DNA from: Candidatus Uhrbacteria bacterium
Lineage (GTDB): Bacteria; Patescibacteriota; Patescibacteriia; 2-12-FULL-60-25
DNA: 52,452 bases
Assembly (NCBI GenBank): GCA_008363075.1
Contig: RHKK01000010.1
Location: 1-52,452, forward strand
Direction of reading: 5' to 3'
In this document: piece after piece, positions 1 through 52,452 of the stretch
Numbering within the stretch: the stretch's first letter is position 1
Layout: every line of letters starts with the position of its first letter
Position numbers and translations under genes: made by a program
The notes under the pieces: generated by a model
What the model saw: the letters and a program-made list of their open reading frames with translations, nothing else
Databases searched by the model: none
What the model was told of the DNA's origin: nothing

Positions 1-5
1 ATCTT

Positions 6-131
6 TCACTCCAAAGATTTTTTCCATCCGCCGACCATCTTACCGATCTCATTCAGGGGAACGGAGATGGCGGCGAATTTTTTATGGTCGAGGACTTTCA
101 CTTCCCATCCGATTTGTATGAAGAATTTGAG
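6..131 (-). pseudogene. Avd-like four-helix-bundle protein, C-terminal fragment
   Basis: About 40 residues on the minus strand end in a stop at 6-8. They resemble the last two helices of the accessory variability determinant (Avd) of diversity-generating retroelements, whose C-terminus has an EVGRILGSW-like motif; here it reads EIGKMVGGWKKSLE. Avd is about 120 residues and partners the retroelement reverse transcriptase in mutagenic retrohoming. The N-terminal half is missing: upstream the frame runs straight into the palindrome at 131-158. A member of the related S23 four-helix family is the alternative. The fragment reads away from the RT fragment at 149-436, whereas both genes normally share a strand, so this looks like a rearranged remnant. 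Confidence 0.5.
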
Positions 132-158
132 TAGGGGCACGGCGCGCCGTGCCCCTAC
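131..158. repeat. Perfect 28-bp palindrome
   Basis: Two 14-nt arms beginning GTAGGGGCACGGCG are perfectly self-complementary with no loop. The palindrome lies exactly where two truncated gene fragments on opposite strands meet. Similar GTAGGGGCACGGC-type palindromes are a widespread bacterial interspersed repeat. It may mark a rearrangement point, or it may be an assembly joint. Confidence 0.8.
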
Positions 159-436
159 AAGACGCCGTCCAATCATTTCTGCGTGATCGCCTTGCATTAG
201 AATTGCACCCCGGTAAAATCATTCTTAAAATAGTTGCAGCCGGAATCGACTTCTTGGGCTGGACCCATTTCCCGCATCATCGCGTCCTGCGAACCAAAAC
301 GAAGCAGCGGGTGATGAAACGCATGAGACAAAAGCCGGAAGAAGCAACGTTGCAGTCGTACTTGGGAATGTTGGGGCATGGGGATGCGCACGCGCTTGGT
401 CGCGAAATACGGAATGCGTATTGGTTTTTCTGTTAA
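149..436 (+). pseudogene. Reverse transcriptase C-terminal fragment (DGR-type)
   Basis: An open frame of about 95 codons, whose first possible start (GTG, 149) lies inside the palindrome. The encoded LALELHPGK, then GIDFLGW, HFPHHRVLRTKTKQR and SYLGMLGHG are typical of the region after the catalytic palm in RTs of diversity-generating retroelements and related group II-like enzymes. The catalytic YxDD motif and everything before it are absent, so this cannot be an active polymerase. Together with the Avd-like fragment next door it suggests a decayed retroelement; no template or variable repeat is visible in the window. Confidence 0.65.
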
Positions 437-464
437 CGAAAAACCGCCGGAACGTCCAGCGGTA
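437..464 (-). terminator. rpsA terminator
   Basis: On the minus strand, stem ACCGC/GCGGT (443-447 with 459-463), partly extended inwards, is followed by a run of T, 16 nt after the rpsA stop. Confidence 0.6.
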
Positions 465-479
465 TTTTCGTGCCTTTGG

Positions 480-1586
480 TTAGGCCTTCGCGGCCTCTTT
501 CTCCTTCTCCTTGCGAAGCGACAGGCCGAGGCGGTGGTTGTCCGGATCGATGGAGATGATGCGGAACTCGAATTCGTCGCCGACGCGGGCCACTTCGTTC
601 ACGTCCTTTACCGGCTTCTGGCCGAGCTCGCTGATATGCGCGAGGCCGTGGATGTCCGGGTCGAGCTCGACGAACAGGCCGAACGGGTTGATCTTGAGCA
701 CGCGGCCCTTGACCCACTGACCGATGTTGTAACGGCTCGCGACCGACTTCCACGGGTCCTCGACAAGCTTTTTCATCGACAGGAAGATCTTGGAACCTTC
801 GATGTTGATGATCTCGGCGCGCACGTGGTCGCCGACTTTGAGCACGTCGCTCGGGTGGTCTATGCGCTGCCAGGCGATTTCCGAGATGTGCACGAGGCCT
901 TCGAGGTTCGCGTCAAAGCGCACGAAGGAACCGAAGTCGGTCACGGCCGTCACGTCGCCTTCCACGACGTCGCCGACCTTGTACTTGGCGAGTACCGACT
1001 CCTGCTTGGTTTCCCACACGGCCTTCTCCGACACGACGACCTTCTCTTCTTCCTCGTTCACGTCGAGCAATTTCACGTCGAGCGTCTGGCCGATGAGCTG
1101 CTTCAACTTCTCCTGGATCTTGCTCTTCTCGCCGCCCGCGACGCGCGGATAGTTGGCGGGGGAGAGTTGCGAAACCGGGATGAACGCGGGGATGCCTTCG
1201 ACGCGCGTGACGAGGCCGCCCTTGTTCGCGTCGAGTACCTTGACCTGGATCGGCGCGTTCTCCTTGATGAGCTCGCGAATCTTTTCCCACGAGCGACGGC
1301 GACCCGCGCCCTTGAGCGAGAGCTCGAGCTCGCCGAATTCGTTATCGAGCTCGAGGACGGTCGCCTCGACCTCGTCGCCGACGCGCAGGTCCATGTGTTT
1401 GTCGAGCTCCGGACCGCGGATGAGACCGACGGCCAGGCCGCCGATGTCGAGGCGGACTTCGTTACGACCGACGGAAATGACCGTGCCTTTCACGACCTCG
1501 CCGACATTCGGGAACGCCGGGGAGACGCCGGCCTCGAGCAGCTTGGCGATTTCCGACTCGGAGGCTGCGTTGGGTTTGGTAGTCAT
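480..1586 (-). CDS. rpsA: 30S ribosomal protein S1
   Basis: 368 residues with four S1 (OB-fold) RNA-binding repeats at roughly 26-92, 110-180, 202-268 and 286-356; repeats 3 and 4 carry the clearest GxVxxxxxFGxFV...GLxHIS signatures. S1 binds mRNA on the small subunit and helps translation of weakly defined start sites, which fits a genome where core genes lack Shine-Dalgarno sequences. Four domains rather than six is normal outside Proteobacteria. The acidic start MTTKPNAASESE and the lysine/glutamate tail are unremarkable. No SD precedes the ATG. It is a single-gene unit with its own promoter (1742-1770), a leader of about 150 nt and a terminator. Confidence 0.95.
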   Translation of the reverse strand: MTTKPNAASESEIAKLLEAGVSPAFPNVGEVVKGTVISVGRNEVRLDIGGLAVGLIRGPELDKHMDLRVGDEVEATVLELDNEFGELELSLKGAGRRRSWEKIRELIKENAPIQVKVLDANKGGLVTRVEGIPAFIPVSQLSPANYPRVAGGEKSKIQEKLKQLIGQTLDVKLLDVNEEEEKVVVSEKAVWETKQESVLAKYKVGDVVEGDVTAVTDFGSFVRFDANLEGLVHISEIAWQRIDHPSDVLKVGDHVRAEIINIEGSKIFLSMKKLVEDPWKSVASRYNIGQWVKGRVLKINPFGLFVELDPDIHGLAHISELGQKPVKDVNEVARVGDEFEFRIISIDPDNHRLGLSLRKEKEKEAAKA

Positions 1587-1741
1587 AAATAATTGATGAT
1601 GCGAAAACGACGGATCGAGACTGACTCCCGGGATCCGCCGTTCGGGTGGATGATGACCTCGATCAGTCTGCCGATCGGGGCCGATTGCCGTGGGTCAAAC
1701 GCCCCGGACCAATCGATGAATTAGGGTGTCAGTCGTGCCGA

Positions 1742-1770
1742 ACCTTACGGAAATTCAGGGAAAACGTCAA
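1742..1770 (-). promoter_or_regulatory. rpsA promoter
   Basis: TTGACG (1770-1765), 17-nt spacer, TAAGGT (1747-1742) on the minus strand. It predicts a leader of about 150 nt before rpsA; 1587-1735 holds no convincing gene and probably acts as this leader. Confidence 0.65.
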
Positions 1771-1779
1771 GTCTCAATG

Positions 1780-1824
1780 GGTTTGCTTCGTCGCCCGCCG
1801 GCTGGCGGACTCCTCGCAATGACA
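1780..1824. repeat. GTCATTGCGAGGAG-type interspersed repeat, copy 1
   Basis: Contains CTCCTCGCAATGAC at its right end and TTGCTTCGTCG at its left, the reverse complement of the repeat at 11320-11404. This GTCATTGCGAG...GAAGCAATC family is a common interspersed repeat of unknown origin in many bacterial groups. Confidence 0.7.
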
Positions 1825-1849
1825 GACGGTGTTTGCTACCCTCTTTGTC

Positions 1850-2182
1850 ATGGCCCGATTCCGCTTGATGTGGGGATTATTCGCCTTTGCCGCCACGTTT
1901 GTGGCGTTTCTTGTCCTGCTCATCATGCAGCATCAGCCGTCCGCGCGGCCGACAGCCCAAGAGACGTCGATCGAGAGTCTTGTTGCCGCCGAAGTCGCGG
2001 CGCGGTACGCGGTCCCGCGCGAGGTGCCGACGGTGACGCGGCTCACGGATGTCGCCGCGCTCGCCAAAACGAACCCATCATTTTACGCCGGCCTTCTGGA
2101 CGGCGATTGGCTCGTGCGTTATCCGCGTCTGTTGATTGTCTATCGCCGCGAGGAAGGGAGGATCGTGAAGATCGAGCGCTGA
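1850..2182 (+). CDS. Membrane-anchored hypothetical protein
   Basis: 110 residues from the ATG at 1850. One N-terminal transmembrane helix (about residues 4-26) is followed by a soluble domain ending in DVAALAKTNPSFYAGLLDGDWLVRYPRLLIVYRR. The pattern PTVxxxTDVxxL..NPxFY...GD.L..Y....I.Y matches a small envelope protein family that recurs in Patescibacteria; I know of no function. A start 21 nt upstream is possible, but this one places the helix at the N-terminus. It stands alone between the rpsA promoter region and a convergent small gene. Confidence 0.75.
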   Translation: MARFRLMWGLFAFAATFVAFLVLLIMQHQPSARPTAQETSIESLVAAEVAARYAVPREVPTVTRLTDVAALAKTNPSFYAGLLDGDWLVRYPRLLIVYRREEGRIVKIER

Positions 2183-2189
2183 CGTTTCG

Positions 2190-2222
2190 GGAAACAAATA
2201 CCCCGCCTGCGTGCAGACGGGG
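2190..2222 (-). terminator. Terminator of the small basic protein gene
   Basis: A 10-bp stem CCCCGTCTGC/GCAGGCGGGG (one G-U pair) followed on the minus strand by a T-rich tract. It may also stop the convergent plus-strand gene. Confidence 0.7.
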
Positions 2223-2256
2223 TCTCCTCCGAGAAGGTACGTATGAATCGTCGCGA

Positions 2257-2382
2257 TTAGCGGCGCTTCTTGGCGGCCTTGCGGCGCTTGGTGGTCTTGC
2301 GCTTCGGCGCGGCCTTGCGCTTCACGGCGCGGCGCTTCGGCGCGGCTTTCTTCGTCGCCTTCTTCTTGCGTTTCATTGCCAT
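2257..2382 (-). CDS. Small Lys/Arg/Ala-rich basic protein
   Basis: 41 residues, almost entirely lysine, arginine, alanine and proline in KKATKKAAPKRR-like repeats. The composition resembles histone H1-like or AlgP-like tails, so nucleic-acid binding is likely, but this rests on charge and not on a fold. The start is chosen because AAAGGAGG sits 7 nt before ATG; longer in-frame starts lack a ribosome site. An extended -10 promoter (TGCTATACT, 2475-2467) lies about 85 nt upstream and a terminator follows. Confidence 0.75.
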   Translation of the reverse strand: MAMKRKKKATKKAAPKRRAVKRKAAPKRKTTKRRKAAKKRR

Positions 2383-2463
2383 ACGTTTCCCTCCTTTCGT
2401 GGTTAATCGTCTCGCGTAAATCGCGGGATCGATGCTCGTGAAAAAAACTTTCACGCGTGCAAC

Positions 2464-2476
2464 AAAAGTATAGCAC
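2464..2476 (-). promoter_or_regulatory. Extended -10 promoter of the small basic protein gene
   Basis: TGC TATACT on the minus strand. The nearest TTGACA lies 21 nt upstream, too far for a standard -35, so extended -10 recognition is the likely mode. Confidence 0.55.
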
Positions 2477-2559
2477 AGATTTTTCAAAACGTGTGTCAAC
2501 GGGAACCTGTGGATGAATTGTTTTGCATCAAGGATGCACGATATCCGGCTGACATTATT

Positions 2560-3171
2560 TTATTTTTTCAACTTATACGCGCGCATGCGTACGCCGCTCA
2601 TCGACAAGGGCAGGCGTTGGAACGCATACCGTTTGGAGGTACACGCCTTTTTTGCCGCTTCGGTGAGCAGGATCTCGCCACGTTCCGCCGTGTCTTCCCC
2701 GAGTTTCGACGCGAGGTTCATTTCATTTCCGTACAAGTCGTCGCAAAAGAGAAGGACGGGGCCGTGTCCGATGCCGATCGCGACGTGTACGTCGCTCGCG
2801 TCGTCCGTCAGGAGATTCGCCACGTCCAGGTCATGTTGGATCTCGAGCGAGGCCGCGATCGCCGCATCCGGGTTCGGGAACACCGCAAAGCAGTTGTCCG
2901 CCTCGTACTTGACGACGGCGCCCTTGTGCCGTTCCACGATCGGCCGGGTGACGCGCTGCATCTTGTGGATCATGGCCAGATAGTGGATAAGGCCGTATCG
3001 CTGTACGGTCCGTGAAAACCCGGACATGTCCAGGACGAAAATCGTTCGGATTTTCTCGAATTGCTTGTTGATGCGCCGATCGATCTGCACGGCGCGTTCC
3101 GGGTGCTCGATGCGTTCGGCGAGAATCTTGTGGAAATCGTGGCAAGAGGGGAGCGTGGCGTGGCGTTTCAT
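2560..3171 (-). CDS. Class III adenylate/guanylate cyclase-like protein
   Basis: 203 residues. The catalytic domain fills residues about 43-200. Metal ligands are present: D48 in FVLDMSGFS and D92 in VKYEADNCFAVF. Substrate-side K88 is present, and the DDLYG stretch at 144-148 precedes the MNLASK motif, where the transition-state Asn (N152) is kept but the usual Arg four residues later is Lys (K156). Such enzymes make cAMP or cGMP from ATP or GTP; with the Arg-to-Lys change and a non-canonical EADN, activity is uncertain. No sensor or membrane domain is attached, and cyclases are unusual in reduced genomes. The predicted transcription start lies next to the ATG, so the mRNA may be leaderless. 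Confidence 0.85.
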   Translation of the reverse strand: MKRHATLPSCHDFHKILAERIEHPERAVQIDRRINKQFEKIRTIFVLDMSGFSRTVQRYGLIHYLAMIHKMQRVTRPIVERHKGAVVKYEADNCFAVFPNPDAAIAASLEIQHDLDVANLLTDDASDVHVAIGIGHGPVLLFCDDLYGNEMNLASKLGEDTAERGEILLTEAAKKACTSKRYAFQRLPLSMSGVRMRAYKLKK

Positions 3172-3179
3172 ACCCGTCG

Positions 3180-3208
3180 ATTGTGCCAAAGCCCTTGACA
3201 ATCGGCAA
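3180..3208 (-). promoter_or_regulatory. Cyclase promoter, overlapping the divergent RRM promoter
   Basis: TTGCCG (3208-3203), 17 nt, CACAAT (3185-3180) on the minus strand. The expected start is near 3173, one or two bases before the cyclase ATG at 3171. Confidence 0.55.
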
Positions 3209-3223
3209 AAAATCCGCCATCCT
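3195..3223 (+). promoter_or_regulatory. RRM gene promoter
   Basis: TTGACA (3195-3200), 17 nt, CATCCT (3218-3223). Its -35 box lies inside the divergent cyclase promoter, so the two compete for polymerase. The leader is about 100 nt and ends in a GGTCCC-GCAA-GGGACC hairpin (3304-3319), 8 nt before the ATG. Confidence 0.55.
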
Positions 3224-3327
3224 ATGTGTTGGATAGCACGTGCGAGGGTCCGTCCGTTGGTCGGGGAAGGGGCGCGCAAACGGTATCCGTTTACAATTGT
3301 GTCGGTCCCGCAAGGGACCCTAACCGC

Positions 3328-3597
3328 ATGCCCACGAAGTTGTTCGTCGGAGGCATCCCGTACCGCACGTCGGACGAGGAGCTCCGGCAGCATTTCTCCC
3401 AGGCCGGCGAAGTGCTCTCGGTGTACATTCCCATGGACCGTGAGACGGGCCGCCCGCGTGGCTTCGCGTTCGTCGAGATGACCGACGACGCCGCGGCTGA
3501 CAAAGCGATCTCCATGTTCGATGGTTCGGACATGGGTGGCCGCCGCATCGCCGTGAACAAGGCCCGCCCGATGGAGAATCGCGCCCCCCAGGCGTAA
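3328..3597 (+). CDS. RNA-binding protein, single RRM domain
   Basis: 89 residues forming one RNA recognition motif. RNP2 is LFVGGI (5-10) and RNP1 is RGFAFVEM (44-51), with the aromatic residues that stack on single-stranded RNA in place. Small RRM proteins of this kind occur in cyanobacteria and many reduced bacteria, often as cold-responsive RNA chaperones. The start is the ATG opening MPTKLFVGG; the upstream in-frame extension has no RRM character. A GNRA-loop hairpin lies just before the start, where an RRM protein could in principle control its own mRNA; that is speculation. A strong terminator follows directly. Confidence 0.92.
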   Translation: MPTKLFVGGIPYRTSDEELRQHFSQAGEVLSVYIPMDRETGRPRGFAFVEMTDDAAADKAISMFDGSDMGGRRIAVNKARPMENRAPQA

Positions 3598-3598
3598 G

Positions 3599-3639
3599 AG
3601 AAACAAAACATCCCCGCGACGCGGGGATGTTTTGTTTCT
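3599..3639 (+). terminator. RRM gene terminator, 19-bp perfect stem
   Basis: Perfect 19-bp stem (3599-3617 with 3621-3639), 3-nt loop GAC, GC-rich core and a T-rich 3' arm. It begins 2 nt after the stop codon and would work on both strands. Confidence 0.9.
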
Positions 3640-3645
3640 GGGCCC

Positions 3646-3680
3646 TTGACAGACACGTTGAAATAGGGAACGTGGTAGAA
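3646..3680 (+). promoter_or_regulatory. TTGACAGA-N13-GGAACGTGGTA box upstream of the tRNA-like element
   Basis: TTGACAGA at 3646-3653, then 13 nt, then GGAACGTGGTA. The same two blocks at identical spacing precede the DUF559 gene on the other strand near 52371-52341. Read as a promoter, the hexamer 17 nt after TTGACA is AACGTG, not a normal -10. Confidence 0.45.
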
Positions 3681-3685
3681 GGCGG

Positions 3686-3754
3686 GCCGACAGCATGGTT
3701 GCTCATCCAGACTTGGTAATCTTGGATGATGGGGTTCGATTCCCCACGTCGGCT
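3686..3754 (+). tRNA. Non-canonical tRNA-Thr(GGT)-like element, possibly a pseudogene
   Basis: The 3' half is a textbook tRNA: T-arm TGGGG-TTCGATT-CCCCA (3730-3746), then an acceptor strand GTCGGC (3748-3753) pairing with GCCGAC (3686-3691). The middle arm keeps CATCC...TTGGTAA...GGATG of tRNA-Thr(GGT), but four extra bases sit on each side of the loop, the D-arm shrinks to AGC-ATGGTT-GCT and the variable loop to one base. The 3' end is TCCG, not TCCA, although the tRNA-Pro in this window encodes CCA. It could be a degenerate tRNA or a tRNA mimic. The arm is perfectly complementary to the 5' part of the next transcript (3802-3819). Confidence 0.5.
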
Positions 3755-3767
3755 CCGCAACGCGCGC

Positions 3768-3796
3768 TTGACAGGGAACGTTCCACGATCTATTCT
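3768..3796 (+). promoter_or_regulatory. Small RNA promoter
   Basis: TTGACA (3768-3773), exactly 17 nt, TATTCT (3791-3796), among the best sigma70-type promoters in the window. Start expected near 3803. Confidence 0.75.
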
Positions 3797-3802
3797 TGAA
3801 AA

Positions 3803-3866
3803 AGATTACCAAGTCTGGAGCACCATGTTCATCAAACAAAGCGCCCGACACCCGTCGGGTGTTTTG
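3803..3866 (+). ncRNA. Candidate small RNA complementary to the tRNA-like anticodon arm
   Basis: A unit of about 64 nt between a strong promoter and a terminator-like hairpin. Bases 3802-3819 are the exact reverse complement of 3706-3723, the extended anticodon arm of the tRNA-like element just upstream. The rest is unstructured up to the terminator. An ATG at 3824 opens a frame that runs through the hairpin without family resemblance, so I treat the unit as RNA. Pairing would sequester the arm, but whether it does so is unknown. Confidence 0.5.
3844..3866 (+). terminator. Small RNA terminator
   Basis: CCCGAC/GTCGGG or the overlapping ACACCC/GGGTGT stem (3844-3862), followed by TTTTG. Confidence 0.6.
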
Positions 3867-3896
3867 TATTGGATAAAAAGAACGCGTCGAAACGCG

Positions 3897-4202
3897 TTAG
3901 GTGGCGCGATGAGAGATAGCGCCGAGCAGCGCACTCACCGCATAACTTCTCGGATCGCAGCCATCGGAGCTTCGAGCCGTTTCCGAACGGAGTCGACGCA
4001 GCCGAGTTTCCAGACGGGTCAAGAATCCCGCATCGAACGGCGAGGACTCTTCGACCAGCTTCTGAATCGCGTCGACGACTCCCTTGAAGTGCGCGGTTGA
4101 ATCCTCCCGGAGTACGATCGACTTCAGCTCTTCGGCTTTGTGAGGAGCCGAGCCGACGGCGGACGTGAAGTAGACGACTTTTGATGCTTCATTATCGGTC
4201 AA
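3897..4202 (-). CDS. Hypothetical protein, TTG start
   Basis: 101 residues, no recognised domain. The frame opens with TTG at 4202, preceded by GAGGG about five bases upstream; no ATG lies near the N-terminus. The middle (about 15-75) is rich in Glu, Leu and Arg and looks helical; the end is Ser/Ala-rich. It lies downstream of gatB on the same strand with a 56-nt gap. Coding status rests on the open frame and plausible start only. Confidence 0.45.
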   Translation of the reverse strand: MTDNEASKVVYFTSAVGSAPHKAEELKSIVLREDSTAHFKGVVDAIQKLVEESSPFDAGFLTRLETRLRRLRSETARSSDGCDPRSYAVSALLGAISHRAT

Positions 4203-4258
4203 AGAGCCCTCACTTTCCGATGTTCAGATCCTTACATGATGTCGTGTGACGCACAACA

Positions 4259-5791
4259 TCATTCGATGCCAAGCTGACGCTTGATCTCCCTCTCCGCCGC
4301 TTCCGGATTCGCGCGGCCTTCGGTGGATTTCATCACGACGCCGACGAACCATTTTACGAGGGCGACTTTTCCCGCGTTGATCTGTGCGACTTGTTCCGGG
4401 TTTTGTCGAAGAACCGTCTCGACGATGTGCGCAAGTTCCGCCGGATCGTTCATTTGGCCGAGATCGTGTTCCTCGAGGAGCTGCGAGGGGTCCGCGCCGG
4501 TTTCGAGCATGAGTGCGAGTAGTTTTTGTCCGTTCGACGAGTTTACGGTTCCCGCATCGAGCAGGTGTAGGAATTCCGCAAAGTTTTCCGGCGTGATCCT
4601 CACGTCGTCGATGGTTTTGCCTTCGGCGATCAGGAGCCCCGCGAGCTTGCTCGTAAGCCATCCGCCGGCGAGCTTCCCGAATTTTTGCTTTTGTTCGGAG
4701 AGGATCTCACCGCCGCTTTTGTTCGTGTCGTCGGACGCCTCGATCCAGCCCGCGAGCTCGCCCATGACGGCCTCCGCGTAATCGGTCCAGCCATTCGCGA
4801 CAAAGAACCGTGCGTCCTCGGCGGAGAAGCCGTGGTCCTGCACGAGCGTCGCGCGACGTTGCGCGGGAAGCGGCGGGATCTTTGCCGATTCCTCTTCTCG
4901 GATGTTCGTGAGATCGAGCGGCGGCAGATCCGGTTCCGGAAAGTATCGGTAATCGGCGCTGCTTTCTTTCGTGCGCTGTTCGAACGTCTGTCCCTTGTGT
5001 TCGTCCCAGCCGCGCGTGGCGTGTTCCGGAACTTGGCCGGCCTCCATGAGCGCGCGATGTCGCTCGATCTCAAACGCGAGCGCACGCTCGACCGCCTTGA
5101 ACGAGTTCAGGTTTTTTACCTCGGTTTTCGGATTATATTCCGCCTTGAGCGGTTTGTTATCCTCGCCGATCTCGAGTAGCGAGACGTTCGCGTCGCAACG
5201 CATGTAGCCTTTTTCCATGTCCGCGTTCGAAGCGCCAATCGCGCGCAGGATCGCCTGCAATTCCTGGAGCAGCGCCTTCGCTTCGGTAGGGGAGCGCAAG
5301 TCAGGTTCGGTCACGATCTCGAGCAGCGGAACGCCGGCGCGGTTGTAATCGACGAGCGTCGAGCCGGTCGCGGCGTCGTGGATGTTTTTTGCGGCGTCTT
5401 CTTCCAAGTGCGCGCGCGTGATCCCGACGCGGATCGAATCGCGGGGCGGCTCTTGTCCCGGAACTTCGACTTGTACCGCACCATTCACCGCGATCGGATG
5501 GTCGAATTGCGAAATTTGGTAGCCCTTCGGCAAATCCGGATAAAAATAATTTTTGCGGTCGAAATGCGCCTTGTCGGGAATACGACAGCCGAGGGCAAGT
5601 CCCGCACGCACGCCGAGTCGAACCGCTTCCGCGTTGATCGAGGGGAGCGCGCCCGGCTGGCCCGTCGAGACGGGGCAGATCGCCGTGTTCGGCGGCGCGG
5701 CATCATCCACGGCCGGGCAATCCGAAAACATCTTCGTCCTGGTTTTTAGACGAACATGAACTTCCAGGCCGATGATGGGAATTAGGCGCAT
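4259..5791 (-). CDS. gatB: Asp-tRNA(Asn)/Glu-tRNA(Gln) amidotransferase subunit B
   Basis: 510 residues, full length for GatB. The N-terminal kinase-like cradle (about 1-290) starts with IGLEVHVRLKTRTKMF and contains the conserved FDRKNYFYPDLPKGYQISQ stretch; the C-terminal helical and YqeY-like domains occupy about 300-510. With GatA and GatC it amidates mischarged Glu-tRNA(Gln) or Asp-tRNA(Asn); neither partner is in this window. Its first 10 nt overlap the 3' end of the four-helix-bundle gene upstream, whose tail is made of repeat sequence, so the native promoter region may have been disturbed by that insertion. Confidence 0.96.
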   Translation of the reverse strand: MRLIPIIGLEVHVRLKTRTKMFSDCPAVDDAAPPNTAICPVSTGQPGALPSINAEAVRLGVRAGLALGCRIPDKAHFDRKNYFYPDLPKGYQISQFDHPIAVNGAVQVEVPGQEPPRDSIRVGITRAHLEEDAAKNIHDAATGSTLVDYNRAGVPLLEIVTEPDLRSPTEAKALLQELQAILRAIGASNADMEKGYMRCDANVSLLEIGEDNKPLKAEYNPKTEVKNLNSFKAVERALAFEIERHRALMEAGQVPEHATRGWDEHKGQTFEQRTKESSADYRYFPEPDLPPLDLTNIREEESAKIPPLPAQRRATLVQDHGFSAEDARFFVANGWTDYAEAVMGELAGWIEASDDTNKSGGEILSEQKQKFGKLAGGWLTSKLAGLLIAEGKTIDDVRITPENFAEFLHLLDAGTVNSSNGQKLLALMLETGADPSQLLEEHDLGQMNDPAELAHIVETVLRQNPEQVAQINAGKVALVKWFVGVVMKSTEGRANPEAAEREIKRQLGIE

Positions 5792-6177
5792 ACAGAAGTG
5801 AGTAGAAAGTAGGGAGTAGTGAGTAGCCTAGCGGAGGCGAGTTTATTCAACATTCTCATTACTTCATCCAGCAAAACTTGGCAATCAGCACGTTTTTTAT
5901 CGCTCCCGAATTTTAATCTTCCTGAAATCTCTAGTTGTGTTTCAAGTTCTGAAGCCGAGCCAAAAGCGATGCGGCAAAAATGCTTGAACTCGGTTTTTGT
6001 CATTCGCCGTCGCCCTTCCGATATGTTCGATGGAATCGAAACAGCCGCTCTCCGTATCTGGGAAGTTAGACCGTATATTTCTTCTTTGGGGAACGAATCG
6101 GTAAGTCCGTAAATAAGAACGACTAGATCCATCGCTTTTTGCCAGACAATCAAATTTTTGTGATTTCCTGTATTCAT
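5782..6177 (-). CDS. Four helix bundle protein (S23/IVS family)
   Basis: 131 residues. The core (about 5-115) has the family signature: LIVWQKAMDLVVLIY at the start, the GLTSQIRRAAVSIPSNISEG segment and a final long helix. These proteins were first found in 23S rRNA intervening sequences and are related to retroelement Avd; their function is unknown. The last 15 residues (TTPYFLLTSVCA) are encoded by the GTGAGTAG word repeat, so the gene has lost its original stop and now ends inside gatB. A matching inverted repeat arm lies just upstream of the start, so the gene is bracketed by inverted repeats like a small mobile cassette. Confidence 0.88.
   Translation of the reverse strand: MNTGNHKNLIVWQKAMDLVVLIYGLTDSFPKEEIYGLTSQIRRAAVSIPSNISEGRRRMTKTEFKHFCRIAFGSASELETQLEISGRLKFGSDKKRADCQVLLDEVMRMLNKLASARLLTTPYFLLTSVCA
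5797..5828. repeat. GTGAGTAG word-repeat, left arm
   Basis: Imperfect tandem of GTGAGTAG/AAGTAG units ending in GCC. Its inverted partner is at 6178-6205 and the same word occurs in the rplK-nusG spacer. Confidence 0.8.
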
Positions 6178-6205
6178 CAGGCTACTGTCTACTCACTACT
6201 CACTT
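6178..6205. repeat. GTGAGTAG word-repeat, right arm (inverted)
   Basis: Reads CTACTCACTACTCACTT on the plus strand, the inverse of the left arm. Together the arms enclose only the four-helix-bundle gene. Confidence 0.8.
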
Positions 6206-6210
6206 ATGTT

Positions 6211-6975
6211 TTACCGTGTCCGTTTCAATCCGTGGAAAATCTTTACTTGATAAATCACGGCGAGCGGCACGAATATCGCTTGCACGATACCGTTCAAGAC
6301 CGCGAGAATGCCGTCGACGACAGGGTTGGCGGGGATGTTCGGATCGTTCACGTAGTCGGCGAGTCCGAATACCTGGTCCATGCCGATAAACAAGCCGACG
6401 ATGACCAGGACGAGCAGCGTGGTCAGCGAGGCGAGAAGTCCTACGACGATGCCGACGACGAGGTTCCGCCCGAAGACGGCCCACCATCGCCCTTTCACGA
6501 GATCCGCCGATGCCTTGAGCGCATCCAGGCTTCGTGTGCCGTCCTCGACGAGGCTCGGCAGCGAGTAGCCGAGCAACACCGACAGCCAGATGCCCGGGAG
6601 AAAGAAGATCATCAGGCCGCCGAATACGGCGACGGACTGCAACACGAGTACCCACAGGAAGGGAAAGAAATGCGTCCGGCCGACCTCGACGCTCGCCTTG
6701 GCGTCGCCCGTACTCGATCGGTCGCGCCGCAATGAGAGCTCGAGGAGCGTGAGGATCGTGTGCAAGTTGATGGCGGCCGCCACGCCGACCGCGAGGAGAT
6801 TGAACGCGAGGCTTCCCGCAGGTGGGAGCGATTGGCCGATCAGCGCGGCCGCGAACACGATGGCGGCGGCGAGCACGAAGCGAACCGACAACTCGAGATT
6901 CGCTTTCCAATCGCGTTTGAACTGTTCCCAGCCGGAGGAGATCAGGACGCCGACGGGCATGAGAGGTTGCGACAT
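6211..6975 (-). CDS. Polytopic membrane protein, paralogue 2
   Basis: 254 residues with about six transmembrane helices. It shares the motif LVKGRWWAVFGRN with its upstream neighbour (LVRGRWWKTLWR), so the two are tandem paralogues of a membrane family common in Patescibacteria and loosely like YciC/DUF975-type proteins; no activity is known. Start at the ATG opening MSQPLMPVG; the in-frame extension upstream overlaps the neighbour and is arginine-rich. It follows that gene by 4 nt, indicating one operon. Confidence 0.8.
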   Translation of the reverse strand: MSQPLMPVGVLISSGWEQFKRDWKANLELSVRFVLAAAIVFAAALIGQSLPPAGSLAFNLLAVGVAAAINLHTILTLLELSLRRDRSSTGDAKASVEVGRTHFFPFLWVLVLQSVAVFGGLMIFFLPGIWLSVLLGYSLPSLVEDGTRSLDALKASADLVKGRWWAVFGRNLVVGIVVGLLASLTTLLVLVIVGLFIGMDQVFGLADYVNDPNIPANPVVDGILAVLNGIVQAIFVPLAVIYQVKIFHGLKRTR

Positions 6976-6979
6976 AGTA

Positions 6980-7888
6980 TTACGCTTTCGTGGACCTGAG
7001 TGAGAAAAAGAGGCGCGCCGCGACGCTGGCTTGGTAGATCGCCTGCGCGATGATTTGCGCGGCAAACAGCAGCATACCCGCCAGCAGGATGAGGAAACCG
7101 AACAGGATGCCGAGCAGCCCGAATCCCACGTTGGCCGCGCGTGCCGCCTCCGCCCCCGCCTCCTGTCCGATGCCGAGACTTGCGAGCCATCCGCCGAACA
7201 GGGCGAACCCGATCATGAAGATAGCTCCGTAGAACAGCGAGAGGATCGTCCACACGATCAGCTGGAACGCGAGGTTCGGTACGAGGATGCGCCAGAGCGT
7301 TTTCCACCAGCGGCCGCGCACCAGGGCGTACGAGCGCTTGATCGCGGCCACGCCGCGTGCCTCGTCCGTGAGCACGAGTAGGTACGATTGCGAAAATGAA
7401 ACGCCGATCCAGATCGTGAAGACAAGGGCCGCGAGAAACAGTACGGCGAGCAGGATGCCGGCCGCATTCGAATCCCTCGCGAAGAACAAGGGAAGGTAGG
7501 CGATGATCCACGCCGCGACCGCGGGAAGCGTAGCGAGGATCGTCACCCATAACAGGCTCGGAAGATAGGAAAGAGCCGGTTTCTCCGGCTTCCGCTTGCC
7601 CATGTCGTGCCCTTGCGCATGTCCGATGACGTGCTGCATGAGCGCAATGGAGGCCCAGACGAGTCCGAGGATCAGTGCGATGTATCCCAGGATGAACAAA
7701 CCGAACAAGCCCATGCCGGGTTGCGCGCCCCCGAGCCCCGTCGCGAGCAGCGAGATCCAGGTAAAAATGACGAAGAGCAGCGGTGCGAGGAAAAACCAAA
7801 CGGTATATTTCAGCGTCGGTTTCCAGGTTTTTTGAATATCCTTGAGGCCGTTGGTAATCAGGTCTCCGATGGAGATAAGGGAAGTCAT
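6980..7888 (-). CDS. Polytopic membrane protein, paralogue 1
   Basis: 302 residues, about six predicted helices (for example 30-50, 60-85, 115-135, 145-170, 205-235 and 255-290). The central loop motif KRSYALVRGRWWKTLWR is shared with the downstream paralogue. The family is probably involved in envelope homeostasis, but that is a guess from membrane topology alone. First gene of a two-gene operon. Confidence 0.8.
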   Translation of the reverse strand: MTSLISIGDLITNGLKDIQKTWKPTLKYTVWFFLAPLLFVIFTWISLLATGLGGAQPGMGLFGLFILGYIALILGLVWASIALMQHVIGHAQGHDMGKRKPEKPALSYLPSLLWVTILATLPAVAAWIIAYLPLFFARDSNAAGILLAVLFLAALVFTIWIGVSFSQSYLLVLTDEARGVAAIKRSYALVRGRWWKTLWRILVPNLAFQLIVWTILSLFYGAIFMIGFALFGGWLASLGIGQEAGAEAARAANVGFGLLGILFGFLILLAGMLLFAAQIIAQAIYQASVAARLFFSLRSTKA

Positions 7889-7975
7889 ATGGTCGGAAGA
7901 GTAGCAAAATATCGAACAAAATGAAAAAGCCCTCCTGCTTCCGCCTGCGGCGGGATTGGGAAGGTGTGGATCGTT

Positions 7976-8740
7976 TCAGGTTGCGATGACGGATTCCAGA
8001 TAGGCGACACATTTCGCGGCCACCTCGTCCGGGGAGTCTTCGGCATCGACGAATTCGATGCGCGTACCGAGTTTCGTGAAGACCTTTTTCAGATCTTCGT
8101 CGCGGTAGCGCCGCGAGACGCGCTTCTGGAATGCCTCCTCGGCGAATTTGTCATCGTCGATTTTGTTTGTGCGCCCCGCGAGTCGTTTGACCGCGGTTTC
8201 GGTCGAGACCTCGAGAATGATCGCGCAGTCGGGTCGTCGTGAGAGCTCGAGCCGGTTTCCCGGCAGTTCGAGGAGTTCCGGAATGGTGAGTCCCTGCACG
8301 GTCTGGTACGCGAGCGTGGACATGAGCCCGCGTCCTTGCAACACGATACGCCCCGGTCGCGCGCGCAAGAACGGCAGGATGGTGCGCTCGTACAGAACTT
8401 GTCGGTCGAGCGCGTACGCTTGCGCCGTGGCGCGGACGTCGTAGGCGTTGTGTTTCATGATCTCGCCTCGGATGACCCGGCCGATGCCGACGTACGTCGG
8501 CTGCGAGACGTAGATCGCGTCCACGCCGTCGAGCCGCGGATCGTCACCGCGCTCGAAGTAGAACGCGTTGGCGCCGCGTGCGACTTCGTCGAGATCGACG
8601 AGGTTGCGCCCCGTCTTCCGGACGTACGTACGCAGTCGTTCGGCGACGGTATCCTTGCCCGCGCCGTCGATCGCGTCGATGACGACGAGGCGCCCTTGGT
8701 CGGGCGCCATCACCGGTAGTGACATGGCATGTCCGCTCAT
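7976..8740 (-). CDS. Thymidylate kinase-like P-loop protein
   Basis: 254 residues. The P-loop IDAIDGAGKDT (21-31) and the DR-type segment AYALDRQVLYERTILPFL resemble dTMP kinases, which convert dTMP to dTDP. It is longer than typical Tmk (about 210), so another deoxynucleotide kinase is possible. The start is set by AGGAGG 6 nt before ATG; this leaves a short tail before the P-loop. The gene lies 49 nt downstream of another nucleotide-kinase-like gene and near thyA and folA, which supports a role in dTTP supply. Confidence 0.8.
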   Translation of the reverse strand: MSGHAMSLPVMAPDQGRLVVIDAIDGAGKDTVAERLRTYVRKTGRNLVDLDEVARGANAFYFERGDDPRLDGVDAIYVSQPTYVGIGRVIRGEIMKHNAYDVRATAQAYALDRQVLYERTILPFLRARPGRIVLQGRGLMSTLAYQTVQGLTIPELLELPGNRLELSRRPDCAIILEVSTETAVKRLAGRTNKIDDDKFAEEAFQKRVSRRYRDEDLKKVFTKLGTRIEFVDAEDSPDEVAAKCVAYLESVIAT

Positions 8741-8789
8741 AAAGCGCCTCCTGTTTTCGTGTGCAGGTACCGAACGCATCCAAGCAGGT

Positions 8790-9356
8790 TTAAGCGATCG
8801 GGTCAAACCCGAGCTCTCGCATCATCTCCTTCACGGCTTCCTCGAATTCCTCCCTCGTGCCCTCGTTTTTGATCGTTTTCCACGCGCGCGCCATGACTTC
8901 CGGAATCGTGATCTCGGTCGGTGCGCGTTCTTCGGCCTGAAACTGCTCCCAGCTCATCGTGGCTTCCGTCGCTTTTTCGCCGCGTTTTTTCATGCGTTCA
9001 AATCGCAGCTCGGGCGACACGTCGATGGCGATCAGCTTGAATTGCGGCAGCGGCTCGAGTGCGACGATGTCCTGCAGCCGCCGCATGCCATCCAGAATCA
9101 CGATGTCTTCTTTCGCATTCAACGCGGCGCGTTCCACGGCATAGGAGAAGACGTCGTCGCCAAAGGTCTCGCGCAACGATTCGGACAGCTTGATGAAATT
9201 ATCCCGCGTTTTTTCGACAGAGAGCCGTTCCAGAATGTCGCTCAAAATGCCGCTGAAGCGGATGTATCCCGCACCGTACTTCTCGCGCAGATAATCGGCC
9301 GCCGTTCCTTTGCCGCAACCGGGTTGGCCTACGAGTCCGATGATGAGTTTCGGCAT
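8790..9356 (-). CDS. P-loop kinase (dephospho-CoA kinase/NMP kinase-like)
   Basis: 188 residues with Walker A GQPGCGKGT (10-18), IVILDGMRRLQD (a DG switch about 87-98) and a basic lid around residue 125. The fold is of the nucleoside/dephospho-CoA kinase class; the substrate cannot be fixed from sequence. It is divergent from thyA and upstream of the dTMP kinase-like gene, so a deoxynucleotide substrate is more likely than coenzyme A; that is inference from context. Confidence 0.75.
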   Translation of the reverse strand: MPKLIIGLVGQPGCGKGTAADYLREKYGAGYIRFSGILSDILERLSVEKTRDNFIKLSESLRETFGDDVFSYAVERAALNAKEDIVILDGMRRLQDIVALEPLPQFKLIAIDVSPELRFERMKKRGEKATEATMSWEQFQAEERAPTEITIPEVMARAWKTIKNEGTREEFEEAVKEMMRELGFDPIA

Positions 9357-9433
9357 ACGCGGTGCATGCTAGCAGGCGTGCGCCGTACGGGGGAGATGCG
9401 TCAAGGGTTTCGGTGTGATAGGTTTCGATCCAT

Positions 9434-10351
9434 ATGATGAAGCCTCTCGCCGAACGCACCCCCGACGCCCAGTACCAGCGACTTTTGCGCGATATTTTGG
9501 AGCGGGGAGAGCGCACGAACAGCCAGCAGGGCGTGGATGCGCTCACCTTGATCGGGCCGAACCCGCTTCACTTCAGGTTCGAGAACGGATTTCCCATTAT
9601 TAATGAGCGAAACATGGCACCCAAGGAGTCGGAGCGCTTGCCCGTCACGATCTGGAGACAGGCGATCGGGGAGATCTGCGCATTCGCGAACGGCGTCCGC
9701 ACGCAAAAGGGTCTCGAGGAATTCGGCTGCACGTGGTGGGAGTCGTGGGTCACGCCGGAGAAGTGTGCCAAACGCGGTCTCGAGGCGGGAGATCTCGGCC
9801 CGGGTTCGTACGGAGCGGCGTTCCACGATTTTCCGACGTCGGAAGGCGGAACCTACAATCAGTTTCAAAATATCATCGAGCAGATTCGCGAGTTTCCGCA
9901 TTTGCGTACGCATTTCATCTCGCCATGGATTCCGCAATACATTATTCGTGGGACAGGCAAGCAGCAAAAAGTCGTGGTCGCACCCTGTCACGGCTGGATC
10001 CACCTGCGCGTGCTCGATAACAAGCTCACGCTTCACATGTTCCAGCGCTCGGCCGACGTTCCCGTTGGCGTTCCATCCAACATGGTGCAATACGGCGCGC
10101 TGCTCATGATGCTCGCGCACGCCACGGGCACGGAGCCGTATGAATACGTCCACAGTTTTTCCGACGCGCATATTTACGTGGATCAAATTCCGGCGGTCGA
10201 AACGATGCTTTCGCGCGAGCCGAAGCCGCTCGCGACCATGAAGATGGATACGTCGAACATCAAGGATTTCTTCGACTTCCGGCATACGAATTTCCAGATT
10301 GAGGATTACGATCCGCATCCGGGGATCAAAGGGATTCCCGTCGCGATTTGA
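9434..10351 (+). CDS. thyA: Thymidylate synthase
   Basis: 305 residues. Catalytic C185 lies in VVAPCHGWIH, and the dUMP phosphate/base-binding stretch QRSADVPVGVPSN follows at about 204-216. ThyA methylates dUMP to dTMP using methylene-tetrahydrofolate and releases dihydrofolate, which the folA product next door reduces. Catalytic PCH replaces the more usual PCHT..FQ pattern with PCHGWIH, a divergence also seen in long ThyA variants. A start one codon later is equally possible. folA begins 2 nt after the stop. Confidence 0.95.
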   Translation: MMKPLAERTPDAQYQRLLRDILERGERTNSQQGVDALTLIGPNPLHFRFENGFPIINERNMAPKESERLPVTIWRQAIGEICAFANGVRTQKGLEEFGCTWWESWVTPEKCAKRGLEAGDLGPGSYGAAFHDFPTSEGGTYNQFQNIIEQIREFPHLRTHFISPWIPQYIIRGTGKQQKVVVAPCHGWIHLRVLDNKLTLHMFQRSADVPVGVPSNMVQYGALLMMLAHATGTEPYEYVHSFSDAHIYVDQIPAVETMLSREPKPLATMKMDTSNIKDFFDFRHTNFQIEDYDPHPGIKGIPVAI

Positions 10352-10353
10352 GT

Positions 10354-10848
10354 ATGATTTCGATCATCGTTGCGGTTTCCGATAACGACGTCATCGGTCA
10401 TCAAAACGTGTTGCCGTGGTATTTGTCGCGCGATCTCAAGAACTTCAAGAAGCTGACCACCGGCAACACCGTGGTGATGGGCCGCAAGACGTTCGATTCG
10501 ATCATGGCGCGGCTCGGTCATCCGTTGCCGGATCGCAAAAACGTTATTATTACCCGGCAAGAGGATTTTCGCGCACCGGATTGCGTTGTCGCGCATTCCT
10601 GGGAAGAGGCGATCGAGAAAACGAAAGGGGAGAACGTGTTTATCGGCGGCGGCGAAGCGATTTATCGGATGGCTTTGCCGCAGGCCGATCGGCTTCATCT
10701 CACGCGCGTGCACATGCAATCGGAAGGTGATGTGAAATTTCCGCCCGTCGATTTTTTCGAATGGAATCTTGTCCATGAGGAGGAGTGGCCGAAAGATGAG
10801 AAAAACGAAACAGCCGCGACCTACCAAATCTATGAGCGAAAACGATAA
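10354..10848 (+). CDS. folA: Dihydrofolate reductase
   Basis: About 164 residues. Recognisable elements are the N-terminal ISIIVAVSDNDVIG strand and Met20-like loop, LPWYLSRDLKNFK with the catalytic acid, GNTVVMGRKTFDSI and the NADPH-binding VFIGGGEAIYRMAL. It regenerates tetrahydrofolate for ThyA. The start is the ATG 2 nt after the thyA stop, so the two are translationally coupled. Confidence 0.96.
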   Translation: MISIIVAVSDNDVIGHQNVLPWYLSRDLKNFKKLTTGNTVVMGRKTFDSIMARLGHPLPDRKNVIITRQEDFRAPDCVVAHSWEEAIEKTKGENVFIGGGEAIYRMALPQADRLHLTRVHMQSEGDVKFPPVDFFEWNLVHEEEWPKDEKNETAATYQIYERKR

Positions 10849-11314
10849 TCGGTTCATCAGCATGTCCGCCGTACGTCGCGACGACCAGCGCGCCGTGATG
10901 GAGGAGATCAAAGAACAGGGGCATTGTCCGTTTTGTATCGAGAATCTCGAGAAGTATCACAAGAATCCTATTTTGAAGGAGGGGAAATTCTGGCTGCTGA
11001 CGGAGAATCAATGGCCCTACGAGAAAATTAAGCACCAACTTTTGGCGATTTACAAAACGCATGTCGAGCATCTTTCCGAAATTGATCCGGAGTCTGGCAA
11101 AGAATTATTCGAAATGTTCGCGGAAGAGTCCAAAAAGCGGAAGATGGATGGGGGAGGAGTGGCGATTCGTTTTGGGACGTCCGAACACGGTAATTACGGT
11201 TCAAGCGTGAATCACATTCATGCGCATCTGATCGAGCCTGATCTTGAAGCGTTGGAAGAGACCGAAGCTTGGAGATTCAAATTTGGGCAGCCGAAGAATT
11301 ATAAAAAGAAATAA
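10796..11314 (+). CDS. HIT family hydrolase
   Basis: About 172 residues with the histidine triad VNHIHAHLI near residue 140 and a CPFC pair (about 44-47) that probably binds zinc. HIT proteins hydrolyse or transfer nucleoside phosphates. GAGGAGGAG precedes the ATG at 10796 by about 9 nt, giving a 52-nt overlap with folA; an ATG at 10832 is an alternative that trims 12 basic residues but lacks a ribosome site. It is the last gene of the thyA-folA unit. Confidence 0.88.
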   Translation: MRKTKQPRPTKSMSENDNRFISMSAVRRDDQRAVMEEIKEQGHCPFCIENLEKYHKNPILKEGKFWLLTENQWPYEKIKHQLLAIYKTHVEHLSEIDPESGKELFEMFAEESKKRKMDGGGVAIRFGTSEHGNYGSSVNHIHAHLIEPDLEALEETEAWRFKFGQPKNYKKK

Positions 11315-11319
11315 CTCGT

Positions 11320-11404
11320 GTCATTGCGAGGAGTTCCGCTTGGCGGGACGACGAAGCAATCCCCGTTCTTAGTTCTGAGATTGCTTCGCTTCGCTCGCAA
11401 TGAC
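11320..11404. repeat. GTCATTGCGAGGAG-type interspersed repeat, copy 2
   Basis: Starts GTCATTGCGAGGAG and ends CTCGCAATGAC, so the ends are inverted. The centre has GACGAAGCAATCC and GATTGCTTCGC. It is a complete copy of the element partly seen at 1780-1824, lying between two HIT genes. Confidence 0.85.
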
Positions 11405-11472
11405 AGAGCGTTGACGGGTCGGTTTTATTATGGTCATGTTGCGATGCAATTTTTACCCACGAGGAGGCAACG

Positions 11473-12048
11473 ATGGGTTTACTGGACCTTCCGAGTATCG
11501 ACGGTCTGACCGAAGACCAAGTACTGACGCTCGTTTACTGCCGGTCGTACAACCAGTACGTCGTCATGATCGAGGACTATCGCGTGGGCAAATGTTCGTT
11601 CTGTGATCCGATGGATGACCGGAATAAGGTCATCGCAGAGGCGCGCGGCTGGCGGATGTGGGTGAACCCCTTTCCGATCAAGCACACGAGCCCTCACCTC
11701 ATACTTGCACCGGTGAGACATCAGCTCACGACCGACCCGATCTCGATCGAGGACTTCACGGCCATGGGTGTCCTCTTCAACCGGGCGAAGCACGGGTTTG
11801 GATTCACCGGCGGGGGCTTCGTCATGCGTTTCGGCTCTCCTCGAGAGAGTACGGGTACGGTATTGCATCTGCACGCGAACATCATCGTCCCGGATCTCAC
11901 GGGCCCGGTGGAGGCTCCGCTCGCCAAGTCGCCCGAGAAAATCGCGGCGCAAGTCGCCCGGATGCATGTCTACGAGAAGCTGCGACTCGGCGCGAGGACC
12001 GAGGAGCTCACGTCCGAAGAATTCGCGCTTGTCGAGGGACGGCTCTGA
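11473..12048 (+). CDS. HIT domain protein (GalT/Ap4A-phosphorylase-like)
   Basis: 191 residues. A zinc-type CSFC (about 41-44), then PFPIKHTSPHLILAP, and the triad VLHLHANII at about 134-142. It looks more like the HIT-GalT branch than the HIT gene upstream. GAGGAGG lies 7 nt before the ATG, one of the strongest ribosome sites in the window, and a compact terminator begins 2 nt after the stop. The substrate is unknown. Confidence 0.85.
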   Translation: MGLLDLPSIDGLTEDQVLTLVYCRSYNQYVVMIEDYRVGKCSFCDPMDDRNKVIAEARGWRMWVNPFPIKHTSPHLILAPVRHQLTTDPISIEDFTAMGVLFNRAKHGFGFTGGGFVMRFGSPRESTGTVLHLHANIIVPDLTGPVEAPLAKSPEKIAAQVARMHVYEKLRLGARTEELTSEEFALVEGRL

Positions 12049-12049
12049 T

Positions 12050-12067
12050 CCGCTACGCGGGTTTTTT
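12050..12067 (+). terminator. Terminator after the second HIT gene
   Basis: CCGC-TAC-GCGG followed by a run of six T. Confidence 0.75.
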
Positions 12068-12896
12068 ATTTCACCCAAACGATCTTTACGCCTTGCGATT
12101 TTAGAATCCGTTCACCATCGAGAACGGAATACCCATTTCGATAATAAACGGTTTTAATACCGGAATAGGCGAGCTGTTTGGCGCAAGGCGGGCAGGGGAA
12201 CGTGTCGCAATAAATCTCCGCACCCTCGAGCGCGATGCCTTGTTTTGCCGCCTGCGCGACCAGGCTGGCTTCTGCGTGTAGTGCGAGTGAGGATTCAAAG
12301 TGCTGACCGGCTTTGAAGTTTCCGCGCGGATCACCCTCGTCATTCGCGGTTTGATCCGACGGAACGTAGACGTTATGCGCTTGAAAAAGGATTTTTCCGT
12401 CTTTGACGGCGACCGCGCCGATGCGCCGCCACCAATCTTTCGCTCGCGTCGCTTCCTGTTCCGCCAGGCTCATCATCCCACGGTCAAAATCCGCCTCACT
12501 TATTTCAACGTCCGGCGAGACTTGAACCGGTTCAATTGATTTCATTTTGTCCCAGCGCAGGAAAATCGTATCTTTTTTGACGGGGTGATCGGCAAAATGT
12601 TTCTCGACCAGCGCCTGCGTCAGTTCGTCGTCCGAAACGATCAATGGTGTTTTCGAATCTCGAAGTCGGGTAATCACGTTTTCATCCAAGATCGAAACAT
12701 TCTCAAATCTTCCCCACGCTTCGATCGCTTTTTTCACGAGCGCCGGATCTAATTTGCGAATATCCTTTCGTAAATAATCAAATTCGGCGACGATGTCGTT
12801 TCCGAAAAGGCAAAGCTCGGTTGCATCGAGGTGACGTTCAAACAGTTGTCGGTATCCCTCATGAAGGACGGGGATGTAGCAGACGATGGCCGGCAT
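12066..12896 (-). CDS. dCMP deaminase-like protein with extra N-terminal domain
   Basis: 276 residues. The C-terminal part (about 150-276) is a CDA-fold deaminase: HAE at 207-209 and PCPPC with zinc cysteines C235 and C238. The Ala-Glu-Ala and PCPPCAKQLAYSGI context fits deoxycytidylate deaminase, which yields dUMP for ThyA. The first 130 residues form a separate alpha/beta region (MPAIVCYIPVLHEGY...) that I do not recognise. It begins 1 nt after the nucleotidyltransferase gene stops, so the pair is co-translated. Confidence 0.85.
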   Translation of the reverse strand: MPAIVCYIPVLHEGYRQLFERHLDATELCLFGNDIVAEFDYLRKDIRKLDPALVKKAIEAWGRFENVSILDENVITRLRDSKTPLIVSDDELTQALVEKHFADHPVKKDTIFLRWDKMKSIEPVQVSPDVEISEADFDRGMMSLAEQEATRAKDWWRRIGAVAVKDGKILFQAHNVYVPSDQTANDEGDPRGNFKAGQHFESSLALHAEASLVAQAAKQGIALEGAEIYCDTFPCPPCAKQLAYSGIKTVYYRNGYSVLDGERILKSQGVKIVWVK

Positions 12897-12897
12897 A

Positions 12898-13458
12898 CTA
12901 TCCCTCGCGGACTTGCGACAGCGTTTCTTGGAGGAGCGCGATCAGCTTCGGCGTGAGTGTTTTTTCCAGTTTTTCCGCCGTCGTGATCTGCAAATGCCGG
13001 ATCTTCGCGCTGGTGGACGTGGTCGCCATGCGTTCGAGCACGACCACTTCCTTGCAGAACTCCTTCAACTGTTCGATTTCTTCCGGCTCGTAAGTGTCTT
13101 CGGTTGCAATCAACACATCGGGCTTGATGGCTTTGATGAGATGCCATTTCGGGTCGTCATGATTCTTAAGAATAACGAAGTCCACCGGGCGTAGGTGCAA
13201 CACCATTTCAAGGCGCTCTTCCTCCGGTACGACGGGACGATCGGGTCCCTTGCGCTGCTGGATTTTCTTGTCACAGTCGATTCCGACGATGAGGACGTCG
13301 CCGGCTTTTTTTGCCGCTTCGAGATAGCGCGCATGCCCGATATGCACGAGATCGTATGATCCTTGGGTGAGCACGATTTTCGCGCCGAGCGCCTTGAGGC
13401 TCTCTACTACGGTTTTCAGATCCTCGTGGTCGTTGATCTTCCTCCCGGTCTTGTACAT
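12898..13458 (-). CDS. Nucleotidyltransferase (HldE/TagD-like)
   Basis: 186 residues. Signatures of the cytidylyltransferase/adenylyltransferase superfamily are GSYDLVHIGHARYLEAAKKAGD with HxGH at 39-42, GIDCDKKIQQRKGPDRP, and a TSTSAKI segment matching the usual ISSTxIR. Closest in arrangement to the C-terminal half of HldE (ADP-heptose synthesis) or glycerol-3-phosphate cytidylyltransferase. No heptose pathway is visible here. It is paired with the deaminase-like gene, which leaves a nucleotide-modifying role open. Confidence 0.85.
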   Translation of the reverse strand: MYKTGRKINDHEDLKTVVESLKALGAKIVLTQGSYDLVHIGHARYLEAAKKAGDVLIVGIDCDKKIQQRKGPDRPVVPEEERLEMVLHLRPVDFVILKNHDDPKWHLIKAIKPDVLIATEDTYEPEEIEQLKEFCKEVVVLERMATTSTSAKIRHLQITTAEKLEKTLTPKLIALLQETLSQVREG

Positions 13459-13489
13459 AACGTGTTCCCGAAGACCTTAGCAGACGGAT

Positions 13490-13522
13490 TTTGAAAACAA
13501 AACACCCCGCAAGGCGGAGCAT
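13490..13522 (-). terminator. rplA terminator
   Basis: Stem CTCCGC/GCGGGG (one G-U pair) followed on the minus strand by TTTTGTTTT. Confidence 0.75.
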
Positions 13523-13532
13523 TTTGAAGGTC

Positions 13533-14222
13533 TTAGGCCAAATAGCCGGTGTCGATGCGGATACCCGGACCCATGGAAGAGGTCAGCGTCACGGATTTGA
13601 GATAGGTTCCCTTGGCGGAACTCGGCTTCACCTTTTTCACGGCTTCGAGAAGCGCGTGGAAGTTTTCGAGTAATTCTTTCGCGCCGAGATCGGTCTTGCC
13701 GATGGCCTGGTGGATGTTGCCGGTCGAGTCGTTCTTGAAGGCGACCTTGCCCTTCTTCACGTCCTCGATCATTTTCTTCACGTTCGTGCCGACGGTGTCC
13801 GTCTTCGGGTTCGGCATGAGGCCGGTCGGACCGAGCACCTTCGCGACCTTGGCGAGCTTCGGCATCATGTCGGGCGTCGCGACCGCGACTTCGAAGTCCA
13901 CTTTTCCCGTCTTCGCGATCTTGTCGAGCATCTCGTCCGTGCCGATGAGATCGGCGCCAGCTTCTTTCGCCTCCTTCTCGCGGTCGGCCGGAACGAACGC
14001 GATCACCTTCTTTGCCTTGCCGATGGAGTGGGGGAAGATGATGGTCGAGCGGACCTGTTGATCGCCCTTTTTTTCATCAATACCGAGATTGATGTGGACT
14101 TCGACGGACCCCGTAAATTTGGTGGTTGCCGTTTTCTTCACGAGTTCCATCGCCTCTTCGGGCGAGTAGAGCTTTTTCGGATCAACGAGCTTTTTCAGTT
14201 CGGTGTAGCGTTTGCTATGCAT
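13533..14222 (-). CDS. rplA: 50S ribosomal protein L1
   Basis: 229 residues, normal size. KFTGSVEVHINLG, the MPNPKTDTVGTNV loop near residue 135 and the end GPGIRIDTGYLA are characteristic. L1 forms the stalk at the E site. The start is the ATG of MHSKRYTELKK; the longer open frame upstream is not L1. It is not next to rplK, which is 8 kb away in the secE-nusG unit, so the usual L11-L1 operon is split. It has its own promoter and a leader of about 65 nt with a TTCG-capped hairpin. Confidence 0.97.
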   Translation of the reverse strand: MHSKRYTELKKLVDPKKLYSPEEAMELVKKTATTKFTGSVEVHINLGIDEKKGDQQVRSTIIFPHSIGKAKKVIAFVPADREKEAKEAGADLIGTDEMLDKIAKTGKVDFEVAVATPDMMPKLAKVAKVLGPTGLMPNPKTDTVGTNVKKMIEDVKKGKVAFKNDSTGNIHQAIGKTDLGAKELLENFHALLEAVKKVKPSSAKGTYLKSVTLTSSMGPGIRIDTGYLA

Positions 14223-14236
14223 AGATACGTGGTTCG

Positions 14237-14271
14237 AGCCCCCGTGAACGCGAAGCGTTTTTACGGGGTCC
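14237..14271 (-). promoter_or_regulatory. rplA leader hairpin
   Basis: In the rplA 5' leader, CCCCGT pairs with ACGGGG around an inner AACGC-TTCG-CGTT stem-loop. L1 commonly represses its own mRNA by binding a leader mimic of 23S rRNA; this hairpin is the candidate, but I cannot confirm the L1 motif. Confidence 0.5.
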
Positions 14272-14292
14272 CACATAGGATTAAGTGGCCAA

Positions 14293-14321
14293 AGGCTAAC
14301 GAAAAACGCCCGAAACGTCAA
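14293..14321 (-). promoter_or_regulatory. rplA promoter nested in upstream terminator
   Basis: TTGACG (14321-14316), 17 nt, TAGCCT (14298-14293). The -35 box forms the loop and first stem base of the terminator hairpin of the gene upstream. Confidence 0.6.
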
Positions 14322-14336
14322 GTTTCGAGCGTTTTC
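14302..14336 (-). terminator. Terminator of the secreted protein gene upstream of rplA
   Basis: AAAACGCTCGAAAC/GTTTCGGGCGTTTT, 14 bp with one G-U pair on the minus strand, loop containing TTGAC, then a T run. Confidence 0.8.
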
Positions 14337-14344
14337 TTGATTGA

Positions 14345-15229
14345 TTATTGGGCGGCAAGGGTTTGCCGGATCGGTCGGACCGTGATCAGCGGGGAGTAGG
14401 CACGTGGAAGCGTTTCGCCTCTGTCGTTGCTGACGATGGCGTAAAAGCGGTCTTCGATATCCTTGGTAATCAGTTGGTAGTCGATGTCCTGCACGCACAG
14501 GTCGATGCCGCGGCAGGCTTTGATCCACGGGCCGTTTTCGCGGAAGATGTCGGTTCGCAGGTTTGCGATGTCCGTGTTGGGCTTGGAAACGGTGACGCGA
14601 AACGAGACGATCGTCGGCTGTTCGGGCGGGTGGACGACGATCGGGTCAACGGTCGTTTTGACATCCGCCTTGAGTGGTGCCGTGCTACTCGGCAAAAGAC
14701 CGTTCGCGCGGCGAAGCTCGAGATCGCGTTCGGGCATGCTCGCGGCGGCGAGTTCCGCGGAGCGGTCGAAGTCGGAGGTGTAGACGAGCGGCGCGCCGAC
14801 GCGATAATTGGAGAAGAGTGCCACGGATAATGTTTCCACGTTCAAAAGCCATTCGCTGCCGTAAAACGCGGACGCAAGCTCGGGCGTCGCAGCGCGCAGC
14901 ACGGCGCCGCGGGTCACTACGTACACGGTCGGATCCGAGGCGAAACGCACGAGACGCGAACCCGGACGCATCGTCATCGGGCCGCCGACGGGATATTGCT
15001 CAAGGTCGACGTCCGATGCGTCGTTGAGCATGCCGGGCGTACCGCCGAGCCAGCTTTGCAGCGTAGCGCCGTCGGGAAAGACGTACCGGCGTTCATTCTC
15101 GGCGAACCAATACACGGTGCCGTCGGAGGAGCGGACGAATTGTCCGGGTTCGAGCTCGGCGGCGCGTGTCGCGACCGGGAGAGCGAAGCATGCGCCGATG
15201 ATCGCCAGTGCGGGAAGAAAGTGTTTCAT
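14345..15229 (-). CDS. Secreted protein of S-layer-like type
   Basis: 294 residues. A signal peptide (about 1-24, cleavage near TRAAE) is followed by a region with QFVRSSDGTVYWFAENERRYVFPD and a second DPTVYVVTRGAVLRAATP repeat, a pattern found in surface-layer-associated proteins of Patescibacteria. The C-terminal part (about 195-294) is beta-rich with two cysteines in the KACRGIDLCVQD segment. The ATG at 15229 is chosen over a TTG 9 nt upstream. It is exported and probably surface-exposed; function unknown. Confidence 0.75.
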   Translation of the reverse strand: MKHFLPALAIIGACFALPVATRAAELEPGQFVRSSDGTVYWFAENERRYVFPDGATLQSWLGGTPGMLNDASDVDLEQYPVGGPMTMRPGSRLVRFASDPTVYVVTRGAVLRAATPELASAFYGSEWLLNVETLSVALFSNYRVGAPLVYTSDFDRSAELAAASMPERDLELRRANGLLPSSTAPLKADVKTTVDPIVVHPPEQPTIVSFRVTVSKPNTDIANLRTDIFRENGPWIKACRGIDLCVQDIDYQLITKDIEDRFYAIVSNDRGETLPRAYSPLITVRPIRQTLAAQ

Positions 15230-15260
15230 ATGCGCCAAACCTTACCGAGCGGTCTCAAAA

Positions 15261-15293
15261 AAGAAAAATCCCGTCAAGCCGGTCTGACGGGAT
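15261..15293 (-). terminator. Terminator of the beta-solenoid membrane gene
   Basis: Perfect 9-bp stem ATCCCGTCA/TGACGGGAT followed on the minus strand by TTTTTCTTTTTT. Confidence 0.85.
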
Positions 15294-15307
15294 GTGTGCT
15301 GCACCCG

Positions 15308-16486
15308 CTATCGCATCTGTTTGATCCGTTCCTCAATGAGGGCGTAGAGCCCGCCGAGGGCGAGCAGGAAGACGAGGACAAGGATGATCCAGCCGATGAC
15401 CGGGATGAGGCCGATAAAGGCGAGCAGGAAGGCGCCGATCACGGCCGATTTCCAGTCCACGCCCTTTGCCTTGCCCTTTGATCCGAGACGCCACAGCCAT
15501 GCGCCGAACACGATGCCTGCGTAGATTTTTGCCAACGCGACGGCGAACGCGTATCCGAGGCCGAGCAGGATCCCGAGCCAGCCGCCCACGATCGTGAGTC
15601 CAAGCGCGAACGCGACGATCGGCGTGAGTACGGCGAAGGCGAAGCCCGTCAGCAACGCACGGCCCGGTTTGTCGAGCGCGCGATCCGCGAGTTTGTTCGA
15701 GGTTGTGCGGAAATAACCGGCAAAGAATCCGGCCGCGATCATGAGGCCGACGAGTTCGAGCACGAAGAGCAGCGTGATGAATCCGAGCAGCGGCTTCACG
15801 AATTTCTCGGCCTCGAGCCTGCCGACCGGTTTGCCTTTGCGATATTCGACGCGATTGAACTCCACGCCGTTCGGCAGCTGCGCGCCGTCGTCCACCCGCG
15901 CTTCCTTCGGAGCGAAGACGCGCGCCTTGTTCATGAGTCGCGCGCCAGTGCCGAACCGTACGTTCTCGGCGCGGATCTCCGCGAGGCCGTCGATCGTGCC
16001 GTTGACGAGAATCGAACCGCCGGCGAGGAGCGCGTTGCGTTTCGCCGTGCCGTCAAAGACGAGCGTCCCCGCGCCCGCGACGAGGTCTCCCTCGATCGCC
16101 GCGTCCTTCGATACGAGAACGTTTCCGCCTCCGACGATCACGTCGCCGCCGACGCCGTTCAGGATCGAGACGTTCCCGCCCGCGACGCGCAGGTCGTCGC
16201 CGATTTCGCCCGCGATCGTGAGGTTCCCGCCCGCGGCCATGACGTCTTCGGACACCGGGCCGTTCAGGATCACGGTGCCGCCCGCCACGGAGACGTCGCC
16301 ATTGATACGGCCGTTGAGGATCACCGTCCCGCCGCCGACGTACAGATCGTCGTTGAGCGTTTCATCTTCCGGGAGGATGAACGTGTCGCCGCCGCGGATG
16401 GTCATGGCGGCGGCCGGCAATGCGAGCGCCGCCGACATCGCGAACACACCGAACGCGACGCCGAGTCTGGAAAGAATGTGCTTCAT
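15308..16486 (-). CDS. Secreted beta-solenoid (bactofilin-like) protein with membrane domain
   Basis: 392 residues. Signal peptide (1-27, ends ALPAAAM), then about 170 residues of short repeats such as GDVSVAGGTVILNG, which form a beta-solenoid like polymer-forming bactofilins. From about residue 235 there are four or five transmembrane helices and a short charged tail. Bactofilins are normally cytoplasmic; here the signal peptide puts the solenoid outside the membrane. It could be an envelope scaffold. Start at the ATG of MKHILSRL. Confidence 0.8.
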   Translation of the reverse strand: MKHILSRLGVAFGVFAMSAALALPAAAMTIRGGDTFILPEDETLNDDLYVGGGTVILNGRINGDVSVAGGTVILNGPVSEDVMAAGGNLTIAGEIGDDLRVAGGNVSILNGVGGDVIVGGGNVLVSKDAAIEGDLVAGAGTLVFDGTAKRNALLAGGSILVNGTIDGLAEIRAENVRFGTGARLMNKARVFAPKEARVDDGAQLPNGVEFNRVEYRKGKPVGRLEAEKFVKPLLGFITLLFVLELVGLMIAAGFFAGYFRTTSNKLADRALDKPGRALLTGFAFAVLTPIVAFALGLTIVGGWLGILLGLGYAFAVALAKIYAGIVFGAWLWRLGSKGKAKGVDWKSAVIGAFLLAFIGLIPVIGWIILVLVFLLALGGLYALIEERIKQMR

Positions 16487-16522
16487 ATGCGTCGTATGAT
16501 ACCGCGAAATGATGTTTGCGTA

Positions 16523-16560
16523 CAAAAAAACCCGCCTCCGCTCTTTCGAGCTTCGGCGGG
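16523..16560 (-). terminator. purL terminator
   Basis: Two-part stem: outer CCCGCC/GGCGGG and inner GCTC-GAAA-GAGC, then seven T on the minus strand, 7 nt after the stop. Confidence 0.85.
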
Positions 16561-16567
16561 CAAAGCC

Positions 16568-19500
16568 TTACGTCCGATCGCACCAGGCACGTGCATTCTG
16601 GAACATCCGGAGCCAGGGACCGGCTTCGAATGTCCTCCACGTCTGCGGCAGGTACGGCCATTGCCACGGGAGCACGAGACGCTCCGGATGCGGCATGAGC
16701 GCGAGGTGACGTCCGTCCGGCGAACAGAGCCCGGCCGCCGACTGCGCGCTTCCGTTCGGGTTGAACGGATAACGCATGGTCGGCTTGCCGCTCCAGTCGA
16801 CGTACGTCGCCGGGATGAGCCGAGCGTCCACGATGCGCGTCAGCGTATCGTTGCTCGGGTGTACGTCCGTGATGTCCTCGATGCCCGGCAGATGGAGCCG
16901 GCCCTCGCCGTGCGCCACCCAGCAGCCGAGCACCGAGCCAGCCATGCCGTTCAGCATGAGGGCCGGGCTCTCCTCGATGCGGAGCTGCGAAAAGCGCGAT
17001 TCGAAGCGCCCCGAGCGGTTGTGCACGAAGCGCGGTTGCCGCTCCGTCGGCAGGCCGAGGTCAGGCACCCAGCCCAAGAGAGCGAGGAGCTGACAACCGT
17101 TGCAGATGCCGAGCGAGAACGTGTCCGTGCGACGCCGGAAGCGCTCCAGCTCATCGCGCAACCGCGGGTTGTAGCGGATCATTCCCGCCCAGCCCTTGGC
17201 CGAGTCGAGTACGTCCGCGAACGAGAAGCCGCCGACGAACACGGCGCCGCGGAACCCGTCGAGGCCTACGCGTCCTTCGAGCAGGTCCGACATCGTGACG
17301 TCCCAGGCCTCGAAGCCCGCGAGGTGGAAGGCGGCGGCCATCTCGCGATCACCGTTGCTGCCCTCCGCGCGGATCACCGCGACCTTCGGCTTTGCTGCCC
17401 GCGTCAGGATCTCGGGAGCCGTCTGCCCCGGGACATAAGTGAGCCTCCGGAACGGTTCGTCGCACAGGTCGTGGGTATTCGCGCGTTCCTCGTCCGCCAG
17501 GTCGGCGGGGATTTGGAGCTTCTCGAGTTGGTAGCTCGTTTCGCTCCAGATCGCGCGCAGCTCGCACATGTCCGCCTCGAGCCTTTCCTTCCCGTTGTGA
17601 CGAACGCGGATGCGTTGATCGCACGTCGTGCGTCCGATGCACTCGGCGTGAATGCCTTGTCGCGCGAAGAATTCGAGCAGCGACAGTCCATCGACGCATT
17701 CGATGACGAGGCCCGGTTCTTGCGCGAAGAGCGTGCGGAGCGTTCCGGCGGGGGAGAAGGTCTTCACGTCGATCCCGAGGTGACCCGCGAAGGCCATCTC
17801 GAGCAGCGTCGTGATGAGTCCGCCGTCGCTCACGTCGTGCACGGAGAGCGCGAGTCCCTCGCCGAGCAGATCCTGCGTGGCGGAGAAGACGCGCTTCAAG
17901 ATCTCCGCGTCCGCGTCGGGCGGATCGTCGCCGAGCTGCCCGTACGCTTGCGCCAGCGCCGACCCGCCGAGGCGGTAGACGTTGGGCGAGAGACTTATGT
18001 GCACGAGCGCGTTGCCCGCACCCTTGAGGTCGGGCGTGGCCTTGCGGGCTACGTCCGGCATGGTGGCATACGCCTTCACGATGAGCGTCGGCGGCGATTC
18101 GATGTCGCCGGCCGCCATCGAAAGCGAATCCTTTCCGCCGTCGATCGCGCAGCCAAGCTGCACGCAGAACGTCGAGAGGGCATCGCAGGCGTCATAGAGC
18201 CAGGCATCGCGTCCCGGTTTCTTCGCCGCGAGCATCCAGTTGGCCGAGGCTTTGACGCCCTCGAGATCGGATGCGGTGTCGATGCGCGCGCCGGCCATGT
18301 TGAGGATGGCTTCGGTCATCGCGAGCCGCGCGGCCGCGCCCGGGGAAAGCATACCCGCGATGGGTTGCTCGCCGAGCGCATGCACGGTTCCCGACCGGCC
18401 AAAGTATCCATCCGCCAGGACGGAGAAGTCGGCGACGGGAAGTTGGGCCGGGCCCACGCATTGCTGCTGGGCGATTCGGCCGCCGACGCTGCGGTCGACC
18501 TTGTGCACGAGGAAGCCCTTCGACCCCACGGACACGAGACGCAGCACACGTTCGAGCGCCGCGCGAACCGTGAGATCCCGCGGCCATTCGAGCGGCTTCA
18601 CATCGAAGCGCCGACGCGTGTCCGTGTAGGACTTCCGCGGCAGCGAGCCGAGGATGTGCTCGAGCGGCAGGCTGACGGGCATGGTTCCATCTTCCCGTTC
18701 GAGCGTGATGCGTCCGTCGCGGGTCACCGAGCCGATCACCGCGAGAGGGCAACCTTCGCGCTCGGCGATGCCTTTGAGCTCTTCGAGCCGGTGGGCCCGG
18801 ATGAGCACGACCTCGCGTTCCTGCGCCTCGTTGCCCCAGAGCTCGAGGATGGAGAGGCTCGCGTCGCCGCACGGGATGTCCCGGAGGACAATACGCCCCC
18901 CGGACGGGAAGACGAGCTCGGGGACGGCGTTCGAAAGCCCGCCCGCACCCAAGTCATGCGTCGAGACGAACGGGTTCGCCTTGTCGAGTTCGAGGCAGGC
19001 ACGGATGACGCGCGACATCCGTTGTTCCATCTGCGGCGCGCCGCGTTGCACCGACTTGAAGTCGAGCTCCGCGTCGTTCGCGCCGCCGACCATCGAGCTG
19101 GCCGCTCCTCCGCCCACGCCGATCCGGTATCCCGGACCGCCGAGTTGCACGATGAGCATGCCCGACTCGGGTACTCCCTTGTGCAGATGCTCGTCGCGGA
19201 TCGACCCCGCGCCGCCGACGTATACGATCGGCTTGTGCCAGGCGTAGTGACGTTCGTCGGGCGCGGTGAGCGCGAAGCTGCGGCAGACGCCGGCCGTGAC
19301 GGGATCGCCGAAGCAATTCCCGTAGGCCGAGACGCCGTCGCTCGCGCGGATGAGGATCTCGAGCGGCGAGGCCGCGTAGCTCGGATGCGGAACCGCATCC
19401 TGCTCGAACGGCAGGGTGTATCCCGGGATCCGGAGCGCGCCGACGAGGTAGCCGGCCGCGCTCATGCCGAGCTGGCCGCCGCGACCGACCGACAGCCGGT

Positions 19501-20368
19501 CACGGAATTCGCCGCCCGACCCGGTGGCCGCCCCGTCGAAGGGGGCGATCATGCTCGGGTGGTTGTGCGTTTCCGCCTTGTTAGTCGGATGCACGAGCCG
19601 TCGTTCGATGACGAGCGGACCCGGGAGTCCCGGACGGCTCGGGACGAAGAGCTCGATCTCCCGTCCGCGGATTGCGGACGCGTCGTCCGCGAAGGCGAGC
19701 ACCGAGTTTCCGGAACGGCGCTTCCACGGAGCCTTGATGAGATCGAACGGGGAGTGCGGCAGGCGCATGCCGTCGATCTCGTGTACGCCCGCGAAGCGAT
19801 GGTGGCGCGAGTGCTCGGAATTCGCATTCGCGATTTGGAAGAGCTCGACGTCGGTCGGGTTGCGCTTCTCCGTCTCGCGGAAGAGGTGCAGGAGCATCGC
19901 GATGTCGTTCGCGTCGAAGCCGCATCCGAACTCGCCGCTGAAGCGGGCGAGGTTCTCGGCGCCGAGATCGCTCAGCGCGTCCACCTCGAACGAGGCGACG
20001 GGCGCGATCGTGAGGCCGAGCGTCTGCGGCGGCGTCGCATAGACCATCTGGGTCATGCGGTCGAACGCGAACGGCCTGTTCGCGCGCATCGAGCGTTCGA
20101 GTCGCATCACCTTGCCGAGCCCGCAGGCGCGGCAGATGTCGACGGCCGTCGAGGAGAAGGCGGTCTCGAAGTTGGGCCGGGGCCCGACCTCGAAGATCTC
20201 GCCCTCGAGGAACGACGCGCGGCCGTAGCGATCCGGCTCGAACGTCTCCGAGAGGAGCCAGTCGAGGGTGCCCTCCTCGTCGGGCGTGAGCGGATCGCTC
20301 GTTTCGACGTAGAAGCACCACTCGCGCGGCTCTTCCCCGTCGATCCTGCGGAACCGGGTGATGAGCAT
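16568..20368 (-). CDS. purL: Phosphoribosylformylglycinamidine synthase (single-chain)
   Basis: 1266 residues, the large fused form. The N-terminal and two PurM-like ATP-binding halves (ETHNHPSMIAPFDGAATGSGG, and VSDGGLITTLLEMAFAG) are followed by a C-terminal glutaminase with nucleophile GICNGCQ and MPHPER histidine. It converts FGAR to FGAM with glutamine and ATP. The start is set by GGAAAGGA before the ATG; the longer frame upstream is not PurL. Codon choice is strongly GC-ending. Single-gene unit: purN lies 113 nt upstream with its own terminator in between. De novo purine enzymes are uncommon in reduced Patescibacteria. Confidence 0.96.
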   Translation of the reverse strand: MLITRFRRIDGEEPREWCFYVETSDPLTPDEEGTLDWLLSETFEPDRYGRASFLEGEIFEVGPRPNFETAFSSTAVDICRACGLGKVMRLERSMRANRPFAFDRMTQMVYATPPQTLGLTIAPVASFEVDALSDLGAENLARFSGEFGCGFDANDIAMLLHLFRETEKRNPTDVELFQIANANSEHSRHHRFAGVHEIDGMRLPHSPFDLIKAPWKRRSGNSVLAFADDASAIRGREIELFVPSRPGLPGPLVIERRLVHPTNKAETHNHPSMIAPFDGAATGSGGEFRDRLSVGRGGQLGMSAAGYLVGALRIPGYTLPFEQDAVPHPSYAASPLEILIRASDGVSAYGNCFGDPVTAGVCRSFALTAPDERHYAWHKPIVYVGGAGSIRDEHLHKGVPESGMLIVQLGGPGYRIGVGGGAASSMVGGANDAELDFKSVQRGAPQMEQRMSRVIRACLELDKANPFVSTHDLGAGGLSNAVPELVFPSGGRIVLRDIPCGDASLSILELWGNEAQEREVVLIRAHRLEELKGIAEREGCPLAVIGSVTRDGRITLEREDGTMPVSLPLEHILGSLPRKSYTDTRRRFDVKPLEWPRDLTVRAALERVLRLVSVGSKGFLVHKVDRSVGGRIAQQQCVGPAQLPVADFSVLADGYFGRSGTVHALGEQPIAGMLSPGAAARLAMTEAILNMAGARIDTASDLEGVKASANWMLAAKKPGRDAWLYDACDALSTFCVQLGCAIDGGKDSLSMAAGDIESPPTLIVKAYATMPDVARKATPDLKGAGNALVHISLSPNVYRLGGSALAQAYGQLGDDPPDADAEILKRVFSATQDLLGEGLALSVHDVSDGGLITTLLEMAFAGHLGIDVKTFSPAGTLRTLFAQEPGLVIECVDGLSLLEFFARQGIHAECIGRTTCDQRIRVRHNGKERLEADMCELRAIWSETSYQLEKLQIPADLADEERANTHDLCDEPFRRLTYVPGQTAPEILTRAAKPKVAVIRAEGSNGDREMAAAFHLAGFEAWDVTMSDLLEGRVGLDGFRGAVFVGGFSFADVLDSAKGWAGMIRYNPRLRDELERFRRRTDTFSLGICNGCQLLALLGWVPDLGLPTERQPRFVHNRSGRFESRFSQLRIEESPALMLNGMAGSVLGCWVAHGEGRLHLPGIEDITDVHPSNDTLTRIVDARLIPATYVDWSGKPTMRYPFNPNGSAQSAAGLCSPDGRHLALMPHPERLVLPWQWPYLPQTWRTFEAGPWLRMFQNARAWCDRT

Positions 20369-20462
20369 GGCAGATCCTTTCCGGCTTGGAGCCCGAGTTT
20401 TGGTTGTCGAAAGGGCTCCAAAGAGCCGTCGCGATTTTACGGATCGAGCGGGAAAAGGCAAA

Positions 20463-20493
20463 TAAAAAAGCCCGTCGGGATTATCCCTTCGGG
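20463..20493 (-). terminator. purN terminator containing the stop codon
   Basis: CCCG/CGGG with inner GGGA/TCCC, then six T on the minus strand. The purN stop at 20481-20483 lies in the loop region. Confidence 0.75.
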
Positions 20494-21221
20494 TAGAGGA
20501 TCTGCGCCATCTGTTTCGCGATTTCGAGGGACGCTCGCTGGTGTGGCGGCACCAGTCGGGTTTCCCGAATGCGATCTTGAGCTTCTCCGTCCGCGAACCG
20601 GCGTAATGCTTCGATCTGGACGCGCCATTCGACCTCGAGCGCGCGCTGCTGCAGGTCTTCAACCGTGTCCTTTGGCAGGATCGGTACGCGCTCCGCATGC
20701 ACCACGTTGCCGAGATCAAACTCCGGCGTCACGCGATGCGCGACAACCTCGGTCCACTGCTCCTCGCGCTTCGCGTGGGTCATGCGCGAGAAGAGCAGTC
20801 TCGCCGCGTGCACGCGGCGGCCGTACATGCCTTTCCCGCCGAAATCCGGGTAGCCCGGATCGAGCGGCCCCGGATGTTGGTTCACGATGCGGTCGTGGAA
20901 GGCCTCGACGACGTTCGCCGGCGTGAGCGGCAACCAGCCGTATTGACCGATGAAGTTCACGCCATGCCGTCGACACTTCTCGAGGAGAACGTCCCCGTAG
21001 TCGTTCGGGAACGCCCGTGGCCGAATCGTCATGACGTTGCGACATGCCACACCGCCATCAACCGCTTTACGCAGGCCGGCCGCCTCCGGATTGCTCGAGA
21101 TGACGAGAACGGGATCGATCTTTCCGGTGAGCGGACCGTTGCGCCATGCGTTGAGGATGGCGGACATGGTGGTACCGCCGCCCGAGATGAGCAGGGCCAG
21201 CCGGAGTGGATTTTGCGTCAC
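20481..21221 (-). CDS. purN: Phosphoribosylglycinamide formyltransferase-like protein
   Basis: 246 residues, longer than classical PurN (about 200). N-terminal SGGGTTMSAIL matches the substrate phosphate loop; catalytic equivalents are N114 and H116 in NQHPGPLDPGYPDFGGKGMYG and D169 in TPEFDLG. It would add the first formyl group to GAR. The GTG start has GGAGGAG 4 nt upstream. The insertion around residues 120-140 and the extended C-terminus are unlike the E. coli enzyme. purL lies downstream on the same strand. Confidence 0.85.
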   Translation of the reverse strand: MTQNPLRLALLISGGGTTMSAILNAWRNGPLTGKIDPVLVISSNPEAAGLRKAVDGGVACRNVMTIRPRAFPNDYGDVLLEKCRRHGVNFIGQYGWLPLTPANVVEAFHDRIVNQHPGPLDPGYPDFGGKGMYGRRVHAARLLFSRMTHAKREEQWTEVVAHRVTPEFDLGNVVHAERVPILPKDTVEDLQQRALEVEWRVQIEALRRFADGEAQDRIRETRLVPPHQRASLEIAKQMAQILYPKG

Positions 21222-21283
21222 GAACTCCTCCTTGAATTGTTGAACGGAACCGCCGTGATGTTACAGTTTCGATATGTTCTTGC

Positions 21284-21313
21284 AAACCAAAACCCCGACC
21301 GGAGGCGGGGTTT
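21284..21313 (-). terminator. Terminator of the secreted protein gene
   Basis: AAACCCCG/CGGGGTTT stem with an 8-nt loop, followed by TTGG on the minus strand. Confidence 0.75.
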
Positions 21314-21319
21314 GTGCTT

Positions 21320-22408
21320 TTATTGAACCAGCGCCTTCCACGTTGTTACACGGCCTCCAGAATCTCGTAGCGCATAACGAATGACAAAATGTCCATTACT
21401 GCGTCTTACATCGTAGCCTACAGGCTTGAGAACGGTATTAGGGATCCCATGAAGAAGGAACGCCTTTTGTGAGGCATGGTACTTGAATGCGACCCCGACA
21501 TTGGGTATTTCCAAAAGGAAGGGGTCTAGATCGCGCTCTAGCCAATACTGCAAACCCGTTAACACAGGATCATTAACGTTCCGAGTTGCTTCTTCAACCC
21601 AAGCGCCACCATCAGAAATAAAGTAGCGTGTTTGTTGAAGAGGTGCGTCTGAACGGGTTTCTATCAGTTCGAAGCCATTTGGGAAACGGGAGAAGTACCA
21701 GGTAATCCAACCACCTTCGGGAATTTGTTCAGCGGCTAAGTCCTTAAACCAAGGGGGATTTACCGTAACGGCGTTTCCACGAGCATTGATAAGAGTGATA
21801 GCGCTTGTTCCATGAATTATTTTGGAATAGCCGCTCTCACCTTCTTTGATCCTTGAGACAAGACTGAGTCGGCCTCGAACCTGAACGATGCCTCCGTTTT
21901 CAATAATTGGGCCACCGGACGTCTGTTCGTATTCCGGAGCAAAAGACGTTTGGCTCACGATTGCGTTTTGGATTGAGTTCCAACTCCCCGTCTGCACGGT
22001 TGTAGCAAGTTTTTCTATGACGTAATTTGGGGACTGTTGAAAGCTATGCGCATCGGAACGGAGGTAGGAAGTCGTTTCATTCAGACACCCCGCAAGACGC
22101 ATTGGGTTGTATCGGAGCCCTTGTTGGTCTTCCCAAAATCGCCCAGTAGATCTTCCTAAGGCATCTCGTTCTTCAATAAGGATTTTGCTCGCTGGAAATA
22201 CTTCCGTACTCCATTCAACAAACGTCCGGTCTCCGCATGGCTGGATCTTTTGGAGTTTGGCGCCTGCGAGTGCTCGGGCTGGTTTTGTGATCAAGAATGT
22301 GGAAGTTTGCTGTTTGGAAATGATCGGTGTTGGGACAACGGCCGCGCGTGCCATCGAGGGTAAACATACGGAGACCAGCGATAATAGAGCAAGGAATCGT
22401 TTGATCAT
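21320..22408 (-). CDS. Secreted hypothetical protein
   Basis: 362 residues with a signal peptide (about 1-22, VCLPSMARAA). The rest is beta-rich and soluble with no domain I recognise; aromatic-rich stretches such as GGWITWYFSRFPNGFEL suggest a surface role. Its base composition is visibly more AT-rich than purN or rplK on either side, and its codons are less GC-ending, which hints at separate ancestry. No ribosome site precedes the ATG. A terminator follows. Confidence 0.7.
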   Translation of the reverse strand: MIKRFLALLSLVSVCLPSMARAAVVPTPIISKQQTSTFLITKPARALAGAKLQKIQPCGDRTFVEWSTEVFPASKILIEERDALGRSTGRFWEDQQGLRYNPMRLAGCLNETTSYLRSDAHSFQQSPNYVIEKLATTVQTGSWNSIQNAIVSQTSFAPEYEQTSGGPIIENGGIVQVRGRLSLVSRIKEGESGYSKIIHGTSAITLINARGNAVTVNPPWFKDLAAEQIPEGGWITWYFSRFPNGFELIETRSDAPLQQTRYFISDGGAWVEEATRNVNDPVLTGLQYWLERDLDPFLLEIPNVGVAFKYHASQKAFLLHGIPNTVLKPVGYDVRRSNGHFVIRYALRDSGGRVTTWKALVQ

Positions 22409-22426
22409 AATATTCTTAATATTAAC

Positions 22427-22454
22427 ACAAACCCCGCCGGAGGGCGGGGTTTGT
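22427..22454 (-). terminator. rplK terminator
   Basis: Perfect 12-bp stem ACAAACCCCGCC/GGCGGGGTTTGT, loop GGAG in plus sense, ending 2 nt before the rplK stop. Confidence 0.85.
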
Positions 22455-22456
22455 TC

Positions 22457-22882
22457 TTATGCCGTCACTTCGATGCCCATGTTGCGGGCGGTGCCTTCGA
22501 CCTGGCGCATCGCTGCTTCCACGTCGTGGCAGTTCAGGTCCGGCATCTTCTTTTCCGCGATCTCGCGGACTTGCGCCTTCGTCACCTTGCCGACCTTTTC
22601 GACGTTCGGCTTGCCCGCGCCTTTCTCGATCTTCGCGGCCTTCATGAGGAGTGCGGAAACCGGCGGGGTCTTGAGGATGAAGTCGTACGAGCGGTCTTCG
22701 TACAACGAGATCACGGCCGGGACGACCTCGCCGATGCGGTCCTGCGTCGCGGCGTTGATGCGCTGGCAGAATTCGGCGATGTTCATGCCGTGCTGACCGA
22801 GCGCCGGGCCGAGCGGAGGCGCAGGCGTGGCCTTGCCGCCGATGACCTGGACCTTGATCAAGGTCTTAATTTTTTTAGCCAT
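22457..22882 (-). CDS. rplK: 50S ribosomal protein L11
   Basis: 141 residues. [26 protein letters not shown] is the conserved N-terminal domain; the C-terminal domain binds the 23S GTPase centre. Start is ATG of MAKKIKTL; the in-frame extension upstream is made of word repeat and is not L11. Third gene of secE-nusG-rplK, with the repeat spacer between it and nusG. rplA, rplJ and rplL do not follow. Confidence 0.97.
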
Positions 22883-22894
22883 ATCGGAAGGGTG

Positions 22895-22925
22895 GAGTGA
22901 GTAGTGAGTAGGCTGGTAGCCTGAT
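22895..22925. repeat. GTGAGTAG word-repeat, left arm (rplK-nusG spacer)
   Basis: GTGAGTAGTGAGTAG followed by a GTAGCCTGA-type tail. Its inverted arm is at 22996-23025. The word is the same as at 5797-6205, here enclosing about 70 nt and no gene. Confidence 0.8.
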
Positions 22926-22995
22926 GGGCGGGAAGCAAGCGCCCTTTGCGTAACAGTTGGCAGTTTTATAGCGGATTCCGAGTTTTTGGTCAAGG

Positions 22996-23025
22996 TCAGG
23001 CTACTCACTACTTCCTACTCACTGG
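22996..23025. repeat. GTGAGTAG word-repeat, right arm
   Basis: TCAGGCTACTCACTACTT and further CCTACTCACT, inverse of the left arm, ending 1 nt before the nusG stop. Confidence 0.8.
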
Positions 23026-23026
23026 C

Positions 23027-23575
23027 TTAAATTTTCTTGACCTGCGTGAAGTCGAGTTCGAGCGGGGTTTCGCGGCCGAACATCGAGACGAGCACCTTCA
23101 CTTTGCCGCGCTGGGCATCGATCTCGTTGACCTTGCCTTCGAAGCCTTTGAACGGCCCGTCGCCGATCTTTACGGCCATGCCCGGCTGGAGATCCACCAT
23201 CACGGTCGGTTCTTCCTTGGTGACCGCGCGTTTCATGATCGCGTCGATTTCTTCCTGCGAGAGCGGGGAAGGCGTCGTGCCCGTGCCGATGAAGCCCGTC
23301 ACGTTCGGCGTGTTGCGCACCACGTACCACGAGTCGTCCGTCACGTTCATTTCGACGAGCACGTAGCCCGGGTAAATCTTTTCCTCGATGACGCGGCGCT
23401 TGCCGTTCTTGATCTTGATCTTCTTCTCCTTCGGGACCATCACATTGAAGATGAAGTTTTGCATGTTGAGCGCGGAGATGCGTTGCTTGAGGGATTCGGC
23501 GACCGCCTCCTCATACCCGGAATAGGTATGGATGGCGTACCAGCGGCGGCCGTATCCGGCGGTTTGCTTGGCCAT
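23027..23575 (-). CDS. nusG: Transcription termination/antitermination protein NusG
   Basis: 182 residues. NGN domain (about 10-115: WYAIHTYSGYEEAVAESL and EKIYPGYVLVEM) and C-terminal KOW domain (about 128-182: GMAVKIGDGPFKGFEGKV). NusG binds RNA polymerase and, via KOW, Rho or ribosomal protein S10. It follows secE by 3 nt, the usual order. Confidence 0.97.
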   Translation of the reverse strand: MAKQTAGYGRRWYAIHTYSGYEEAVAESLKQRISALNMQNFIFNVMVPKEKKIKIKNGKRRVIEEKIYPGYVLVEMNVTDDSWYVVRNTPNVTGFIGTGTTPSPLSQEEIDAIMKRAVTKEEPTVMVDLQPGMAVKIGDGPFKGFEGKVNEIDAQRGKVKVLVSMFGRETPLELDFTQVKKI

Positions 23576-23578
23576 AGA

Positions 23579-23944
23579 TTATTCGGGGGTTACGGTGAAT
23601 CCGGCGTCGTCGCCACCCTCCATGGGGAGCGGAGTGACATTCAGCGGCACGACGTTCCCTTCCGCGTCGATGCCTTCGATGGTCGGGCCTCCGGAATTGA
23701 TCGGCTCAAGGTCCGGTACGATCGGTTGGGTCGGCGCGGCCGACGGGCGCCCTTTGAGCACGAGGTCCACGCCCTGACCGAGACCGAAGTCGAGTGCGGC
23801 GAAGAACGCGGCCGTGACGAGGCTGACGCCGACGACGAGCAGGCTGTAGCGGAGCGTCTCCTGACGCGTCGGCCAGGTGACTTTTTCAAGCTCCGCCTTG
23901 GACGAGCGGATGTAGTCCATGAACGAGGCGATCGGATTGGTCAT
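23579..23944 (-). CDS. secE: Preprotein translocase subunit SecE
   Basis: 121 residues. The core SKAELEKVTWPTRQETLRYSL and a single transmembrane helix (about 33-55) are standard for SecE. A tail of about 60 residues after the helix, rich in Pro, Gly and acidic residues, is unusual, since most single-helix SecE proteins end soon after the membrane. Start ATG at 23944; the promoter TTGCCA-17-TATCCT lies 44-72 nt upstream. Confidence 0.93.
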   Translation of the reverse strand: MTNPIASFMDYIRSSKAELEKVTWPTRQETLRYSLLVVGVSLVTAAFFAALDFGLGQGVDLVLKGRPSAAPTQPIVPDLEPINSGGPTIEGIDAEGNVVPLNVTPLPMEGGDDAGFTVTPE

Positions 23945-23987
23945 AAGATGGATGTTCTTTAAAAGGCCCCTGGGGGCCGATGGGGAA

Positions 23988-24016
23988 AGGATAACTGATT
24001 TTTCCCTGTCTGGCAA
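23988..24016 (-). promoter_or_regulatory. secE-nusG-rplK promoter
   Basis: TTGCCA (24016-24011), 17 nt, TATCCT (23993-23988). The leader has a GGCCCC/GGGGCC hairpin around 23965-23979. Confidence 0.7.
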
Positions 24017-24060
24017 GTAGCTTGAAGGAAACCGCGTTTTCTTATACGCTCGCACAGCTT

Positions 24061-24136
24061 CGGGCTATGGCGCAGTTGGTAGCGCGCATGCATGGGGTGC
24101 ATGAGGCCGAGGGTTCGAGTCCCTCTAGCCCGACCA
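24061..24136 (+). tRNA. tRNA-Pro (GGG)
   Basis: Full cloverleaf: acceptor CGGGCTA/TAGCCCG, D-arm GCGC-AGTTGGTA-GCGC, anticodon arm CATGC-ATGGGGT-GCATG with anticodon GGG (decodes CCC), T-arm GAGGG-TTCGAGT-CCCTC, discriminator A and encoded CCA. A -10 TATACG lies at 24043-24048 and a terminator follows. Confidence 0.95.
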
Positions 24137-24142
24137 CGTAAG

Positions 24143-24178
24143 GGCCGTAGCAAAAGCTGCGGCTTTTGCTTTACGGCC
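24143..24178 (+). terminator. tRNA-Pro downstream hairpin
   Basis: GCAAAAGC-TGCG-GCTTTTGC inside GGCCGTA/TACGGCC, with no long U-tract. Confidence 0.6.
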
Positions 24179-24220
24179 ACGTGGCGTGGCCATCACCCTT
24201 GACGTTTTCCTAAGGATTTC

Positions 24221-24249
24221 TTGCGTTCTTGGAACGAGCTGCGCATAAT
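24221..24249 (+). promoter_or_regulatory. HU gene promoter
   Basis: TTGCGT (24221-24226), 17 nt, CATAAT (24244-24249); leader about 50 nt. Confidence 0.6.
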
Positions 24250-24305
24250 ACCCAAGCAAACCCGACATTTTCATTCCTAACCCGGGTTCTTTCCTCCATT
24301 TTCCT

Positions 24306-24587
24306 ATGGCCAAGATGACCAAGTCCCAGCTCATGTCCGAGCTCGCGGCGAAGCTCAATGTGAGCAAGAAAGAAGCAACGATGTTCGTGGAGACGCTTGT
24401 CGACATGGCGCTTAAGCATGTGAAGCAAGAGGGCGAATTCGTGCTTCCCGGCATGGGCAAGCTCGTGAAGGTGAAGCGCGCCGCGCGCATGGGCCGCAAC
24501 CCGGCCACGGGCGAAGAGATCAAAATTCCGGCCAAGACGGTGGTGAAATTCCGCGTCGCGAAGGCGGCGAAGGAGGCCGTGCTCTAG
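24306..24587 (+). CDS. hup: HU family DNA-binding protein
   Basis: 93 residues. The HU/IHF fold is clear: TKSQLMSELAAKLNVSKKEA helices, then GEFVLPGMGKLVKVKRAARMGRNPATGEEIKIPA, where the arm has RNPATGE with the DNA-intercalating proline. It compacts DNA as a dimer. No ribosome site precedes the ATG, as in other highly expressed genes here. A TTCG-capped terminator starts 10 nt after the stop. Confidence 0.96.
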   Translation: MAKMTKSQLMSELAAKLNVSKKEATMFVETLVDMALKHVKQEGEFVLPGMGKLVKVKRAARMGRNPATGEEIKIPAKTVVKFRVAKAAKEAVL

Positions 24588-24596
24588 AGGGGAATC

Positions 24597-24620
24597 AAAA
24601 AGAGGCTTCGGCCTCTTTTT
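24597..24620 (+). terminator. HU gene terminator
   Basis: Perfect 10-bp stem AAAAAGAGGC/GCCTCTTTTT with TTCG tetraloop. Confidence 0.92.
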
Positions 24621-24634
24621 GGTATGATGCATCT

Positions 24635-25081
24635 ATGAAGATTCGCGCCTCACTCGCGTCCACCGGCGGGATCGTCCTGTCCGGCATCTTGCTCGTCCTC
24701 GGTGTGCTCACGTGGTTCTCGGCACAGGCGGATCATATGCCCATCCAGTTCGGCCTCTTCGGATTCTTGTTCCTCGGGCTTGCGGTCTATGAGGCGGACG
24801 CCTGGAGCGAATCGCTCTCGTTGGAAAACGGCATCATCCAATTCGATTCGCTCCTGCATGCGAAGAAGCGCATCAATGCCTGCGCCATGGCGGACGTCCT
24901 CGTCGTCCACGAGGGATTGAACCAGGAGCGCGGCATCATTTCCGCCGTGTTTCGTGAACCGGACGGCACCAAGCATCGTCTTGCGCTCGGCCCGCTGTGG
25001 CGCCGCCGCGATCTTGAACGTTTTTTTGCCTCGATCGAAGAAGCGACGGGGGAGTGCAAATTGGTCGAACATGTGCGGTAG
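24635..25081 (+). CDS. Membrane protein, two helices plus PH-like domain
   Basis: 148 residues: two adjacent transmembrane helices (about 10-29 and 36-53), then a beta-rich cytoplasmic domain (SLSLENGIIQFDSLLHAKKRI...) resembling bacterial PH-like membrane proteins. No function known. It precedes the LOG gene by 18 nt on the same strand, so the two are probably co-transcribed. Confidence 0.65.
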   Translation: MKIRASLASTGGIVLSGILLVLGVLTWFSAQADHMPIQFGLFGFLFLGLAVYEADAWSESLSLENGIIQFDSLLHAKKRINACAMADVLVVHEGLNQERGIISAVFREPDGTKHRLALGPLWRRRDLERFFASIEEATGECKLVEHVR

Positions 25082-25099
25082 GCGTGATACGATACGCGC

Positions 25100-25954
25100 A
25101 TGCCAAAAACGCCATCCAACGGAAAAAAACCGACCGCAAAGAAATCATCCCCGAAGCGCCTTCAGGATGCGGGCGTGTATCATCGCGATTCGGAAACGCA
25201 GTTCCTCCCCGAACCGAGCTGGACGGGTCCGGGAGCGGGTTCGCCGGCCGCGCATCGGTTCCGTCACTGGGTGTGTAGCGACAACAATACGTGCGTGCCC
25301 TACGTGGAGCAGGAGAGTTTTACCGAGAACATCAACTGGCGGATCTTTCGCATCATGGCGGAGTTCGTCGAAGGGTTCGAGTTTCTCTCACGGCTCGAGA
25401 AGGAGGTGACGTTTTTCGGATCCGCGCGTGCGATGCCGGAGAACAAATATTATAAGTCGGCGCGTGAGCTTGCGCATCGGCTCGGCAAGGAAGGCTTTAC
25501 GATCATCACGGGCGGCGGACCCGGTATCATGGAAGCGGGCAACCGTGGGGCCTTCGAAGCGGGCGGGGAGTCGATCGGACTCGATATCCAGCTACCGACG
25601 GAGCAGCGGCGTAACAAATACGTGAAGCAATCAAAAGGGTTCCATTATTTCTTCACGCGCAAGGTGATGCTGTCGGCTTCCGCGCAGGCCTACATTTTCT
25701 TTCCCGGGGGATTCGGCACCATGGACGAACTGTTCGAGATGGTCACGCTCATCCAGACCGGAAAGATGTCGGATCACGTCCCCGTCATCCTGTTCGGAAA
25801 AGACTACTGGGAAGGCATGCTCGACTGGATCAGGAAGAACATGATGGAGGAAAATCATTTCATCGAACCGTTCGAACTGGAGATTCTTCGCGTCGTGGAT
25901 TCCGTCGATGAGGCATACGAGATCATCCGTCAAACCCCGGAACGGGTGCTGTGA
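25100..25954 (+). CDS. LOG family protein (TIGR00730 type)
   Basis: 284 residues. The Rossmann-like LOG core starts near residue 102: FFGSAR, TGGGPGIMEAGNRGAFEAGG (137-156) and PGGFGTMDE (202-210), which carry the nucleotide-binding and catalytic residues. LOG proteins cleave ribose-5-phosphate from nucleoside monophosphates (cytokinin precursors or AMP-like substrates); in bacteria the role is salvage or unknown. The first 100 residues are an extra lysine-rich and variable region with two cysteines, longer than usual. Word-repeat sequence begins right after the stop. Confidence 0.9.
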   Translation: MPKTPSNGKKPTAKKSSPKRLQDAGVYHRDSETQFLPEPSWTGPGAGSPAAHRFRHWVCSDNNTCVPYVEQESFTENINWRIFRIMAEFVEGFEFLSRLEKEVTFFGSARAMPENKYYKSARELAHRLGKEGFTIITGGGPGIMEAGNRGAFEAGGESIGLDIQLPTEQRRNKYVKQSKGFHYFFTRKVMLSASAQAYIFFPGGFGTMDELFEMVTLIQTGKMSDHVPVILFGKDYWEGMLDWIRKNMMEENHFIEPFELEILRVVDSVDEAYEIIRQTPERVL

Positions 25955-25987
25955 AGCAAAAAAAGCAATAGGCAATAAGCAATAAGG
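25955..25987. repeat. AGCAATA word-repeat, left arm
   Basis: Units AGCAATAGGCAATAAGCAATA starting at the base after the LOG stop; its inverted partner is 26035-26063. A terminator hairpin lies between. Confidence 0.75.
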
Positions 25988-26001
25988 AGATCGTGGCATT
26001 C

Positions 26002-26027
26002 AAAAACCGAGTGACTCCTCGGTTTTT
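26002..26027. terminator. Bidirectional terminator between LOG and rpmB
   Basis: AAAAACCGAG/CTCGGTTTTT, 10 bp, loop TGACTC; serves both convergent genes. Confidence 0.85.
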
Positions 26028-26034
26028 TTGCCCG

Positions 26035-26063
26035 CCTATTGCTTTTTGCTGGTTGCCATTGCC
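26035..26063. repeat. AGCAATA word-repeat, right arm, encoding the L28 tail
   Basis: CCTATTGCTTTTTGCTGG on the plus strand. On the minus strand it encodes the last residues MATSKKQ and the stop of L28. Confidence 0.75.
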
Positions 26064-26290
26064 TCTTTCTTCGCGGCCTTCTTTTGCCGCTTAGTCGGCA
26101 GCTCGCCGTGCGCCTGTTTCGCGAGTTTGCGCAACGTGCGTAGGGTGCTCGCCGCCACGCGAACGCGGCGCCCGTTAATGCGGACGGTCTGGAGATTCAC
26201 GTGCTGGCGGCGGCGCGTCGCGATGTTGGAGTGGCTGCGCGAGTTGGCACTCTTGGCGCCTTTGCCGGTGATGGCGTCGATGCGGGACAT
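26036..26290 (-). CDS. rpmB: 50S ribosomal protein L28
   Basis: 84 residues. Core GNSRSHSNIATRRRQ-like segment (here SANSRSHSNIATRRRQHVNLQTVRING) and AASTLRTLRKL are typical. The tail after residue 65 is lysine/alanine-rich, and the final residues plus stop are encoded by the AGCAATA word repeat, so the 3' end appears to have been replaced. Convergent with LOG; divergent from the M50 protease, with another word repeat between. Confidence 0.93.
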   Translation of the reverse strand: MSRIDAITGKGAKSANSRSHSNIATRRRQHVNLQTVRINGRRVRVAASTLRTLRKLAKQAHGELPTKRQKKAAKKEAMATSKKQ

Positions 26291-26298
26291 AAGTTGGG

Positions 26299-26357
26299 GC
26301 AGGTGTTAGGTTTCAGCTGTCAGGTGATAGCTTCAAACCTGAAACCTGAAAGCTGTT
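26299..26357. repeat. CAGGTTT word-repeat, inverted arms
   Basis: Left arm CAGGTGTTAGGTTTCAG and CAGGTGATAG; right arm AAACCTGAAACCTGAAAG. It fills the spacer between the divergent rpmB and M50 genes. Confidence 0.75.
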
Positions 26358-26424
26358 ATCGTTCCGGAAGGATAGTTGAATTCGCGCTCTTTGTAAAGAG
26401 TGGCGGATATGAGAGGATGTACGC

Positions 26425-27060
26425 ATGGGTCTCATCTCCCTCTTGTTTCAAGAACCTTTGGCGTTTTTCGTCTTGGTCGTCGCGCTCGTGTTTACGCTCT
26501 CCGTGCATGAGGCCGCGCATGCCTGGGTCGGACACCTGCTCGGTGATTCCACGGCCAAGCGCATGGGGCGTCTCACGCTCAACCCGTTCGCGCATCTCGA
26601 TCCGCTTGGCTCTCTCATGATCCTCTTCGCGGGATTCGGCTATGCGAAACCCGTGCCGTTCAATCCGTATAATTTGCGCTATCAGCGATGGGGGCCGGCC
26701 CTTGTCGCCGCCGCCGGTCCCGGATCGAACTTCCTGTTCGGCATGCTGTGCGCGCTCGCATACGGTTGGCTTGTTCCCATGCTCGGGCCGGCGAACCTGC
26801 TGACGCTGACGCTCTTGTTTCTCGGCCAGATCAACTTTGCGCTCATGGCGTTCAATTTGGTTCCCGTTCCTCCGCTCGACGGGTCAAAGGCCCTGCTCGC
26901 GTTTTTGGCCGGTCCGCAGCATGCCCGGACGCGATACCTTCTAGAGACGCAGGGGCCGAGCATTCTCTTCATGTTGATCATCCTCGAGATTTTGTTCAAT
27001 TTCGGGCTTTTTTCTTGGATTTCCTGGGTCGCCACGGGACTCTTCCGGTTTTTCAGCTAA
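26425..27060 (+). CDS. Site-2 protease family (M50) membrane metallopeptidase
   Basis: 211 residues, about five helices. Zinc motif HEAAH (H28, E29, H32) in the first long helix and the second motif NLVPVPPLDGSK (D about 153) mark the minimal M50B/SREBP-like core, with no PDZ or CBS domain. It would cut transmembrane substrates; none is evident here. The str operon promoter starts 5 nt after its stop. Confidence 0.93.
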   Translation: MGLISLLFQEPLAFFVLVVALVFTLSVHEAAHAWVGHLLGDSTAKRMGRLTLNPFAHLDPLGSLMILFAGFGYAKPVPFNPYNLRYQRWGPALVAAAGPGSNFLFGMLCALAYGWLVPMLGPANLLTLTLLFLGQINFALMAFNLVPVPPLDGSKALLAFLAGPQHARTRYLLETQGPSILFMLIILEILFNFGLFSWISWVATGLFRFFS

Positions 27061-27064
27061 CCCC

Positions 27065-27094
27065 TTGACGACTTCGCCATCCCGCTGCTAGATT
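27065..27094 (+). promoter_or_regulatory. str operon promoter
   Basis: TTGACG (27065-27070), 18 nt, TAGATT (27089-27094); leader about 34 nt to rpsL. Confidence 0.7.
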
Positions 27095-27134
27095 ACGGGC
27101 ACTTTTCCCGTTTTTGGGATGATTTTCCGCCCAC

Positions 27135-27560
27135 ATGCCTACGATCAACCAGTTGGTCCGCCGGTCGCGCAAGCCGATCAAGGCGAAGTCCAAGAGCCCC
27201 GCGCTCCAATACGCGATGGACACGCTTCACCGCAAGCGCACCTCGCTTCGTCGCGGTGCGGCCTTTAAGCGTGGCGTCTGCACCAAGGTGACGACCATGA
27301 CCCCGAAGAAGCCGAACTCGGCCATCCGCAAGATCGCGCGCGTGCGTCTTTCCAACGGAACGGAAGTCTCGGCGTACATTCCGGGTGAGGGCCATAACTT
27401 GCAGGAGCACTCGATCGTGATGATCCGTGGCGGTCGTGTGAAAGACCTTCCGGGCGTGCGCTATCACATCGTGCGCGGCGTGTACGACACCCAGGGCGTG
27501 CAGAACCGCCGCAAGGGCCGATCGCTGTACGGCGCGCGCAAGCCGAAAGAAGCGAAATAA
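27135..27560 (+). CDS. rpsL: 30S ribosomal protein S12
   Basis: 141 residues; [14 protein letters not shown], the [17 protein letters not shown] loop with K of the streptomycin-resistance site, and [10 protein letters not shown] are all present. Decoding-centre protein and first gene of the str operon. No Shine-Dalgarno before the ATG. Confidence 0.98.
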
Positions 27561-27627
27561 GAATCATGAATCACGAAGCATGATTTTCTCAACACCCTGA
27601 TTCTTGATTCCAGATTCCTGATTCTAC
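27561..27627. repeat. GAATCA word-repeat, inverted arms
   Basis: Left arm GAATCATGAATCACGAAGCA; right arm TGATTCTTGATTCCAGATTC and CTGATTCT. It begins right after the rpsL stop and fills the rpsL-rpsG gap. Confidence 0.75.
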
Positions 27628-27632
27628 CCAAT

Positions 27633-28100
27633 ATGCGTGGCAAAAAAGCCCCCCGCCGCAAGATCGCCGCGGATTCCAAATACAACTCGCCGTTGGTGAC
27701 CAAGCTCATCAACTACGTTATGGAGGACGGCAAGAAGACGACGGCCCAAACCATCGTCTATTCGGCGTTCGATCACATCGAAAAGAAGATGGAGAAGCCG
27801 GCGCTTGAAGTGTTCGACGAAGCGCTGAAGAACGTGTCGCCGGTGTTGGAGGTGAAGGCGAAGCGCGTCGGTGGCGCCAACTACCAGGTGCCGATGCAGG
27901 TGCGCGCCGACCGCCGCATCCAGCTGGCTTACCGCTGGATTCTCGACGCGGCCCGTTCGCGCAAGGGCAAGCCGATGGCCGAGAAGCTCGCGTTCGAACT
28001 CATGGAAGCCGCCCAGAATCAGGGCGACGCGGTGAAGAAGAAGCTCGACGTCCAGCGCATGGCCGAGGCCAACCGCGCCTTCGCGCATTTTGCGAAATAA
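27633..28100 (+). CDS. rpsG: 30S ribosomal protein S7
   Basis: 155 residues, typical length; [17 protein letters not shown] and [13 protein letters not shown] are conserved. Binds the 3' major domain of 16S rRNA and starts its assembly. Confidence 0.98.
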
Positions 28101-28101
28101 C

Positions 28102-28158
28102 ATAGGTCCTCTAGGTCCGATCGGACCTAGAGGACCTATTTTCCGTAGGACCTATACC
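28102..28158. repeat. AGGACCTA word-repeat with 38-nt perfect palindrome
   Basis: 28102-28139 is perfectly self-complementary (arms starting ATAGGTCCTCTAGGTCC), followed by one more AGGACCTAT. It fills the rpsG-fusA gap. Confidence 0.85.
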
Positions 28159-28169
28159 ACTTATTACCT

Positions 28170-30254
28170 ATGCCCCGCGAATATTCGCTCCAGGATACCC
28201 GGAACTTCGGGATCATCGCTCACATCGACGCCGGTAAGACGACCGTCTCCGAGCGCGTGTTGTTTTACACTGGCCGCAAGCACAAGATCGGCGAAGTGCA
28301 CGAGGGCGAGGCGACCATGGACTGGATGGAGCAGGAACGCGAGCGCGGGATTACGATCACCGCGGCCGCGACGACGTGCTTCTGGAAAGGCAAGCGCCTG
28401 AACCTCATCGACACGCCGGGACACATCGATTTTACGATCGAGGTGCAGCGCAGCTTGCGCGTACTCGACGGCGCCGTGACCGTGTTCGACGGCGTCGCGG
28501 GCGTGGAGCCGCAGTCCGAGACCGTGTGGCGCCAGGCCGACAAGCACAACGTGCCGCGTTTGTGCTTCGTCAACAAGCTCGACCGCATGGGCGCCGACTT
28601 CTACAAGGACGTCGCGTCGATCCACGAAAAGCTCACCAAGAGCGCGTATCCGATCCAGCTGCCGATCGGGGCCGAGGCGAATTTTCAGGGTATCATCGAC
28701 CTCATGACGATGAAGGCCGAGGTGTATCTTGATGAAATGGGGCAGAAATTCGAACAGCGCGACGTGCCGGCCGACATGCTCGACAAGGCGAAGGAATATC
28801 GCGCCAAGCTCATGGAGGCGATCGCGGAAACCGATGAGACGTTGATGAACAAGTATCTCGGCGGTGAGGAGCTGACGGCTGAAGAAATGAAGTCCGGCCT
28901 GCGCAAGGCGGTGATCGCGAACCAGATCTATCCGATCCTGTGCGGTTCGGCGTTGAAGAACAAAGGCGTGCAGTTTTTGCTCGACGCGGTGGTGGAGTAT
29001 CTGCCGTCGCCGCTCGACATCCCGCCGACGAAGGCACATGACATCGACGATCCGGAGAAGGTGATCGAGGTGAAGGCCGACGACAACGAACCGTTCGCCG
29101 CCCTCGCCTTCAAGGTGATGACCGATCCGTTCGTCGGGAAGCTCGTGTTTTTCCGCGTGTATTCCGGCATGTTGAAGTCGGGTTCGTATGTCGTGAACGC
29201 CAAGAGCGGCGAGCGCGAACGCATTTCACGCATCGTGCGCATGCACTCCAATGAGCGGGAGGAAGTGCAGGAAGTGTTTGCCGGCGAGATCGCCGCGGCC
29301 GTCGGTTTGAAGGCGACGTACACGGGCGACACGCTCTTTGATGAATCGCGTCCGCTCGTGCTCGAATCCATCGTCATTCCGGAGCCGGTGATCTCGATCG
29401 CCATCGAACCGAAGACCAAAGGCGATCAGGAAAAGATGGGCGTCGCGCTTTCCAAGCTCGCCGAAGAAGATCCGTCATTCCGCGTGCGCACCGACGAGGA
29501 AACGTTGCAGACCATCATTTCCGGCATGGGCGAATTGCACCTCGACATCATCGTGGATCGCATGAAGCGCGAGTTCAAAGTCGAGGCGAACGTCGGTCAA
29601 CCGCAGGTGTCGTATCGCGAAGCGATTCGCGGCCGCGCCGAAAACGTGGAAGGGAAATTCATCCGTCAGTCGGGCGGACGCGGTCAGTACGGTCATGCCG
29701 TGATCAACATCGAACCGCTGGAGCGTGGCAAGGGCTACGAGTTCGACGACCAGATCAAGGGCGGCGTGATTCCGCGCGAATTCATCCAGCCGATCAACAA
29801 GGGCATCCAGGAAGCGGTGCAGCGCGGCGTACTCGCCGGCTATCCGGTGCTCGACGTGAAAGTCGAATTGGTAGACGGTTCGTTCCACGACGTGGACTCG
29901 TCCGAAGCCGCGTTCAAAATCGCGGGATCGATGGCGTTCCAGGAAGCGTGCAAGCGCGCCGGGCTGTATCTGCTCGAGCCGGTCATGAAGGTCGAAGTGG
30001 TGACGCCCGAGCAGTTCATGGGCGACGTGATCGGGGACCTGAACGCCAAGCGCGGTCAGATTCAGGATATGGAAGAGCGCTCCGGCGCCCGCGTCGTGAA
30101 CGCGCTCGTTCCGCTGTCCGAGATGTTCGGCTACGCGACCAACCTCCGCTCGATGACGCAGGGTCGCGCGAGCTACTCGATGGAGTTCAGCCATTACGGC
30201 GAGGTGCCGAGCAACGTGGCGCAGACGATCATCGAAGGGAAAGGGAAGAAATAA
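28170..30254 (+). CDS. fusA: Elongation factor G
   Basis: 694 residues, normal. G1 AHIDAGKT (17-24), G2 RGITITAA, G3 DTPGHIDF, G4 [10 protein letters not shown], then domains II to V. Catalyses GTP-dependent translocation. The canonical domain IV loop [10 protein letters not shown] is present. Followed by a strong terminator, so tuf is a separate unit here. Confidence 0.98.
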
Positions 30255-30261
30255 CGGATAA

Positions 30262-30418
30262 CAAAACCCCGCCGAACGGCGGGGTTTTTCGTCAAAACGT
30301 TGAAGTCGTATTCAGGCTTTTTCTATCGAGATTTTTTCCTATCGAACCTTCGTTGTTTTTCGTGCGTTTCGTCCGGAAGCATGTGCCGGATGGACGTGAC
30401 GCTTTTCGCGTAGCACTC
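30262..30418 (-). ncRNA. Candidate small RNA in the fusA-downstream gap
   Basis: A minus-strand unit of about 157 nt lies between a strong promoter (30425-30453) and the bidirectional terminator at 30263-30289. Predicted elements are an ACGC-GAAAA-GCGT hairpin inside GTG/CAC, a CGTCC/GGACG hairpin, and a tandem TCGATAG-AAAAA repeat before the terminator. No frame longer than about 20 codons is present. It does not match 4.5S, 6S or tmRNA as I know them. It would run antisense towards fusA's 3' end. Confidence 0.45.
30263..30289. terminator. fusA terminator (bidirectional)
   Basis: Perfect 11-bp stem AAAACCCCGCC/GGCGGGGTTTT, loop GAAC. Confidence 0.92.
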
Positions 30419-30424
30419 GGACCC

Positions 30425-30453
30425 ATAGTAGCATATTTTCTCAATTTTGTCAA
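30425..30453 (-). promoter_or_regulatory. Promoter of the candidate small RNA
   Basis: TTGACA (30453-30448), 17 nt, TACTAT (30430-30425) on the minus strand, within an AT-rich patch and pointing into the intergenic gap, not at a gene. Confidence 0.65.
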
Positions 30454-30488
30454 TGATATTTCAATATTCTTCGCTAGGATTAGCGAAA

Positions 30489-30514
30489 ATAAAAAAGAGA
30501 TCCCGTGAGGGATC
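30489..30514 (-). terminator. Terminator overlapping the stop of the next gene
   Basis: GATCCC-TCAC-GGGATC then six T on the minus strand; its 5' arm includes part of the stop codon at 30513-30515. Confidence 0.75.
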
Positions 30515-31022
30515 AGGCCGGGTTCAGGAGGTCGCTCTCCGTGAGCTCGCCGCTCGCAAGCATGCTCAGGAAGCGTTCGAAGGCGCCGTGAAAACGTCCT
30601 GCCTCCTGCCGCGTTCCGTACGGGAACTGATTTCGCAGAACGCTACTCGCGTCCCGGACGCGGCGCATGACGGTCTGTAGGGGTAGCACGACCTCGGAGA
30701 GATACGCCTCGAGCGTCATCAGATCCTTCTGGACCTCAATGAGTCCCCACAGATCGTACTTGGTGGAATGGTTACAGTCGTCGTGGTCGCCGCTGTAATC
30801 GTGTCCGATCGTCCATCCGAACCTGAGACTTTCTTGGAACAGGTCTTGCAGCCCCTTGTGAAGCTTGCAGCGCTGCTCGAGATCGCGACAATTCGGGCGC
30901 AGCAGCTCCCAGTGGGCCGGCTTTCTGTAACCGATTGACGTTGTTGCGTGCAGGAAGCACAGGTACGCGATGGCGAGGTCGATCTGCGCCGCGGTCACTG
31001 TGATGGGTTGTTCGTTCTTCAA
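30513..31022 (-). CDS. Hypothetical soluble protein, TTG start
   Basis: 169 residues from a TTG with GGAGG 6 nt upstream, which decides the start over ATG codons further up. Mostly helical, rich in Leu, Arg and His; contains WTIGHDYSGDHDDCNHSTKYDLW (around 70-92), a cluster of His/Asp/Cys that could bind a metal. I do not recognise a family. The strong ribosome site and the terminator overlapping the stop are shared with the purine and other hypothetical genes of this window. Confidence 0.6.
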   Translation of the reverse strand: MKNEQPITVTAAQIDLAIAYLCFLHATTSIGYRKPAHWELLRPNCRDLEQRCKLHKGLQDLFQESLRFGWTIGHDYSGDHDDCNHSTKYDLWGLIEVQKDLMTLEAYLSEVVLPLQTVMRRVRDASSVLRNQFPYGTRQEAGRFHGAFERFLSMLASGELTESDLLNPA

Positions 31023-31115
31023 GGTTCGCCTCCGTGTCGCGAGCATGGCATTTGCATGATTTCCGGTCAATCCATTTGACGTTGCGCGATGCACGATACA
31101 AGATTCACGACAGAT

Positions 31116-31403
31116 ATGTCATTCCAACGTATTTTTGAGATGGTGAAACGGCAGGGGATGCCGCTTGTCATCACCGACGGGCAGGGGAAGGATCCGCTGA
31201 TTGTTTTACCGCTCGATATGTACGAGGCGCTGGCCGACGGTCAGGCGCTTGGCGCGCCCCCATCGACCCAAGAAGGGGAGAAGGAGCCGGTCATTATCCC
31301 GGTGAAGGAGAAACCCTCGCCGGCCGAGTCCGATCTCTTGGCCGATTTGAGCATCGAGGAGCGTTTCTATATCGAGTCGTTGGAAGAAGACAAAAATAGC
31401 TAA
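31116..31403 (+). CDS. Hypothetical protein, Phd/YefM-like N-terminus
   Basis: 95 residues. The N-terminal 40 (MSFQRIFEMVKRQGMPLVITDGQGKDPLIVLPLDMYEAL) resemble a Phd/YefM antitoxin-like fold or a small Patescibacteria family; the second half is a Pro/Glu-rich linker ending in an acidic helix. No toxin partner is adjacent. The ATG at 31116 is preferred to one 27 nt upstream because it begins the conserved strand. Confidence 0.6.
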   Translation: MSFQRIFEMVKRQGMPLVITDGQGKDPLIVLPLDMYEALADGQALGAPPSTQEGEKEPVIIPVKEKPSPAESDLLADLSIEERFYIESLEEDKNS

Positions 31404-31448
31404 GATAAAACAAAAAGATTGATCCATGCAGCTTGGGGATCATCCCCC

Positions 31449-31477
31449 TTGCAGGATATTTCTGCCTCTGCTATCCT
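31449..31477 (+). promoter_or_regulatory. tuf promoter
   Basis: TTGCAG (31449-31454), 17 nt, TATCCT (31472-31477). Leader about 54 nt. Confidence 0.7.
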
Positions 31478-31537
31478 CTGGGAACTCGCAAACGCGAAAA
31501 TTGTTTTAACTAAAGCCATTCTTCACTCATACGCACT

Positions 31538-32728
<1,191 letters not shown>

Positions 32729-32736
32729 TTCCTAGC

Positions 32737-32757
32737 GAGGGGAGGTTTCCTCCCCTC
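32737..32757 (+). terminator. tuf downstream hairpin
   Basis: Perfect 9-bp GAGGGGAGG/CCTCCCCTC, loop TTT, but only a short T tract. It may act as a partial terminator or attenuator ahead of rpsJ. Confidence 0.55.
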
Positions 32758-32828
32758 CTTCGGTATTCGGACCTCGGTCCGCGTCCCAAAGGAGGGGAGG
32801 AATGCCATGGCCTCCTCCGTCATACCCC

Positions 32829-33176
32829 ATGTCCGCAGACACCAAAAAGGCTTCCGCAAAGGACGCCGCTCCCAGTCATCGCGTGCGTATCAAGATCCGG
32901 GCGTATGATCACAAGATCATCGACCAGGCGACGCGCACGATCATCGAAACGGCGGAGCGCTCGGGCGCGAAAGTGATCGGCCCGGTGCCGCTTCCGACGG
33001 AAAAGAAGAAGTGGACGGTCAACCGTTCCACCTTCGTCCACAAGAACGCGCGCGAGCAGTTCGAGATGCGCATCCACAAGCGCATCGTGGACATTCTCGA
33101 TCCGAATGCGAAGACCATCGACGCGCTGACGTCGTTGAACCTCCCCGCGGGCGTGGATGTCGAGATCAAGATGTAG
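32829..33176 (+). CDS. rpsJ: 30S ribosomal protein S10
   Basis: 115 residues; [25 protein letters not shown] and [16 protein letters not shown] are conserved. It starts with an extra 15 residues compared with E. coli. S10 also links to NusG. The start is the ATG of MSADTKK. First gene of the S10 cluster, followed by an unusually long, structured gap. Confidence 0.97.
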
Positions 33177-33278
33177 GCTCCCATCAAAATCCAGTTCGAT
33201 CCCAAGGAGAAAGTTTCCCGCATTGCGGGAATAACCTCCCTGCAGTGCATCGAAATCGATATCACGGTCAGGTTTTTC

Positions 33279-33327
33279 AAGCCTGGAATGTGTAGGCGAT
33301 TTCCGATCGCCTGCGGATTCCAGGCTT
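33279..33327 (+). promoter_or_regulatory. Long hairpin abutting the rplC start codon
   Basis: AAGCCTGGAAT (33279-33289) pairs with ATTCCAGGCTT (33317-33327) and, inside a 4x4 internal loop (GTGT/GCGG), AGGCGAT pairs with ATCGCCT around a 5-nt loop. The ATG of rplC begins 2 nt after the stem. Upstream in the same gap is TCCCGCATTGCGGGA, a second hairpin. S10 operons are often autoregulated through RNA structure; this element is the candidate here. Confidence 0.65.
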
Positions 33328-33328
33328 T

Positions 33329-33931
33329 ATGAAATTCATTCTCGCCAAAAAGCTCGAAATGACTCAGGTGTACCGTCCCGATGGGACGGTGGTTCCGGTT
33401 ACCTTGGTACAGGCGGGTCCGTGCGTCGTCACCCAGGTGAAGACGCCGGAAAAAGACGGCGTCGCCGCCGTACAGATCGGGTTCCTGCCCGCGAAAAAAC
33501 TCAACAAGCCCGAAGCGGGTCATTTGAAGGACCTTCCGATGTTGTCCGAGCTGCGCGATTTCCGCGTCGATGAAACATCGGAACTGAAGCGTGGCGACGC
33601 GATCGAGGCGTCGGTGTTTCAGCCGGGCGACATCGTACATGTCTCCGGCACGTCGAAAGGCAAGGGATTTGCCGGCGTCGTGAAGCGCCACGGCTTTCAT
33701 GGCCACCCGACCTCGCACGGTCACAAGGACCAGGCGCGCATGCCGGGTTCGATCGGCGCGGGCGGGCCGCAGCACGTGTTCAAAGGCCGCCGCATGGCAG
33801 GCCGCATGGGTAACGAGCGCGTCACCGTCCAAAAGCTCCAGGTTGTCGAGGTCCGCGACGGCGGCATCCTGGCGATCAAGGGCGCCGTCCCGGGCGCGCG
33901 TAACGCCGTTCTTGAAATCGTCTCCGCGTAA
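33329..33931 (+). CDS. rplC: 50S ribosomal protein L3
   Basis: 200 residues; [34 protein letters not shown] and the [28 protein letters not shown] loop that reaches the peptidyl-transferase centre. Its start codon abuts the hairpin above. Confidence 0.97.
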
Positions 33932-33933
33932 AT

Positions 33934-34483
33934 ATGCCTAACGTTTCCATTTACAGCCAAGACGGCAAGTCCGTCGGCGAGATGAGCCTCCCGGAGGCCT
34001 ACTTCGGCGTGAAGGCGAAGCCCAAGCTCGTGCACGAAGTGCTCGTGGCGCAGCAGGCGAATCGCCGCAAAGCCGTTGCTCACACCAAAAACCGCGGCGA
34101 AGTCAGCGGCGGCGGCAAAAAGCCGTGGAAGCAGAAGGGGACGGGCCGCGCCCGCCAGGGTTCGATCCGCTCGCCGCAATGGGTCGGCGGCGGCATCGTG
34201 TTCGGTCCGCGCGCCGAGCGGAACTTTTCCGTGAAGGTGAACCGCAAGGCCAAACAGAAGGCGCTGTTCATGGCGTTGTCCGACAAGGTCGCGAACAAAT
34301 CGCTCCTCGTGATCGAGTCGAGTGGCCCCGGCGTCCAACGCGCCCCTTATGCGCATGGTGCGGAATCTGCCCAATGTGAAACTCGTCACGGTGCAGTCGG
34401 TGAACCTCGAGGACGTGCTCAAGTATCGCTCGGTGGCGTTCCTGAAGGACGCGGTTCCGGCGTTTGAAAAGATCTATGCATAA
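33934..34483 (+). CDS. rplD: 50S ribosomal protein L4, with apparent frameshift
   Basis: The first ~128 codons are normal L4 ([51 protein letters not shown]). After LLVIES the frame changes: the true C-terminus ([46 protein letters not shown]) continues in the frame one base ahead and stops at 34481-34483, 1 nt before the rplW ATG. Without the shift the protein would end at 34467 with unrelated sequence. The break is at about 34312-34325, in a TCGAGTCGAGTGG direct repeat. L4 is essential, so a sequence error or programmed +1 shift is more likely than loss. Confidence 0.9.
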
Positions 34484-34484
34484 T

Positions 34485-34874
34485 ATGGCTATCCTCGATC
34501 GATTCAAGAAGAAAGGCGCAGAGCGTCACGCGAAGAGCGTCACGTCGGAGAAGAAGGCGCCTGTGGAGAAGGCGACTGGCAAGGGCTCGCCGCTTTCGCA
34601 TGCGCTCCTGCGGATGCCGCAGGTCAGTGAAAAGGCGGCGCGTCTCGCGGATAAGGGGACGTATGTCTTTCGCGTCCCGATGCACGCCGAGAAGGTTGCC
34701 GTGAAAAAGGCCGTCGAATCCCTGTACGGTGTGAGCGTCGCCAAGGTGCGCATGATCACGACACCAGGTAAGCCGGTGCGCCGCGGTCGCCGCGTGAGCC
34801 ATCGCCAAGATATCAAGAAGGCGCTCGTCACCCTGAAGAAGGGCCAGACGATCGCGGTGTACGAAGGCGTCTAA
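34485..34874 (+). CDS. rplW: 50S ribosomal protein L23
   Basis: 129 residues, with about 30 extra lysine-rich N-terminal residues before the L23 core (KGTYVFRVPMHAEKVAVKKAVESLYGVSVAKV). Surrounds the exit tunnel and docks SRP and trigger factor. The start is the ATG directly after the corrected rplD stop. Confidence 0.95.
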   Translation: MAILDRFKKKGAERHAKSVTSEKKAPVEKATGKGSPLSHALLRMPQVSEKAARLADKGTYVFRVPMHAEKVAVKKAVESLYGVSVAKVRMITTPGKPVRRGRRVSHRQDIKKALVTLKKGQTIAVYEGV

Positions 34875-34878
34875 TCCT

Positions 34879-35718
34879 ATGCCGATCAAGAAACTCCGCC
34901 CCGTCACCAAGGGGGCACGCAACATCTCGCGACAGGATTTCTCCGACATCACCTCGATGGAACCGGAGAAGTCGCTCGTGACGATCAAGAAACAGTTCGC
35001 CGGCCGGACGGGCGGTAAGATTACCGTGCGTCACCAGGGAGGCGGCCACAAGAAGTATCTTCGCGAAGTGGATTTCATTCGTCGTCGTTTTGGCATTCCG
35101 GCCACGGTGAAGACGATCGAATACGATCCGAACCGCGGCGCGCGCGTGTCGCTTCTCGCCTACAAGGACGGCGTGAAGAGTTACATCCTTCAGCCGGACG
35201 GTCTCAAGGTCGGTGACGTCGTCGTGTCCTCCCAGACGGAGGCGGAGATCTCCGTCGGGAACCGTCTGCCGCTCGAGAAAATCCCGGTCGGGACGCCGGT
35301 ACACTCAGTGGAACTCGTGCCGGGCAAGGGTGGTCAGCTCGGTCATGGCGCGGGTGCCCGTATCGAATTCATGGCCGTCGAGGGCCAGTGGGCGGTGCTG
35401 AAGCTCCCGTCCGGCGAGATGCGTCGCGTGCCGAAGTCGTGCATGGCCACGATCGGCACGGTGTCCAATCCCGACTGGCATCTGATCCGTTGGGGTAAGG
35501 CGGGTCGCATGCGCCATCGCGGCATCAAACCGACGGTGCGCGGTAAGGTCATGAACCCGGTGGATCACCCGCACGGCGGCGGTGAAGGCAAGCATCCGAT
35601 CGGTATGAAGTACGCGAAGACCAAGTGGGGCAAGCACGCGCTCGGCGTGAAGACGCGCCGTGCGAATCTTGCGTCCGACAAGCTCATCATCCAGCGCCGT
35701 AAGGGCAAGAAGCTGTAA
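34879..35718 (+). CDS. rplB: 50S ribosomal protein L2
   Basis: 279 residues. [29 protein letters not shown] and [17 protein letters not shown] with the catalytic-centre histidine are conserved. No SD before ATG; the spacer is taatcct. Confidence 0.98.
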
Positions 35719-35722
35719 TCCT

Positions 35723-36031
35723 ATGTCTCGAAGTCTCAAAAAGGGTCCGTTTACCGACCCAAAGCTGCTCGCCAAAGTGAAAAAGGCGGGACCGAACTCG
35801 AAAACCGTGATCAAGACCTGGTCGCGTGCTTCGACGATCACGCCGGAAATGGTCGGGCTGACCTTCGGCGTACACAACGGGAAGCAGCACATCAACGTGT
35901 TCGTGGTCGAGAACATGGTCGGTCACAAGCTCGGCGAGTTCTCGCCCACGCGCAAATTCACGCGACACGGCGGCAAGCTGACCAAGACGCTGGAAGCCGG
36001 TAAACCAGCCGCCGCTCCGGCCGCGAAATAA
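35723..36031 (+). CDS. rpsS: 30S ribosomal protein S19
   Basis: 102 residues; [39 protein letters not shown] and [13 protein letters not shown]. The start is the ATG 4 nt after rplB. Ends in an Ala/Pro-rich tail. Confidence 0.97.
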
Positions 36032-36037
36032 TATTCT

Positions 36038-36517
36038 ATGGACGTCCAAGCTCATCTGCGCCATCTGCGCATGTCGCCTCGCAAGGTCCGGCTCGTCGTG
36101 AACACGGTTCGCGGTCTTTCGGTCGCCGAAGCGGAAACGCGACTCACGTTTTTGCCGAAGCTCGCGGCACGGCCCGTGCTGAAGCTCTTGCGTTCCGCCG
36201 TCGCCAACGCGGAGCACAATTTCAAACTTGACCGGAAGGACCTGTACGTCCGTCATATCACGGCTGACGGCGGTCCGACCTTGAAGCGCTGGCGCGCCCG
36301 CGCGTTCGGCCGCGCGGCGCCGATCCGCAAGCGCACGACGCACATCACTCTTGTTCTCGCAACGCGCAACGCGCAACGCGCAACGTTCGAAGAGAAGACG
36401 GTGAAGACGGAAGTCACTGCGAAGCCGGTCAAGAAGGCCTCCAAGCCTGTCGCGAAGAAGCCTGTTGCCAAGAAGCCTGCCCCCGACAAAGCTTCGGCGG
36501 ATAAAGCTACCGAATAA
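36038..36517 (+). CDS. rplV: 50S ribosomal protein L22, extended by a word repeat
   Basis: 159 residues; the L22 core ends at about residue 106 (KRTTHITLVLA), where E. coli L22 ends. The next residues (TRNAQRATFE) are encoded by four copies of the 7-nt word CGCAACG (36358-36385), and the protein then continues with a Lys/Ala/Pro-rich tail of about 40 residues. Core motifs MSPRKVRLVVNTVRG and the tunnel loop are normal. The extension looks like loss of the original stop by repeat insertion. Confidence 0.95.
   Translation: MDVQAHLRHLRMSPRKVRLVVNTVRGLSVAEAETRLTFLPKLAARPVLKLLRSAVANAEHNFKLDRKDLYVRHITADGGPTLKRWRARAFGRAAPIRKRTTHITLVLATRNAQRATFEEKTVKTEVTAKPVKKASKPVAKKPVAKKPAPDKASADKATE
36358..36385. 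repeat. CGCAACG word-repeat inside rplV
   Basis: Four exact tandem copies of a 7-nt word, read in the coding frame, at the point where L22 normally ends. Confidence 0.85.
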
Positions 36518-36518
36518 T

Positions 36519-37349
36519 ATGGGTCACAAAGTCCATCCCAAAATTTTCCGCATCAACACGACGACCACGTGGCCGTCGCGCTGGTTTGCGCGCGAAGACG
36601 CGTATCGCGCCCAGTTGCGCCAGGACCTCGCCATCCGACAGTTCCTGACGCAGGAGCTGAAACAGGCGGCGGTCAACCGTATCGACATTGAGCGCTCGCG
36701 CGGCCAAATCGTCGTGACGATCCACACCGCGAAACCCGGCCTCGTGATCGGTCGGTCCGGCGAAGGCATCGAGACGCTGAAGAAGAAATTCATGAAGAAG
36801 TTCTTCCCGATGTCCGCGAAGACCGTCCAAGTGCAGGTCAATGTGGTCGAGGTCGGCCGCCCGACGCTGGAAGCCGCCCTCGTCGTTCAGGGTGTGATCG
36901 CGGACCTCGAGCGCCGCATGCCGTTCCGCCGCGTCCTCAAGATGGCGATCGAACGCGTCAAGAAAGGCGGCGCCCTCGGTGTGAAGATCGCGGTCTCGGG
37001 TCGTCTGAACGGCGCGGAAATCGCGCGGCGCGAATGGCTCGCCTGGGGCAAGATCCCGCTGACGAACCTCCGCGCGGATATCGATTACGCGCAGGACTTC
37101 GCGCGCACGATGGCCGGCACGATCGGCGTGAAGGTCTGGATCTACCGCGGCGACGTCTTCGCGCAGGATCGTTTGAACCAGTACCAGCCGACGACGCCGA
37201 CGCGTCGCGACGGCCGCTTCGGCGGACGCGGTCCGGGTCGCGGGCCGCGACGGGACTTTGACCGTCGCGACGATCGCGCTCCGATGACGGATGCGCCGAC
37301 CGCTCCGATGACGGAAGCCCCGGCTCCGTCGGAAGCGCCGACGGCTTAA
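36519..37349 (+). CDS. rpsC: 30S ribosomal protein S3
   Basis: 276 residues. KH domain (VTIHTAKPGLVIGRSGEGIETLKKKF) and C-terminal S3 domain (GRLNGAEIARREWLAWGKIPL). After about residue 220 there is a Gly/Arg-rich stretch and two MT(D/E)AP repeats, a low-complexity tail absent from E. coli. ATG 1 nt after the rplV stop. Confidence 0.97.
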   Translation: MGHKVHPKIFRINTTTTWPSRWFAREDAYRAQLRQDLAIRQFLTQELKQAAVNRIDIERSRGQIVVTIHTAKPGLVIGRSGEGIETLKKKFMKKFFPMSAKTVQVQVNVVEVGRPTLEAALVVQGVIADLERRMPFRRVLKMAIERVKKGGALGVKIAVSGRLNGAEIARREWLAWGKIPLTNLRADIDYAQDFARTMAGTIGVKVWIYRGDVFAQDRLNQYQPTTPTRRDGRFGGRGPGRGPRRDFDRRDDRAPMTDAPTAPMTEAPAPSEAPTA

Positions 37350-37359
37350 CCCCACGCCT

Positions 37360-37770
37360 ATGTTGATTCCCAAGAAAGTCAAACATCGCAAGTGGCACAA
37401 GGGCCGCGCGCGCAACATCCGCACCGCCTCCGACAAGGTCGAGCTCGCGTTCGGCAGCTACGGACTGAAGGCCACGACGCCCGCCTGGGTGTCGAGCCAG
37501 CAGATCGAAGCCGGTCGCCGCGTGCTCACGCGGTACATCAAGAAGGGCGGCAAGGTGTGGATCCGCATCTTCCCGGACAAGCCCATCACCAAAAAGGGAA
37601 ACGAAGTGCCGATGGGCGCGGGCAAGGGCGCGGTCGATCACTACGTCGCCGTGGTGAAGCCGGGCACCATCATTTACGAGATGGACGGTTTGCCGGCCGA
37701 CCAGGCCAAGAAGGCGCTCCAAAGCGCGGCCTACAAGATCGGATCCGTCTGTAAATTCGTCACCAAATAG
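37360..37770 (+). CDS. rplP: 50S ribosomal protein L16
   Basis: 136 residues, near the standard length. [18 protein letters not shown] and [27 protein letters not shown] are characteristic. Binds at the A-site tRNA elbow. Confidence 0.97.
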
Positions 37771-37773
37771 CCT

Positions 37774-37971
37774 ATGGACGCCAAGGAACTCCGATCAAAA
37801 ACTCCGGCCGAGCTCTCCCGTCTTGCGGATGAGCTCCGCGCCCAGCTGCGCGACGTGCGCTTCAAGGTCGCGACGCGCCAGCATGGCAAGGTCCACGACA
37901 TGAAGCGTCTGCGACGCGATCTGGCCCGGGTAGAAACCGTCCGCGTCGCGAAGCAGGCGGCCGCCTCCTAA
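37774..37971 (+). CDS. rpmC: 50S ribosomal protein L29
   Basis: 65 residues, two-helix L29: ELRSKTPAELSRLADELRAQL and ARVETVRV. Starts 3 nt after rplP. Confidence 0.93.
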   Translation: MDAKELRSKTPAELSRLADELRAQLRDVRFKVATRQHGKVHDMKRLRRDLARVETVRVAKQAAAS

Positions 37972-37977
37972 CCTCAT

Positions 37978-38247
37978 ATGAACGTCACTCTTACTCCTTC
38001 CGCGTCGAGCCGCCGCCTTCAGGGCGTCGTCGTCTCGACCGCGATGCACAAAACCGCCGTGGTCAAAGTCGACCGCCGTGTCCCGCACCCGAAGTACGGG
38101 AAGTACTTCACGATCTCCAAAAAGTTCAAGGTGCATGACCCGGAGGGACAGGCCAGGGTCGGCGATGTCGTCGAGTTCGCCGAGTGCCGCCCGATCTCGC
38201 GCGACAAGCGCTGGATCTACGTGAGCACGGTCTCCGCCGCAAACTAA
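37978..38247 (+). CDS. rpsQ: 30S ribosomal protein S17
   Basis: 89 residues; [30 protein letters not shown] and [13 protein letters not shown] fit S17. A short serine-rich start precedes the OB fold. Confidence 0.97.
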
Positions 38248-38248
38248 T

Positions 38249-38620
38249 ATGGTGCAACATCGATCCATGCTGTCCGTCGCGGACAACACCGGCGCTAAAC
38301 TGCTCCAGGTGATCAACGTGCGCGGCGGCTACAAGAAGCGCTACGCCAAGCTCGGCGACCTGGTGACCTGCGTCGTCAAATCGGCGACGCCGCGCGGCCT
38401 CGTCAAGAAGTCGGATATCGTCCACGTCGTGCTCGTGCGCACCCGCAAGGAGACGCGTCGCCCGGACGGGACGTACGTCCGCTTCGACGACAACGCGGGC
38501 GTGATCATCGACGAGAAAACCAAGGATCCCAAGGGCACCCGCATCTTCGGGCCGGTGGCGCGCGAATTGCGCGGACGCGGGTTCTCGAAGATCGTTTCCC
38601 TGGCCCCGGAAGTCGTCTAA
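38249..38620 (+). CDS. rplN: 50S ribosomal protein L14
   Basis: 123 residues; [22 protein letters not shown] and [19 protein letters not shown] are conserved. Begins 1 nt after rpsQ. Confidence 0.97.
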
Positions 38621-38624
38621 TCCT

Positions 38625-38894
38625 ATGCCGAAATTCCATCTCAAAACCGGCGACGAAGTGATCGTGATCGCCGGCAAAGACAAGGGAAAGAAGGGGAAAA
38701 TCATTCAGGCGTTTCCCCGTCTGAACCGCGTGGTCGTCGAAGGCGTGCGCGTCACCAAGCGCCACCTGCGCACCCGCAAGCAGGGCGAGAAGGGGACGAT
38801 CGTCGAAGTGTCGATGCCGATCCACGCTTCGAACGTCATGCCGCTGGTCGGCAACAAGGCGGCCCGCCACACCAAGGCGCGCGAGCAGAAGTAA
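38625..38894 (+). CDS. rplX: 50S ribosomal protein L24
   Basis: 89 residues; the KOW motif KTGDEVIVIAGKDKGKKGKI opens the protein, which is shorter than E. coli L24 (104). Confidence 0.96.
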   Translation: MPKFHLKTGDEVIVIAGKDKGKKGKIIQAFPRLNRVVVEGVRVTKRHLRTRKQGEKGTIVEVSMPIHASNVMPLVGNKAARHTKAREQK

Positions 38895-38897
38895 CCT

Positions 38898-39437
38898 ATG
38901 AAGACGCTCAAAGAACGCTATCAGGCCGAGATTCGCCCCGCGCTCATGAAGGAGCTCGGGATCACGAACGTCATGGCCGCTCCGAAGGTCACCAAAGTCA
39001 CGGTGTCCGTCGGTTTGTCGCAGGCGATCAAGGATCCCAAGGTCCTCGAAACCGTCGAGCAGACGCTGCGCCGCATCACGGGCCAGGCGCCGGTCAAGAC
39101 CAAGGCCAAAAAGTCCATCGCGAGTTTCAAGATTCGCGAGGGCATGGTCGTGGGCACGATGGTCACCCTGCGCGGCGACCGCATGTGGGACTTTCTCACG
39201 CGGCTCACGCAGTTCACGTTCCCGCGCATCCGTGACTTCCGGGGCATTTCGCCGAAGGTCGTCGACGCCTGCGGCAACCTCTCGATCGGTTTTCGCGAGA
39301 ACCTCGCGTTTCCGGAAATCCGCGCCGACGAGGTGGAGCGCGTGCACGGCCTGCAGGTCACGGTCACGACGACGGCCGGCGACCGCGCCAAAGGCCTCGC
39401 CTTGTTCAAAGCCCTCGGCTTTCCCTTTACCGAGTAA
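38898..39437 (+). CDS. rplE: 50S ribosomal protein L5
   Basis: 179 residues, full length: [42 protein letters not shown] and the conserved [21 protein letters not shown]. Binds 5S rRNA. Confidence 0.97.
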
Positions 39438-39442
39438 TTCCT

Positions 39443-39628
39443 ATGGCTACCCAAGCTCAAATCGCCAAGTCGAACCGCAAACCCAAGTTTTCTACGCGCG
39501 AAGTGCGCCGGTGCTGGCGTTGCGGTCGCAAACACGGCTACATGCGCGACTTCGGCATCTGCCGCATCTGTTTCCGCGAGCTGGCAAACCGCGGCGAATT
39601 GCCCGGCGTGACCAAATCAAGCTGGTAA
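39443..39628 (+). CDS. rpsN: 30S ribosomal protein S14, zinc type
   Basis: 61 residues, the short type Z. Zinc ligands are in [20 protein letters not shown], two CxxC pairs. The longer zinc-less form is not in this window. Confidence 0.97.
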
Positions 39629-39635
39629 TCCCCCT

Positions 39636-40028
39636 ATGTATACCGATCCCATCAGCGACTTCTTGACCCGCCTGCGCAACGCCCAGGCCGTCGGCCACGA
39701 GACCCTCCGGGTCCCGGGGTCGAAGTTGAAGTACGCCATCGCCAAGATCCTCGAGCGCGAGGGATACGTCGGCTCCGTGACGGAGTCGCACGAAGGCCCG
39801 AAATCGTACATCGACATCACGTTGAAGTACGACCACAAGACCCCGGCTATCCGCGCCCTGAAGCGCGTCTCGACGCCCGGCCGCCGCGTGTATCGCGGAG
39901 CCGGCGAGTTGCCGAACGTGCTCTCCGGCCAGGGGATTGCCATCATCTCGACGTCCGCCGGCGTGATGACCAACCGCGAAGCGCGCAAGCGCCGTCTCGG
40001 GGGCGAGGTCCTCTGCGAAGTGTATTAA
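39636..40028 (+). CDS. rpsH: 30S ribosomal protein S8
   Basis: 130 residues; DPISDFLTRLRNAQAVGHETLRVPGSKLK and the C-terminal GIAIISTSAGVMTNREARKRRLGGEVLC are conserved. S8 usually represses the spc operon in gamma-proteobacteria; no such site is apparent here. Confidence 0.97.
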   Translation: MYTDPISDFLTRLRNAQAVGHETLRVPGSKLKYAIAKILEREGYVGSVTESHEGPKSYIDITLKYDHKTPAIRALKRVSTPGRRVYRGAGELPNVLSGQGIAIISTSAGVMTNREARKRRLGGEVLCEVY

Positions 40029-40042
40029 TATTATCTTATTCT

Positions 40043-40591
40043 ATGTCCCGTATTGGAAAGAAGCCGATCATCCTGCCCTCGGGTTTCGACGTAGCCGTCG
40101 AGGCTGGGAAGGTGATCGTGAAGGGTCCCAAGGGATCGCTGACCGTCGAGATTCCGCCACACACCAAGGTGGAGATCGGCGGCGAACCCAAGGCCCTCAC
40201 GGTCACGGTCGAGGAACCGGAGAGCGTGAAACAACGCGCGCTTTGGGGACTCACCCGCCAGCTCATCGCGAACGCCGTGACCGGGCTTCAGGCGCCGTTC
40301 GAGAAATCCCTCGAATTCGTCGGCGTCGGTTATAAAGTCGCCTTGGAGGGGAAGAACATCGCCATGGACGTGGGCTTTTCCCATCGCGTGATGTTCCCGC
40401 TGCCCGCCGGCGTCGAAGCCTCGGTTGACAAGCAGGTTCTCACCCTGAAGTCCTCCGACAAACATCTGCTCGGTGAAACCGCCGCGCAAATCCGCCGTGT
40501 CCGTCCGCCCGAGCCGTACAAGGGCAAGGGTATCAAATACGTTGACGAGGTCATCCGCCGCAAGGCCGGTAAGACCGCAAAATCCGCCTAA
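40043..40591 (+). CDS. rplF: 50S ribosomal protein L6
   Basis: 182 residues, two-domain L6; [17 protein letters not shown] and [17 protein letters not shown] are typical. Confidence 0.97.
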
Positions 40592-40596
40592 ACTCT

Positions 40597-40950
40597 ATGA
40601 CGAATCTCAAGCGTAAAACCGCCAAGGATCGCCGCATCGCGCGCGTGCGCGCCATCGTGCACGGCACCGCGGAGCGACCGCGGTTGGCCGTGGCCCGCAG
40701 TCTGAAGCACATCAACGCCCAGATCATCGATGACGTTGCGGGCCGGACCATCGTCGCCGCGTCCGATGCGGATGTGGAAGCGAAGGGCAAGAAGAAAACG
40801 GAGATCGCGGCGCTCGTCGGCAGGCTTGTGGCCGAGCGCGCGAAGGCGAAGGGGGTCTCGACGGTCGTGTTTGACCGCCGCGACAAGCGATACCATGGCC
40901 GGGTGAAAGCCGTCGCTGACGGCGCCCGCGAAGCCGGACTGATTTTCTAA
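40597..40950 (+). CDS. rplR: 50S ribosomal protein L18
   Basis: 117 residues; [20 protein letters not shown] and [30 protein letters not shown]. Carries 5S rRNA with L5. Confidence 0.96.
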
Positions 40951-40954
40951 GCGT

Positions 40955-41626
40955 ATGAACGAAGAACAGAAGCAAGAACAGAAGGCACCCGAGACGAGCG
41001 CGCCGACCGGCGGAGCTCCGTCTTCGGACCGCCGTCCGGGCGGATTCCGTGGCGGCCGCGGTCCGGGTCGCGGACGCGGGGGTCCCGGCCGAGGTCGCGG
41101 CCCGGGCGGACGCGGCCGCGGTCCGCGCGCGGACGTTCCCGCCGAGGCCGACTATGAGGAAAAGAACCTCGAGATCGCGCGCGTGACGCGCGTGACCAAG
41201 GGCGGCAAGCGCATGCGATTCCGCGCCCTCACCGTGATCGGCAATCGCAACGGACGCGTGGGATACGGCCTCGCCAAGGGCGTGGATGTCGCCGGCGCAA
41301 CCTCCAAGGCTGTCACGCAGGCGCGCAAAGCCCTTCTGACCGTTCCGCTCGTGAACGAGACGATCCCGCACGCGGTGACCGCCAAGTTTGGCGCGGCCGT
41401 CGTCCTGCTCAAGCCCGCGCCGAAAGGCGCCGGGATCAAGGCCGGCGGCGCGGTCCGTTCCGTACTCGAACTCGCCGGCATCCCGAACGTCGTGTCGAAG
41501 ATTCTCGGTTCATCGAACAAGACCAACAACGTGAAAGCCACCTTTGCGGCGCTCAAGAAGCTTCGTCCGCCCGTCTCCGTCCAAGTCTCTGCGGGCAAGT
41601 CGGCTCCTGATGAGAAGGCGGCTTAA
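40955..41626 (+). CDS. rpsE: 30S ribosomal protein S5 with GR-rich N-terminal extension
   Basis: 223 residues. The first ~70 are acidic then Gly/Arg-rich (GGFRGGRGPGRGRGG and similar), an RGG-like segment absent from E. coli S5. The S5 core begins around LEIARVTRVTKGGKRMRFRALTVIGN and ends with the GIPNVVSKILGSSNKTNNVKATFAAL domain. The extension could add RNA contacts. Confidence 0.96.
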   Translation: MNEEQKQEQKAPETSAPTGGAPSSDRRPGGFRGGRGPGRGRGGPGRGRGPGGRGRGPRADVPAEADYEEKNLEIARVTRVTKGGKRMRFRALTVIGNRNGRVGYGLAKGVDVAGATSKAVTQARKALLTVPLVNETIPHAVTAKFGAAVVLLKPAPKGAGIKAGGAVRSVLELAGIPNVVSKILGSSNKTNNVKATFAALKKLRPPVSVQVSAGKSAPDEKAA

Positions 41627-41636
41627 TCCCAATTAT

Positions 41637-42074
41637 ATGACTCTCTCACTCAACTCCCTCCAGCCCGCCCATGGCGCGCGCAAGACGTCCCGACGCGTCG
41701 GACGAGGACACGGCTCCGGCCGCGGCAAGACCGCCGGTCGCGGAACCAAGGGACAACGGGCCCGCTCCGGCGGCCGCAAGAAGCTCAAACTCAAGGGCAT
41801 GAAGCAGATGCTGCTCGGATTCCCCAAGAGTCGCGGCTTTCAGAGCCGGTTCCCGGACGCACGCGCGATCCCGGTTTCGCGGCTCGACGCGTTTCCGGCA
41901 GGTGCAACGGTCTCGGTCGAATCGCTCAAGAAGCAGGGCCTCATGCGCCGGCGCGACGTTAGCGCGAAGATCGTGGGCAACGGCCCGATCAAGAAGGCGC
42001 TCAAGATCTCCGGCGTGAAGGTCAGCGCGAACGCGAAAGCCGCCATCGAAGCGGCCGGCGGATCCGTCAAATAA
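41637..42074 (+). CDS. rplO: 50S ribosomal protein L15
   Basis: 145 residues; LNSLQPAHGARKTSRRVGRGHGSGRGKTAGRGTKGQRAR is the conserved N-terminal tail. It starts 10 nt after rpsE, where rpmD (L30) would normally lie; there is no room for it. Confidence 0.97.
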   Translation: MTLSLNSLQPAHGARKTSRRVGRGHGSGRGKTAGRGTKGQRARSGGRKKLKLKGMKQMLLGFPKSRGFQSRFPDARAIPVSRLDAFPAGATVSVESLKKQGLMRRRDVSAKIVGNGPIKKALKISGVKVSANAKAAIEAAGGSVK

Positions 42075-42092
42075 CGACACTCGAACACCAAT

Positions 42093-43370
42093 ATGTGGGA
42101 CAAGCTGCTCAAAGCCTGGAAGGTGAAGGAAGTCCGCGACGGACTGCTCTTCGTCCTCGCCATGATGGTGATCTTCCGGGTCACCGCCAACATTCCGCTG
42201 CCCGGCATCGACCTGGTGGCGTTGAAGCAGCTGTTTGAAACCAACCAGGCGCTGGGACTCCTCAACCTGTTTTCGGGCGGCACGATCCGCAATTTCGGGA
42301 TCGTTGCGTTGGGCGTGGCTCCCTACATCACGTCGTCCATCATTTTCCAGCTGCTCGGCATGATTTCGCCGACGATCGAGGAGATCCAGAAGGACGGCGA
42401 GCAGGGGCGGCGTAAGATCAACCAATGGACGCGCATGCTCACCGTGCCGCTCGCCTTCATCCAGGGATTCGGCCTCCTGCAAATCCTGAAACAGTCGCAG
42501 ATCCCGGTGCTCACGACCTCGAGCGCGCTGCACATCTTCATGATCCTGTGCGCCATGACGGCGGGCAGCATGTTCCTCACGTGGATCGGCGAGCTCATTA
42601 CGGAAAAGAAGGTCGGGAACGGCATTTCGCTGCTCATTTTCGCCGGTATCGTCGCCGACCTGCCGAATCTCGCGTCGCAGTTCGTCGTCTCTTACGACTC
42701 GTCGCAGTTGTTTACCGTGCTCGTCTACGCGGCGATCGGATTGCTCACCGTCGCGGGCGTCGTGTTCGTGTCCGAAGGGACGCGCAACGTGCCCGTGCAG
42801 TATGCGCGCCAGTCGAGCGGGATGAGCGGTGCGGTCGGCGGGGTCGCTTCATCCTTGCCGTTGCGCGTGAATCTCACCGGCGTGATTCCGATTATCTTCG
42901 CGATCTCGCTGTTGCTCTTCCCGTCCATGATCGCGCAGTTCTTCGTGCAGGCGCGCTCCGCATGGCTCGCGCAAGCCGCGAATTGGGTGCTCGTGACGTT
43001 GCAGAACCAGGTGGTATACGGCGCGCTGTATTTCGGCCTCGTCGTCCTCTTTACGTATTTCTACACGACCATCGTCTTCCAGCCGGAACAGGTCGCGGAA
43101 AATCTACAGAAGCAGGGCGGATTCATCCCGGGCATTCGTCCGGGCCGACCGACGGCCGAATACCTCCAGACGGTGATCAATCGCATCACGCTCGGAGGTG
43201 CGTTGTTTCTCGGTTCCATCGCGGTGCTGCCGATCGCGGCGCAGGCCGTAACCGGAACCACGACGCTTGCCATCGGCGGCACGTCGCTGCTTATCGTCGT
43301 GTCGGTTGTCATCGAATCGATCAAGCAGATCCAGGCGCAGCTCACGATGAGGGAGTACGATGTATATTGA
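42093..43370 (+). CDS. secY: Preprotein translocase subunit SecY
   Basis: 425 residues, ten predicted transmembrane helices. IPLPGIDL plug region and GGTIRNFGIVALGVAPYITSSII, and the cytoplasmic QPEQVAENLQKQGGFIPGIRPGR loop that contacts ribosomes or SecA. Followed immediately by a word-repeat spacer. Confidence 0.97.
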   Translation: MWDKLLKAWKVKEVRDGLLFVLAMMVIFRVTANIPLPGIDLVALKQLFETNQALGLLNLFSGGTIRNFGIVALGVAPYITSSIIFQLLGMISPTIEEIQKDGEQGRRKINQWTRMLTVPLAFIQGFGLLQILKQSQIPVLTTSSALHIFMILCAMTAGSMFLTWIGELITEKKVGNGISLLIFAGIVADLPNLASQFVVSYDSSQLFTVLVYAAIGLLTVAGVVFVSEGTRNVPVQYARQSSGMSGAVGGVASSLPLRVNLTGVIPIIFAISLLLFPSMIAQFFVQARSAWLAQAANWVLVTLQNQVVYGALYFGLVVLFTYFYTTIVFQPEQVAENLQKQGGFIPGIRPGRPTAEYLQTVINRITLGGALFLGSIAVLPIAAQAVTGTTTLAIGGTSLLIVVSVVIESIKQIQAQLTMREYDVY

Positions 43371-43445
43371 TCGAATAGCGAATAACGAGTAACGTCGGAC
43401 GACACTCGTTACTCGTTACTCGTTACTCGATACTCGATACTCGAA
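43371..43445. repeat. CGAGTAA word-repeat, inverted arms
   Basis: Left arm CGAATAGCGAATAACGAGTAA; right arm CTCGTTACTCGTTACTCG and CGATACTCGATACTCG. It begins at the base after the secY stop and ends 2 nt before the adk start. Confidence 0.85.
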
Positions 43446-43447
43446 CT

Positions 43448-44110
43448 ATGCGCCGTAAGCGTCTTCGTGCCGTGTTCTTCGGTCCGCAGGGGTCGGGTAA
43501 GAGCCAGCAGGCTGCGCTTTTGGCCGAGCGTTTCGACGTGTCGCTCGTGTCTTCCGGCGAGGCGTTTCGCGAGGAGATCGGGGAAAAAACCGCGATCGGA
43601 GATCTCGTGTCCGAGTACGTGGAGGCGGGGATTTTTGCGCCGGACGAACTTGTGAACGCGATCCTCACGAAGCGGCTGAAGCGACTCGATTCGGAGGCCG
43701 GATTCGTACTCGACGGGTATCCGCGCAACGTGGAGCAGGCGGAGACGCTTGACCGCCTCGCGCGCGTGACGCTTGCGATTCAGCTCAAAATATCGGATGT
43801 TTGCGCGGTCAAGCGACTCGCGAACCGCGTGGTTTGTACAACCTGCCGCGCGACGCTCTCCCGTGACGGTGTGGAAACGCCGGAGGGGTTCGTGCCTTGC
43901 CCCGTCTGCGGTGACGAACTCGTCACGAGACCGAAGGACGAGGAAGAAGCCGTACGCCGCCGGCTCGCCGCATATCATTTCATGACCGAACCGCTTGCCG
44001 GGTACTATCGCCAGCGCGGCGTGTTGCTCGCGGTGAACGGGGAGCAGGCCGTCGGGGATCTGTTTGATGAATTGACGAGAAAGCTCGCCAAGTTGGGATT
44101 CGTCGCGTAA
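43448..44110 (+). CDS. adk: Adenylate kinase
   Basis: 220 residues. P-loop GPQGSGKS (12-19), FVLDGYPRN, and a lid with two CxxC pairs (CTTC, CPVC) that binds zinc, as in Gram-positive-type Adk. Interconverts ATP, AMP and ADP. Classical position after secY; map follows 11 nt later. Confidence 0.93.
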   Translation: MRRKRLRAVFFGPQGSGKSQQAALLAERFDVSLVSSGEAFREEIGEKTAIGDLVSEYVEAGIFAPDELVNAILTKRLKRLDSEAGFVLDGYPRNVEQAETLDRLARVTLAIQLKISDVCAVKRLANRVVCTTCRATLSRDGVETPEGFVPCPVCGDELVTRPKDEEEAVRRRLAAYHFMTEPLAGYYRQRGVLLAVNGEQAVGDLFDELTRKLAKLGFVA

Positions 44111-44121
44111 CATTTTGATAC

Positions 44122-44904
44122 ATGTCCCTCATCAAGACGCCCGAGGAAATCGCCAAGCTCCGCGAGGGCGGGGCGATTTTGTCGCGCACGTTGCGGGAGA
44201 TCCGCGAGGCGTGCGTGGCGGGCGCGTCCACGCAGGCATTGGATGACATCGCCCGAAAACGGTTTGCCGAGGCGGGCGCGGAGCCGAGCTTCCTCGGATA
44301 TCGCATCGGCGGAGAAGGGACGCCATTTCCGGGGGCGGTGTGTATTTCGATCAACGACGAGGTCGTGCACGGATTGCCGATTCCGGATCGTCGGATCAAG
44401 GACGGCGACGTCGTCGGTCTCGACATCGGTTGCTGGTACAAGGGGCTGTGTACGGACATGGCGACGACCGTGATCGTCGGTCGCGTGGACGAAAAAACGA
44501 AAGCACTCGTACGCGATACGCGCGAGGCGCTTGTCGTCGCGCTGGCGCAGGTCCGCGCCGGCCGTTTTATCCATGAGATCGGCAATGCGATCGACGATTT
44601 CATTACGCCGAAAGGATGGGGGATCGTGCGCGATCTGGTCGGTCATGGTGTCGGACATGCGGTGCATGAAGATCCGCAGATTCCGCATTATCGCGAACGT
44701 CGCGCGCCGCGCATCAAGATGCAGGAGGGGATGGTGATCGCGATCGAGCCGATGATCACGCTCGGCGATTGGCGCGTGTATCTGAAGGATGACCAGTGGA
44801 CGATCGCGACGCAGGACGGTTCCACGGCCGCGCATTTCGAGGTGACGCTCGCCGTCTCGAAAGACGGCTACGAGCTGATCACGCCGTGGCCGGATGTTGA
44901 TTGA
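44122..44904 (+). CDS. map: Methionine aminopeptidase, type I
   Basis: 260 residues. Substrate His H83, metal ligands D101, D112, H175, E209 and E240 are all present, with GHGVGHAVHEDP and IAIEPM motifs. Removes the initiator Met. In most bacteria infA-rpmJ-rpsM-rpsK-rpsD-rpoA-rplQ follow; here they do not. Confidence 0.97.
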   Translation: MSLIKTPEEIAKLREGGAILSRTLREIREACVAGASTQALDDIARKRFAEAGAEPSFLGYRIGGEGTPFPGAVCISINDEVVHGLPIPDRRIKDGDVVGLDIGCWYKGLCTDMATTVIVGRVDEKTKALVRDTREALVVALAQVRAGRFIHEIGNAIDDFITPKGWGIVRDLVGHGVGHAVHEDPQIPHYRERRAPRIKMQEGMVIAIEPMITLGDWRVYLKDDQWTIATQDGSTAAHFEVTLAVSKDGYELITPWPDVD

Positions 44905-44950
44905 AACCGCAAACCGCAGGCATCCGCAGCATCCGCAAGGCGCAAGGCAC
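44905..44950. repeat. CCGCA word-repeat, single arm
   Basis: Imperfect units such as CCGCAAACCGCAGGCATCC directly after the map stop. I see no inverted partner. Confidence 0.5.
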
Positions 44951-44965
44951 CCCCGACACCCACTC

Positions 44966-44994
44966 TTGCATTTTTTATTCATATCGCGTAGGTT
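44966..44994 (+). promoter_or_regulatory. Promoter of the 415-residue hypothetical gene
   Basis: TTGCAT (44966-44971), 17 nt, TAGGTT (44989-44994). Confidence 0.55.
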
Positions 44995-45029
44995 CGATCC
45001 CACACCGAAACGGAAGGAGGGTTCTTTTC

Positions 45030-46277
45030 ATGCAGGGCGCCGCGCAATTGTTCGAGAAGGTCAACAAGTTCGCCGTGACGACCAAACACGGCAAGACGAA
45101 CGGGAGGCTCGTGGCCGCATCGGTCTCCGGGCATCGCATCCTCGTCGCGCTCGAGACGGTCTCGTTCGAGACGGTCGCGAAGGGCAGGTCGAAGACGGTC
45201 ACGTACCCGGAGGGAACCGGGTTCATGTACCACGGCGAGCTCGGACTGCACCAGATCTTCCCGGGCGGCATGTACGACATGCTGCGCTCGCGCGCGCACG
45301 CCTCCCGAGGCGAGCGATACGAGTCCAGGGACATGCGGGAGATGGGGCAGCTCACGTTCGACTTCGTGCGCCGCTACGTGAGCTGGTCGCTGCTCGACGA
45401 GGAGGCGCGTCGCTTCACCGACGACGGCATTCGTTCGCTGGCGGACGAGCTCGTCACGAAGCGCAACGACCGCAAGCGTACGGCCGCCACCCGCTTCCTC
45501 AAGGCGACCGGTTTGCGCACGAAGAAGAACGGCAAGCGCATGCCCATGCCGTCCGCGTTCACCGCGTCGGCCGGGGCGTACCATCTCGGGCTTCGCCGCG
45601 AGGATGTGGGCGAGATCCTGCGCTACATCGATCCGGAGCGGATCGAGGTCTTCGATCACGTGGAGGGCGTACACCGGCGTCTCGACGACGCATGGCGCGC
45701 GGTCCGTCCCGATGCCGTCGAGCGGCCGGGCCATGCGATCGCGCTCGCCGCGATGCATCCGAAGTCGGCACAAGCCGTGAAGGTCATGCGCGAAGCGCTG
45801 CGTCCCGTGTACGACGGCCTGCGCGAGATCCGCGTGCGGCCGCTTGACGGCTGCGCGCGGGAGGCGGCGGAGGCGTTGCGCGCACTGCGCAATCGGATCC
45901 TGCGCGCGCCTTCGGCGGAGTCCGTGGATGTCACGGAGTACCTCGTCGAGGCACGGCGCGCGCTCGCGAGGGCGCAGGCGATCCGGACGACCGAAATGGA
46001 GGCGATCTCGCCGCTCTCGTTCCTGCTCGCGCGGTGGCGTCGTCTCGACGACGCGCAGCGCGAGAAGGTGCGTCGTCGCGCCGTCGAGCTGTGTACGGAG
46101 TTGCCGCGGACGCTCGCCTCGCGCGAGGCGTTCTTCGACGAGCGTACGCGCGAGAGGTTCCGCGATGGAATCGACATGGCGACGCATCTCGCCGAGACGC
46201 GCAACGACGAGCATCCGCGCCGACAGCTCGTCGCGGTGAAGAAGACGCTGAAGAAGTTGTCCGCTTCGCTCATCTAG
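45030..46277 (+). CDS. Hypothetical protein of 415 residues
   Basis: Start set by AAGGAGG about 11 nt before ATG. Soluble, very rich in Arg, Ala, Glu and Leu; the first ~110 residues are beta-rich (GRLVAASVSGHRILVALETVSFETV), the rest mostly helical. A basic HEPN- or nuclease-like fold cannot be excluded, but no motif is recognised. Codon use is strongly GC-ending and the gene is more GC-rich than its neighbours. The stop codon is part of the terminator hairpin. It occupies the slot where infA and the alpha operon usually sit. Confidence 0.7.
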   Translation: MQGAAQLFEKVNKFAVTTKHGKTNGRLVAASVSGHRILVALETVSFETVAKGRSKTVTYPEGTGFMYHGELGLHQIFPGGMYDMLRSRAHASRGERYESRDMREMGQLTFDFVRRYVSWSLLDEEARRFTDDGIRSLADELVTKRNDRKRTAATRFLKATGLRTKKNGKRMPMPSAFTASAGAYHLGLRREDVGEILRYIDPERIEVFDHVEGVHRRLDDAWRAVRPDAVERPGHAIALAAMHPKSAQAVKVMREALRPVYDGLREIRVRPLDGCAREAAEALRALRNRILRAPSAESVDVTEYLVEARRALARAQAIRTTEMEAISPLSFLLARWRRLDDAQREKVRRRAVELCTELPRTLASREAFFDERTRERFRDGIDMATHLAETRNDEHPRRQLVAVKKTLKKLSASLI

Positions 46278-46300
46278 ACCCCCCTCGCGGGTCTCTTTTC
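46276..46300 (+). terminator. Terminator including the stop of the 415-residue gene
   Basis: AGACCC (from within the TAG stop) pairs with GGGTCT, followed by CTTTTCTT. Confidence 0.75.
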
Positions 46301-46303
46301 TTA

Positions 46304-46326
46304 CAAAAAAGCGACCTTGCGGTCGA
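46304..46326 (-). terminator. Terminator of the small membrane gene pair
   Basis: CGACC-GCAA-GGTCG then six T on the minus strand, 5 nt after the stop. Confidence 0.75.
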
Positions 46327-46330
46327 TGCG

Positions 46331-46456
46331 TCAGGGATTGAGTCCCGCCATCTGACCGGTCAGGGCGAGGTAGGCCATGTAACCGAGAATGGCGAAGATG
46401 ACGAGCAGCGGCCCGAGGCAGCCGCCCTTCGGGGGTGCGGGTTCTTGCGCGTCCAC
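46331..46456 (-). CDS. Small single-helix membrane protein, GTG start
   Basis: 41 residues: a short Pro/Lys start (VDAQEPAPPKGG) and one transmembrane helix (about 14-33, LGPLLVIFAILGYMAYLAL). GGAGG lies 6 nt before the GTG and overlaps the end of the upstream small gene, so the two are translationally linked. No family recognised. Confidence 0.65.
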   Translation of the reverse strand: MDAQEPAPPKGGCLGPLLVIFAILGYMAYLALTGQMAGLNP

Positions 46457-46469
46457 GTCCGGCCTCCGA

Positions 46470-46643
46470 TCACGGAATGTAGCGGTGCGCGATGAAGAGC
46501 GAGGCGAGGATGATCGCGATGACGGCGATCGCGACGAGGAAGGTCTTTGCGATATCGCCCGCGTCGACCGCGGGGCGTACGGAATCACGACGAGTGACTT
46601 TGGAGTGCCCCTCGTTCGTCGAACGGTCTTGTTTGTCGTGCAC
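46470..46643 (-). CDS. Small single-helix membrane protein, GTG start
   Basis: 57 residues: a polar, charged N-terminus (HDKQDRSTNEGHSKV...) and a C-terminal helix (about 32-52, TFLVAIAVIAIILASLFIA) ending RYIP. GGAGGG stands 7 nt before GTG. Tail-anchored topology is likely. First gene of a two-gene unit; 13 nt separates it from the next. Confidence 0.65.
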   Translation of the reverse strand: MHDKQDRSTNEGHSKVTRRDSVRPAVDAGDIAKTFLVAIAVIAIILASLFIAHRYIP

Positions 46644-46691
46644 GGTGCGTCCCTCCGATGCGACGTACCCTCTCGCGTTTTTCCCGGTCCG

Positions 46692-47273
46692 TCAAGCTTC
46701 CTTGTATGCGCGCACCAGCTTGCGGATTTCGTTCCATAGTTCACCGCGGCCTTCCTTGTTTTCCGCTGAGTGCGGGATGACGACGGCGTTCGGATACGCG
46801 ACGTCGAGCGAGCGCAATCGCTCGGCGCGTTCCGAGCGCGAAAGTTTATCGATCTTGTTTGCGACAATGATGAACGGGATTTCCGATCGTTCAAGCGCAT
46901 CGATCATGTCCCTGTCGAGATCCGTCGGTCCGAGACGCGCGTCCGTAATCACGACGGCGCCGGCGAGCGGACCCGCTTCTTCCAAATATCCGATGATCAA
47001 ATCGCGTAACGTGTCCCGTTGGCCGTGCGATGTCTTCGCGTATCCGTATCCCGGCAAGTCCACCAAGATAAAGTCTTTGCCAAAAGCGAAGAGATTGATG
47101 AGCTGCGTGCGTCCCGGTGTTGAACTGGTTTTGGCAAGCTTTTTGTCGCTGGCAAGCGAATTGATGAGCGACGACTTGCCCACGTTTGAGCGTCCCAAAA
47201 CCGCCACCTGCGGTGGCCCGTCCTGCGGCACCTGTTTTGGATCGGCGTAGCTTTTGAGGAAGAGGGCTTGCAT
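46692..47273 (-). CDS. engB: Ribosome biogenesis GTPase YsxC/EngB
   Basis: 193 residues. G1 GRSNVGKS (27-34), G3 DLPGYGYAK, G4 NKID, with the TSSTPGRTQLINLF switch I. Needed for 50S assembly in other bacteria. No ribosome site; a word repeat lies immediately before the start. Confidence 0.95.
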   Translation of the reverse strand: MQALFLKSYADPKQVPQDGPPQVAVLGRSNVGKSSLINSLASDKKLAKTSSTPGRTQLINLFAFGKDFILVDLPGYGYAKTSHGQRDTLRDLIIGYLEEAGPLAGAVVITDARLGPTDLDRDMIDALERSEIPFIIVANKIDKLSRSERAERLRSLDVAYPNAVVIPHSAENKEGRGELWNEIRKLVRAYKEA

Positions 47274-47280
47274 GGCGAGT

Positions 47281-47352
47281 GGACAGTTAACAGATGACAG
47301 TTAACAGGAATCTCGGCTCACTGTTAACTGTTTACTGTCAACTGTTATCTGT
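47281..47352. repeat. ACAGTTA word-repeat, inverted arms
   Basis: Left arm GGACAGTTAACAGATGACAG; right arm CTGTTAACTGTTTACTGTC and onward to CTGTTATCTGTAC. The right arm supplies the stop codon of the DUF4015-type gene. Confidence 0.85.
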
Positions 47353-48538
47353 ACTTCGCCGGTTCGTACACGTTCCTCGCGTTCCAGAGCATCCAGCCGG
47401 AGGCGCCGGCATCGCGGGCGGCTTTGATCTGCGCCTCGATGCGGGCGGCCGTGTACACGGCGCCGATGTCGAAGTCCTGCAGCCATGGACGGAATTTCGG
47501 GCGGCTATCCTCCTGCGGAATGAAGCGATCCGCTTCGAGCATCTCCGCGCCTTTATCCAAACTTTGTTTCACGATTTCATACGGATACAGCGCCGGGTTT
47601 TCGTATCCGCGGAAGTTGGGAGGATAATGCGACGGATACACCATCGGCGAAATGAAGTCGGCGAACGGGTACGCATCTTCAAGGCGTTGACCGATGCCGA
47701 AATGCGACGAAGACCAAAACGTCATACCGAAGAGATCGTACGAGACAACCACCCCCTCCTCGCGCAACACGTTCAACGCTTCAAAGAATCCGCGCATGAC
47801 CTCGGCTTTGTCGCGGTCGCGCGAGATCGGATAACGAACGATGGAGAGAACGCCGTCGGACGGGTAGCGTACGTAATCGTATTGCACTTCGTCGAATCCC
47901 GCCGCGATCGCTTCTCGGCCGAGTGCGATCGCGTATGCCGAGACTTCGGGCGCGGCCGGATCAAGCCAGGCGGCGCCGGTTTTGTCGCGCCAAAGGCCGC
48001 CACCCGAACGTTGCACCGCGATCTCCGGATGCGCGGTCGCGAAAACGGAATCGCGCATGATGGCGATACGCGCTATGCGATAGATATTCTTTTCTCCGAG
48101 CTCGTCCATAAGCATCCGTACGTCCCGGATCGGCGGCGTATCCATCGCATACGGTTTCAATAATGCATCGGCCGGCGGAAACGCGATCGCGCCATTGTCC
48201 ATTTTCAGATCGATCACGACCGTATTCAAATTTCGCTTCAGGATGTAGTCCGTGAGTTCTCGTCGTTTGTTCGGATCACCGGCCGTGGAAGCGGTCCAAT
48301 AGATGCCGCGCACCTCTTTCGGCAAGGCCACGCGGACCGGTCCCGGATCGGCGGGTTCGGTTGTAGCGGGTTCCGTCGGGGGCGTTTCCGATTCGGCCAC
48401 CATCTGTTCTTTGATGTTTTCCGTGACCTGCGACGTTTGGGCCAGGATGCCATACCCGCCCAGAACCAGCAGCGAGACGAGAAGCCCGATCGGGAGCGCG
48501 ATCCTGACGATCTCACGACGCGAACGAGGCTGATCCAT
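47345..48538 (-). CDS. Putative glycoside hydrolase, DUF4015 type
   Basis: 397 residues. An N-terminal transmembrane anchor (about 12-33) and Thr/Pro/Glu linker precede a TIM-barrel-like domain from about residue 75: VRGIYWTASTAGDPNKR, NTVVIDLKMDNGAIAFP, FDEVQYDYVRYPSDG, ISPMVYPSHYP and DAGASGWMLWNARNVYEP. This pattern fits the DUF4015 family of presumed glycosidases, which act on envelope or external glycans. Membrane-tethered and extracellular. Confidence 0.85.
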   Translation of the reverse strand: MDQPRSRREIVRIALPIGLLVSLLVLGGYGILAQTSQVTENIKEQMVAESETPPTEPATTEPADPGPVRVALPKEVRGIYWTASTAGDPNKRRELTDYILKRNLNTVVIDLKMDNGAIAFPPADALLKPYAMDTPPIRDVRMLMDELGEKNIYRIARIAIMRDSVFATAHPEIAVQRSGGGLWRDKTGAAWLDPAAPEVSAYAIALGREAIAAGFDEVQYDYVRYPSDGVLSIVRYPISRDRDKAEVMRGFFEALNVLREEGVVVSYDLFGMTFWSSSHFGIGQRLEDAYPFADFISPMVYPSHYPPNFRGYENPALYPYEIVKQSLDKGAEMLEADRFIPQEDSRPKFRPWLQDFDIGAVYTAARIEAQIKAARDAGASGWMLWNARNVYEPAKYR

Positions 48539-48565
48539 ATAGAAGAGTGTAGTCCACAGCCCTGC

Positions 48566-48594
48566 TTGACGCCACTTTCGGGCATCGTTATGCT
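48566..48594 (+). promoter_or_regulatory. Promoter of the attenuated small-protein unit
   Basis: TTGACG (48566-48571), 17 nt, TATGCT (48589-48594). The expected start coincides with the ATG of the leader peptide at 48601, so this message would be leaderless. Confidence 0.7.
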
Positions 48595-48600
48595 GACTTC

Positions 48601-48672
48601 ATGATGAAGCACAAGAGCGTTTCTCTTGCCACCAAGACGATCGTCCTTGGCTTTATCCGCGTCCTCACGTAG
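48601..48672 (+). CDS. Leader peptide, 23 residues
   Basis: MMKHKSVSLATKTIVLGFIRV and two more residues. The ATG lies at the predicted transcription start, and the stop is 2 nt before a hairpin arm at 48674. The second half is rich in Ile, Val and Leu (TIVLGFIRVL), as in branched-chain amino-acid leaders, but no biosynthetic gene follows. The position relative to the hairpins implies a ribosome-dependent attenuator. Confidence 0.6.
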   Translation: MMKHKSVSLATKTIVLGFIRVLT

Positions 48673-48673
48673 G

Positions 48674-48738
48674 GCGGGGCCGGTATCTTTCTTACGCAGA
48701 ACGTTATCGGCCCCGCTCTACGCGGGGCATTCTTTTTT
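48674..48738 (+). promoter_or_regulatory. Attenuator: alternative antiterminator and terminator hairpins
   Basis: GCGGGGCCG (48674-48682) can pair with CGGCCCCGC (48708-48716), 9 bp. The latter arm is also the 5' arm of a terminator, GCCCCGC (48710-48716) with GCGGGGC (48722-48728) and a T run to 48738. The two are mutually exclusive. A ribosome at the leader stop would cover the first arm and favour termination. Confidence 0.7.
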
Positions 48739-48787
48739 CCGCTCTTTCTTCCTCTCGTCAACGCATGCCAGGGAACAGGTGACGCAC

Positions 48788-48964
48788 ATGTCGAATGAGA
48801 ACGAGACGCCGAAGCAGAACCCGTCCAACGCGACCCAGGAGACGTCTCCGGAGAACGCGAGGTACCTTCTTCAGCGCGAGATCGACGACGATCCGCGCGC
48901 CGCCGAGGCGCGACTCGACGCCATCTTGTCCGAGGGCCTGCGCCCCTCGCGACCCCACGACTGA
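48788..48964 (+). CDS. Small acidic protein, 58 residues
   Basis: Starts MSNENETPKQNPSN and continues with a Thr/Glu-rich disordered part, then a helix EIDDDPRAAEARLDAILSEG. No membrane segment, no known domain. The ribosome site is weak (AGGTG region). Its expression would depend on the attenuator upstream. The stop is inside the following terminator. Confidence 0.6.
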   Translation: MSNENETPKQNPSNATQETSPENARYLLQREIDDDPRAAEARLDAILSEGLRPSRPHD

Positions 48965-48984
48965 CTCCCCACGGGGGTCTTTTT
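48963..48984 (+). terminator. Terminator after the small acidic protein
   Basis: GACTCCC/GGGGGTC stem overlapping the TGA stop, followed by TTTTT. Confidence 0.75.
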
Positions 48985-49660
48985 ATCTCCAATCGATCTC
49001 CTCCTTTCCGTGTTCTTTGAGATAGGCGTTTGCCTTACTGAAATGTTTGCACCCGAAGAATCCGCGCTCGGCGGAGAAGGGAGAGGGATGTGGAGCCTCG
49101 AGCACGAGATGCTTTTTTCGATCGATCACTTCTCCTTTTCGTTGCGCATACGAGCCCCAGAGCAGGAAAACAAGATGTTCGCGTTTGTCGGAAAGCGCTT
49201 TCACGATCGCGTCGGTGAACTCCTCCCACCCGCGAGGTTGGTGCGAACCCGGTTTCCCGGCTTCGACGGTGAGCGTCGCGTTGAGGAGCAGTACGCCCTG
49301 CTTCGCCCAGCGCTCGAGATCCCCGCTAGGCAACGTCTTGATGCCGAGATCGTTTTCGATCTCCTTGAAGATATTTTGCAAAGAGGGAGGCGTGCGGATG
49401 CCTTCGTGTACGGAAAAACTTAATCCGTTCGCCTGATTGGGTCCGTGATACGGGTCCTGTCCGAGGATCACGACTTCCACCTTTTCGAACGGGCAGTCGT
49501 CAAGCGCGCGGAAGATTTCGCGTGGCGGCGGATACACGGTGCGCCCCGTGTATGCCTTGCGTACGAACGAACGGAGTTCGGCGAAGTACGGCTTGTCGAA
49601 CTCCGTCGCCAGCTCTCGTTTCCACGACGCATCCAGTCTGATCTGCATGGACGTAAGCAT
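48983..49660 (-). CDS. ung: Uracil-DNA glycosylase
   Basis: 225 residues, family 1. Water-activating motif GQDPYHGP (D69) and the HPSPFS minor-groove loop near residue 189, with LLNATLTVE in between. Excises uracil from DNA. A start at the internal ATG (49648) is possible and would begin MQIRLDASWK. Fits with a genome that makes dUMP for thyA. Confidence 0.95.
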   Translation of the reverse strand: MLTSMQIRLDASWKRELATEFDKPYFAELRSFVRKAYTGRTVYPPPREIFRALDDCPFEKVEVVILGQDPYHGPNQANGLSFSVHEGIRTPPSLQNIFKEIENDLGIKTLPSGDLERWAKQGVLLLNATLTVEAGKPGSHQPRGWEEFTDAIVKALSDKREHLVFLLWGSYAQRKGEVIDRKKHLVLEAPHPSPFSAERGFFGCKHFSKANAYLKEHGKEEIDWR

Positions 49661-49709
49661 ACCAAACGGGCGCGCGGCGTCGAAAGCTGCTATACTCTTG
49701 CAAAAGAAT

Positions 49710-50210
49710 ATGAGTCAAAAAAAGAAGGAACGCGCATTTGACGTCGGCTTGACCGTTTCCGGCATCGCACTCGCGGCGATCATCGTGTTTATCATCCTGT
49801 TCGCGTTCATTCCGCGTCCCGGCATCGCGCCGTCCGACGGCCGCGCGGATGAAGCGTCGACGGTGGAATCCGTCGAGTCAGGAATGCGTCGGTATATCGG
49901 CACCCTGCCGTGTCCGGATCCGGAGTGCGACGGCATCCGTACGGAGCTCGTGTTGCGCGAAGACGGCACATTCCGCCTGACGGAAACCACGCTCGGTCGC
50001 ATCGCCGGACGCCCGACCGTCGAGGTCGGCAAGTGGACGACGCTGCGCGGCAACGCGCGCGATCTCGACGCGGTCGTGTATCGCATTAACTACGACAAGC
50101 TCACGACGGCACGCAACTACCTCTTGCTGCCGGACGGAAATATTAAAATGGTGGACGAGAATCAGGAGGAGTTTCCAAGCGCGGGGAATTATACGTTGGT
50201 GAAGCAATAA
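49710..50210 (+). CDS. Membrane-anchored NlpE-like domain protein
   Basis: 166 residues. Transmembrane anchor (about 10-35) then a domain with YIGTLPCPDPECDGIRTELVLREDGTFRLTETT, the N-terminal NlpE pattern, where the copper-sensing C-x-x-C becomes C-x4-C. NlpE signals envelope stress in enterics; in other bacteria the domain is often just a small beta-barrel. No lipobox is present. Confidence 0.75.
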   Translation: MSQKKKERAFDVGLTVSGIALAAIIVFIILFAFIPRPGIAPSDGRADEASTVESVESGMRRYIGTLPCPDPECDGIRTELVLREDGTFRLTETTLGRIAGRPTVEVGKWTTLRGNARDLDAVVYRINYDKLTTARNYLLLPDGNIKMVDENQEEFPSAGNYTLVKQ

Positions 50211-50233
50211 AAAAGACCGAGCTTAGCTCGGTC
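50209..50233 (-). terminator. purH terminator containing the stop codon
   Basis: GACCGAGC/GCTCGGTC, 8 bp, loop 3 nt, then six T on the minus strand; it overlaps the purH stop at 50232-50234. Confidence 0.9.
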
Positions 50234-51851
50234 AATGCCCGAAGAAGCCGCGGGCTTCGGCGTCGGGGAGCGTGTAGAAACGCACGCCCGCGTCGGCGCA
50301 GGTCTTCTTGACGATCTCGTCGTTGACCGAGCCGCTCGTGGCGAAGATCGCGCGGATGCCGGCCTCGATCAGCACCTTCGGTCCGTCCTCGAACGGGAAG
50401 AAGCTGTCGCTGTAGGCGACGGCTCCCTTCGGGTCGTGGCCCGCGTCGCGGGCGCGCTTGATCGCGAGCTCGCAGCAGCCGACGCGATCCTGTTGGCCGA
50501 CGCCGTTGCCGATCAGCATGCCGTCCTTCACGAGGGTGACCGTGTTCGAGTTCGAGTGTGCCCCCACGGACCACGCCATCCCGATGTCGAGCACGTCTTC
50601 GTCGAGAAGGTTCATCTTCGACCAGTCCGGCACGAACCTGTAGTTCGGCTGCATGAGAAAGCCGCCGCGTACATAGCGGCAGCGAGGGCGTGGATCGAGC
50701 GAGAAGCCGAAGAACGAGTTCCGATCGAGCGCCTCGTTGACGATGAACCGGCACTTGTCGCCCTTGCGGCGGAGCATCTCGATCGCGCCCTGGCTGAAAC
50801 CCGGGGCGATGATGCCATCGAGCAGACGGCGTCGTCCGCCATCCATACCGTGCGTGAGCAGGATGTCGGCGAGCTCCTCGTCGATGTCGAAGGTCGTCAT
50901 GACGAGACCGCCAAAGATGGCGCGGCGATCGCCGTCGATCGTCTGGGCGATGATCATCGCGCGGGAGCGATTGCTCCCGGGATCCGGGTAGTCTCCGCGC
51001 ACGTGGTCGCATGCTGCCCCACAGGGGTTGCCATGTTTCACGGCCACAGCTCCTTCGTAGGACGTGCCCTTGAGTGCCACCATCATGTGCGTGATCGTCT
51101 GGAGCATGCGGTCGAGATCGCACAGGTTGTTGTAGCTCGGCGGCTGACCGGCCACGACGTGGAACTTGTCGAGGCCGAGCGGATCGCGCGAACCGATCGA
51201 GTAGAGTCCGGCCGGCGTCTGCCAGGCGTTCTCGCCGTACTTGGGCGTGAGCACCTTGGTGCCGACCATGCCGTCGATCTCGCCCTGCGAGTGGAAGCGC
51301 GCGGACGCGAGGCAGTAGTCGGCGATCACGCCCTCGACCTTCGCGCAGAGCTTGGTGATGAACGCATCCTCGTCCGGCTTGCCCTCCTTGAGCCATGCGA
51401 TCACCTTCATGCGATCGTCGGGATCGCAGATCACGATGCGCCGACCCTTGGCGGCCGAGCGCAGCATGGTCGGGCCGCCGATGTCGGTCTTGTCGATCAC
51501 GGACGCGCGCGTCGCGTTCGGATCGGCGATCGCGGCGTGCAGCGGGTAGAGATCGAGGCAGCACAGGTCGATCCACGGATAGCCGAGTTCGTCGAGCTCG
51601 GCGCGCATGTCCTCGGAGGCCAGGAGGCCGCCGTGGATCTGCGGCACGAGCGTCACCACGCGGTGGCCGAGGATCGCGGGCAGACCCGAGATCTCGGCGA
51701 CGTCGGTGACGGCGAGTCCGGCCTCTCGCAGCACCTTGGCGGTGCCGCCCGAGGACAACAGGTCGAAGCCGAGCGCGACGAGCTCGCGCGCGAACTCGAC
51801 GATGCCCTGCTTGTCGAAGACCGACAGGAGGGCCAGGGGCTTTCGTTCCAT
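50232..51851 (-). CDS. purH: Bifunctional AICAR formyltransferase/IMP cyclohydrolase
   Basis: 539 residues. The IMP cyclohydrolase domain is N-terminal (about 1-200; SVFDKQGIVEFARELVALGFDLLSSGGTA, KTDIGGPTMLRSAAK), and the formyltransferase domain carries VKHGNPCG with K272-H273, then ATSGSVND near the end and RGFFGH at the C-terminus. It performs the last two steps to IMP. Start with GAGG 6 nt upstream; codons strongly GC-ending. It is a single-gene unit far from purL and purN. Confidence 0.96.
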   Translation of the reverse strand: MERKPLALLSVFDKQGIVEFARELVALGFDLLSSGGTAKVLREAGLAVTDVAEISGLPAILGHRVVTLVPQIHGGLLASEDMRAELDELGYPWIDLCCLDLYPLHAAIADPNATRASVIDKTDIGGPTMLRSAAKGRRIVICDPDDRMKVIAWLKEGKPDEDAFITKLCAKVEGVIADYCLASARFHSQGEIDGMVGTKVLTPKYGENAWQTPAGLYSIGSRDPLGLDKFHVVAGQPPSYNNLCDLDRMLQTITHMMVALKGTSYEGAVAVKHGNPCGAACDHVRGDYPDPGSNRSRAMIIAQTIDGDRRAIFGGLVMTTFDIDEELADILLTHGMDGGRRRLLDGIIAPGFSQGAIEMLRRKGDKCRFIVNEALDRNSFFGFSLDPRPRCRYVRGGFLMQPNYRFVPDWSKMNLLDEDVLDIGMAWSVGAHSNSNTVTLVKDGMLIGNGVGQQDRVGCCELAIKRARDAGHDPKGAVAYSDSFFPFEDGPKVLIEAGIRAIFATSGSVNDEIVKKTCADAGVRFYTLPDAEARGFFGH

Positions 51852-51858
51852 CGGAACC

Positions 51859-52335
51859 TCATCTTTCTCCGGCGTGTACGCCGGTCGTGTCTGTCGAGGA
51901 GCCGCGGCGTTTGTACCGAAAAAGGTGGAAAAAAGCAATACCTAACCCCCCTCGATCCCCCTTGTGCTCAAGGGGGAGGCGATTCAGGCAGAAGGATCGG
52001 AGTTTGTTCAAGACGCCGTCCAGATTCGATAATTCATGGTTCATGAATCGGATGGTGAAAATGTGGTGCTCATTCAGGATCGTTTTTCGTTCGGCATCAT
52101 GCGCCGTTCCCTGCTCGGAGAGATGTTGAAAGCCGTCCAACTCCACACCGATCCTTAATTCGGGACAATAGAAATCAAGAATGAAACACTCCACGCTAAA
52201 TTGCCTATTGAATTTCAAACCGAGGAATCTTCTTCCTCTAAGCTTGCTCCAAAGGAGATGTTCGACGGGGGTCATCTGTTTTCGTAACTCTCGTCGACGC
52301 TCTTTCAATTCCGGATCATTGTAGAGGTACTTCAT
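51859..52335 (-). CDS. DUF559 endonuclease-domain protein
   Basis: 158 residues as read. The core (about 1-118) has TPVEHLLWSKLRGRRFLGLKFNRQ, FILDFYCPELRIGVELDGFQH and NEHHIFTIRF, the DUF559/Vsr-like nuclease pattern with acidic residues in D-E positions. After NKLRSF the tail (LNRLPLEHKGDRGGLG...) is encoded by the repeat and purH leader, so the gene has lost its own stop. Predicted message starts right at the ATG (leaderless). Flanked by inverted repeats. Confidence 0.8.
   Translation of the reverse strand: MKYLYNDPELKERRRELRKQMTPVEHLLWSKLRGRRFLGLKFNRQFSVECFILDFYCPELRIGVELDGFQHLSEQGTAHDAERKTILNEHHIFTIRFMNHELSNLDGVLNKLRSFCLNRLPLEHKGDRGGLGIAFFHLFRYKRRGSSTDTTGVHAGER
51910..51938 (-). promoter_or_regulatory. 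purH promoter
   Basis: TTGCTT (51938-51933), 17 nt, TACAAA (51915-51910); it lies inside the 3' tail of the DUF559 frame. Confidence 0.6.
51941..51980. repeat. CTTGAGCACAAG hairpin repeat, copy 1 (inverted)
   Basis: Starts CCTAACCCCC and includes CCCCCTTGTGCTCAAGGGGG, an 8-bp-plus hairpin. It is the inverse of the copy at 52386-52443. Confidence 0.75.
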
Positions 52336-52340
52336 GTATT

Positions 52341-52371
52341 ACCACGTTCCAAAAATATTCCGATCTGTCAA
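52341..52371 (-). promoter_or_regulatory. TTGACAGA-N13-GGAACGTGGTA box upstream of DUF559
   Basis: Same blocks and spacing as 3646-3677, here 6 nt before the DUF559 ATG. Confidence 0.45.
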
Positions 52372-52385
52372 GCCCCTCCGTTATG

Positions 52386-52443
52386 CTCTCCTCTTGAGCA
52401 CAAGAGGCGCCGGAGGAGTTAGGGCGAGCAGCGGAGAGTTAGG
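52386..52443. repeat. CTTGAGCACAAG hairpin repeat, copy 2
   Basis: CTCTCCTCTTGAGCACAAG then AGGCGCCGGAGGAGTTAGG and a second GAGAGTTAGG. Opposite orientation to copy 1, so the DUF559 gene is bracketed. Confidence 0.65.
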
Positions 52444-52452
52444 ATGATGGCC

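Follow-up and report, generated by a model that had tools for sequence, protein, structure and literature searches.

Organization of the locus

The window analyzed here, a stretch of 52,452 nucleotides from a Candidatus Uhrbacteria bacterium, carries two segments, at positions 3706-3723 and 3802-3819, that are 100% complementary to each other over 18 nt and have 78 nt between them. No other 18-nt inverted repeat with a gap of 20 to 300 nt occurs in the whole window, and the longest comparable repeat in 20 Markov-1 random windows was 11 to 14 nt. The perfect complementarity to which an earlier note on this DNA had drawn attention is thus confirmed as real and not due to chance. Judged from relatives, it is part of a conserved two-RNA module predicted to consist of a tRNA-like RNA, which we call the TLS, and an antisense small RNA (sRNA).

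The module lies on the plus strand. A putative TLS promoter (3646-3681) has TTGACA at 3646-3651, a spacer of 17 nt, AACGTG at 3669-3674, and GTA, with a predicted +1 at 3682. The 77-nt TLS (3682-3758) scores 91 bits with a covariance model that gives ordinary tRNAs <37 bits, and its hairpin arm at 3706-3723, perfectly complementary to the sRNA, includes an 8-nt loop, CTTGGTAA, at 3712-3719. The sRNA promoter, TTGACA-17-TATTCT, spans 3768-3796 (TTGACA at 3768-3773 and TATTCT at 3791-3796), and an intrinsic terminator hairpin lies at about 3836-3867. The sRNA itself is predicted to be ~65 nt long (3803-3867), with a 5′ end at ~3803 that we place from the -10 element and the terminator; relatives have the same layout. 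The promoter match alone is weak evidence, as 2 were seen versus 2.3 expected in 9 kb, but the cassette recurs in relatives, in agreement with the proposal of the earlier note that the sRNA is a unit with its own promoter and terminator on the same strand.

The sRNA faces the TLS with two consecutive segments. The first (3802-3819) is complementary to the loop and the 5′ strand of the long TLS hairpin, and the second (3820-3828, GCACCATG...) pairs with the D hairpin of the TLS, CATGGTTGC, in the RNAduplex prediction for the pair. Including the D-arm pairing, the duplex has a predicted energy of about -41 kcal/mol. The pairing with an arm as originally described therefore holds for the 18 nt of the long hairpin and is incomplete, since the D hairpin is paired as well. 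Directly upstream of the module lies a gene for a single-RRM RNA-binding protein (3328-3597, plus strand), which has a 20-bp perfect terminator hairpin, and a protein with an adenylate/guanylate cyclase catalytic domain is encoded at 2563-3171 on the minus strand.

The TLS is predicted to fold like a tRNA but departs from it in loop and 3′ end

The predicted fold of 3682-3758 is a tRNA-like cruciform, with an acceptor stem (GCCGAC/GTCGGC) prolonged by GCGG/CCGC, a short D hairpin of three pairs (3693-3702), a long "anticodon" hairpin with the 8-nt loop (3704-3728), and a canonical T arm (3730-3746). As in tRNAs, nearly all TLS members in the alignment have a T arm with a TTCRANT loop. The other hallmarks differ: instead of a 7-nt anticodon loop, the folds assign 8-nt loops to all 25 TLS (YUNR being present in 23), and instead of a free 3′ CCA on a 7-bp acceptor, a co-varying extension stem pairs the 3′ end. 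Only some TLS copies carry ACCA. In two of them (L282 in G546 and L278 in G614), it occupies exactly the position it has in a tRNA and pairs with a UGGU-like extension at the 5′ end, which gives the impression that the CCA end is masked on purpose.

The arm that the earlier note had called an anticodon arm is thus a lengthened hairpin whose loop has 8 nt, and the window TLS received neither a tRNA call from ARAGORN nor an Rfam match at gathering level. The TLS at C17, a paralogue in the same genome, reached 19.5 bits with the tRNA model RF00005, below its threshold of 29, and 20 further TLS loci had no gathering-level match to any Rfam family. By shape, the best weak Rfam match was mascRNA (RF01684), at 25.5 bits and below the gathering score of 42.5. 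The possibility of a working tRNA-Thr(GGU) was ruled out by the 8-nt loop and by an ordinary tRNA-Thr(ggt) within a broad normal tRNA set in the genome; the TLS is therefore not a missing tRNA. We saw no conserved reading frame in the TLS, which are structured, 71 to 79 nt long, and differ in length by numbers other than multiples of three.

Covariation argues for the fold. Changes on both sides were found in 21 of the 25 pairs, with 96.5% of cells paired; 0/500 shuffles equaled the real alignment, and slid versions reached ~40 to 50%. Because the alignment had been made to fit the model, the result leans towards structure. The best-conserved element of the TLS, the T arm, lies outside the sRNA contact, which suggests a role for the TLS beyond that of a bait for sRNA binding.

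Distribution of the module in Patescibacteria

The genome that contains the window (1.1 Mb in 25 contigs) has four modules, three of which, at C8, C17, and C24, were found by DNA search. In these paralogues, the sRNA lies ~42 to 47 nt downstream of the TLS, each with its own promoter and terminator. By eye, a LexA-like gene is found near the C8 copy. A covariance model built from seven TLS separated the members of the window's family (74 to 91 bits) from tRNAs (<37 bits), and searches of the class and the phylum with two models yielded 44 TLS loci in 35 genomes and 21 families, all in one phylum, Patescibacteria; the named records among the matches are Candidatus Uhrbacteria and Patescibacteria. 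With the conservative model, 27 of the 381 sampled genomes of the window's class carry a TLS (~7%), which is a lower bound given the strict filters used. The module is absent from Rfam 15.

When named genomes were scanned with a DNA pattern, the matches were mostly ordinary tRNA genes of the Arthrobacter type, which we reused as a negative control: nearby complementarity was mostly 8 to 11 nt, and 13 in one case, among >100 ordinary tRNA genes, versus 15 to 16 nt in the exact-pattern TLS loci of the window's family. A phage origin was not favored, as there was no match in phage records, and seven pattern matches in viral contigs lacked an antisense partner by the complementarity filter. No neighbor gene is common to the modules across families, and a shared partner gene was rejected for this reason.

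The antisense pairing co-varies and is specific to each module

In the first set, an adjoining sRNA complementary to the TLS loop, the 5′ strand of the hairpin, and usually the D hairpin was found in 24 of 25 loci, and a hold-out set of later loci gave 15/16. The antisense sRNA is thus present in 39 of the 41 inspected TLS loci, with the letters changing on both sides, which is the conserved pairing with compensatory changes that the earlier note had proposed to look for. One of the two others (G054) is on a contig that stops 59 nt downstream of the TLS, inside or just beyond an sRNA-type promoter, leaving 39/40 testable loci with a partner. Loop positions -2 to +6 (nine positions, through the seventh loop base) pair in 24/24 loci and show two to five pair types per position, and D-arm pairing was also predicted by RNAduplex for the C8, C17, C24, G027, G003, G001, G022, G149, and G271 pairs.

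The letters of the pairing differ among the four modules of the window's genome, while the complementarity stays, as in C8 (CCGGACTCGGTAATCC with GGATTACCGAGTCCGG) and C24 (CCGCGCTTGGTATCG with CGATACCAAGCGCGG), and these modules cross-pair poorly. Across loci, the cognate assignment of TLS to sRNA was beaten by 0/20,000 partner permutations, and in a 14 × 14 energy matrix, the cognate sRNA ranked first in 11 and second in 2 cases, the exception being G032. The order pth, TLS, sRNA, dprA is identical in C17 and G027, which belong to different genera within f1; their loops differ, each still matching its own sRNA, which amounts to a compensatory change at an orthologous site.

In four loci (G149a, G149b, G189, and G124), the sRNA is divergent and upstream of the TLS, so that pairing there could occur only in trans. 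This supports the earlier suggestion that the sRNA acts in trans on its tRNA-like neighbor. The only testable locus without an antisense segment is G032 (L058), which keeps the TLS, the sRNA promoter, and the terminator; it is also the only one to fit the pattern of one segment kept without complementarity, which the earlier note had linked to an accidental duplication. In the G032 sRNA, a palindrome, GGAATATATATTCC, replaces the anti-loop segment, and there is a 9-nt match to the acceptor strand of the TLS. Genuine tRNAs were rejected as sRNA targets, as the pairing of the sRNA with tRNAs of its own genome reached -25 at best, versus -41 with the TLS.

A promoter shared with dprA, comM, and recQ

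The TTGACA hexamer or a one-base variant of it precedes nearly every sRNA. The TLS promoters outside the window's family mostly have a good TATAAT-type -10 element ~7 nt upstream of the TLS but lack a clear -35, and those within the family combine a TTGACA -35 element with a nonstandard -10 element, AACGTG or similar. This special promoter is limited to the window's family, where it precedes the TLS by 36 or 37 nt in 9/9 loci. The pattern TTGAC-N17..19-AACGNRGTR has 22 matches in the window's genome (0 for the backwards pattern), and a variant form recurs in five relatives, with 0 or 1 match for the backwards control. Two copies lie in the window, at 3646-3677 and, on the minus strand, at 52340-52371; the loci in the genome are L093 to L114.

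The genes behind this promoter, which often start at the predicted +1 and would be leaderless, encode DprA, a ComM-type Mg-chelatase, RecQ, and a Lamin-Tail-Domain protein. Further families include GIY-YIG, DUF559, NYN, 23S-IVP, and Y1 transposase, and a more distal open reading frame encodes a DNA alkylation repair enzyme. Within the window's family, the TLS has a predicted promoter in common with dprA, comM, and recQ. The same element lies directly upstream of dprA in G018, G010, G002, G020, G022, and G032, indicating that the regulon is independent of the TLS. In our view, the 22-site TTGACA-17-AACGTG-GTA class probably marks a regulon for competence or recombination that is recognized by an alternative sigma factor or an activator. 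A LexA box was not favored as the shared motif, since the element is asymmetric.

A proposed tRNA-shaped effector and its dedicated antisense RNA

We propose, with a probability of roughly 0.7, that the locus encodes a two-RNA control module, in which the stand-alone, tRNA-shaped TLS would be the effector and the sRNA its dedicated antisense RNA. The roles are assigned in this way because the TLS is conserved beyond the paired region, whereas in the sRNA, no segment besides the antisense part and the terminator looks conserved. The sRNA would first contact the exposed 8-nt loop of the TLS as a landing site, then invade the long hairpin and continue through the D hairpin, by which the tRNA-like fold would be destroyed. 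As its promoter is of the ordinary kind, the sRNA would hold the TLS off; the TLS, transcribed from a regulated promoter, would appear once its transcription outruns that of the sRNA and would then act by engaging a partner that recognizes the shape of a tRNA at its T arm and elbow. The conserved fold, the co-varying and module-specific pairing, the trans geometry in four loci, and the promoter asymmetry are all established from genomic sequence; we infer from them that the two RNAs are produced, that the TLS is inactivated when paired, and that it engages a reader of tRNA shape. There are also points against two-RNA control, namely, G032 without its antisense segment, the restriction of the special promoter to one family, and the absence of a common neighbor gene. 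More tentatively, and at somewhat less than even odds, the modules may be phylum-wide RNA-only devices: a tRNA-shaped RNA would target the machinery of translation or tRNA processing and be restrained by its own antisense RNA, and in Candidatus Uhrbacteria the device would have been wired into the DprA/ComM (competence or recombination) regulon.

A specific form of two-RNA control would be an RNA-only (type VIII) toxin-antitoxin system, with the free TLS slowing or stopping growth by tRNA mimicry and the sRNA as the antitoxin. The patchy occurrence (27/381 genomes of the class), the presence of as many as four copies in one genome that cross-pair poorly with each other, the lack of shared neighbors, and the strong sRNA promoter versus the half-site TLS promoters are all consistent with this form. 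However, the pth-TLS-sRNA-dprA order kept across two genera and the use of a regulon promoter for the TLS suggest a regulatory role as much as addiction, and we regard a toxin-antitoxin function as possible but doubtful. It is unlikely that the TLS serves as a decoy or sponge and that the true regulator is the sRNA, acting on mRNAs elsewhere: the strong promoter and the accessible 5′ end of the sRNA would suit such a regulator, but a search of its own genome with up to 3 mismatches gave no further target above the control level except the C8 paralogue, and neither the lack of further conserved sRNA segments nor a TLS fold conserved beyond the paired region would be expected of it.

Action in cis, with both segments in one transcript and a long hairpin controlling processing or termination, draws on the layout of most loci, which place the sRNA after the TLS on the same strand without an intervening terminator. 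Read-through from the TLS would include the sRNA in most genomes, making cis pairing possible, and the joint fold has an energy of -90 kcal/mol (z, -6). Nevertheless, an sRNA promoter of its own at nearly every locus and the opposite orientation in G149a, G149b, G189, and G124 make such action quite unlikely. We find it very unlikely that the TLS-sRNA duplex is itself the product, as a bipartite protein-bound RNA comparable to crRNA-tracrRNA; the long pairing and strict one-to-one co-occurrence fit such a product, but there is no neighboring protein gene in common, pairing would destroy the most elaborate conserved structure, and a variable guide segment outside the pairing was not seen. As for a decayed tRNA gene with an accidental inverted duplication, the TLS does resemble a tRNA (with the weak mascRNA-type match) and the genome has a full tRNA set, but the covariation of both fold and pairing over 21 families refutes it, and its probability is close to nil.

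Relation to known systems

The module proposed here, a tRNA-shaped effector with its antisense RNA, falls under none of the known systems with which we compared it. ColE1 RNAI/RNAII and R1 CopA/CopT control plasmid replication; the antisense RNA recognizes an exposed loop, often a YUNR U-turn, and then zips up. The YUNR loop is shared with the module, but the paired RNAs of those systems come from opposite strands of the same DNA, whereas the antisense gene of the module is a separate neighboring copy. In c4 of phage P1, which acts on an antirepressor mRNA, the antisense segments and their target are adjacent on the same strand as in the module, but there is no tRNA-like fold. The mascRNA/menRNA family (RF01684) likewise forms a tRNA-like cruciform with a reduced D arm; it is eukaryotic and has no antisense partner, and the TLS score is below gathering.

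Among type I toxin-antitoxin systems of Escherichia coli, tisB is SOS-induced through LexA (PMC8145889), and agrA/agrB are antisense-complementary to the SOS-regulated dinQ. In tisB/istR-1 and dinQ/agrB (PMC2826370, PMC3567139), an induced transcript likewise lies beside the gene for a small antisense RNA, with which it pairs. As in type I systems, an antisense RNA that pairs with the target transcript is encoded beside it, but the target there is a toxin mRNA, whereas the TLS is a structured noncoding RNA without a gene for a peptide, including the small hydrophobic peptide typical of type I targets. In the CreT/CreA system, CreA guides Cascade to repress CreT transcription, and CreT toxins act on the tRNA supply (PMC8501985). 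Both partners are small RNAs, as here, but the TLS and sRNA are directly complementary along at least 25 nt. The CreTA antitoxin has CRISPR-repeat-like ends and depends on Cascade. CreT is not known to be tRNA-shaped in the sense of the TLS.

Antisense control as such is already known, but we are not aware of any family that combines a free-standing, tRNA-shaped noncoding RNA with a co-evolving antisense RNA of its own. A literature search on tRNA-like RNAs, antisense RNAs, and Patescibacteria, covering open-licence papers only and hence weak as evidence, found nothing relevant. The hosts are organisms with genomes of about 1 Mb, for which very little regulation is known. If the TLS targets translation or tRNA processing, it would represent a new means of slowing them. 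The dprA/comM link offers a starting point for understanding how DNA uptake or recombination might be regulated in these bacteria. In addition, the many co-varying orthogonal pairs could be used as a natural library of RNA-RNA switches.

Regulon promoters flanking the modules

Five of the nine TLS modules in the window's family are flanked by two copies of the regulon promoter (L126, L135, L144, L110, and L099/L100). In G022, the two copies around the module are identical over ~46 nt, and in G018, there is a single promoter before dprA and no module. This arrangement suggests that recombination between promoter copies may account for the gain and loss of modules. G022 also has several PaaX/Cas2-like winged-helix proteins encoded behind the regulon promoter (L117, L122, L127, and L150).
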